In this document: positions 1 to 36,066 of the stretch, piece after piece | How positions within the stretch are numbered: the stretch's first letter is position 1 | How the letters are laid out: every line of letters begins with the position of its first letter | Source of the DNA: Bacillota bacterium | GTDB lineage: Bacteria; Sysuimicrobiota; Sysuimicrobiia; Sysuimicrobiales; Segetimicrobiaceae | Length of the DNA stretch: 36,066 nt | Reading direction: 5' to 3' | Assembly (NCBI GenBank): GCA_021324295.1 | Contig: JAJPJJ010000097.1 | Location: forward strand, 1 to 36,066 | Notes under the pieces: model-generated | The model's database searches: none | Seen by the model: the letters and a program-made list of their open reading frames with translations, nothing else | Told to the model about the DNA's origin: nothing | Position numbers and translations under genes: made by a program

Positions 1-202
1 CCAGCAGCAGGTCGTAGGTCTCGTTGATGCTCCCGGCCTGGGAGTTCTCGACCGGCACGACCCCGCGGTCCGCCCGGCCGGCCTCCACCGCCTCGAAGAC
101 GCCGGCCCACGTGGCGCACGGCACGGTCTCCACCTCGCCGAACAGGCAGAACACCGCCTCCTCGCTGTACGCCCCGGGCTCCCCCTGGTACGCGGCACGC
201 AT
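1..202 (-). CDS. pheA: Prephenate dehydratase, N-terminal part (cut by window edge)
   Basis: Prephenate dehydratase converts prephenate to phenylpyruvate in phenylalanine synthesis. The visible 67 residues start [17 protein letters not shown] and contain the family signature [16 protein letters not shown], which forms part of the catalytic domain. The ATG is at 202-200. A purine-rich Shine-Dalgarno (GGGGGAGGG on the minus strand) lies just upstream, so this is the true start. There is no chorismate mutase domain in front, so it is the monofunctional type at least at the N terminus. The gene runs off the left edge, so the rest of the catalytic domain and any ACT regulatory domain cannot be seen. 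It diverges from the acyl-CoA synthetase gene at 468. The identification is secure from the motif. Confidence 0.9.
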
Positions 203-335
203 CGGTAAACAGCCCTCCCCCGATGGCTGGGCTGGTGTGCGATGCACCGGCTGCAGAGTTTCGCCGCAGGACCCCACAGTCCCCGCGGGACCTGCGGGAT
301 CCCGGGTCGCCGGGGGCATGGGCGTGCTCTCGCCC

Positions 336-373
336 TCCGTGGGCCGGCCCGCGCCGCCGGGCCGGCCCACGGA
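336..373. repeat. Perfect 16-bp inverted repeat between divergent genes
   Basis: The two arms (336-351 and 358-373) are exact reverse complements of 16 bp around a 6-base loop, with a GGGCCGGCCC core. The element lies in the spacer between the divergent pheA and acyl-CoA synthetase genes. It therefore cannot be a normal terminator of either; it would fall in the leader or operator region of one of them. No T tract follows on either strand. Function is unknown. Confidence 0.6.
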
Positions 374-467
374 CAGGTGGCGGGAGAGGAAATATCGGCC
401 CTCCCGCGAAGGGCAGCCACGCGCCGGGTTCCGGGATCACGGCCGGCCCGGCGGCAGGAGGTCCGAG

Positions 468-2108
468 ATGCCCGCGCTCTCCTACGTGCACGGCGCCAGC
501 GCCGTACCCCTGCTCGGCGAGACGATCGGCGCCAACCTCAGGCGCACCGTCGAGCGGTATCCCGACCGCGAGGCGTTGGTGGTGCGCCATCAGGGCTACC
601 GCGCCACGTACCGGGCTCTTTGGGAGCAGGTGGGCCAGGCAGCGCGCGGCCTCATCGCCAGGGGCGTCCGCAAGGGCGATCGCGTGGGGATCTGGGCGCC
701 CAATCGCTATGAGTGGGTCCTCACGCAATACGCCACGGCGCGGGTGGGCGCCATCCTCGTCAACATCAACCCGGCCTACAAGACGACGGAGCTCGAGTAC
801 GCGCTCACCCAGTCCGGCGTGAGCCTGCTGCTCCTGGCCCGTGGGTTCCGGCAGGCCGACTACGTCGCCATGCTCCGCGAGGTGCGGGGCCGGTGCCCGC
901 AGCTCACGGACGCCCTCGTCCTCGACGATGAATGGGATGCGCTGCTGGCAGGGGCCGCGCGGATCCCGGAGGAGCGCCTGGCGGAGGTGGAGGCCGGGCT
1001 GCAGTTCGACGAGCCCATCAACATCCAGTACACGTCGGGCACGACGGGGTTCCCCAAAGGGGCCACCCTCTCGCATCACAACATCCTCAACAACGCCTTC
1101 TTCATCGCGGAGACCTTGAGGTACACCGACCGGGATCGCGTGTGCATCCCGGTCCCGTTCTATCACTGCTTCGGCATGGTGCTCGGCAACCTCGCGTGCA
1201 CGACCCACGGCGCGTGCATGGTGATCCCGGGGGAAGCCTTCGACCCGGCGGCCGTCCTGGAAACGGTCCAGGCCGAGCGCTGCACCGCGCTGTACGGCGT
1301 CCCGACGATGTTCATCAGCGAGCTGGAGCACCCGCAGTTCGCCGACTTCGACCTCTCCAGCCTGCGCACCGGCATCATGGCGGGCTCCCCCTGCCCCATC
1401 GAGATCATGAAGAGGGTTCAGTCGGAGATGGGCATGACGGAGGTCACCATCTGCTACGGGATGACGGAAACCTCGCCGGTCTCCACCCAAAGCGGTCCCG
1501 ACGACCCGCTCGAGCAGCGAGTCTCCACGGTCGGTCGCGTCCATCCCCATGTGGAGATCAAGATCATCGACCCCGCCACCGGCGCCATCGTGCCGCGGGG
1601 AACGCCGGGCGAACTCTGCGCGCGCGGCTACCTCGTCATGCTCGGCTACTGGGCCAACGAGGCGGCCACGCGGGAAGCGATCGACGCCGCCCGGTGGATG
1701 CACACGGGGGACCTCGCGACGATGGACGAGGAGGGGTACGTCCACATCGTCGGGCGCATCAAGGACATGATCATCCGCGGCGGCGAGAACATCTACCCGC
1801 GCGAGGTCGAGGAGTTTCTCTACTCGCACCCCGCGGTGGCCGACGTTCAGGTGATCGGCGTCCCCAGCCGCGAATACGGCGAGGAAGTGATGGCCTGGAT
1901 CAAGCTCCGGGAGGGCGCGCGGGTCACCCCCGAGGACCTCGCGGAGTTCTGCCGCGGGAGGATCGCCACGTTCAAGATCCCGCGCTACTGGAAGTTCACC
2001 GAGACGTTCCCCATGACGGTCACGGGGAAGATTCAGAAGTTTCGTATGCGGGAGATCGCCATCGCCGAGCTCGGCCTGCAGGACGCCGCGGCGATCCGCA
2101 CCGCGTAG
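468..2108 (+). CDS. Medium/long-chain acyl-CoA synthetase (AMP-binding)
   Basis: The 546-residue protein is an ANL-superfamily adenylate-forming ligase. It would activate a carboxylic acid with ATP and join it to CoA. Motifs in order: the P-loop-like [11 protein letters not shown] near residue 188, YGMTETSP near 330, HTGDLA near 410, [16 protein letters not shown] near 430 (hinge), and the catalytic-lysine region [12 protein letters not shown] near the C terminus. All key motifs are intact and the length is typical. It most resembles the ACSF2/FadD-type fatty acyl-CoA synthetases. The exact acid cannot be read from sequence. The reading frame is open far upstream, but the ATG at 468 follows a canonical AGGAGGT at 456-462 and begins at the conserved domain, so longer starts are rejected. 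The gene appears to stand alone. Confidence 0.9.
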
Positions 2109-2117
2109 GAGGGGCAC

Positions 2118-2146
2118 GGGCCGGCGCGCCCGCGCGCCGCCGGCCC
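2118..2146 (+). terminator. Imperfect GC hairpin after the acyl-CoA synthetase gene
   Basis: About ten bases after the synthetase stop codon, a GGGCCGG...CCGGCCC stem with inner CGCG/CGCG pairing and a small bulge can form. There is no U tract, so it is at best a GC-rich, possibly Rho-assisted, end point. Confidence 0.35.
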
Positions 2147-2220
2147 CATGCGCCCTCCCGGGCCGCGGACGACTCCGCGGGGCATATACGAGGCGCGACG
2201 ATGCGCGCAGGCGGTGTGGC

Positions 2221-2487
2221 ATGAGCGGCGAGCAACCGGGCAGCGACATTCCCAGGCCGCGGCGGCAGGGCCGGTGGCAGTATGTCATCGAAGTGGCCCA
2301 GCCCCAAGCCGCGGACGCGCGTCACGAGTGGAGGGTCATCCGGTTCCCGGCCCCGGGCACCCTGGCCCTCGAGCTGGGAGTGCCGGTCGCGCAGGGAACC
2401 GCCTCCTCACGGGCGGAGGCGATCCAGCAGGCGGTGGAGAACCGGCGGACCACGATGCTGGAATACCGGGACATCGATGAGGGGTAG
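2221..2487 (+). CDS. Small hypothetical protein
   Basis: The 88-residue protein is charged, with no membrane segment and no motif I recognise. It begins MSGEQPGSDIPRP, and the middle (WRVIRFPAPGTLALELGVP) has the feel of a small beta-rich domain followed by an amphipathic helix (SSRAEAIQQAVENRR). It lies about 110 bases after the acyl-CoA synthetase on the same strand and converges on the membrane GAF protein. The Shine-Dalgarno is weak. The reading frame has a normal amino-acid composition, unlike the Arg/Pro-rich overlapping frames. That is the main reason to call it. Confidence 0.55.
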   Translation: MSGEQPGSDIPRPRRQGRWQYVIEVAQPQAADARHEWRVIRFPAPGTLALELGVPVAQGTASSRAEAIQQAVENRRTTMLEYRDIDEG

Positions 2488-2517
2488 CACAGGCGTCGGC
2501 GGACGGCCCGCCCCCGC

Positions 2518-4095
2518 CTACGAAGCGCCCGCGGGTACCCTGACCTGGGGCGGATAGGCGGGCCCCTCCGCCAGAAGCTCCCTCACCCTGTCCAGAAGAG
2601 CGGGCGCGGTCGTGCCGTCCTCGGGGAAGGTTACGACGGCGGCGGAGAGCAGGAGGCGATCGACGCTCAACACCTGGGTGAGCACGGGGTCCTCCGCCAG
2701 CCTGTCCACGGCGCCCCGGACGAGCTCGACGGCTCGCAGCTTCGGCACGCGGGGCAACAGCAGCACGAACCGGCCGGCGCCATCGTGGGTCAGCACGTCG
2801 ATGCGCCGCAGCGGGCCCTGCAGCAGCGTCAGGACCCGCCGGACCGCGAGATCGCGGTTGCTTTCGTTGACGCCGGCGTTGACGGTGGCGTCGAGCGCGT
2901 AGTCGCCCAGGTGGACTTCGGCGATCGAGAACACGAACAGCAGGCCCGCGGATCGCTGGATCTCCTCCGCCACGAGCTGCGGAAGGCCGTTCCACGGGTA
3001 CAGCGACTTCGTCGGATCCACGCTGACCATGCGCTGCACTTCCTCGTGCAGCCGGGCGGCTTCAAGGGCCGAGACGCCCTGCGCGGCGAGCCCGTGCAGC
3101 CGGCGCCGCAGCACGTCCGCCTGGCTCTGCGGCCCCGCGTCGCCGAGGCCGCAGAGCCAGGCCCGCAGGTGCCCCGCCCGGACGAGCGGGATACAGGTGA
3201 GCACGCGCGATGCGCCTGCTTCGCCGGGATCGAGGGGCTGGACCACGATGTCGCCGCCGGCCGCGTGATCGGGCAGGGGCGGCAGGGCCGCGGGCTCGGG
3301 CACCTGGCTCCGCTCCGTCCAGGGGAACCCCGTCGTCACGGCCGTGTAGGGCTGTCCGTCGTCCCCGTAGACGTAGGCCACCCCCCGGGACGCCCCGATC
3401 GTCTCCACGAACACGCGCAGGAGGATCTCGAGCACCCCCTCCACGCGCAGCTCGCCTGAGAGCCGGGAGGCGAGCTCGTTGTAGAACTGCAACTCGGTGA
3501 GCTGCTCCTCGAGCTGCCTCGTCGCCTCCTGCAGCCGCTGGTCGAGGAGGGCCGCCCAGCGGCTGCGCTCCCGGGCGGCCCGGGTCTCCTGCACGAGCAT
3601 GCCCAGGAACAGCGCCAGAAAGAACCCGCCCGCGATGAACGCGCCCAGGCGGAACCCAATCGTCTCCAGCGCCGCGCCCTGGCCCGCGCGCGTCCACAAC
3701 AGGATGAGGACCCCGGCGGTGGCCAGCGACGCCGCGAGCGCCTGGCGGAGGTTCATGCGGACGGCCGCTTCGAGGATGACAAGGTAGTACAGGTAGAGGA
3801 ACGGGCTGCCCAGGGCGCCCGAGATCAGCAGGAGCCCGGTGATCACGAGGATGTCGAGGGCGACGACGAGGTCGGTCTTCCGCAGGACGGCGAGCCGCCT
3901 CGGACCGACCGCGAGGAGGAGCACGTACCCTCCAAGGAGCACGATGGCGCCGTTCACCGCCGGGCGGTCCACGGGCACGATGCCCACCCACGATGCGGGG
4001 ATCAGCGTGAGCAGGAGCAGCACCCGGACCAGGCTGATCCACTGCTCCTGCCCGCGCGGATCCCCCTCGACCGTGGGCGCGACGAGCGGCGTCAC
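2518..4095 (-). CDS. Membrane sensor: 5-6 TM + coiled coil + GAF + degenerate GGDEF-like
   Basis: The 525-residue protein has four visible parts. About residues 19-168 hold five or six hydrophobic helices. Residues 170-210 form a charged coiled coil (QRLQEATRQLEEQLTELQ). Residues about 215-365 look like a GAF domain. A C-terminal domain from about 375 begins VDPTKSLYPWNGLPQLVAEE, like the opening of a GGDEF domain. The active-site loop that should read GGDEF is GAGRF, and the metal-binding aspartates are not evident. It probably cannot make cyclic-di-GMP; a ligand-sensing or partner-binding role is an inference. The GTG at 4095 is preceded by GGGGGAGGT at ideal spacing. The 47 upstream in-frame residues are low-complexity and are rejected. 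No partner kinase or regulator gene is adjacent. Confidence 0.75.
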   Translation of the reverse strand: MTPLVAPTVEGDPRGQEQWISLVRVLLLLTLIPASWVGIVPVDRPAVNGAIVLLGGYVLLLAVGPRRLAVLRKTDLVVALDILVITGLLLISGALGSPFLYLYYLVILEAAVRMNLRQALAASLATAGVLILLWTRAGQGAALETIGFRLGAFIAGGFFLALFLGMLVQETRAARERSRWAALLDQRLQEATRQLEEQLTELQFYNELASRLSGELRVEGVLEILLRVFVETIGASRGVAYVYGDDGQPYTAVTTGFPWTERSQVPEPAALPPLPDHAAGGDIVVQPLDPGEAGASRVLTCIPLVRAGHLRAWLCGLGDAGPQSQADVLRRRLHGLAAQGVSALEAARLHEEVQRMVSVDPTKSLYPWNGLPQLVAEEIQRSAGLLFVFSIAEVHLGDYALDATVNAGVNESNRDLAVRRVLTLLQGPLRRIDVLTHDGAGRFVLLLPRVPKLRAVELVRGAVDRLAEDPVLTQVLSVDRLLLSAAVVTFPEDGTTAPALLDRVRELLAEGPAYPPQVRVPAGAS

Positions 4096-4277
4096 AGGAC
4101 CTCCCCCGGCATCTCGCAGCCCACCTCCGTCGCCCCGGGACCCGCGAACCCCCGCGCGCTTCGGTGGAGGCCTCAGAGGCTCGGCCCCGCCGCGGCATCG
4201 CATCGACGCAAAGGAGGCCTTGCGGGGGCCGGCCATCCGTCTTTGTACCCGGCCGAGGCCACGGTTAGACCCCGCCG

Positions 4278-4298
4278 CGGGCGCACGCGCTGCGCCCG
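4278..4298 (-). terminator. Weak GC hairpin downstream of the nitroreductase gene
   Basis: An 8-bp perfect stem (CGGGCGCA/TGCGCCCG) with a 5-base loop lies about 65 bases beyond the nitroreductase stop on the minus strand, before the membrane GAF gene. No U tract follows, so the terminator assignment is tentative. Confidence 0.3.
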
Positions 4299-4362
4299 GA
4301 GCCGCGCCCGATCGCGCTCCCGGGTCACGGCTCGCGACCGCGGCCTGGCTCGCGCGCAGGCG

Positions 4363-4869
4363 TCAGGCGAAGGGCCGCCCGAACCGCTCGAGGTAGGCGA
4401 CCTCCGAGAGCGCCTTGCGCTGCTTCTTGCCCCGGCCGACCGTCCGCGCCGGATAGCCGAACGGGACGATCGCCAGCACGTCCAGGGGCTCGGGGATGCC
4501 CAGCAGCGGCTTGACCCCTGTCAACCCCAGGAAGCCGACCCAGTTCGAGCCGACCCCCTCGGACCACGCCGTCAGGACCATCGACTGGATGGCGCGGCTG
4601 GCGTCGGAGACCGCGAATCGCGTCTTCTCGATTGCCACGACGATCGCCAGGGGCGCCTGGGCGACATACGGCCCGGTGTGCGCCAGAGCACCCAGCCGCC
4701 GTAGCGTATCGCGATCCTCGACGATGATGAAATGCCAGGGCTGACCGTTCATGCTGCTGGCCGTCAGCCGCCCGGCCTCCACGATGCGCCGCACAACATC
4801 CGGAGGCACCCGTCTCTCCTGGTAACGGCGGACGGCCAGCACGGTGCGCACTGCCTCGAAGACATCCAT
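4363..4869 (-). CDS. Nitroreductase-family FMN oxidoreductase
   Basis: The 168-residue protein begins MDVFEAVRTVLAVRRY and contains the FMN-binding signature of the family: RRY near residue 14, then AGRLTASSMNGQPWHFIIVED, and VGSNWVGFLG in the middle. The C-terminal PFGYPA segment is also typical. Such enzymes use NAD(P)H and FMN to reduce nitro groups, quinones or other electrophiles; the natural substrate is not readable here. The start is the ATG at 4869, 14 bases after the serine hydrolase stop, with a G-rich Shine-Dalgarno overlapping the end of that gene. It is therefore the last gene of a probable UbiA / serine hydrolase / nitroreductase transcription unit. The length is at the short end of the family, and the core is complete. 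Confidence 0.88.
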   Translation of the reverse strand: MDVFEAVRTVLAVRRYQERRVPPDVVRRIVEAGRLTASSMNGQPWHFIIVEDRDTLRRLGALAHTGPYVAQAPLAIVVAIEKTRFAVSDASRAIQSMVLTAWSEGVGSNWVGFLGLTGVKPLLGIPEPLDVLAIVPFGYPARTVGRGKKQRKALSEVAYLERFGRPFA

Positions 4870-4883
4870 CGACCGTCCCCGCC

Positions 4884-5798
4884 CTAGGCCGCGTGCGCGT
4901 CGTAGATCGCCCGCCCCACCTGGGCGATCGCGAGGCGCCCCTTGAGGTCGTCCCCGAGAGAGCTGGCGAAGACGGCGACCACGCAGGGGCCCGCCGGCGC
5001 GTAGAGGATGCCCGCGTCGTTGCTCACGCGTGCGATCGACCCGGTCTTGTGCGCCATCTCCACCCCGGGCGGCAGGAGCAGGGGGAGACGATCGCGCACC
5101 TGCTGGCGCCGCATGATGTCGAGCATCAGCCGGCACGCATCCGCCGGCAGCGGTCCGCCGCCCGCGCCCGCCGTGGCGTCCGCGAGCGTAGGCCGCACGA
5201 CCAGCTCGAGCAGCGTGCCCATCTCCCGGGGCGTGGTCATGTTTGCCTGCTCATCGTGGTACACGCGGCTGTCCCAGTCGACGTCACGGTTCCGGAGCCG
5301 CTCGGCCGCGAGGCGTCGCGTCTCCGCGGTGTCCGCCGCGCCGCTCAGCCCCACGAGATCGTAGAGCAGTTGCCGGCAGCTCATGCTCACCGTCGTGCGC
5401 TCGAGCCCGCACGCCCGCAGGCGCGCGTTCACCGCGTTCCGGCCCACCCGGTCGAGCAGGATATCGGTCGCCGTGTTATCGCTGACGATGATCATGAGCA
5501 TCGCGAGGTCGCGGACCGTGAGCGACGTCCCGGCCGACAGCTCCTTGAGCACGCCGGATCCGGGCGCCTTCATCTCCTCCGTGAGCTCGACGCGCTCGTC
5601 GAGCGAGAGCGTCCCCGCGACGGCCTGGCACGCCAGCTCGGCCAGGATCGGGACCTTGAACACGCTGGCCATCTGAAAGCTGCGATCCGCGTTGATCTCG
5701 ACGGTCTCGCCGCTCGCGAGGGCGTGGACGTAGACGCCCATCGTCCCATCCAGCCGGCGGGCGATGGTGCGAATTCGCTGGCGCAGTTCAGCGGCCAT
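4884..5798 (-). CDS. Class-A beta-lactamase-like serine hydrolase, no signal peptide
   Basis: The 304-residue protein belongs to the beta-lactamase2/penicillin-binding fold. The catalytic SxxK is S45-V-F-K48, SDN is at 106-108, the general-base region HDEQANMTTP places a Glu at about 183, and the KTG triad is at 251-253. All catalytic groups are present, so it should be an active acyl-serine hydrolase. Classical class A enzymes are secreted, but this one has no signal peptide or lipobox from the ATG at 5798. That start is backed by a G-rich Shine-Dalgarno; the 30 upstream in-frame residues are Arg/Ala-rich and also not a signal. Whether it cleaves beta-lactams or another amide/ester is unknown. 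It sits between a UbiA prenyltransferase and a nitroreductase, probably in one operon. Confidence 0.85.
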   Translation of the reverse strand: MAAELRQRIRTIARRLDGTMGVYVHALASGETVEINADRSFQMASVFKVPILAELACQAVAGTLSLDERVELTEEMKAPGSGVLKELSAGTSLTVRDLAMLMIIVSDNTATDILLDRVGRNAVNARLRACGLERTTVSMSCRQLLYDLVGLSGAADTAETRRLAAERLRNRDVDWDSRVYHDEQANMTTPREMGTLLELVVRPTLADATAGAGGGPLPADACRLMLDIMRRQQVRDRLPLLLPPGVEMAHKTGSIARVSNDAGILYAPAGPCVVAVFASSLGDDLKGRLAIAQVGRAIYDAHAA

Positions 5799-5906
5799 CG
5801 TGCCCCCCTGTCGTCTCTGCCGCTGCCCCGTTCGCCGACAGCAGCCGGCGCGGGCGGCGCCCGCGCCGGCCGCATCCCGAGTGGCCATCGTGATCCATCC
5901 GGGGCT

Positions 5907-6947
5907 CTAGCCGGCGCGCAGACCGCGCGCGACCGCCCCGAGGGCGAGCCCGGCGACATAGAGCCAGCCGAACAGGCGGTTATGGACGAGGGCGACGCGA
6001 TGGTACCAGAGAGGCCACCCGATGTACCCCGGCGGCGGCATCTGGGGCTTGGGCCGGGCCGTCACCCGGAGCGCGCGGCCCGCTCTCGGGAGGGCCACCG
6101 CGACGAGGGCCGCGAACGGTGTGACCTGCCCGGCCGCGATGAGGGCCGCGACGCCCGCGTACATTGCCACGATCACCGCGCGATTGAGCGCTCGGGCACG
6201 GGGCTCGCCCAGCACCACGGGCAGCGTCCGCTGTCCATGGCGGCGGTCGAAGTCTGCCTGATCGATGTGCTTGCCAATCAGGATGGACATCACCCCGAGG
6301 CCGTAGGGGATGGATGCGAGGAAGGCGGCCATGGACAGCCGCCCGGCGATCACAAAGTAGCCGCCGCCCACCATGAGCGGGCCCCACACGAGGAACGCGG
6401 CGATCTCGCCCAGGCCGATGCTCTTGAGGGGCCTCGGTGCCGCGTCGTACAGGTACAGCAGCGCGAGACCTGCCAGCGTGAACCCCAGCGCGATGGGGCC
6501 GCGGAGGGCCCAGAAGTACAGGGCGATGAGGGCGCCGATGCCGGCGAGCACCCCCAGGCCGACCAGCAGGCCGCGCGCATCGAGCACCCCGCTGGCGATG
6601 GGGTGAATCGTGTACCGCATGCGCGGCGAGTCAGGGGTGTCGTGACCCCGCCGGTAGCCAAAGTAGTCGTTGCTCAGGTTGCTGATCATGTGCGCGGTGA
6701 CAAATCCAACGAACACGAGCATGAAGGCGGCCACCTCGAAGCGGCGGTCGGTCGCCGCGAGCAGCCCGGCGATGATCGCAGCCTGCGCGGAGATGACGAG
6801 GATCACGCTCCGGGCGGCAAACAGGAACCCGGCGACGGGATCGAGGCGCACACCGATTCGTTCCTGGGGCGGATGGAAGCCCACGAACGTCCTCAGCCAC
6901 ACCCGCGGGCCGCGGAGCATGATCCCGTCCGGCGCTCGTTCGGCCAT
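5907..6947 (-). CDS. UbiA-family prenyltransferase (MenA-like)
   Basis: The 346-residue polytopic membrane protein has the two Asp-rich motifs of the UbiA superfamily. The first is NLSNDYFGYRRGHD (N93, D94, D103). The second lies in GKHIDQADFDRRHGQRTLP near residue 240. Eight or nine hydrophobic helices surround them. The family transfers a polyprenyl group to an aromatic acceptor at the membrane. The closest well-known relative by motif is 1,4-dihydroxy-2-naphthoate prenyltransferase of menaquinone synthesis, but no other men gene is nearby, so the acceptor is uncertain. The N terminus is longer than usual, with a hydrophilic 35-residue stretch before helix 1. The ATG at 6947 follows GGGGAAGGA. 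The gene is followed after 108 bases by the serine hydrolase on the same strand. Confidence 0.85.
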   Translation of the reverse strand: MAERAPDGIMLRGPRVWLRTFVGFHPPQERIGVRLDPVAGFLFAARSVILVISAQAAIIAGLLAATDRRFEVAAFMLVFVGFVTAHMISNLSNDYFGYRRGHDTPDSPRMRYTIHPIASGVLDARGLLVGLGVLAGIGALIALYFWALRGPIALGFTLAGLALLYLYDAAPRPLKSIGLGEIAAFLVWGPLMVGGGYFVIAGRLSMAAFLASIPYGLGVMSILIGKHIDQADFDRRHGQRTLPVVLGEPRARALNRAVIVAMYAGVAALIAAGQVTPFAALVAVALPRAGRALRVTARPKPQMPPPGYIGWPLWYHRVALVHNRLFGWLYVAGLALGAVARGLRAG

Positions 6948-7172
6948 CTGTCCTTCCCCCGACCCAGGTCTGGGAGCGTTCACGCGCGCCCGCGATCGCT
7001 CGGCTGTTAGCTTCCTCCCCGCCGATCGCGGACCCTCTCGCGGGCGGACGGGCCTGCGCCCGGCGCCGAAGGCACGAGGGCAGGAGCGGCCGCCGGTCAA
7101 CGGGCAAAGGCGCGCGGACCGCGGCGGGATCGGCCTCGGGAGAACGGCTCCTCTGCTCGGAACGGGGGATCG

Positions 7173-7265
7173 TCAGTGGGACGGCCACAGCGCGACGATG
7201 AGCCACGCGATCAGCGCCGCCAGGATCGCGCCCCACAGGTACGCCGGCCAGCGGTCCCCGATCAT
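7173..7265 (-). CDS. 30-residue single-span membrane protein
   Basis: A short frame from ATG 7265 to TGA 7173 encodes a 30-residue peptide. It has a short polar start (MIGDRWPAY), one hydrophobic helix of about 19 residues (GAILAALIAWLIVALW) and a three-residue polar tail. A clear GGAGG lies three bases before the ATG. The clean membrane-helix pattern and the Shine-Dalgarno support a real gene, although it is short. It lies 226 bases upstream of the UbiA gene on the same strand. No family assignment is possible. A role as a small membrane regulator or subunit is conceivable but not shown. Confidence 0.6.
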   Translation of the reverse strand: MIGDRWPAYLWGAILAALIAWLIVALWPSH

Positions 7266-7670
7266 GCGCCTCCGTCACAAGGGCGCCCCGGTCTCACGGA
7301 CGCGATGCGGCGACCGACGAGGGCGCAAGGGCACCTAAGCCCCTCGTCACGCCGATCCACGGCCAATCGCCGATGCGAACCGCCTCATTCTAGCAGGACG
7401 GCGTTCCAGAGATCTTCACGCGATACTCTAATGAAGTTCCCACGGTCCGGCGGCTGGCTCCCCCGCCAAGCGCATCCCGTGAAGCCGCCCGGCGCGTAGC
7501 CGTCGCGCTGGACGCCGCGGGGGCAAGGGATGACGCCGGAGCGCCGGCCGCTTCGGTCGGGATGGGCTGCACCGCACGTGGTGGACCAGAGCGCCGTTGC
7601 CGTGGCCGAGCAGTCGCCGGAAGCCCGGTACGTCGGCCCGTCCCTGCTGAGGGCCCATCGCGGTGACGCT
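7266..7670. other. 405-bp region with no convincing gene
   Basis: This stretch lies between the 30-residue membrane protein and the protease gene. Its overlapping open frames are Arg/Pro/Ala-rich and lack Shine-Dalgarno sites. One minus-strand frame continues the protease in a shifted frame, so part of it may be the lost end of that gene. A TAGAAT-like -10 on the minus strand (about 7391-7396) has no matching -35. Confidence 0.5.
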
Positions 7671-8468
7671 CTATGGCGTCGGTGAGCGACGCGAGCGGCA
7701 GGGCCGCCGGAGCACCTCCGCACCCTGGGCCGTCCCGCTGTTGGACGACGCGGAGAACTGCCACGTCCACACGCCGACGACCTGGTTTCGAGCGTTCAGC
7801 ACGGGGGACCCGCTGTTGCCGGGCTGCGGCCTCCCCTCAAAGGCCACGTCGAAGACCGGCGTGCCGTCTCCTGCCTGCCGGATCCGCGCCACCTGGCCCG
7901 TCGCTGTCCATTCCCCCGGGATGGGTGAGATGTGGCCAAACCCGATCACGCGCACCGCCTGGTTCAGGGCCGGGCCGATGCCGATGGCGAGGAACGGGAA
8001 CGGGCCGAGGGGGCCCCGATGGGCGGTGGCGAGTGTCACCTCCTCGCCCGACGGCGTCTTGTAGAAGAGGCGCCGGAAGGGCGGAGCAGACGTGGTCAGC
8101 CGGACCTCCGCGATGTCGCGGCCGAGCGGGACCTCGCTGAGGTGTGATTTCGTGGGATCGTAGGGCAGGTGGCTCGCGCAGACGATCTCCGCGGCGTAGA
8201 GATCCCGGCCGACCATCGCGACGAGCCGGTGGGCGCCGGGGTCGCGTTGCGCCCAGGCGACGACGTGGCTCGCCGTGATCGCCGTGCCGTCGGCCGCGAC
8301 GAAGAACCCGGTCCCCTGGATCACCGTTTTCCAGTAGCCGCCCCCGGTGGGCATCATCACCGAGAGCATGAAGACGGCCCGCGTAGGATCGATGTCCCGA
8401 GCCGGCACCGGCACGGCAAGCAGCGCGCACAGTACGAGAACCACGCCGAGCGTCGGTATCTCCCCCAC
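7671..8468 (-). CDS. Secreted trypsin-like serine protease, C terminus possibly frameshifted
   Basis: The protein (265 residues from GTG 8468) has an N-terminal hydrophobic signal-like segment (LGVVLVLCALLAVPVPARD). A chymotrypsin-fold domain with an intact triad follows: H68 in TAITASHVV, D118 in GRDIAEVRL and S219 in PGNSGSPVLN. It is therefore a probable exported endopeptidase of the DegP/trypsin type, without a visible PDZ domain. The start is uncertain: the long upstream open frame is Arg/Pro-rich and unconvincing, and the GTG has only a fair G-rich site. The last 15 residues are Arg-rich and unlike the family. A neighbouring frame reads ALPLASLTDAIERHR at the same place, which looks more like a natural protease end. 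A one-base indel near 7700-7730 is suspected. Confidence 0.75.
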   Translation of the reverse strand: MGEIPTLGVVLVLCALLAVPVPARDIDPTRAVFMLSVMMPTGGGYWKTVIQGTGFFVAADGTAITASHVVAWAQRDPGAHRLVAMVGRDLYAAEIVCASHLPYDPTKSHLSEVPLGRDIAEVRLTTSAPPFRRLFYKTPSGEEVTLATAHRGPLGPFPFLAIGIGPALNQAVRVIGFGHISPIPGEWTATGQVARIRQAGDGTPVFDVAFEGRPQPGNSGSPVLNARNQVVGVWTWQFSASSNSGTAQGAEVLRRPCRSRRSPTP

Positions 8469-8563
8469 CCCCGCTCTGCCTATGCCCCACTCTCGACCGC
8501 GACGGACGTCCGCCGCCAGGGCCGGAGGCCGGGCGGGGTTCAGAGGTGGAACGGGACGGGGAC

Positions 8564-9301
8564 CTAGCGCCCGCGCGCCACGATCCTGTGCCGGGCGACC
8601 CCGCGGCTCCTCCTGGCGAGCGCCCGCTCGTATTCCCAGGGGTCCGGGACGATCGAGGCCGCGGCGATCCAGAGGGCGGTCCAGGCGGCGAGCGGAACGA
8701 TCGCCCAGGCGGGGGCGACCGGGAGGTGCGCCGCCGTCCGGGCGACGACGAGGGCCAGGCCGACCTGCAGCCCAGCCGGCACGGTCACGAGCCAGGTGCG
8801 CGGCCGCGGGGGCAGCCGGGGAGGGTCGGAAGCCGCGAGGTCCGCGACCGCTCGCTCCTCGAGGGCCTCCCACGTGCTGGGATAGGCCTCCACGTGATAC
8901 AACCCCTCCAGGCGGTGGACCGCGCGCGGCGACCCCACGACGTAGAGGACCTGGGGGTAGGCGTACTCGGCGCGGTAGCCGTGCTCGTGCTCGATCACGC
9001 GCCCCCACAAGGCGGCGCGCCCGATCACCACCGTCCGGCCGCGACGGGTGTCCCAGTACGCCCGCGCCCAGGAGAGCGCGGTGGCGAGACGCTTGGCACC
9101 GTACCAGCCGCACGCGCAGGAGGCGACCGGCGGCTCGTGGTCCAGTGTGCATCGGGCGCGCGCGGCGTGGGGCGCCCAGAGGCCCCGTCCCACGAGCGCC
9201 CTCAGGCCGGCGTCCGTGTATGCCCATGCACGCCAGGCGACGAGCGGCTCGGCCTGTATCTGGTCACGAGACACGTCGGCGATGCCTAGGGCGCGTGCCA
9301 C
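8564..9301 (-). CDS. Conserved hypothetical protein with Cys/His cluster and two C-terminal TM helices
   Basis: About 245 residues. The N-terminal half has a WRAW motif followed by a C-x(n)-H...C-x-CGWYGAKR cluster that could bind a metal. Next comes WGRVIEHEHGYRAEYAYPQ, a pattern I associate with uncharacterised proteins in high-GC bacteria but cannot name. The C-terminal third has two hydrophobic helices (WLVTVPAGLQVGLALVVA and AWAIVPLAAWTALWIAAA) and a short basic tail, suggesting membrane anchoring with the N-terminal domain outside the bilayer. The start is unclear. GTG 9301 overlaps the end of the upstream gene by 16 bases; GTG 9274 just after that gene's stop is the alternative; neither has a good Shine-Dalgarno. 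Function unknown. Confidence 0.65.
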   Translation of the reverse strand: MARALGIADVSRDQIQAEPLVAWRAWAYTDAGLRALVGRGLWAPHAARARCTLDHEPPVASCACGWYGAKRLATALSWARAYWDTRRGRTVVIGRAALWGRVIEHEHGYRAEYAYPQVLYVVGSPRAVHRLEGLYHVEAYPSTWEALEERAVADLAASDPPRLPPRPRTWLVTVPAGLQVGLALVVARTAAHLPVAPAWAIVPLAAWTALWIAAASIVPDPWEYERALARRSRGVARHRIVARGR

Positions 9302-9804
9302 CGCTGGATCCGCGACGCGCTGTCGACGATCGCGATCGACGGCTGTCGTTGCGCGGGGTTGAGGTCCATAGAGAGGAACCCGCCCCACGGGTAACTCTGG
9401 ATGGACATCGCACTTCGGCCGCCGTACGAGAGAAAGATGTTGGCTTGGGGACCGTTTACCCTCATCTGCAACGGAGCCTGCCCTGAGCCGTTGCTGAGGG
9501 TGAGGGCACCATCCCCGCCGACGGCGAACGCCCCCAGGTTCGCGACGGGGCGCTCGGCGCCATTCATGATCGTGAGGTGGCCTCCTTGGTCGTCAACGGT
9601 AAGGGCGGCGATCGTCTTGCCATCTTGGGTTCGGAAGAGGAGCCCTCCGCGCGGCACAGTGATCGTTGCAGGCGGGTAGGCGATCGTCGTCGCTGTCGTC
9701 GCTAAGGCCGGGTGAACGCCGAGGATCCGGCTCGCCGCCATCCCCCCCATCAACCCCATGACCAGGGCCAGGGCAAGCAACCGTGCTTCCGCCTTTCCGC
9801 ACAC
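9286..9804 (-). CDS. Exported hypothetical protein, beta-rich
   Basis: The 172-residue protein begins with a basic N terminus and one hydrophobic helix (LLALALVMGLMGGMAASRILG), a signal peptide or anchor. A Gly/Asn-rich region follows with repeated short beta-like strands (RTQDGKTIAALTVDD, LTIMNGAERPVANLG, GGDGALTLSNGSG). This resembles secreted beta-strand repeat proteins, but I do not recognise a family. GTG 9804 is chosen because GGGGGTGG lies six bases upstream; a far longer open frame upstream is Arg/Cys-rich and is rejected. It ends just inside the start region of the Cys/His-cluster protein, so the two are probably co-transcribed. Confidence 0.65.
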   Translation of the reverse strand: MCGKAEARLLALALVMGLMGGMAASRILGVHPALATTATTIAYPPATITVPRGGLLFRTQDGKTIAALTVDDQGGHLTIMNGAERPVANLGAFAVGGDGALTLSNGSGQAPLQMRVNGPQANIFLSYGGRSAMSIQSYPWGGFLSMDLNPAQRQPSIAIVDSASRIQRWHAP

Positions 9805-9975
9805 ACCCAACCACCCCCGATCAGGCCCGTATCCGGCGCTCGGAAATACCGCCGCGCGAGCGGCGCCGTCCCCGAGAATCTCAGCGTACCCGGAGCCGCC
9901 GGCAGCGGCGTCGGCCGCCCGCACCGTAGGCAAGTGGCGAAGTCCGGGGCCACACCCTCGTGCGTGAGCGCCGAC

Positions 9976-10008
9976 GTCTGAGGGGGCGCAGCGAGGCGAG
10001 CCGGCCGC
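9976..10008 (+). repeat. Dispersed intergenic module B, copy 3
   Basis: Thirty-three bases running from GTCTGAGG through GCGCAGCGAGGCGAGCC to GGCCGC match the module found at 23250 and 26860 in the same orientation, with small deletions and substitutions. It lies between the exported hypothetical gene and the radical SAM gene, in non-coding sequence. Confidence 0.5.
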
Positions 10009-10036
10009 GCGGGCCCGCCACCGGCAGGCGCCCGGT

Positions 10037-11056
10037 TCACGCGCGGGCCGACACCCCTGCCGGCATGCGGCGCCAGCGCGAGTCGAATCGCCACAACCCT
10101 GCGGCCCTCGCGTGGGCGAACGCCTCATCGATCTCCCGGGGGCCCAGGCGGCGGTTAAGTTCCTGGTACCTGGGGTCCGACTTGGCGCGCCAGGCCGGAT
10201 AGTACTGATCCATGACGTTGACATACGTGTCCGCCGAAAGCGCGGCGAGATAGCGCATGATCTCCCGGGTGTCCTCCAGCATCCCAGGCATCACGAGATG
10301 GCGGACCAGCACCCCGCGCACGGCGAGGCCGTCTTCATTCACCTTGAGTTCGCCCACCTGCTCGTGCATGGCGCGGACGACTTGCCGCGCAACGTCAGGG
10401 TAATCGGGCGCCAGCAGGTACCGGCGGCTGCGTTCGCGATCCCACAGCTTGAAATCCGGCATGTAGATGTCCACGACACCCTCCATCAATCGGATGCTGT
10501 GGAGGCTGTCGTACGAGCTCGTGTTGTAGACGATCGGCAGCCGCAGCCCCCGCCCAATCGCCAGGTGCAAGGCTTCGAGGATCTGGGGCACCACGTGCTC
10601 GGGGGTGACGAAGTTGATATTGTGGCAGCCTTCCGCCTGCAGCTGCAGCATCATCCGGGCCAGATCCTGCGGTCCGACGTCCTCGCCCTCGCCGATCTGG
10701 CTCGTCTCGAAATTCTGGCAGAAGACGCACCGGAGGTTGCACCAGGCGAAGAAGATGGTGCCGGAGCCCGCCCAGCCGCGCAGCACGTCTTCCTCCCCGA
10801 AGTGGTGAAAGTAGGCCGAGACCCGCGCGCGGCGTCCCACCTTGCAGACGGCGAAGCGATTGTCCAGGCGGTTCACCCTGCACGCCCGAGGGCACAAGGT
10901 GCAGCTGCGCAAGGCGTCGAGCGCCTCGTCGACCTTCTCCTTCAGCCGGCCTTCCTCGTAGGTCCGGAGGTATGCGGGCACGAAGTCGCGCGCGGGCACG
11001 ACGAAGCGCCCGCCACCGTGGACCTCCGCGGGCATGGCCCGAGTCGAAAGCAGCAT
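10037..11056 (-). CDS. Radical SAM protein, PflX-like (COG1313)
   Basis: The 339-residue protein carries the radical SAM cluster motif CNLRCVFC (C106, C110, C113), which ligates a 4Fe-4S cluster and S-adenosylmethionine. It is preceded by a second Cys group, CTLCPRACRVNR (C52, C55, C59) and C71, typical of the PflX/pyruvate-formate-lyase-activase-like COG1313 group. Later motifs EGCHNINFVTPEHV and VDIYMPDFKLWD also fit that group. Members are often annotated as glycyl-radical-enzyme activases, but no glycyl-radical enzyme is nearby and the substrate is unknown. The ATG at 11056 has a strong GGAGGT four bases upstream; the 58 residues of upstream open frame are rejected. The gene is monocistronic as far as visible. 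Confidence 0.88.
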   Translation of the reverse strand: MLLSTRAMPAEVHGGGRFVVPARDFVPAYLRTYEEGRLKEKVDEALDALRSCTLCPRACRVNRLDNRFAVCKVGRRARVSAYFHHFGEEDVLRGWAGSGTIFFAWCNLRCVFCQNFETSQIGEGEDVGPQDLARMMLQLQAEGCHNINFVTPEHVVPQILEALHLAIGRGLRLPIVYNTSSYDSLHSIRLMEGVVDIYMPDFKLWDRERSRRYLLAPDYPDVARQVVRAMHEQVGELKVNEDGLAVRGVLVRHLVMPGMLEDTREIMRYLAALSADTYVNVMDQYYPAWRAKSDPRYQELNRRLGPREIDEAFAHARAAGLWRFDSRWRRMPAGVSARA

Positions 11057-11415
11057 CGTGACCTCCGGTCGTCCGGCCTGACAGGCGGTTCCCCGAAGGC
11101 ACTTGGCGGGGTCCGGGCCGGGGTCCTTCTCGGGCTCCATCCCGTCCGAAGGGCGAGGTGGAGGCCTGGTCAAAGACATCCCGCGCCCGGAGGGACTCCG
11201 GCGATGATCCGAGGCGCGCGTGGGGACCACGCGCGCGCACCGCGACGCGCGGCGCGCAGCGGTCCCCGCGGTCCAACCGGCGATGGAGCCTTGGAGGACG
11301 CTTCCAACGACCTCCGGTCGACCCGCGGTCCCGTCAGGGGGCGATCGACGCGGAGCGGCGCGGCGGCACGGACGTCGTCGAGCATGGACGGAAAATGCAC
11401 AAGAGGGGTGATGTT

Positions 11416-11823
11416 GTGCCGACGGTCACCGGACTCCTGGAAACGGCGTTGTACGTCGAGGATGTGGCGCGCTCGGCGGAGTTCTACGAAGCCGTCTTCG
11501 GGTTCACGCGACTGTTCGCCGAGGAGCGGTTGTGCGCTTTGCACATCGGCGGCGGGCAGGTGCTCCTGTTGTTCAAGAGAGGAGCGTCGGCGCACACGGC
11601 AGGGCAATCCCCGGTCCCCCCGCATGGTGGCCGCGGCGAACTGCACATCGCGTTCTTAATCGCCGCATCCGAAGCCGAGGCATGGGACCGATGGCTTCTG
11701 GCCAGAGGGATCGCCGTCGAGAGCAGGCAGCGCTGGCGGCGAGGCGGCGTGAGCCTGTACTTCCGGGATCCGGACCGCCACCTCGTGGAACTCGCGACTC
11801 CCGGCGTGTGGCCGGTCGGGTAG
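11416..11823 (+). CDS. VOC (glyoxalase/bleomycin-resistance/dioxygenase) superfamily protein
   Basis: The 135-residue single VOC module has the classic beta-alpha-beta opening LLETALYVEDVARSAEFYE and the closing strand YFRDPDRHLVELATP. The Glu of HLVELA is the usual metal ligand. A His lies in GELHIAF where a second ligand is common. At the N-terminal ligand position, Thr/Ala (ETALYV) replaces the usual His, so metal binding may be altered. The family covers fosfomycin-resistance, glyoxalase and dioxygenase activities; no specific activity can be assigned. The GTG at 11416 is chosen because AGGGGTGAT, close to a full anti-Shine-Dalgarno match, lies at good spacing. The in-frame ATG 21 bases earlier has no such site. 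Confidence 0.78.
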   Translation: MPTVTGLLETALYVEDVARSAEFYEAVFGFTRLFAEERLCALHIGGGQVLLLFKRGASAHTAGQSPVPPHGGRGELHIAFLIAASEAEAWDRWLLARGIAVESRQRWRRGGVSLYFRDPDRHLVELATPGVWPVG

Positions 11824-11883
11824 CGCCGCCTTGGGGGCACGGGCACGAAATGCGCGCCCGCCTCGCTCCAAATTCAGGAGACA

Positions 11884-11926
11884 TTCACCGGGCCTTCACG
11901 GGGCCTTCACCGGCTCCTCGTACGCT
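11884..11926 (+). promoter_or_regulatory. PHO-box-like triple 11-bp direct repeat with adjacent -10
   Basis: Three head-to-tail units, TTCACCGGGCC, TTCACGGGGCC and TTCACCGGCTC, fill 11884-11916 with an exact 11-bp period. Four bases later comes TACGCT, a plausible -10. Direct repeats of 11 bp with a TTCACC core are the known form of PhoP/PhoB-family (OmpR-type) response regulator sites, best described in Streptomyces PHO boxes. The site would replace the -35 and drive the gene at 11992, about 60 bases downstream of the predicted start point. The assignment to phosphate control is an inference. Confidence 0.55.
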
Positions 11927-11991
11927 GGAAAGCGACGGGCGGTACCGGGCACCCGGAGGCCGGCCCGACTGGGCGAGGAGGCACATGGTCA

Positions 11992-12648
11992 ATGATCACA
12001 CGCTGGGCACGCATCATCGGTGCAGTCCTGATCGGAACGGTTCCAGTGGCCGGGGCAGCGGCATGGGGACAAACGCAGCCTGCGCAACCGGGGGCGCCGC
12101 AGCAACTCCGGCATCACGGCGGGCACGCGGTGGTCGGGACGGTATCGTCCGCGACCGGCGCGACCGTCGTGGTCACGACGCGGGGCGGGCAGTCGGTCAC
12201 GGTCCAGGTGACGCCGGCCACCCGAATCCTCGCCCGACAGCCCGCAACGCTCGGCGCCTTCCGGCCGGGCGACCTCGTACACGTGGTGGCGGCCAAGTCC
12301 GCCGATGGGTCCCTGACCGCGCGCGCGGTCGTCGACTCCGCGGCCGCGATGGCGCCCCCGGGACGGCCCACGCCGGCCCGCAGCGGGATATGGGCGGGCC
12401 GGGGTGACACGGTAGTGCTCGTGGGGCGCCTTGCCGGTGCACCGGCCGGCCAGAGCATCGCCGTGACGGTGCCGGCGGGGTCGCCGGTGTCGGTCACGGT
12501 TCCCTCGACGGCGCGCCTGTCGCAGATCGCTTCGGTGCCTGCGAGCCGGCTCTCCCCCGGCACGCGCGTCGCCGTCCGTGGGCAGCCCGGCGCGAACGGC
12601 ACCATGACGGCGACCGTCATCCTCATCGCCGGTCCGGCATCGCGCTGA
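11992..12648 (+). CDS. Secreted DUF5666-like protein
   Basis: The 218-residue protein has an N-terminal signal peptide (ITRWARIIGAVLIGTVPVAGAAAWG). A His/Gln/Pro-rich linker follows, then two similar beta-rich halves: one reads VVGTVSSATGATVVVTTRGG...FRPGDLVHVV, the other VVLVGRLAGAPAGQSIAVTV...LSPGTRVAVRG. This pattern of short OB-like strands ending in a GD or GT turn matches DUF5666-type exported proteins. The biochemical role is unknown. The ATG at 11992 is about ten bases after GAGGAGG; another ATG seven bases earlier is out of frame. A PHO-box-like element lies upstream and a strong palindrome immediately downstream, so it appears to be a single-gene unit. Confidence 0.75.
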   Translation: MITRWARIIGAVLIGTVPVAGAAAWGQTQPAQPGAPQQLRHHGGHAVVGTVSSATGATVVVTTRGGQSVTVQVTPATRILARQPATLGAFRPGDLVHVVAAKSADGSLTARAVVDSAAAMAPPGRPTPARSGIWAGRGDTVVLVGRLAGAPAGQSIAVTVPAGSPVSVTVPSTARLSQIASVPASRLSPGTRVAVRGQPGANGTMTATVILIAGPASR

Positions 12649-12660
12649 CCACGTCGCCGC

Positions 12661-12692
12661 GGGGGCCCGCCGGCCGCGGCCGGCGGGCCCCC
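12661..12692. terminator. Perfect 32-bp palindrome after the DUF5666-like gene
   Basis: The sequence is a complete palindrome of 32 bp, reading GGGGGCCCGCCGGCC then its own complement. It starts 13 bases after the stop codon. The convergent gene's stop is at 12848 on the other strand. The location suggests a bidirectional transcription end, although no T tract follows on either side. Confidence 0.55.
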
Positions 12693-12847
12693 GGACGTCC
12701 GGCCCCAGTCGCGCGGCGCCCAGCCGATGAGCGCGAGACGCCGCCACGCCGTGCGCGTCCCCGGGCGGCATCTCGACGGTCGACCGCCCCCGGGGATCTG
12801 GCCGCCTGTCGCGACGGGCTGGCGCGGGCCCGCGGCATCGCGATGTC

Positions 12848-13198
12848 TCACCTTGACGCGGGCAATGCAGCCGCGCTGTTCGACACACGAGCGGCGAGAG
12901 GGCTCTGGTAGAGATCCCTTTGCATGTCCTCCCACCGCGCCTTCGCCTCTCCCAGCAGTTCTTCGTGCACATAGATCGTGACGGACACACGGCCATTCTT
13001 GGAATCCCGAACCGCTTGAACGAGATCCTCGATGTTCCTCGCGATCCTGTGGAGCCCGTTTCCGACGCGGGTGAGCCACCGTACCTCGTCCTCGGAGTGG
13101 TACTTGAGCGCGGTGGGATCCCAGGATTCCCAATCCCGGATGTCGCGGAGGTGCAGACGACCAGCCAGCGCAGCGGCTCGAAAGAACCTCTCGCTCAT
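12848..13198 (-). CDS. Conserved-looking hypothetical protein
   Basis: The 116-residue soluble protein starts MSERFFRAAALAGRLHL and has alternating helical segments (EDEVRWLTRVGNGLHRIARNIEDLVQAV) and a strand-like piece (GRVSVTIYVHEELLGEAK). I do not recognise it. Amino-acid composition is normal and it contains amphipathic helices, unlike overlapping frames. The start is ATG 13198, whose first bases form ATGA with the stop of a short upstream frame. The Shine-Dalgarno is G-rich but not ideal. Confidence 0.6.
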   Translation of the reverse strand: MSERFFRAAALAGRLHLRDIRDWESWDPTALKYHSEDEVRWLTRVGNGLHRIARNIEDLVQAVRDSKNGRVSVTIYVHEELLGEAKARWEDMQRDLYQSPLAARVSNSAAALPASR

Positions 13199-13344
13199 AG
13201 GTGCCCCCGCATCGGCTCGTGGCCGATGTATTCCCTCCGCGTCGCCGTTTCAGCGTCGAGAGCGCGTGCTGCGTCCGTGCCGGGACAACGCCGGCTGAGC
13301 TTCACCGAGAGCCGGGGTAGAGGCATGTGGATGGGCTCGCGCAT
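13195..13344 (-). CDS. Possible 49-residue protein coupled to the next gene
   Basis: A short frame from ATG 13344 ends in the ATGA that begins the 116-residue hypothetical gene, an arrangement typical of translational coupling. Its middle, LPRLSVKLSRRC, vaguely resembles the first strand of small DNA-binding antitoxins, but no fold can be claimed. The Shine-Dalgarno is poor and the composition is Arg-rich, so it may be chance. Confidence 0.3.
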   Translation of the reverse strand: MREPIHMPLPRLSVKLSRRCPGTDAARALDAETATRREYIGHEPMRGHL

Positions 13345-13460
13345 TCCCGCAGCCGCCGCCCGCGCGTCAGCATAAGGCCTGACCGGCCTCCGCAATCGGG
13401 GCATCGGTCGGCCGCCCGGCGTTCAGGCCGAGAAACGCATGAACGGCGTCCCTGTCTCCA

Positions 13461-13745
13461 CTACACGGCCCCGAGCCGACGAACGCGCCGCAGCCCGTCG
13501 CGGAGGAAGTCGATGCCAGCGAGCCCCGCTCCGATGTCGGGCTGCCGCCTCGGCGGCCTCGCGCACCAGCCCACGGGGTAGCCGGCGCGCGTGGCGTGCC
13601 GGCGGCCGGTGGGCCCGATGGCCCGCGGCGAGAGCCCTGACGGGCGCAGCAGATTGTGGGATGCTTCGAATCGCGCGCGCCGCGCGGCGTCCGCCGGGCC
13701 CCTCTCCCGCCTGTCTGGATGCGCCCCCCTACGGTCGTCTGGCAT
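13461..13745 (-). CDS. Possible Arg-rich hypothetical protein
   Basis: A 94-residue frame from ATG 13745 has a good Shine-Dalgarno (GGGGAGG, seven bases upstream). It ends with a plausible helical tail (GLAGIDFLRDGLRRVRRLGAV). Its N-terminal half is strongly Arg-rich, as chance frames in this GC-rich DNA are. No motif is recognised. It is downstream of the amidohydrolase on the same strand. The remaining parts of 13345-13930 show nothing convincing. Confidence 0.35.
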   Translation of the reverse strand: MPDDRRGAHPDRRERGPADAARRARFEASHNLLRPSGLSPRAIGPTGRRHATRAGYPVGWCARPPRRQPDIGAGLAGIDFLRDGLRRVRRLGAV

Positions 13746-13930
13746 GGGCCTGCCTCCCCTTATCGCCCATGCCCACGGCGGCCCGGGTTTAGACGGCCGC
13801 ACGGCGGCCTCGGCCGGCTCGTGCTCGTGCGTCGTGGGTCGTCTATCGAGCGCGCAGTTCGTGAACGAGCGCAAGCAAGACAGGGCGAAATGAGGTGAAG
13901 AGAGACCCGCGCGCCCCGACCCACGCCGTG

Positions 13931-15049
13931 CTAGGTCCGGCGTGTGGCCCAACCGTAGAGCCGCGCGGCGTTGCCGCGGAGCACGTCCCCGGCCACCCGC
14001 TCCGCCTCCGCCGCCGTGAGGTCCCCCGCGCGGATGGCTCGGTCGAGCATGCGCCCCAACGCGCCACGCGCGCACCTCGCGGCGAGGTAGTACAGTTCCG
14101 GGATGTGGTGGGCGTCGGACGAATACATGATCTTGGAGGTGGGGCTCAACTCGAAGAGGGCGCCCAGCGTCCGCTCCATGCCGCCCGTGCTCAAGAGCGG
14201 GAACGCCAGCCCGATGTCCAGGTACACCCGCGGATACGTGGCGGCCAGATAGCCGGCCTCCCGGGTGAAGGGATAAGCGGCGTGCAGGAGCACCACGGGG
14301 ACGCGGCCCAATCGCGCGTCTTCCAGGATGGCGCGCAGATGCAGCGGATTCGCGAGGCGAAGGTCCAGGTCCGGGTCGCCGAAGCCGGTGTGGAACTGGA
14401 CCGGGATCCCGCGGCGGGCCGCGACCTCCAGGGCCAGGCCGAGGAGGTAGTCCAGTAGGGCCTTCTGCGCCAGCCGGGGTCCACCGGCCTTGTACGCTCG
14501 AAACCCCGCCTCCGCGTCCTCCCGGGCCGGCAGCCGCACGTCGAGCCCGGTTCGATAGGCCGCGATGCTCTTGAACGCCACGACCTGGCGGGGCGGCGGA
14601 TCGATGCTCTCCCGAAAGGCGTCCGCGAGGCTGCCAAGACCCGGCGCGCGCCGCAGGAGTTCCTCGGCGTGCGCCTCGAGCCGGAGGATGCGCGCGGCGG
14701 GAAAGAAGCGTTCGTGCCAGGCCACGGGTTCGAGTTCGTCGGGCGCGAATCCGTCGTCGAGGAAGACCGCCTCGATGCCGGCCGCGTCGATGAAGCGTCG
14801 CGCATAGGCCTCGGCGCCCATCGCCTCGCGCCGCGCCGCGATGGCGGTCTCGCGCGGTTCCGCCCCCAGCAGATCCGCGATCATGCGAAGGTTGCGGCGG
14901 TAGGAGAGCGAGGTGGGACCGTGGAGGGCGACCTGTTCCGGGTCGCGCGCCTCGGTAAAGAAGGCGGCATACGGGACGCCGGGCACGCGTTCCGGACGCA
15001 TCAGCCCGTGGGCGTGCTGATCGAGCACCGGAACGGCGGCGAGATCCAT
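13931..15049 (-). CDS. Amidohydrolase, FluG N-domain-like
   Basis: The 372-residue TIM-barrel metal hydrolase has the amidohydrolase start motif VLDQHAHG (H12, H14) and further metal/active-site segments QFHTGFGD, VLLHAAYPF and YSSDAHHIPE. Members of this amidohydrolase-2 group hydrolyse amide or related bonds, or decarboxylate. In fungal FluG, a domain of this type is fused to a glutamine-synthetase-like domain. Here the gene directly follows a GS-family gene on the same strand with a 139-base gap, the unfused equivalent. The two products may act on the same gamma-glutamyl compound (inference). The ATG at 15049 begins at the conserved domain but has no strong Shine-Dalgarno; a 20-residue Arg/Pro-rich extension to 15109 is possible. 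Confidence 0.82.
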   Translation of the reverse strand: MDLAAVPVLDQHAHGLMRPERVPGVPYAAFFTEARDPEQVALHGPTSLSYRRNLRMIADLLGAEPRETAIAARREAMGAEAYARRFIDAAGIEAVFLDDGFAPDELEPVAWHERFFPAARILRLEAHAEELLRRAPGLGSLADAFRESIDPPPRQVVAFKSIAAYRTGLDVRLPAREDAEAGFRAYKAGGPRLAQKALLDYLLGLALEVAARRGIPVQFHTGFGDPDLDLRLANPLHLRAILEDARLGRVPVVLLHAAYPFTREAGYLAATYPRVYLDIGLAFPLLSTGGMERTLGALFELSPTSKIMYSSDAHHIPELYYLAARCARGALGRMLDRAIRAGDLTAAEAERVAGDVLRGNAARLYGWATRRT

Positions 15050-15188
15050 CAGTGGCGGTCGTTCGCGGGCTCGCCGGCCGGGCGGCGCCGGTGCTCGTGC
15101 GGGCCGCATGCGCGGCGCCGATCCGGTCGGGGGTCCGCGTCACGGCGCCTGGGCCGCGCGGCCGATGGCGTCGCGTCGCCGCGGTCCA

Positions 15189-16514
15189 TCAGTAGCGCTC
15201 CATGAGCAGCGCGACCTCCTCCTCGAGGGGGAGATCCTTGAGCGCCTGCCACTCGAAGCGCTTGACCGCGACGTAGGCCTGCGTGAGCTCGGGGCCCAGC
15301 GCGTCCGTCAGCACGCGGTCGGCCTCGAGGGCGGCCAGCGCGGCCTCGAGCGTGCCGGGGAGCGGATCCGCGCCCGCGGCCCGGCGCTGCGCCTCGCTGA
15401 GGAAGGCGGGATCCCGCTGCACGGGCTCGGGCAACGACAGTTCGCGGCGCAGCCCATCGAGGCCGCACACGATCACAGCTCCCAGTGCCAGATAGGGATT
15501 CGACGACGCGTCCGAGGTCTTGAGTTCGACATGTCCCGGGGGGCCTCCATCCGGGTTGGAGGGCACGCGGACGGCGGCTTCGCGATTGTCCATTCCCCAG
15601 GCCCGAAATGCGCCGCTCCAGGTCCGAGGCTGCAACCGCCGGTAGGAATTGGGGCTCGCCACGGTCAGGGCGGCGAGCGCCGGCAGGTGGTCCAGGACGC
15701 CGGCGATGAAAGCCGCCGCCTCGTCGGAGAGCCCGTGCGCCGACCCTGGGGCGCCCGTGATGTTCTGGCCATGCCGCCACAGGGAGATGTGGCAGTGTGC
15801 GCCGTTTCCCGCCGCGCGCTCGAGGACCTTCGGCAGCAGCGCCGCCCGGAACCCCGCCCGCCGGGCGACGGCATGGAGCGTCTGCCGCGCGTACACCATG
15901 CGGTCCGCGGTCGTCAGCGCATCCGCGGGCGCGAGCGCGAGCTCGAACTGCCCTGGGCCCGCCTCCGGGTAGAGTTGCTGCGCGATAACGTCCTGCGCCG
16001 CCAGTGCGCTCACGATGTCCCCGACGACGCCGTGCGCCACGTCCATCCCCAGGGTGGCGGCGAACACGGTGTCGTCCACGGGGCGGCCGCCGGCGTCCAG
16101 CAGGTAGAACTCTACCTCGTAGCCCGTCCGCACCTCGTAGCCCGCCCGGCCGGCTTCCCCGAGCACCCGCTTCAGGAAGTATCGCGGGTCCAGGGCCCAG
16201 GGCTGGCCGTCCTTCATCACGTCGCCGATGACCTGGGCATGTCCCGGGGCGTAGGGGACCAACTGGAAGGTGTCCCAATCCGGCATGAGGCGGACTTCGC
16301 CGGCAGGCCCGAGGCCGCTTGCCTCCACGACCGTGTCGTACATCACCGGCAGCGCCGGCAGCGCCGCGGTCACCCCCACGCCGTGACGAAAGACGTCGTC
16401 GATCACGCTGACCGCGGCCGCCTTGCCGCGGATCACGTTGGCGATCGAGCACGTTACGACCCGCACGAAGCGGATGTCCGCCCCTCGCAGGAGCCGTGCG
16501 AATGCCGTCTTCAC
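15189..16514 (-). CDS. Glutamine synthetase-family ligase (gamma-glutamyl-amide synthetase type)
   Basis: The 441-residue protein has the GS catalytic domain. TGYEVEFYLL carries the metal-binding Glu pair, GNGAHCHISLW the ATP/metal His loop, and PNSYRRLQPRTWSG then WGMDNREAAVRVP the glutamate and phosphate binding residues. The C-terminal half is typical. It is closer to the gamma-glutamylpolyamine/alkylamide synthetase branch (PuuA/GlnA-like) than to housekeeping GlnA. The YRRLQP loop departs from the usual KRLVPG pattern, and no adenylylation-loop tyrosine is evident. It would ligate glutamate to an amine with ATP. The GTG at 16514 follows GGAGGGG. More than 100 upstream in-frame residues are Arg-rich and rejected. 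It is in a two-gene unit with the FluG-type amidohydrolase, divergent from an LLM oxidoreductase. Confidence 0.85.
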   Translation of the reverse strand: MKTAFARLLRGADIRFVRVVTCSIANVIRGKAAAVSVIDDVFRHGVGVTAALPALPVMYDTVVEASGLGPAGEVRLMPDWDTFQLVPYAPGHAQVIGDVMKDGQPWALDPRYFLKRVLGEAGRAGYEVRTGYEVEFYLLDAGGRPVDDTVFAATLGMDVAHGVVGDIVSALAAQDVIAQQLYPEAGPGQFELALAPADALTTADRMVYARQTLHAVARRAGFRAALLPKVLERAAGNGAHCHISLWRHGQNITGAPGSAHGLSDEAAAFIAGVLDHLPALAALTVASPNSYRRLQPRTWSGAFRAWGMDNREAAVRVPSNPDGGPPGHVELKTSDASSNPYLALGAVIVCGLDGLRRELSLPEPVQRDPAFLSEAQRRAAGADPLPGTLEAALAALEADRVLTDALGPELTQAYVAVKRFEWQALKDLPLEEEVALLMERY

Positions 16515-16961
16515 GTCCCCATCCCCTCCGCGGCGCGGCAACGCACGGGGCAGCGCCGCCCCACGCCCCGCCGCCCGGGCAGCGTCTCCGCGGCGATCGG
16601 TGCACCCCCGCGACGTCTCGTCCGCGCCGGGACGCGGCCGCGGTGTCGCGAGGCGTGCCGATCGCGCGCGACACCCTGCCGTCGAGCGCACTGCCGGATC
16701 GAACCATCCCCGTCGCCGGCCGGACCATCGCGCGGTCGGGCTCATCGCGACGCCGCGGGTGGCGACATCCCCAGGCCCCGCGTCCCGACCACCGCGCCGA
16801 CGACCCGGTGCCGGCGGGCGTGTCCTCAGAGGATTGGCAGGGACGGGCGACAAACCCTGCTACCGTGTGACGGGCGCCGGACCGGCACCGCCCCCGGGGA
16901 GTCCAGCCCGATCCGCGCGTCGCACGCCACGGCTCATGCACAGGTTCATTGGGGGGCAGGC
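16515..16961. other. 447-bp divergent intergenic region
   Basis: This spacer separates the GS-family gene (minus) from the LLM oxidoreductase gene (plus). Open frames through it are Arg/Pro-rich on both strands and have no ribosome sites. It should hold the promoters of both genes. I found no convincing -35/-10 pair, no tRNA-like fold and no long repeat. Confidence 0.5.
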
Positions 16962-17831
16962 GTGAACGTGCAGCTTGGCCGAGTGGGCGTCTGGGCAAAT
17001 CGCCGACAGTTCGATGGCCTGTCCCAGGAGGAGCTGGCCGAGATCGCCGCCGAGCTCGAGGACGCCGGGTGCGGCGCACTGTGGGTCGGGGCGATCAAGG
17101 CGCACCTTGCGCCGGCAGGGACGGTGCTCGGCGCGACCAGGCGATTGGCCTTCGCGACCGGGATCGTCAACATCTGGACGGAACCGGCGAGCGAGGTGTC
17201 GGCCGCGTACCATCGGCTCAACTCGACGTACCCCGACCGTCTGCTGGTCGGCGTGGGCGCGGGACACCGCGAGACCACCGCCGACTACCAGCGGCCGTAC
17301 GAACGCCTGAACGCGTACCTGGACGCGCTGGCCACGGCCGGGGTGCCGCCCGACCACGTCGTACTCGCGGCCCTCGGGCCCCGGACCCTTCGCCTGGCCG
17401 CGCGGCGCACCGCAGGCGCCCACCCCTACCTGGTGACCCCCGAGCACAGCCGCCGGGCGCGCGAGATCCTTGGTGCCGGTCCGCTGCTGGCCCCTGAGCA
17501 GAAGGTGGTCTTGGAAACCGACGCCGCGCGGGCGCGGGCCATCGCGCGGGGTACGGTCCGCCGCTACCTCGGTCTCGCCAACTACGTCGCCAACCTCCGG
17601 CGGCTCGGCTTCACCGACGACGACTTCGCCCAGAACGGGAGCGACCGCCTGATCGACGCGCTGGTAGCCTGGGGCAGTGCGGAGTCGATCGCTGCCCGCG
17701 TCGCGGAGCACCACGCCGCCGGCGCGGACCATGTGAGCATTCAGGTGCTGACCGGGGACGGGGAGTATCGGGTCAGACCCCTGCCACGGGACCAACTGCG
17801 CCTGCTCGCCCCGGCGCTAACCGGCCGGTGA
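16962..17831 (+). CDS. LLM-class (F420-type) flavin-dependent oxidoreductase
   Basis: The 289-residue luciferase-like monooxygenase-fold protein starts with LGRVGVWANRRQFDGLS and contains family segments AELEDAGCGALWVG, LAFATGIVNIW, YPDRLLVGVGAGH and the C-terminal GADHVSIQVL. This spacing is typical of the short F420-dependent LLM group of high-GC bacteria. Such enzymes use reduced F420 or FMN to oxidise or reduce small organics; the substrate is not known. GTG 16962 follows a run of six G at good spacing; upstream open frame belongs to no gene. The gene ends before a non-functional region with a decayed monooxygenase. Confidence 0.85.
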   Translation: MNVQLGRVGVWANRRQFDGLSQEELAEIAAELEDAGCGALWVGAIKAHLAPAGTVLGATRRLAFATGIVNIWTEPASEVSAAYHRLNSTYPDRLLVGVGAGHRETTADYQRPYERLNAYLDALATAGVPPDHVVLAALGPRTLRLAARRTAGAHPYLVTPEHSRRAREILGAGPLLAPEQKVVLETDAARARAIARGTVRRYLGLANYVANLRRLGFTDDDFAQNGSDRLIDALVAWGSAESIAARVAEHHAAGADHVSIQVLTGDGEYRVRPLPRDQLRLLAPALTGR

Positions 17832-17979
17832 GGGTTCGCCGTCCCGCCATCCGGAACTCGACTGCGGCCCGGGCCCCACGCTCGCCTCGGGCCTCGCCGG
17901 GTGAGCCTCCCATGCTGGGCCGGTGCGGCGTTCGGCGGCGTCCCCGGGGAAAACCTCGTGTTCGCGCTCAGCGAGGACG

Positions 17980-18310
17980 GAGGACGACCGAGTATGATGC
18001 CATCCCCTATTGGAACGCTCCCAAAATAGCGGTCACCGCCCATGAGGACCAGCATGTTGGTGACTCCTTTCAGGCGGGTCGGCGAAATACTGCGCCACAC
18101 CATTGCCCTGGATATACCGGCGGCTCCGCTCCCATGGCCACGGTGTCCACGGTAGAGTAGATGCCGTCGGCGCCGACAACCAGGTCGTAATCGCGTGAGG
18201 AACCGTCACTCAATCCCACAAGGACCTTCCTATCGCCTCACCGTCGTGGGGTTTACCGGGAGAAGTAACCGAATCTGGGCGTGTCTCCTCGTGCAGCTCC
18301 CCGCGCTATC
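17980..18310 (-). pseudogene. Decayed FAD-dependent aromatic monooxygenase
   Basis: On the minus strand a fragment reads KVLVGLSDGSSRDYDLVV then GADGIYSTVDTVAMG, the DG motif (GADG) region of salicylate-hydroxylase-type FAD monooxygenases. It continues through EPPVYPGQW to a stop. After a frame change the next piece reads TNMLVLMGGDRYFGSVPIGDG, which is the following segment of the same family. Upstream, RGELHEE and RFGYFSR lie in different frames with in-frame stops between. No start with the GxGxxG dinucleotide motif is left. The family would hydroxylate an aromatic ring with NAD(P)H. Multiple frameshifts and stops show loss of function rather than sequencing error. Local composition is less GC-rich than the neighbours. 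Confidence 0.7.
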
Positions 18311-18668
18311 GGATTTCTCTGCTTCGGTTGGCGCCGGGAGCCCGTTTCAGGCGCCGCCACACACGACGGTGGAGGACGACCTCGACGTGCCGTAGCCGCA
18401 CTCCTGGAGCTGACCGGCCAGGTCCTCGGAGAGATAGTCTCTCAAAGGCGGTCAAGCCGCGAGCGGGATTCGACCTTCTCTCCGGGAGAGGGATCCTCGG
18501 CGGGTATGATCCGACACACACTGTGACCTAGAAGGGGGATTTTGCGGTTACCCCGCCGCCACGAGCAGTGCGCACTATCGCCATAAGCCGGAAAGTGTCA
18601 GGAACCCATGGCATCGTCGATCCCTTGGCAACGCATGGACACCATGCGCCGCCCGCCCCGGTTCCCAC
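18311..18668. other. Gene-free region upstream of the toxin-antitoxin pair
   Basis: No intact gene is seen. The part nearest 18311 may be further debris of the monooxygenase. A plus-strand frame ending GFDLLSGRGILGGYDPTHT stops at about 18531 and has no recognisable beginning or family; it could be a remnant of an antitoxin or a chance frame. Confidence 0.4.
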
Positions 18669-18697
18669 TTGACATCACCATACAAACTTTGTATGGT
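18669..18697 (+). promoter_or_regulatory. Sigma-70-type promoter of the toxin-antitoxin operon
   Basis: A perfect -35 TTGACA (18669-18674), a 17-bp spacer and TATGGT (18692-18697) as -10 precede the antitoxin ATG by ten bases. Transcription should begin near 18704, so the message would be nearly leaderless with the ATG at 18708. Confidence 0.75.
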
Positions 18698-18698
18698 G
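18676..18698. promoter_or_regulatory. Palindromic operator overlapping the promoter
   Basis: An 11-bp perfect inverted repeat (CACCATACAAA / TTTGTATGGTG) with a one-base centre covers most of the promoter spacer and the whole -10. The position and symmetry fit autorepression by the ribbon-helix-helix antitoxin encoded just downstream. Confidence 0.7.
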
Positions 18699-18707
18699 TT
18701 AGTTGCG

Positions 18708-18959
18708 ATGAAAACGCGCACGATGAACATTTCACTGCCCGAGCGACTCGTCGAGGCTCTAGACCGCCGCGCGGAGGCCGAAGCACGCTCGCGAAGCGAG
18801 GTTATCCGCGCAGCCGCGTTGTCCTACCTGCAGTGGTGGGAGGAATGGCGGAGGCTGCAGGCTTATGGGCGTAGGCAGGCCAAGCGACTGGGGATTCGAC
18901 CGCAACGTCTTGAACGGCTGATCGCGCAGGTTCGCACCGAACGATCCCACCGTCGCTAA
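18708..18959 (+). CDS. Ribbon-helix-helix antitoxin
   Basis: The 83-residue protein has the CopG/MetJ/Arc-type start MKTRTMNISLPERLVEALDR, where the beta strand (TMNISLP) contacts DNA. It is followed by SRSEVIRAAALSYLQWWEEW. The Arg/Lys-rich C-terminal tail would bind and neutralise the toxin. It overlaps the PIN toxin gene as TAATG, the standard toxin-antitoxin layout. The ATG at 18708 is chosen because the predicted transcription start lies only about four bases before it; an ATG 15 bases later is a possible alternative. A palindromic operator lies in its promoter. The base composition around this pair is lower in GC than the window in general, suggesting horizontal transfer. Confidence 0.82.
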   Translation: MKTRTMNISLPERLVEALDRRAEAEARSRSEVIRAAALSYLQWWEEWRRLQAYGRRQAKRLGIRPQRLERLIAQVRTERSHRR

Positions 18960-19366
18960 TGCGTGTGGTGCCGGACACGAACGTCCTCGTGTCCGCGATC
19001 GTGTTCGGCGGTCCGCCTCGCCGGCTCGTCGAACTTGCCGCAGAAGGTCACGTGCGGTTGATCCTGTCCCCCCCGCTGATCGAGGAGCTCCGGGAGGTCC
19101 TGCGCCGGAAATTCGGTTTCTCTGACGCCGCAGCTTATCAAGCGGAAGCGCTGCTGCGTAGGATCAGCATAGTCGTCCAGCCGGAACGAGAGGTCGCGAT
19201 CATCAGCGAAGACCCGGAGGACAACCGCGTGCTGGAGGCAGCTCATGCGGGTGACGCCGACGTTATCGTCTCAGGCGATCGCCATCTGCTGAGCTTGGAG
19301 AGGGTTGGGGCAACGGCAATCATGAATTCGCGAGATCTGCTCAACAGGATCGAACGTTCCAGGTAG
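18959..19366 (+). CDS. PIN-domain toxin (putative ribonuclease)
   Basis: The 135-residue protein is a PIN nuclease of the COG1569 / TIGR00305 type. Acidic residues expected for metal binding are D6 in [15 protein letters not shown]43 in IEELREVL, D88 in [11 protein letters not shown] and D107 in [11 protein letters not shown]. The active site therefore looks intact. PIN toxins cleave RNA when freed from the antitoxin; the target here is unknown. It starts with the ATG of TAATG, coupled to the antitoxin stop. It ends 17 bases before the tRNA-Leu gene on the opposite strand. Confidence 0.88.
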
Positions 19367-19383
19367 TCACCATATCCGCTTCT

Positions 19384-19469
19384 TGGTGCCGGGAGGGGGA
19401 TTTGAACCCCCACGGGTTGCCCCACACGCCCCTCAAACGTGCGCGTCTGCCAGATTCCGCCATCCCGGC
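19384..19469 (-). tRNA. tRNA-Leu (GAG), CCA encoded
   Basis: The minus strand gives a class II tRNA of 86 bases. The acceptor stem GCCGGGA pairs with TCCCGGC, then A and an encoded CCA. The D arm contains GGCAGACGC. The anticodon stem CACGT/GCGTG has loop TTGAGGG, giving anticodon GAG, and a long variable arm is present. The T arm is GGGGG TTCAAAT CCCCC. It decodes CUC/CUU. It follows secG and the NAPRT gene; tRNA-Leu(GAG) (leuU) also follows secG in E. coli. Confidence 0.95.
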
Positions 19470-19473
19470 ACGT

Positions 19474-19508
19474 CGGGAGGCCCCGCCAGGCGGTGGGAGG
19501 GCCTCCCG
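19474..19508 (-). other. Leader hairpin before tRNA-Leu
   Basis: A 10-bp inverted repeat (CGGGAGGCCC / GGGCCTCCCG) lies between the predicted transcription start (near 19511) and the mature tRNA 5' end. It may be a processing or insulating structure in the tRNA precursor. Confidence 0.45.
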
Positions 19509-19517
19509 TGCGGTCCT

Positions 19518-19546
19518 ATTATACGGACCGCCGCGGGAGAGGTCAA
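19518..19546 (-). promoter_or_regulatory. Promoter of tRNA-Leu
   Basis: On the minus strand, TTGACC (19546-19541), exactly 17 bp and a perfect TATAAT (19523-19518) form a strong sigma-70-type promoter. The predicted start gives a leader of about 40 bases before the tRNA. This means the tRNA is expressed separately from the upstream NAPRT gene. Confidence 0.8.
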
Positions 19547-19593
19547 TTCGGTGTCCGTGAGATGTCCCGCGCGGACGTCACGCGCGGCGGCGA

Positions 19594-20652
19594 TCAGGCG
19601 CCAGACGGCGGGAGCGGGTGCAGGCGGGCCGACGGGGTCCGGCCCGGGGTGCGGCCGCGCTTGGCGAGGGGCTTGCCGCCGACCTCCCGGAGATCCATGG
19701 TCATGTCGATGGGAGGCGCCGCGCTGATGTAGCTCCCGACGCCGAAGGCGTCCGCGCCGGCCTCGACGAGAGCGGGGATCCGTTCCGGCGTGATGCCGCC
19801 GGAGACGAAGATCCGCACGTGGCGATGCCCCGCCAGGTCGAGCCGGGCGCGGACCTCCCGCACGAGATCCGGCGTCACGCTCCCGCGCTCCTTCGGCGTG
19901 TCGAGCCGGATCGCCGAGAGATCGCGGCCCATCGCCTCGGCGACGCGGAGCGCTTCGACCGCCTCGTCGGTAAACGTATCCACGAGCACGAGCCGGGGCA
20001 CGCCCGGGGGCACCAGCTCGTGGTACGCCATCGCAGCGCGCACGGTGTCCCCCACGATCAGGATGAAGGCATGCGGCATCGTGCCGACGGGCTCCTGGCC
20101 CAAGAGCTTGGCGCCCAGAATGCACGCCGCGCCCTTCATACCTCCGACCAGCGCCGCTCGCTCCATGACGGGAGCGACCGCGGGGTGGACATGGCGCGCC
20201 CCGAACACGTACACGGGCACCTCCCCGGCGACCTGCGCGACGTGATGGGCAGCGGTGGCCCACCCGCTCGCGTGCGCGAGCATGCCGAGGATCGCGGTTT
20301 CATACGCACCGAACCGCGCGTACGGCCCCTCGACGCGCATGATCACCTCTCTGGCCGCGAACGGCTCGCCTTCCCGGAGCGAGTCGATCGTGACGCCCGC
20401 GTCGCGGAGCAGGTAGCGGACCTCCTCGACGCCCACGCAGATCCCGTCGCGGCTCGCGAAGATCTCCGCGACGACGGGGGTCTCCGCCAGCCCGAGCGAC
20501 CGGAGGATCTCCACCGTGCGGACAAAGTAGATGTCGGTGGTCAGGCCGGCGAGGATCTCGTCGTGGGTCGCGCTGTGAAGGCGGCTCGATCCGTCAACCG
20601 TGAGGCGGCGGACCTCCTCGAGGGACGAAAGGGGAACCGGCTTCCGGAGCAC
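19594..20652 (-). CDS. Nicotinate phosphoribosyltransferase
   Basis: The 352-residue protein matches the short, archaeal/deep-bacterial type of nicotinate phosphoribosyltransferase, which joins nicotinate and PRPP to make nicotinate mononucleotide in NAD salvage. Recognisable segments are HSATHDEILAGLTTDIYF near the N terminus, VYVFGARHVHPAVAP and GGMKGAACILGAKLLG in the middle, and IRLDTPKERGSV and HVRIFVSGGITPE near the active site; SGGI is a phosphate-binding turn. The GTG at 20652 is ten bases after the secG stop, so the two are probably co-transcribed. The Shine-Dalgarno is weak, consistent with coupling. The C-terminal 25 residues are a Pro/Arg-rich tail. NAD supply next to glycolytic genes is reasonable but incidental. 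Confidence 0.85.
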   Translation of the reverse strand: MLRKPVPLSSLEEVRRLTVDGSSRLHSATHDEILAGLTTDIYFVRTVEILRSLGLAETPVVAEIFASRDGICVGVEEVRYLLRDAGVTIDSLREGEPFAAREVIMRVEGPYARFGAYETAILGMLAHASGWATAAHHVAQVAGEVPVYVFGARHVHPAVAPVMERAALVGGMKGAACILGAKLLGQEPVGTMPHAFILIVGDTVRAAMAYHELVPPGVPRLVLVDTFTDEAVEALRVAEAMGRDLSAIRLDTPKERGSVTPDLVREVRARLDLAGHRHVRIFVSGGITPERIPALVEAGADAFGVGSYISAAPPIDMTMDLREVGGKPLAKRGRTPGRTPSARLHPLPPSGA

Positions 20653-20662
20653 GGCGGGGCGG

Positions 20663-20893
20663 TCAGCGGCCGAACCGGGTCAGGACGAGGACGAGTGACG
20701 TGATGCCGAAGAGCACCGCCAGCGTCGACGTCACCCGCAGGAGCATCGTCTCGCGCGGTTTGGGCCCGTGAAAGAGGCGGGCGCCACCCCCGCCGATCGC
20801 GCCCAGCCCTTCTCCCTTGGGCCCTTGGAGCACGATGATGCCGACGACGGCCGCCGCCACGACGAGGTGAATGATCAGGACGACAGTAACCAC
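20663..20893 (-). CDS. secG: Preprotein translocase subunit SecG
   Basis: The 76-residue protein has the SecG layout. A first membrane helix (VVLIIHLVVAAAVVGIIVLQ) is followed by the conserved GPKGEGLGAIGGGGARLF loop and a second helix (STLAVLFGITSLVLVLT). SecG sits beside SecY in the Sec translocon and aids export. GTG 20893 follows GGAGGT at good spacing. The gene is separated from tpiA by about 220 bases including a very strong hairpin, and overlaps no other gene. Confidence 0.93.
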   Translation of the reverse strand: MVTVVLIIHLVVAAAVVGIIVLQGPKGEGLGAIGGGGARLFHGPKPRETMLLRVTSTLAVLFGITSLVLVLTRFGR

Positions 20894-21091
20894 ACCGCCA
20901 CCTCCACCTTGCCTACAGCCCCTCTACAGTAGCACAGCCGCGGGCCGCTGTCCAAGCACGGCCTGTCGCCGCGCCCGCGCGGCGCGATGCGGCGACGGGG
21001 GCGCGCCGGCGGTGGTGGTGGAAGCCGTACGGAGGGCGCCGGGGAGCCCGCGCGGCGCCGTTCCAGCCGGGGCGGGCGATCGGCCTCCGGG

Positions 21092-21145
21092 CGCCCGGGC
21101 GGCGTGCCGCGCTACGGCGATCCAGCGCGGCACGCCGCCCGGGCG
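21092..21145 (-). terminator. 22-bp perfect hairpin over the tpiA stop codon
   Basis: The arms 21092-21113 and 21124-21145 are exact reverse complements of 22 bp around a 10-base loop. The downstream arm (minus-strand sense) covers the stop codon and the upstream arm covers tpiA codons near the C terminus. No U tract follows. Its stability and place between tpiA and secG suggest a transcription end or an RNA 3' stabiliser. Confidence 0.6.
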
Positions 21146-21879
21146 ATCGCGATGAACGCCTGTGCGTCGAGGCTGGCGCCCCCGACGAGCGCGCCGTCGA
21201 TCTCCGGCTGCTCGAGGAACTCTCCGATGTTGCCAGGCGTGACGCTTCCGCCGTACAGGATCCGCACCCGGCCGGCCACCGGCCCCGCGCTCTCGGCCAG
21301 GGTCCGGCGGATGAGGGCGGCGACGCGGTCGGCCTCCCGGCCCGTCGCGTGCCGGCCGGTCCCGATCGCCCAGACCGGCTCGTACGCGACGACGAGGCTC
21401 GACAGCGCCTCCGCGTCGCTGCCGGCCACCGCAGCCCGCACCTGCCGCACGACCACGGCGTCCGTCGAGCCGGCCTCCCGCTCCTCCAGCCGCTCACCGA
21501 CGCAGGCGATGGGGACGAGCCGGTGGGCGAGCGCAGCCCGCACCTTCTTCCCCACGCCGTCGTCCGTCTCGCCGAAGTATCGGCGCCGTTCGGAGTGTCC
21601 GAGGATGACCGCGCGGCAGCCGGCGTCGACGAGCATCGGCGGGCTGAGCTCACCCGTGTACGCTCCCTGGGTCTCCCAGTGCATCGTCTGCGCGCCGAGC
21701 AGGATCGGCGTCCCCGCCAGCACGCGGGCGACGACGTCCAGCGCGGTCGCCGGAGGACAGAGCACCACCTGCACGCCGTCCAGGCCGGCGAGCCCCCGCA
21801 CGATGTCTCCGGCCAGGCGACCGGCGGGCTCGCGCGTCATGTGCATCTTCCAGTTGGCGGCGATGAGCGGCGCGCGCAC
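21112..21879 (-). CDS. tpiA: Triose-phosphate isomerase
   Basis: The 255-residue TIM-barrel enzyme interconverts dihydroxyacetone phosphate and glyceraldehyde 3-phosphate. The substrate-binding Asn-Lys is in LIAANWKMH, the catalytic His in ILGHSERRRYFGE and the catalytic Glu in VAYEPVWAIGTG. The phosphate-gripping loop and GGSVTPGN are intact. GTG 21879 is preferred because GGGGAG lies eight bases upstream and the family starts at this residue; an upstream GTG at 21900 would add seven unusual residues. It follows pgk after 24 bases, so gapA, pgk and tpiA run in the same direction as a lower-glycolysis cluster. Confidence 0.95.
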   Translation of the reverse strand: MRAPLIAANWKMHMTREPAGRLAGDIVRGLAGLDGVQVVLCPPATALDVVARVLAGTPILLGAQTMHWETQGAYTGELSPPMLVDAGCRAVILGHSERRRYFGETDDGVGKKVRAALAHRLVPIACVGERLEEREAGSTDAVVVRQVRAAVAGSDAEALSSLVVAYEPVWAIGTGRHATGREADRVAALIRRTLAESAGPVAGRVRILYGGSVTPGNIGEFLEQPEIDGALVGGASLDAQAFIAIARAACRAGSP

Positions 21880-21903
21880 GGATGCGGCTCCCCGGTCCAC
21901 GGT

Positions 21904-23082
21904 TCAGACGTCCTGGAGCACGGCCACGCCGGGCAGCGTCTTCCCCTCCATGAACTCCAGGGAAGCGCCCCCCCCTGTGCTGATGTGCGTGATCTTCTCC
22001 GCGTAGCCGAACTGCTCGACCGCCGCGGCGGTGTCTCCCCCGCCGACCACCGACTCGGCGCGGGATTCCGCCACCGCGCGCGCGATCGCCCGTGTGCCGC
22101 CCGCGAACGGTGGGATCTCGAAGACGCCCATTGGGCCGTTCCACACGACGGTGCCCGCGCCCGCGACCGGCGTGCCAAACGCCGCGACCGTCCGGGGCCC
22201 GATGTCCACGCCGATCCAGCCGTCCGGGATGGCCCGCGCATCGACGGTCTGCACCGGCGCATCCGCCACGACGCGCTGGACGGCGAGGATGTCCACCGGC
22301 AGCAGGACCTCGGCCCCCCGCCGGCGGGCCTCGTCCATCAGGTCACGCGCGAGGCCCAGCTTGTCTTCCTCGCAGAGGGAGCTCCCGATCCGGCCGCCGG
22401 CCGCGCGGAGGAACGTGTAACACATGCCACCGCCGATGAGCATCGTCTGAGCCGACCGGAGGAGGTTGCGGATCACCCCGATCTTGTCCCCCACCTTCTT
22501 GCCCCCGAGTATCACCACGAGCGGGGGCGTGGGACGGTCGAGGACCTTGCCGAGGACCTCGAGCTCGCGCTCCATGAGGAGGCCCGCGACCGCAGGCAGG
22601 AACGCGGCGATCCCCGCGGTGCTGGCGTGCGCACGGTGCGCCGTGCCGAAGGCATCGTTCACGTACACGTCGGCGAGCGCGGCCAGCGCGCGGGCGAACG
22701 CGGGATCGTTGGCTTCCTCTTCAGGATGGAACCGGACGTTCTCGAGCAGGACCACGTCCCCCGGACGCATCGCGTGGACGACCGCCGCCACCTCCGGCCC
22801 GATACAATCCGGGAGCTTCCGCACCGGCCGGCCGAGCAGCTCGCCGAGGCGGGCCGCGATGGGATCCATCCGCAGGGCCGGATCCGGCCCCTTCGGACGT
22901 CCCAGGTGGGACGCCAGGATGAGAGCGGCGCCGCGATCGAGCAGGTACGTCAGGGTCGGCAGCGCGGCCACGATCCGCCGGTCGTCGGTAATCCGGCCGC
23001 GGTCGAGCGGGACGTTGAAGTCGACGCGCACGAACACGCGGCGCCCTGCCACGTCGATGTCGCGGATCGTCTTCTTCCTCAC
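21904..23082 (-). CDS. pgk: Phosphoglycerate kinase
   Basis: The 392-residue protein transfers phosphate from 1,3-bisphosphoglycerate to ADP. Signature segments are [12 protein letters not shown] near the N terminus, [30 protein letters not shown] in the nucleotide domain, [10 protein letters not shown], and [11 protein letters not shown] then FISTGGGA-like [11 protein letters not shown] at the C terminus. Length is normal. The start is GTG 23082 with only a modest GGTGG site. It is followed by tpiA and preceded by a 343-base structured spacer separating it from gapA, so it may have its own promoter. Confidence 0.95.
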
Positions 23083-23132
23083 GTGTCACCACCAGAAGTC
23101 CGGGCCGTCCCGACGCGCACGCCGCGGCGCCG

Positions 23133-23196
23133 GCGCAGCAACGCGGACGCTGCGCGGCAGGCACCGCGCGGTGCGGGGTCGGTCCTGGGCGACCCC
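23133..23196. other. Three consecutive hairpins between gapA and pgk
   Basis: Three adjacent perfect inverted repeats occur. The first is GCGCAGC/GCTGCGC with a 9-base loop at 23133-23155. The second is the 14-bp palindrome GCACCGCGCGGTGC at 23161-23174. The third is GGGGTCG/CGACCCC with an 8-base loop at 23175-23196. With the two repeat modules to their right they fill the 343-base gene-free spacer 23083-23425. The element may be a structured leader of pgk or a terminator of gapA. Confidence 0.5.
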
Positions 23197-23249
23197 GTCT
23201 CACCTGCCGCCACACGCCCGCGATGGTGGGCTGGTGCACGATCTCCGAA

Positions 23250-23284
23250 GTCTGCCGAGGGTCGCAGCGCGACGGATCGGCCGC
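23250..23284 (+). repeat. Dispersed intergenic module B, copy 1
   Basis: Thirty-five bases beginning GTCTGCCGAGGGTCGCAGCG and ending CGGCCGC match the module at 26860-26894 at 30 of 35 positions in the same orientation. Weaker similarity continues about 20 bases to the left. It directly abuts module A copy 1. Confidence 0.6.
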
Positions 23285-23379
23285 GGGGGCCGGCCGTGCG
23301 CGCGCTCCCGGGGCCCCCAACGGCTCGCCGTGCTCCCGCGATGCGTTGGGGTGGGACGCCGTGCCTCGACCGGACGCGC
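23285..23379 (+). repeat. Intergenic hairpin module A, copy 1
   Basis: Ninety-five bases are nearly identical (three substitutions and one indel) to the reverse complement of 26906-26999. The core can fold: CCCCAACG pairs with CGTTGGGG, with further imperfect inner pairing around a conserved loop CGTGCTCCC. It lies in the non-coding gapA-pgk spacer next to module B. Confidence 0.7.
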
Positions 23380-23425
23380 AGGGCAGGCCCGCCGCGTCGC
23401 CCCGTCGGAATCGCGCGCCGCAGCA

Positions 23426-24430
23426 CTAGAGCCCCCGCTCCACCATGTAGTTCACGAGATCGGCGATCCGACACGAATAGCCCAACTCGTTGTCGTACCA
23501 GGAGAGGACCTTGACCAGGCCGTCGACGACCATCGTCGAGAGGCCGTCGATCACCCCGCTGCGGGGATCGCCCTTGAAGTCGGAGGAGACAAGCGGCTCC
23601 TCCGTGTAGCCGAGATACCCCCGCAGCTCCTCCTCGGACGCGCGCTTGAACGCGCGGTTGATCTCCTGGGCCGTCGCCGGCCTCTCCAGCGCCACCGTGA
23701 GGTCGACGATCGAGACGGTCGGGGTCGGCACGCGGAGCGCCAAGCCGTTGAGCTTGCCCCGAAGCTCGGGCAGGACCAGGAAGATCGCCCGGGCCGCCCC
23801 GGTAGTCGTCGGGATGATGTTTTGCGCGGCCGCGCGTGCGCGCCGCAGGTCCTTGTGGACGACGTCCAGGATCACCTGGTCGTTGGTATACGAGTGCACC
23901 GTGTTCATGAATCCCGACCGGATGCCAAACGTCCGGCTCAAGACCATCGCCGTCACCGACAGGCAGTTGGTCGTGCACGAGCCGTTGCTCACGATCCGAT
24001 GCGCCGCCGGATCGTAGGCCGTATGGTTGACGCCCATGTTGACCGTGATGTCCTCACCGCTCGCCGGCGCGCTGATCACGACGCGCCGGGCTCCCCCCTG
24101 CAGGTGCGCGGCCGCCTTCTGCGCGTCCGTGAAGCGGCCCGTCGACTCGACGACCAGCTCGACGCCGTGGTCGCGCCACGGGAGCTTCGCCGGGTCCCGC
24201 TCCGAGAGCACCGCGATCCGGCGGCCATCGATCACCAAGCTCCCGTCGCGCGCCTCGACGGTCCCCGGGTACTTGCCGTAGGTGCTGTCGTACGTGAACA
24301 AGTGCGCGTTTGTCTCCACATCGGTCAGGTCGTTGACCGCGGCGATCTCAAGCTGTGGATAGCGCTCCAGGATCGCCCTCGCCACCTGCCGGCCGATCCG
24401 CCCAAACCCGTTGATCCCGATCCGTGCCAT
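23426..24430 (-). CDS. gapA: Glyceraldehyde-3-phosphate dehydrogenase, NAD type
   Basis: The 334-residue protein oxidises glyceraldehyde 3-phosphate with phosphate and NAD. The dinucleotide fold starts [11 protein letters not shown]34 in AVNDLTD favours NAD over NADP. The catalytic Cys152 lies in [11 protein letters not shown] and the His in [10 protein letters not shown]. The closing motif [10 protein letters not shown] is intact. The ATG at 24430 follows GAGGAGGCGG. It is the first gene of the gapA/pgk/tpiA glycolytic set on the minus strand and lies downstream of the DUF1290 gene with a 133-base gap. Confidence 0.96.
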
Positions 24431-24507
24431 CGTCCGCCTCCTCGCCCCGTGATCTGACCCGACCTCCGCGGCGCGACCGCCCCGCCGTCGGCGCCGGGAC
24501 CGCGCCG

Positions 24508-24548
24508 GCCGCCGACCCAGTCGCGCTGCTCCCGCCCCTCGACGCGCC
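24508..24548 (-). repeat. Possible degenerate copy 4 of module B
   Basis: On the minus strand a stretch reading CGTCGAGGGGCG, then GCAGCGCGACTGG and CGGCGGCC resembles module B (CGAGGGGCGCAGCGAGAC...CGGCC) with three inserted bases and several changes. It lies between the DUF1290 gene and gapA. The similarity is weak. Confidence 0.3.
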
Positions 24549-24563
24549 CGGGCCCGCGTCTGG

Positions 24564-24929
24564 CTACGTCTTCCCCGTCTCGGTCGCCCGGCTCCTCCAG
24601 GCGAGGCCGAGGAGGTCCCGGCGGATGAATCCCACGTTGTTGAAGATTCGAATGCTGAACGCGACGACCGCGCCCAGGTAGATGTCGAGCCCCAGCAGAT
24701 CGCCGAGCGCCGTCAGCCCGGCCGCGAACAGCGTGTTCACGACGAACCCCGACAGGAACACCCACAGGTCGAACCGACCCTCACACTGCGCGCGGACGCC
24801 CCCCAGGATCGTGTCGACCGACGCGAGGATCGCGATCGCACTGTATTTGACGTAGCTCAGCGGGACCTGGATGCTCACCAGCAGGCCCAGGGCCACCCCC
24901 ACCAGCAACCCCAGAATCGGCAGCCACAT
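24564..24929 (-). CDS. DUF1290 family small basic protein (Sbp)
   Basis: The 121-residue membrane protein has the DUF1290 pattern: a first helix pair ([22 protein letters not shown]), then [22 protein letters not shown], and [37 protein letters not shown]. The family occurs with DUF881 in Gram-positive and related bacteria and is linked by location with cell division and envelope genes; its biochemical role is unknown. The ATG at 24929 follows AAGGAGGCGG. The DUF881 gene lies just upstream on the same strand, as expected for this pair. Confidence 0.88.
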
Positions 24930-25072
24930 CGATTCCGCCTCCTTGGCGTCGGCCGGCGGATTTCCGCCGCCGACGCGGTGGCTGCTGGCGCACCCGCGCG
25001 GCCGGCCCCCGGGCAGCCGCCGCCGCGCAGGCGCACTTGCAGCCATTTTACCCCCGCACGGGGGCGATCCCG

Positions 25073-25846
25073 CTACCGGCGCGTCCCCCCGGGGGCCGGC
25101 CGCGGCGCTCCGCCCTGCCCGGACAACATCGGCCGAGCGTACCGGTGCTCGAAGCCACCCGTATACGCGGGGACGCGGACGTCGCTGCTCGTGACGACGG
25201 CCACCGGAAAGTCGAACGCGCGGAGCTGATCGAGAACGCCCCCCCGCGCCGTCACCGCCGCGCGCAGTGCCTGGGGGTCCCCGATCGCCGCGATCCGGTA
25301 CGGCGGCGCCAGCCGCCGCGTGTTGCACAGGATCGTGGTCCCGACACAGGAGAGGCCGCTCTGCCCCACGAGCCGCTCGTCGTTGACCGCGATCGCCTCC
25401 GCGCCCGCCGCCCACAGCGTGCCGACCACCGCCTGCACATCGGAGTAGTGGATCAGGACGAGGTTGGGATCCTCGCCACCGCGCAGCGGCCGCCGGCTGT
25501 CGGCCATCGTCACGACGATGCCCGGACCGTGCAGGGGCACGAGCCCCGCGCGCGTCCGGGCATCCTCCAGCGACGCGGCGAGCGCTGCCTCGGCCCGGCG
25601 GCCACCGGCGGCACGTTGCTCCTCGGCGGCGATCTCACGGCGGAGGTCTTCGATCCTCTGCCGCAGCGCCGCCTGGCGCCGGTCGGCCATCCGGTAGCGG
25701 TAGGCGATCTCCCCGAGCCGGCCCGACGAGACGTGGAGGCCCCTCTCGATCGAGCGCTCGGTCCGGAACTGGACCGCCAGGACAAACCCGGCGACCACCG
25801 CGACGGCGGTGAGCGCGATCTGCCACGTCCGCGGCGGCATCAGCAT
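25073..25846 (-). CDS. DUF881 family protein
   Basis: The 257-residue protein has one N-terminal membrane helix (WQIALTAVAVVAGFVLAVQF) and a charged coiled coil at about residues 45-95 (ADRRQAALRQRIEDLRREIA). The DUF881 globular domain follows, with GPGIVVTMADSR, LIHYSDVQAVVGTLWAAGAEAIAVNDERL and VGTTILCNTRR. The family is anchored at the membrane and commonly flanks DUF1290 (Sbp); function is not established. It starts at ATG 25846 (a second ATG lies two codons in), ten bases after the kinase stop with no strong Shine-Dalgarno, suggesting coupling to the kinase gene. Confidence 0.9.
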   Translation of the reverse strand: MLMPPRTWQIALTAVAVVAGFVLAVQFRTERSIERGLHVSSGRLGEIAYRYRMADRRQAALRQRIEDLRREIAAEEQRAAGGRRAEAALAASLEDARTRAGLVPLHGPGIVVTMADSRRPLRGGEDPNLVLIHYSDVQAVVGTLWAAGAEAIAVNDERLVGQSGLSCVGTTILCNTRRLAPPYRIAAIGDPQALRAAVTARGGVLDQLRAFDFPVAVVTSSDVRVPAYTGGFEHRYARPMLSGQGGAPRPAPGGTRR

Positions 25847-25856
25847 CGCGGCGGGA

Positions 25857-26849
25857 CTACGCGGCCACGGGCAGGCGCCCGTCTTCGCGGCCGGACGGAG
25901 CGACCCGCAGCACGCCCCACTGGAGGGCCCTCACCCGCGCCAGCGACCGCAGGGGCGTCACGATCTCCACCCGGTGGGAGCCGGGCGCCACGCCGACGAC
26001 CGTCCCCAGGGCCACGAGTTCCCCGCCGCGGCCGGCGAGCCCGACGAGCAGGTGCCGGAGGAGACCCTCGGGGATCTCCGCGAGCATCCGCGCCTGGGGA
26101 ATCCGCCTGCCCGCGTACAGGACCGGGCGGTCGGCCCGGACCGTCCGCAGGTCCAGCACGAAGCGGCGCGCGTCCGCGAAATACTCCGCGAACCGCCGCT
26201 CCCGAAACGCGCGCCGCGCGGCGCGGTCACGCGGCCGGACGCGCGGCGAAGGCGCCAGACGGTGCACGGCGACGCTCCCCGGCAGCCCGGCGAGGATCGG
26301 CTCGACCTCGCCGGCGCGCTGGAGCGCGATCACGTGCCGGGGCTGGATCCGGCGGATCTTGCGTAGCTTGGCGGCCACGGCCGCCGCGCCTTCCACCCAC
26401 CCTGTCGTGTCCACCACGATGATCTGGGCTGACGCAGCCCTGGCCCGGCTCAGCATCCGGGCCGTCCCCTCGACGAGATGGTCGTAGACCGCGGCGGGCG
26501 ACGTATCTCCGACGAAGTAGGCCGCCACGAGCGGGATCTCGCTCATCCGGCGGACCGGGCCGCGGGGCAGACCGAGCCCGACCGTCGCCGGCGGCCCGAG
26601 GTCGGATTGCCCCGTGTCCGCGTCCACCACGGCGGGGCGCAGGCCCGCACGCAGGGCACTGTTCGCCAGGGCGGTCGCGGCGGTCGTCTTGCCGACGTCG
26701 ACGGCCCCCAGCATCACCACGGTCCCCGGGGCATCCAGGACCGCGTCCACCGTCTGTCGCCACCCGGCGTGGTGCCCTCGGCTCGTACCGCCGGTCGCCC
26801 CCTGTCCGTCGCCGCGTGCGCGTCCCGCGGGCTGCGGCGGCTCCTGCAT
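25857..26849 (-). CDS. Clp1/Grc3-family polynucleotide 5'-hydroxyl kinase
   Basis: The 330-residue protein has the Clp1_P nucleotide-binding domain: Walker A GAVDVGKTT (residues 48-56), then VVDADTGQSDLGPPATVGLG. The DxDxGQ(S/P)D signature is diagnostic of the Clp1/Grc3/archaeal Pnk family, which phosphorylates RNA or DNA 5'-hydroxyl ends with ATP. The C-terminal part (GGELVALGTVVGVAP...ALQWGVLRV) matches the beta domain of archaeal Pnk. The family is rare in bacteria, mainly thermophiles and deep lineages. The ATG at 26849 has a GGAG site three bases upstream. The gene continues into DUF881 and DUF1290 on the same strand and is preceded by repeat modules A and B. Confidence 0.85.
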   Translation of the reverse strand: MQEPPQPAGRARGDGQGATGGTSRGHHAGWRQTVDAVLDAPGTVVMLGAVDVGKTTAATALANSALRAGLRPAVVDADTGQSDLGPPATVGLGLPRGPVRRMSEIPLVAAYFVGDTSPAAVYDHLVEGTARMLSRARAASAQIIVVDTTGWVEGAAAVAAKLRKIRRIQPRHVIALQRAGEVEPILAGLPGSVAVHRLAPSPRVRPRDRAARRAFRERRFAEYFADARRFVLDLRTVRADRPVLYAGRRIPQARMLAEIPEGLLRHLLVGLAGRGGELVALGTVVGVAPGSHRVEIVTPLRSLARVRALQWGVLRVAPSGREDGRLPVAA

Positions 26850-26859
26850 GCTCTCCGGG

Positions 26860-26894
26860 GTCTGACGAGGGGCGCAGCGAGACGAACCGGCCGC
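26860..26894 (+). repeat. Dispersed intergenic module B, copy 2
   Basis: Thirty-five bases, GTCTGACGAGGGGCGCAGCG to CGGCCGC, match copy 1 at 30 of 35 positions. The left-hand weaker similarity runs into the start codon region of the kinase gene, so the module covers its 5' untranslated region. Confidence 0.6.
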
Positions 26895-26905
26895 CGGGGT
26901 GCGCC

Positions 26906-26999
26906 GCGCGTCCGGTCGAGGCACGGCGTCCCACCCCAACGCATCGCGGGAGCACGGCGATTCGTTGGGGCCCCGGGAGGGCGCGCACGGCCGGCCCCC
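26906..26999 (-). repeat. Intergenic hairpin module A, copy 2 (inverted)
   Basis: Ninety-four bases match copy 1 (23285-23379) in reverse orientation with three substitutions and one indel. Here the stem is better: CCCCAACGAATCGC pairs with GCGATGCGTTGGGG with one mismatch around the same CGTGCTCCC loop. The module lies in the spacer between atpD and the polynucleotide kinase gene. Confidence 0.7.
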
Positions 27000-27031
27000 G
27001 TCTCCCCTCCTCGACGGTGCGCGACGCGGCA

Positions 27032-27682
27032 CTAGCGCGCCGACGCCCGCGCTTCCTTGCCCTCCAGCTTCTTCTTGATCCGCTTGAGCCGGAACACGTC
27101 CTCGCGCGCGCGCTGTTCCAGCACGTCGCGGATATACCGGATCTCGCCACGGATGCGCGGGATCACGACCTGCTCGAGCGCGTTCACGCGGCGCGTCGTC
27201 TTCTTGATCTCCTCCCCGATCTTCCGCAGGGTGATTTCGGTGCTGGCCACGTCCAGCAGGGCCGCGACGACGTCCTCGAAGTGCTCGGCGCTCTCGACCG
27301 TCCGCGCCGTCACCGCGACTGGGTCGTGGCCCCGCGCCAGGATGCTGCGCCGCACCTCGTCCGTGGTGATCGTGGGGATCCGCGTGCCCCAGACGTTCTT
27401 CGTCTCGATGCCGACCGCGAGGCGACGCGGGTCCGCGAGGGCTGCCGCCTCGAGCACCTCCCGCCCCTCGACCGCCTTGGCCAGGCTGAGGAGCGTGTAC
27501 GACTCTTCGGCCGACCGGGTCAGCCGCTCGCGCGCGGCCAGGGCCCGCCGTACGATGTTGAAGAAGTCGGCGACCAGCGCGTCGCGCTTGCGCCGGAGCA
27601 GGTCCACGCCCTGCTGCGCCAGCTTGACCTGGTTCTGGCGCTGCAGGAGATTCATGCGGGTCGGACTGATCGGCTCAGCCAT
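27032..27682 (-). CDS. atpD: V/A-type ATPase subunit D (central stalk)
   Basis: The 216-residue protein is the long alpha-helical rotor shaft. It begins ISPTRMNLLQRQNQVKLAQQG, a family hallmark, and ends in a second long helix (LEQVVIPRIRGEIRYIRDVL) with a basic tail. It couples hydrolysis or synthesis in A3B3 to rotation of the membrane ring. ATG 27682 follows GGGAGCG. As the last gene of the operon it stands 113 bases after atpB, with a GC-rich hairpin in that spacer, which may adjust its dosage. Confidence 0.95.
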   Translation of the reverse strand: MAEPISPTRMNLLQRQNQVKLAQQGVDLLRRKRDALVADFFNIVRRALAARERLTRSAEESYTLLSLAKAVEGREVLEAAALADPRRLAVGIETKNVWGTRIPTITTDEVRRSILARGHDPVAVTARTVESAEHFEDVVAALLDVASTEITLRKIGEEIKKTTRRVNALEQVVIPRIRGEIRYIRDVLEQRAREDVFRLKRIKKKLEGKEARASAR

Positions 27683-27795
27683 GCGCTCGCTCCCGATCCC
27701 TGCCTACGCGATTCTCCTCCACCGCAGGCCCGGCGAGCGGGGCCCCCCGGGGCCCGCGCCCCGCCCGGTACGGCGTCGGCCGACGGGCCGCCCCG

Positions 27796-29223
27796 CTACG
27801 CCGGCGCCTCGCCGGGCCGGTACATCCGCTCCATCTGGTCGCCGAAGTAGTACTTCTCCACGTGGTCGCGACTGATCCGGGTGAGCGTCGCCTTCGGGAA
27901 CATCGAGAGGAGCTTCCAGCCCAGCGTGAGCGACTCCTCGATCGACCGGTCGGCCTGTCCCTGGTTGATGAACTCCTTCTCGAACACATCGGCGAACCGG
28001 AGGTACAGCCGGTCGTTCTCCGTGAGCGCCTCCTCGCCGATGATCGCGACGAGCCGCCGAAGATCCAGGCCCTGCGCGTAGGCCGCGTAGAGCTGGTCCG
28101 CCACCTGCCGGTGATCCTCGCGCGTCCGGCCCTTGCCGATGCCGTTGTTCATCAGGCGCGAGAGGCTCGGCAGCGGGTTGATCGGCGGGTACACCCCCTG
28201 CCGGTGGAGCGCCCGGCTCAGCACGAGCTGCCCCTCGGTGATGTACCCGGTCAGGTCCGCGATGGGGTGCGTGATGTCGTCGTCCGGCATCGTGAGGATC
28301 GGGAACTGCGTGATCGTCCCCCTCTTCCCTTTGATGCGGCCCGCGCGCTCGTAGATGCTGGCGAGGTCGGTGTACATGTACCCGGGATAGCCGCGGCGGC
28401 CCGGGATCTCCTCGCGCGCCGCGCCGATCTCGCGCAGGGCCTCGCAGTAGTTGGTCATATCGGTGAGGATGACGAGCACCTGCGTGTCGAGCTCGTACGC
28501 GAGGTACTCGGCGACGGTGAGCGCCGCCCGCGGCGTCATCAGGCGCTCGATCGTGGGGTCGTCGGCCAAATTCATGAACACCACGCTGCGCGCGAGGGCG
28601 CCGGTCGACTCGAACTCGTGGATGAAGAACGCGGCTTCGCGCGCCGTGATCCCCATCGCGCCGAACACGACGGAGAACTGCTCGGCCTCGCCCAGGACCT
28701 TGGCCTGCCGGGCGATCTGGGCCGCGATCTCGTTGGCCGGGAGCCCGGCGCCGGAGAAGATGGGCAGCTTCTGCCCCCGCACGAGCGTGTTCATCACGTC
28801 GATCGTGGAGATCCCGGTCTGGATGAACTCGGCGGGCTTCTCGCGCGCGACCGGGTTGATCGGGGCGCCGATAATCGGCAGCCGCTTCTCCGGGATGATC
28901 GGCGGCAGCCCGTCGATCGGCTCGCCGAGGCCGTTGAAGCGCCGGCCGATCATGTCCCGGCTCACGCCGATCCGGGCGACATCCTCGCGCAGGCTGATCG
29001 ACGTCCGGGCGAGGTCCATCCCGCGGGTCTCCTCGAACACCTGGATCACCGCGTTGCGGTCCGAGACCTCGATGACCTGGCCTCCCCGCACGCTGCCGTC
29101 CTGCACGTGGATCTCCACGATCGCGCCGTACGAGAGATCGCGCGCCCCCTCCACGAAGAGAAGCGGGCCGGAGATGTAGTTGATGCTGGTGTAGCGCTTG
29201 GTCGCCAGGTTCATCGCGCTCAT
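27796..29223 (-). CDS. atpB: V/A-type ATPase subunit B
   Basis: The 475-residue regulatory/non-catalytic head subunit has the nucleotide-binding fold of its family without a working P-loop: the position reads [13 protein letters not shown]. Other signatures are [31 protein letters not shown] (here VILTDMTNY), and [21 protein letters not shown]. It alternates with subunit A in the head. ATG 29223 is used; a second ATG three codons later is equally placed. It lies 102 bases after atpA. Sequence and length are normal. Confidence 0.96.
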
Positions 29224-29325
29224 CGCCGCGACACCCCCGTCTGGCCCACCCCGCGCCTTCGCCCCGTCTCGGCGAAGGCGTGGGGGCCCCGGGCCTTCCT
29301 CCGGGCCGGTTTCCGGGACATGATC

Positions 29326-31143
29326 CTAGACACCTCCCTGCTCGCCGCCGCGCTGCACCGGCGCCGACGGCGAGGGGGAGGCCGCCGCGCCGCCGCCCGC
29401 CGGCACCGCGCCGAACGCCTCGGGGAGGGAGGCCAGGAACCGCTCCGCGTGAGCCCGGAACTGGTCGTTCGGGATCTCCTTGAACCGGGCGATCTGCTCG
29501 TTCTGCGGCAGGTTGAGGATCTCGTCGATCGGCTTCCCGCGCTCCAGCGCCGCGGTGGCCTCCTCGTAGAAGGCCCGGATGCCGCGGATCATCCAGTAGG
29601 CCTTCTCCAGGCTGCACGACGCGTCGACCGCGCTGAACGCGCTCTGCTGCAGGAAGTATTCGCGGATCATCTTGCCGGCCTCGATCACCATCCGCTCCTG
29701 GTCCTGGAGCGCATCCGGCCCGACGAGCTGGACCACCTCCTGCAGCCCCGCCTCGCGCGCGAGGATCGCGCTCAGCCAGGCGCGCTGGTCGGCGAAGTCC
29801 TCGGCGACGTTCTTCGCGTACCAGGGGGTGAGCAGGCCCTCATAGAGGCTGTAGGACCGGTTCCAGTTGATCGCGGGGAAGTGCCGGCGGTAGGCCAGCT
29901 GCGCGTCGAGCGACCAGAACGTGCCCACGATCCTGAGCGTGCTTTGCGTCACCGGCTCTGAGAGGTCGCCGCCCGGCGGCGACACCGCGCCCACGACCGT
30001 CACGGCGCCGACCCGCTCGTCCTTCCCGAGGACGACCGCGCGGCCGGCCCGCTCGTAGAACGCGGACAGGCGGCTGGCGAGGTACGGCGGGTAGCCCTCC
30101 TCCGCCGGCATCTCCTCCAGCCGCGAGGAGATCTCCCGCAGCGCCTCGGCCCACCGGCTCGTGCTGTCGGCCATGAGCGCGACCCGGTAGCCCATGTCCC
30201 GGAAGTACTCGGCCATCGTGATGCCCGTGTAGATGCTCGCCTCGCGCGCCGCGACCGGCATGTTGGAGGTGTTGGCGACGAGGATCGTGCGCTCCATCAA
30301 GGGGCGGCCGCTCCGCGGATCCTCCAGCTCGGGGAACTCGGTGAGCACGTCCGTCATCTCGTTCCCGCGCTCGCCGCAGCCCACGTAGACGATGATGTCC
30401 GCGTTCGACCACTTGGAGAGCGTCTGTTGCACCACGGTCTTGCCGCTCCCGAACGGCCCCGGCACCGCCGCGGTCCCGCCCATCGCCACCGGAAAGAGGA
30501 CGTCCAGGATCCGCTGGCCCGTGACAAACAGCTCCGTGGGATCCAGCTTGCGCGCGGTCGGGCGCGGCACCCGCACCGGCCACGTCTGCATCATCCTGAG
30601 CTCGGCCCCGTTCTCGAGGCGCGCGACGACGTCGCTCACGGTGAACTCCCCCTGGCGGATCTCCGCGACCCTGCTGGGGGCTGCGTCGGGCGGCACCATG
30701 ACCCGGTGGGCATACGAGTACTCCTGCACCTCCCCGATCACGTCCCCGGGCCCGACCCGGTCCCCGACGCCGACCCGCGGGACGAACTGCCACTTCCGCG
30801 CCCGGTCCAGCGGCGTCACGACCGCCCCCCGGGCCACGAAGTCCCCCTGCATCTCCCGGATCTTGTCGAGCGGCCGCTGGATGCCATCGTAGATGCTGCT
30901 CAGCATGCCGGGCCCGAGCTCGAGCTGCAGCGGCGCATCGGTGGACTCGACCGGCTCGCCGACGTACAGCCCGGACGTGTCCTCGTACACCTGGACGAAC
31001 GCGGTATCGCCATCGAGGCGAATGATCTCGCCGATCAGTTTCTCCTTGCCGACGCGCACGATGTCGTACATGCGTGCACCGGCCAGGCCCTTGGCGATGA
31101 CCGCCGGGCCGGAGATTCGTGTGATCTCGCCTGTGGCTGGCAT
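29326..31143 (-). CDS. atpA: V/A-type ATPase catalytic subunit A
   Basis: The 605-residue catalytic subunit has Walker A GPFGSGKT at residues 229-236, the catalytic-Glu region [11 protein letters not shown], the long non-homologous insert of A subunits (about 110-190) and the [16 protein letters not shown] segment. It binds and hydrolyses or makes ATP at the A/B interface. The C terminus carries an unusual flexible Gly/Ala/Ser/Pro tail. ATG 31143 is chosen for its strong GGGGAGG site; 23 upstream in-frame residues are rejected. It is downstream of atpF by 65 bases. Confidence 0.96.
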
Positions 31144-31208
31144 CCCACCGTCCTCCCCTGGATCCTCCTCCGCTGCCTGCCGGGCGCCGGCCGCGGCGCC
31201 CGCCTGCC

Positions 31209-31526
31209 TCACTTGAGCTTCACGGAGAACCCGATGTGCTCCCGCACGAGCCGCTGGATGTACGCCTCGCCGCTCTCCAGCTTCGCGCGCGCGGGCGGCA
31301 GCGGGACGATCAGCGGCAGATCTCGTCCCCGCAGCAGGCGGGCGCGGGCATCGTCGGTCCCCACGAGCAAGTCTTCATTCACGGCGAGCAGGCCGTACCC
31401 TGCCGCCGTGAACTCGCGAATCCCCTCCAGCGCCTCCTGCGGGGTGCGGGCCTCGCGGACCTCCACGCCGGCGAGGCGGAACCCGGTCGCGGTCTCGCCG
31501 TCCGTGATCACGGCGACCTTATACAA
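31209..31526 (-). CDS. atpF: V/A-type ATPase subunit F
   Basis: The 105-residue protein has the Rossmann-like subunit F fold: [23 protein letters not shown], then [12 protein letters not shown] and LPLIVPLPP, and a C-terminal helix. Subunit F binds subunit D in the central stalk and modulates activity. The start is TTG 31526, overlapping the atpC stop by eight bases with AGGAG seven bases upstream. No ATG or GTG gives the full first strand. Confidence 0.9.
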
Positions 31527-32547
31527 CGACGATCTCCTGGCGCGCGCCGTCCGCGGGGATCCCGAGCTGCTTCGCGTGCGCGACGACGCGGAGGTTGCTG
31601 ACCTCGGCCGCCTTCCGGGTGAGGTACCCGATGACCACGTCGAGGGACAGCGGGTCCCCGAAGAACATCTGCGCAGCCAGCTTCTGAAACGCGCGGTCGA
31701 TCGCCCGCTCCATCTCCAGCAGGCTCTCCTGTCCGGTCAGCTCCGCGCCGAGAGGGCGCATCGCGCCGATCTCGGCCGCGCTCGACTGCGGATCGGCGAG
31801 CGTGGCGAACTGGTCGCGGGAGAAGACGTAGCCGCCAGGGATGAAGAATCGCTCCCGTTCTTCGCGGCTGAGCTCGCGGATGCGGCGAAGCTTGAGCGCC
31901 GTCTTGGCGTTCGTGGCGGTGATCTCGTTCTGCAAGAACCGGCGCAGCGCGGTCTCGCTGTGGCCTTCCCCGTCCGCGATCCCGAGGCCGTACCGCACAT
32001 ACGCGCGGTCGAGGGCGACCTCGATGTCCACGAGGGTCCCGCTCCGCTGCGCGGCCTCCACGCCCTGGCGGAGCGGGAACCCCAGCGGGTGCATCCACGT
32101 CACCAGCGTATCGGCGATCGCCCGCAGGTCCGGCTGCTGCAGGAGCTCGCGCAGCCGCACCTCGCTCAGCAGCCCTCCCGGGTAGAGCGTCGCCAGGATC
32201 TCGTCGTTCGACTTGCCGGTGTGGCGGCCCCGGACGATCGCCCGAATGTTCTGCAGATCGTAGCGGAGCAACACGACCTCGATCAGCCGGCGGGGCTCGC
32301 CGTCGGCAAAGCTGAGGATCCGCCGCGTCGTATGGTAGAAGTTCTGCGCGAGCGCCTCGTCCACGGCCCGCACACCGGCGAACCGGCTGAGCGCCTCCTG
32401 CAGTTCCGGGTTGTAAGGCGTGTCGCCGAGCGCCTGGATGAACGCGTCCACGTCCGGGAGATGCAGCAGTTCCTCCAGACGGGACGCCGGAAGCAGCTGG
32501 GACTTCATCACCTTGATGCGGGCGTTGATGTACGGAAAATCACCCAT
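31519..32547 (-). CDS. atpC: V/A-type ATPase subunit C (d-type, rotor-ring cap)
   Basis: The 342-residue all-helical protein matches the V/A-ATPase C (AC39/d) family, with repeated PYINARIKVMKSQLLP-type helices. Recognisable pieces are YNPELQEALSRF, LLRYDLQNIRAIVRGRHTGK, FLQNEITATNAKTALKLRRI, and GDPLSLDVVIGYLTRKAAEVSNLRVV, here split over the last helices. It sits between the central stalk and the c-ring. It ends TAA inside the atpF start. The start is ATG 32547, 36 bases after atpE. Confidence 0.92.
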   Translation of the reverse strand: MGDFPYINARIKVMKSQLLPASRLEELLHLPDVDAFIQALGDTPYNPELQEALSRFAGVRAVDEALAQNFYHTTRRILSFADGEPRRLIEVVLLRYDLQNIRAIVRGRHTGKSNDEILATLYPGGLLSEVRLRELLQQPDLRAIADTLVTWMHPLGFPLRQGVEAAQRSGTLVDIEVALDRAYVRYGLGIADGEGHSETALRRFLQNEITATNAKTALKLRRIRELSREERERFFIPGGYVFSRDQFATLADPQSSAAEIGAMRPLGAELTGQESLLEMERAIDRAFQKLAAQMFFGDPLSLDVVIGYLTRKAAEVSNLRVVAHAKQLGIPADGARQEIVVV

Positions 32548-32583
32548 CGATCCGAGCCCGTCCCCGCCCGGGCGGGACGCCCT

Positions 32584-33171
32584 TCAGGAGCCCCACAGGA
32601 TCTCCGCCACCCGGGCCACCATCTCGCGCCGCGCCCGCGCGAGCCGGCCGGCGACCGTGTTCTCGACGACCGCCCGCCCGTCCGGGCTGACCAGCCGCAC
32701 GCCGTCGGCAAGCTGCGGCGTCTCGTGAACCTCGGCCTGGAGCCCCAGCTCCAGGCAGGCCTCCCGGACGGCCAGCGCGTCCTGCGGCGAGACCTCCACG
32801 GTGGTGCGCTCGCCCGCGGGTAGATCCGCGGTGGCTTCGCGCAGCAGGCTCCGGAGCGTCGCCCGCCGGCGGCCCGGGTCCCGCAGGACCGAGCGGAGGG
32901 CCTCCTCCGCCTCCTCGAACACGCCGCGGATCGCCTCGTCCTTGGCGGAGAGCAGCAGCGCCGAGGCGCGAAGCTGCGCGGTGCTGGTCGCCCGCGCGCG
33001 GGCCTGGGCGCGCTCGTGCTCCACGCGGGCCCGGGCGGCCGCGAGGATCTCCTCCGCCTCCCGGCGGGCCTGCCCGACGATCTCTTCGGCCCGCGCCCGC
33101 GCCTCGGCCAGGATGCGCTCGCTCTCGGCCCGCGCCTCCTTCTCCAGCATCTCGAGCAGCTCGGATCCCAT
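32584..33171 (-). CDS. atpE: V/A-type ATPase subunit E (peripheral stalk)
   Basis: The 195-residue protein has a long N-terminal coiled coil (ESERILAEARARAEEIVGQA) and a globular C-terminal domain that caps the stator and contacts subunit B. The C-terminal VSPDGRAVVENTVAGRLARA segment is typical. It pairs with subunit H(G) to form the peripheral stalk. ATG 33171 follows GGTGGAG. It lies 22 bases after the proteolipid gene. Confidence 0.92.
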   Translation of the reverse strand: MGSELLEMLEKEARAESERILAEARARAEEIVGQARREAEEILAAARARVEHERAQARARATSTAQLRASALLLSAKDEAIRGVFEEAEEALRSVLRDPGRRRATLRSLLREATADLPAGERTTVEVSPQDALAVREACLELGLQAEVHETPQLADGVRLVSPDGRAVVENTVAGRLARARREMVARVAEILWGS

Positions 33172-33193
33172 GCGGCAGCCGCTCCACCCGCAG

Positions 33194-33517
33194 CTAGATC
33201 TTCCCGTACAGGAAGAACGCGATGACGAATCCGAAGATCACGAGCGTCTCAGGGATGACGAGGAAGATCAGCATCGTGCCGAACATCTCGGGACGCTCGG
33301 CGACGACGCCCGCCGCCGCGCCCCCGATCCGGGACTGCGCGATGCCTGTCCCGATGGCGCCGAGCCCGATCGCGACCGAGGCGCCGAGGCCCATCAGGCC
33401 GGCGCCGACGCCGGGGCCGGCCGGCGCGCCGGGCGCCTGCGCCCAGGCGGCCAGGCCGCCCAGCACCACGAAGCCCGCGGTCAGGGTGACTATCCTCACG
33501 ATGGTGCGCATCGTCAC
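33194..33517 (-). CDS. atpK: V/A-type ATPase proteolipid subunit K (c-ring)
   Basis: The 107-residue protein has an N-terminal hydrophobic segment (VRIVTLTAGFVVLGGLAAWAQ), probably a leader or extra helix, and then the two-helix c-type hairpin. Helix 1 contains GLGAIGTGIAQSRIGG with Gln61. Helix 2 contains LVIPETLVIFGFVIAFFL with the ion-carrying Glu90. The Gln plus Glu-Thr combination resembles sodium-binding c-rings, but the usual Tyr four residues after Thr is Phe here, so the coupling ion is open. GTG 33517 overlaps the atpI stop as GTGA and has GGAGG at good spacing. ATG 33511 is an alternative. Confidence 0.9.
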   Translation of the reverse strand: MTMRTIVRIVTLTAGFVVLGGLAAWAQAPGAPAGPGVGAGLMGLGASVAIGLGAIGTGIAQSRIGGAAAGVVAERPEMFGTMLIFLVIPETLVIFGFVIAFFLYGKI

Positions 33518-35475
33518 GCGTGTCCACCTCCCGTGCGTTGGAATGGCCGATACGGGTGTCCGGTATCCTCGTAGTACTTGAACTTGGAGAAGAACTCGAC
33601 CCAGTGGAGTCGCGCGGGCTGCAGGATGTGCCCGATGATCGTCAGGCCGAAGAACATGACGTGCGCGACCGCCCCCACGAGCACCCCGAGCACGAGCACG
33701 GAGAAGCCGCCGCCGATCGTGTCCGCGACTACCGCCAGGGCCAGGGAGGCCATGCCCACCGCGAAGATTCGCGCATACGAGATGATGTTGCCGAAAGTCG
33801 AGATGCTCTCCATCACCCACAGCACGCTGCCCAGCGTGAACGAGAGGATCAGCGAGAGCAGGAACACGACGGCCGCGGCCAGGATCACCGGGCTGAAGAG
33901 CGCCGACGGCAGGACCTTGACCTGCGTGGCGATCCACAGGAACACCGTCGTCGCGCCCGCCAGGAGCGCGACGGACTCGAGGACCTCCTTGCGCTCCCGG
34001 TGCCGGGCTGCCTTCACCATCTGGAGGATCAGCCCGAGATAGACCTGGGCCAACCCGAAGCCGATCGAGAGGTAGAGGTACGTCGTCACGCTCTCCAGCC
34101 GGTTGAACAACGGGTGGAACCCCGGGATGAGGCGCTCGGGCAGGTCGCCGAAGAACTCGCCGAAGACGATCCCGAAGAGAAACGTCCACGCCGTCATCCA
34201 CCCCAGCACCGCAGCGGACTGGCGGATCACCGTGGGGGTGAGGGTAAATCCGAAGTCGATCCCGCCCAGCACGACCCGCCACGGCCGGCCGGGCGTCGCC
34301 TTGCTCCGCAGCCAGAGGGTGAGCGCGAGGAGGAACAGGCCGTACCCCACATCGCCGATGATGATGCCGACCCACAGCGGCATCCCGATCGCAAAGTAGA
34401 TCGTCGGGTCGAACGTCCCGTACTTCGGTGGATCGAAGATCCGGAGGAAGAGCTCGAACGGCCTGAGCCACGCGGGGTTCTGGAGGAGCACGGGGACGTG
34501 CTCGGCGTGGTGCACCGGCGCGGGCTCGTCGTAGACCAGGACCTCGCCGCCGAACCGCTGCCGCAGGCCGGCGCGCACGGACGGCACCTGCCGGGTCGGC
34601 ACCCACCCATGGAGGACGAACGCGTACCGGGATTGCGGCAGGTGGGCCATCAGCTCGAAGCGGTGCGCCGCGTCGCGCGCCGCCGTCGCGATCGCGACGA
34701 TCTCGGCGCGATGCCGTTGGCTCAGCTCCATCAACTGCCGGCGCAGCGCCTCGATCTCCCCCGGCAGGGAGCGGGCGCGCTCCTGCAGGTGCGCCACGGC
34801 CTGCGCGAGCGGCTGCCCGGACACGCGCGCCGGCAGCCGCAGCTCGCTCGCCCCGGCCCGGGCGAGCACCGCGCGGACGGCATCCGCATCCTGCCGGGCA
34901 AAGGCCACCACCGCGCCGGTGTGACGCTCGTCCAGCGGACGGCTGACCAGCTCCACGCGCCCGCGCGTCGCCTGGACCAGCTCGGCCCGTAGCGCGTCGA
35001 GCGCGCCGGGGGACCGGGCCTCCAGGACGAAGCCGATCGCCTCGAGAAGCCGGCTGCGCTCCAGCGGCTCCAGGAGGGGCGCCAGCACTTGGATCGCCCG
35101 CCCGTAGGCGCGCAGGATCTCCTGTTCGTCCTCCGCGTCGAGCAGCCGGCGCGTCAGGTCCTGGACCTCGCGCTCGATCGGCTGGAGCCGGTCCTGCAGC
35201 GCGTCGGGGAGATCCTCCACGTACGGCCCGGTGGGCATAGGCGGCGTCTCGAGGGGCGGCAGGAGCGTGAGGATCGACTCCGCGCGCGTGCGGACCGCAT
35301 CGATCGCCACGCGCTGCGTCTCGAGCTGATCGGGCAGCGGCTGCGGCCCGATGCCCTCCTCGGTGGCGCGGACGTGGTCGACGTGCAGGACCCCGAGGTC
35401 CTGCACCGCGCGCACCGCGTCCGCCTGCAAGCGCCGGGGGCCGAGCACCGTCACCCGGCTCATGGGGACGATCAT
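33514..35475 (-). CDS. atpI: V/A-type ATPase subunit I (membrane stator)
   Basis: The 653-residue protein has a soluble N-terminal half with coiled coils (SLPGEIEALRRQLMELSQRH) and a C-terminal half of about seven or eight membrane helices. Family signatures are YFAIGMPLWVGIIIGDVGYG, NPAWLRPFELFLRIFDPP and ISYARIFAVGMASLAL. It holds the peripheral stalks and forms the ion half-channels against the c-ring. The ATG at 35475 overlaps the atpH stop as ATGA; a second ATG lies four codons later. Translational coupling with both neighbours is likely. Confidence 0.94.
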   Translation of the reverse strand: MIVPMSRVTVLGPRRLQADAVRAVQDLGVLHVDHVRATEEGIGPQPLPDQLETQRVAIDAVRTRAESILTLLPPLETPPMPTGPYVEDLPDALQDRLQPIEREVQDLTRRLLDAEDEQEILRAYGRAIQVLAPLLEPLERSRLLEAIGFVLEARSPGALDALRAELVQATRGRVELVSRPLDERHTGAVVAFARQDADAVRAVLARAGASELRLPARVSGQPLAQAVAHLQERARSLPGEIEALRRQLMELSQRHRAEIVAIATAARDAAHRFELMAHLPQSRYAFVLHGWVPTRQVPSVRAGLRQRFGGEVLVYDEPAPVHHAEHVPVLLQNPAWLRPFELFLRIFDPPKYGTFDPTIYFAIGMPLWVGIIIGDVGYGLFLLALTLWLRSKATPGRPWRVVLGGIDFGFTLTPTVIRQSAAVLGWMTAWTFLFGIVFGEFFGDLPERLIPGFHPLFNRLESVTTYLYLSIGFGLAQVYLGLILQMVKAARHRERKEVLESVALLAGATTVFLWIATQVKVLPSALFSPVILAAAVVFLLSLILSFTLGSVLWVMESISTFGNIISYARIFAVGMASLALAVVADTIGGGFSVLVLGVLVGAVAHVMFFGLTIIGHILQPARLHWVEFFSKFKYYEDTGHPYRPFQRTGGGHA

Positions 35476-35819
35476 GCGGAGCTCCCGAGCACCTCGCGCA
35501 CGACAAGATCGACGGCACGGGGCCGGCGCTCGTCGCCCCGCTTGCGGAGCGCGTCCGCTTCGGCTTGCGCGCGGGACAGGATCTGCCGCGTGACGGCGGC
35601 GGCCTCCCGCTCGCTCTCGGCGGCGGCCGCGGCCGCCTGTTCCCGGGCCTGCTCCCTGGCGCGAGCGCGGAGCTCCTCCGCCTCTCGCCGCGCGCGCTCG
35701 ATGATGCGATCCGCCTCCGCGCGCGCCTCCGCGACGGTGCGCTGCAGCTCCTGTTCTCGCTGGGCGATCTCGCGGAGAAGCCGCTCGTCGGCGTGCGCGT
35801 CGGGGGCGTGCTGGGCCAT
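35472..35819 (-). CDS. atpH: V/A-type ATPase subunit H/G (peripheral stalk)
   Basis: The 115-residue protein is almost entirely a charged coiled coil (EAEELRARAREQAREQ, then ESEREAAAVTRQILSR), as expected of the stalk partner of subunit E. It is the first gene of the operon, matching the Thermus order G-I-L-E-C-F-A-B-D. ATG 35819 follows AAGGAGCG. The frame is open upstream to 35915 through the attenuator; those 32 residues have no ribosome site and are rejected. The leader before it contains a terminator hairpin (see separate entries), implying regulated read-through. Confidence 0.88.
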   Translation of the reverse strand: MAQHAPDAHADERLLREIAQREQELQRTVAEARAEADRIIERARREAEELRARAREQAREQAAAAAAESEREAAAVTRQILSRAQAEADALRKRGDERRPRAVDLVVREVLGSSA

Positions 35820-35835
35820 CAGCGCTCCTTGGGAC

Positions 35836-35890
35836 AAAAAAATAGCGTCCGTGGACCGAGGCTTTCTCGTTCGCACGAGGCCCGCGGACG
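35836..35890 (-). terminator. Intrinsic terminator (attenuator) in the ATPase leader
   Basis: On the minus strand a 12-bp stem (arms 35890-35879 and 35857-35846, one mismatch and one G-U) encloses a smaller hairpin with a GCGA tetraloop. It is followed two bases later by seven U residues (35842-35836). This is a textbook Rho-independent terminator, located downstream of the promoter and 17 bases before the atpH start codon. Confidence 0.75.
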
Positions 35891-35900
35891 TGGTCGTCCG
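35885..35900 (-). promoter_or_regulatory. Candidate antiterminator hairpin
   Basis: CGGACG (35900-35895) can pair with CGTCCG (35890-35885) across a four-base loop. The same CGTCCG forms the first half of the terminator stem, whose second half is again CGGACG. The two structures are mutually exclusive. Confidence 0.5.
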
Positions 35901-35913
35901 TTCCGCGAGCCTC

Positions 35914-35943
35914 ATGGTAACAAACGACGCAAACGACTGTCAA
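35914..35943 (-). promoter_or_regulatory. Promoter of the V/A-ATPase operon
   Basis: On the minus strand, a perfect TTGACA (35943-35938), 18 bp and TACCAT (35919-35914) precede the attenuator. The spacer is an almost perfect 9-bp tandem repeat (GTCGTTTGC, GTCGTTTGT), which could be an operator. The predicted start near 35907 gives a leader of about 88 bases. Confidence 0.65.
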
Positions 35944-36066
35944 GGGCGGCGGCCGCGCTGCAGCGGCTTCGGAACTTGACCAGGGCGGACGCGCCTCGGA
36001 GCCACGTTTCCTGCGGTTTGCGGGCCCTCGGGCGCTTCTGGGGGCGGGCCAGCTATCTGTCAGGAC
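35944..36066. other. Right-edge sequence, nothing recognised
   Basis: The final 123 bases lie upstream of the ATPase promoter. No coding frame with support and no RNA fold is seen. A gene could begin or end beyond the edge. Confidence 0.4.

Follow-up and report, generated by a model that had tools for sequence, protein, structure and literature searches.

In enterococci and clostridia, V-type ATPase genes are reported to carry Na+-I (DUF1646) riboswitches (PMC9337991), so RNA-leader control of V-type ATPase operons is not new in kind, and the statement in an earlier note on the present locus that no attenuator had been described for V/A-ATPase operons is outdated. Attenuators built on an intrinsic terminator in the 5' leader consist of a promoter, a short leader, a hairpin with a U-run and the start codon of an operon with a biosynthetic or energy role (PMC2965389). 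The leader upstream of atpH described here shares this arrangement, but no conserved antiterminator, leader peptide or aptamer was found in it. It resembles the Na+-I riboswitches in its predicted RNA-leader control of a comparable operon type, and differs from them in lacking an Rfam match (E up to 1), in belonging to another phylum and in being far shorter. We consider it fairly probable that a leader terminator (attenuator) lies between the promoter and the atpH start codon; its hairpin probably limits the frequency with which the operon is transcribed. No description of this atp leader was found in the open-access literature.

The window, that is, the whole stretch of 36,066 nucleotides that was analysed, belongs to a 129-contig assembly of the family Ca. 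Segetimicrobiaceae (f1), uncultivated bacteria from soil; it is the family of Candidatus Segetimicrobium genomatis in the phylum Ca. Sysuimicrobiota (NCBI listing; PMC11604079). All nine genes of the proposed V/A-ATPase operon are confirmed by Pfam, in the order G/H, I, K, E, C, F, A, B, D (Table 1). Directly downstream of the operon and on the same strand (25073-26900) are genes for a CLP1_P-domain protein (polynucleotide-kinase-like) and a DUF881 protein. The c-type subunit (33194-33493) has a Q in its first helix region (GTGIAQSRIG) and E-T in its second (PETLVIFG), which may resemble residues of Na+-binding c-subunits.

Table 1. Features of the atp locus, with positions in the window.
Feature	Position	Strand	Basis
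atpH, V-ATPase G/H-type subunit, first operon gene	35472..35819	minus	Pfam PF16999, E 2.2e-10
V/A-ATPase genes I, K, E, C, F, A, B, D	27032..35470	minus	Pfam
Sigma70-type promoter TTGACA-N18-TACCAT	35914..35943	minus	pattern search; present in 9/9 family leaders
Segment 1 CGGACG, part of alternative 5' hairpin	35895..35900	minus	not kept in relatives
5' arm of terminator-like hairpin, CGTCCGCGGGCC (segment 2)	35879..35890	minus	near-invariant in family
3' arm of terminator-like hairpin, GGTCCACGGACG (segment 3)	35846..35857	minus	sequence and folding
U7 tract, then G	35836..35842	minus	U6-8 in 9/9 family leaders

The promoter claimed for atpH is borne out by position: the -35 hexamer TTGACA occupies 35943-35938 and the -10 hexamer TACCAT 35919-35914 (minus strand), separated by an 18-nt spacer. 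Four promoter-like sites including this one were found in 20 kb, compared with 0.9 in shuffled sequence; a strict promoter pattern search returned zero matches. A 9-bp tandem repeat in the promoter spacer, previously offered as a second control point, is absent from relatives and looks incidental on sequence comparison. The distance from the -10 to U7 is 71 nt, including the hairpin. On the 3' side of T7 there is a G, followed by AAGGAG and then the atpH ATG (35819-35817); the gap between U7 and the ATG is 16 bases by position, one fewer than the 17 counted earlier.

The hairpin spans 35890-35846 (minus strand). Hairpin and U7 are present as described in the earlier note, with two corrections: the supposed 12-bp stem has 11 pairs over its 12 positions (one C-A mismatch and one G-U), and it is separated from U7 by 3 nt, the CTA directly 5' of T7. 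A G+C-rich hairpin and U-run are located in the 5' leader downstream of the promoter, as in an attenuator. Counting both strands of the window (71% GC), this T7 is the sole run of at least six T or A, and the 4.02-Mb genome contains just four copies of TTTTTTTG.

Matches to atpH were obtained in 8 of 12 family genomes, with a ninth leader on a truncated contig of G011, and the nine readable leaders span four genera. A TTGACA hexamer, a TAnnAT -10, the hairpin and U6-8 followed by G are present in all nine, with the U-run located 14-22 nt before the atpH start codon. AtpH identity within the family is only 43-61%, yet the promoter, hairpin and U6-8 are retained. The pattern named beforehand as counting against attenuation, a hairpin kept in relatives without the promoter, was not seen, both elements being kept in every family leader. 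When the terminator pairs of the window are placed on the family alignment, 87.8% of cells pair (vs 33-44% for slid controls), and the segment 2:3 duplex energy across the nine genomes is better than in all 2000 shuffles. No doubly changed pairs were found in the family alignment, because the 5' arm hardly varies. In G004, both arms are altered and a different stem is formed beside its U6. Pairwise identity of the 5' arm CGTCCGCGGGCC (35879-35890) is 0.88, compared with 0.71 for segment 3 and 0.46-0.49 for neighbouring sequence. Judged from the alignment, the conservation of this arm exceeds the need of a plain terminator.

Elsewhere in the order, a stem and then U3-4 follow the promoter in all nine f6 leaders. 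The f2 sequence differs (AACCCAGGA...TCCTGGGTTTTG), with U3-4 in five of nine genomes and three loci without a hairpin; three pairs of the f2 stem are changed on both sides, and 7 of 500 shuffles attain as high a covariation score. In f3, represented by one leader, the stem is accompanied by U6, and f4 leaders have a hairpin and no U-run.

The earlier note had described three segments, CGGACG (35900-35895), CGTCCG (35890-35885) and CGGACG (35851-35846, all minus strand), of which the second could pair with either of the others. These segments are present in the window genome, where both structures are predicted to be stable; conservation of the 1:2 pairing is not supported. If the RNA starts right after the -10, the 5' arm of this genome is predicted to pair upstream almost completely, in a competing 5' hairpin larger than that described earlier; when the first six bases are omitted, the predicted values are 0.66 for upstream pairing and 0.25 for terminator pairing. 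Segment 1:2 pairing is predicted in two of the nine leaders (the window genome and G002), and the upstream pairing probability is at most 0.24 in the other seven. Summed over nine genomes, the 1:2 duplex energy is no better than that of shuffled segment 1 (12% of shuffles are as good). Segment 1:3 also beats all shuffles, a result driven by four mutually related genomes of genus g2. In these, the partner of segment 1 is segment 3 and a stem near the U-run remains, so this pairing would not block termination. As a result, the three-segment layout is lineage-specific and the putative terminator is the conserved part, and a conserved RNA switch is unlikely. A conserved terminator with an unconserved competing arm illustrates the limit of inferring a switch from one sequence. 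For the broader proposal that the operon is switched by premature termination, the terminator-like hairpin and U-run stand, and a conserved antiterminator is not supported.

We were unable to find an Rfam match in 35000-36066 at E up to 1 (Na+-I included), or in the window or related leaders at gathering score, and a known riboswitch was rejected on this basis. Only approximately 23 nt of leader are located 5' of the terminator arm, which is too little for a known aptamer or leader peptide. The only in-frame ATG (35915) overlaps the -10; ribosome-mediated (leader-peptide) attenuation was rejected, as there is no room for a leader ORF before the terminator.

As a proxy for termination by a hairpin with U7G, TTTTTTTG sites were inspected in several family genomes, and some of these sites are preceded by clear hairpins. 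Three cobalamin riboswitch platforms (RF00174; L101, L103 and L138, with riboswitch scores of 59-103 bits) end in a hairpin and TTTTTTTG shortly before the start codon, with 0-1 nt between stem and U-run. This layout nearly matches the one upstream of atpH, a point in favour of termination there, although the platforms have a full upstream aptamer where the atp leader has its short 5' segment. Among all TTTTTTTG contexts of G000, G002, G005, G006 and G009, no second copy of the atp leader was found outside atpH. At two other genes, secE (five genomes) and secD (six genomes), the leaders conserve TTTTTTTGTTTG at a distance of 18-23 nt from the -10, on its 3' side, and have no usable hairpin (secE-nusG-rplK, L037 near 16302; secD, L091 near 1501; in relatives, L096, L113, L126, L131, L133, L139, L142, L150 and L152). 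Apart from such sites, runs of T7 are very scarce in these genomes. The lack of a hairpin at these sites makes a non-termination role possible, and by its contexts U7G serves at least one other purpose in the family.

In the attenuator that we propose, RNA polymerase would start near 35907 and a transcript of approximately 60-70 nt would fold into the hairpin at the U7 run; a fraction of polymerases would stop at U7, and the remainder would read into atpH. In the window genome and G002, read-through may be promoted by the alternative 5' hairpin, although not as a conserved switch. The conservation of promoter, hairpin and U-run and the occurrence of this layout at riboswitches of the family are observed; termination at U7, its efficiency and regulated read-through are inferred. 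Points against termination are the 3-nt gap between stem and U7, the lack of doubly changed pairs within the family, the hairpin-free secE and secD sites, the f4 hairpin with no U-run and the three f2 loci that lack a hairpin. Control, if any, is more likely to be exerted by a general factor than through a ligand-binding aptamer; candidates are transcription rate, Nus factors or a protein that binds the RNA at its near-invariant 5' arm. If the leader does terminate transcription, V/A-ATPase synthesis in this uncultivated phylum would gain a control point after transcription start, and the operon would have a form of RNA-leader control distinct from the Na+-I riboswitch. An extension of this model, improbable in our estimation, is a leader attenuator found across Sysuimicrobiales that acts via the near-invariant 5' arm (as a protein-binding site or by pairing with a second partner), is unrelated to known riboswitches and, through premature termination, links ATPase synthesis to energy or growth state.

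Other explanations of the hairpin and U-run were considered. U7G could serve translation, as an unstructured U-rich site preceding the Shine-Dalgarno sequence, or early transcription, with the hairpin protecting or spacing the mRNA 5' end and causing little or no termination. The hairpin-free TTTTTTTGTTTG of the secE and secD leaders and the distance of U7 from the atpH start codon in the family (14-22 nt) are in keeping with this idea. However, no atp leader has more than a few nt between hairpin and U-run; the U-run of f2, f6 and f3 leaders comes after the hairpin, far from the start codon; and riboswitch platforms end with an identical layout. We regard such a leader element as unlikely. 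It is distinctly improbable that the hairpin mainly terminates the upstream nuo operon from a site just downstream of the atp promoter, with attenuation of atp as a side effect: the hairpin is downstream of the promoter in every leader, such that atp transcripts must cross it, and some f2 loci are preceded by nuoN and have no hairpin. The hairpin is also intact in the window genome, where a putative mobile element is immediately upstream (an insertion that may be recent). What speaks for a nuo terminator is that nuoN is the upstream gene, on the same strand, in family relatives and most members of the order, that the interval from nuoN to the promoter is without a T-run in the sequences examined, and that two f2 genomes in which the upstream gene is not nuoN (G033 and G040) have a degraded U-run.

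A true three-segment switch, in which segment 2 would pair with segment 1 for read-through and with segment 3 for termination under control of an ion, nucleotide or protein, seems to us very unlikely. Both structures are stable in the window genome, and the greater conservation of segment 2 than of segment 3 (0.88 vs 0.71) is as expected of a sequence with a second partner. Against this, seven of the nine leaders lack a predicted 1:2 pairing, the energy of this pairing is no better than that of shuffled sequence, and the approximately 23 nt on the 5' side leave too little space for any known aptamer; no Rfam match was found. A leader terminator remains our preferred reading of the atp leader.

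The DNA immediately upstream of the atp promoter is repeated in the genome. The repeat (35961-36066) is identical over 97-107 bp at six contig ends (the window and contigs C27, C31, C35, C59 and C62 of G000, the latter five being L002-L006). In all six copies, the distance from the end of the repeat to a -35 hexamer is exactly 17 bp, and the 17-bp spacers differ. At offset 17, the promoter scores of the copies sum to 58 of 72; the next offset reaches 34, and the highest value among 2000 shuffles is 35. TnGBS and ISLre2 elements, and some of the ISKra4 group, target sites 15-17 bp upstream of sigmaA promoters (PMC3942029). The copies found here share this fixed placement upstream of the -35; unlike in those systems, a transposase was not found in the assembly, and the host phylum is not one that we found listed for them. 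Together, the 17-bp offset and the described insertion habit make it most likely that the repeat is the end of a promoter-targeting mobile element behaving like TnGBS, ISLre2 and ISKra4. We found no report of a promoter-targeting element in the host phylum. A Mutator-type DDE transposase was not found in the assembly, whose contigs break inside the element; a search for ISLre2 gave no match in the assembly and none in control genomes either, and a search for ISKra4 gave one weak match, below the cut-off and on an unrelated contig. When NuoN was used to search the genome for the far side of the element, the best match was a different nuo cluster. A weak match to the repeat in G009 falls in a coding region and was dismissed as chance. 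The genes downstream of the six copies are atpH, secE-nusG-rplK, a gene whose product reads as ribosomal protein S2, and three others. The placement of the repeat independently supports TTGACA at 35943 as part of a working promoter.
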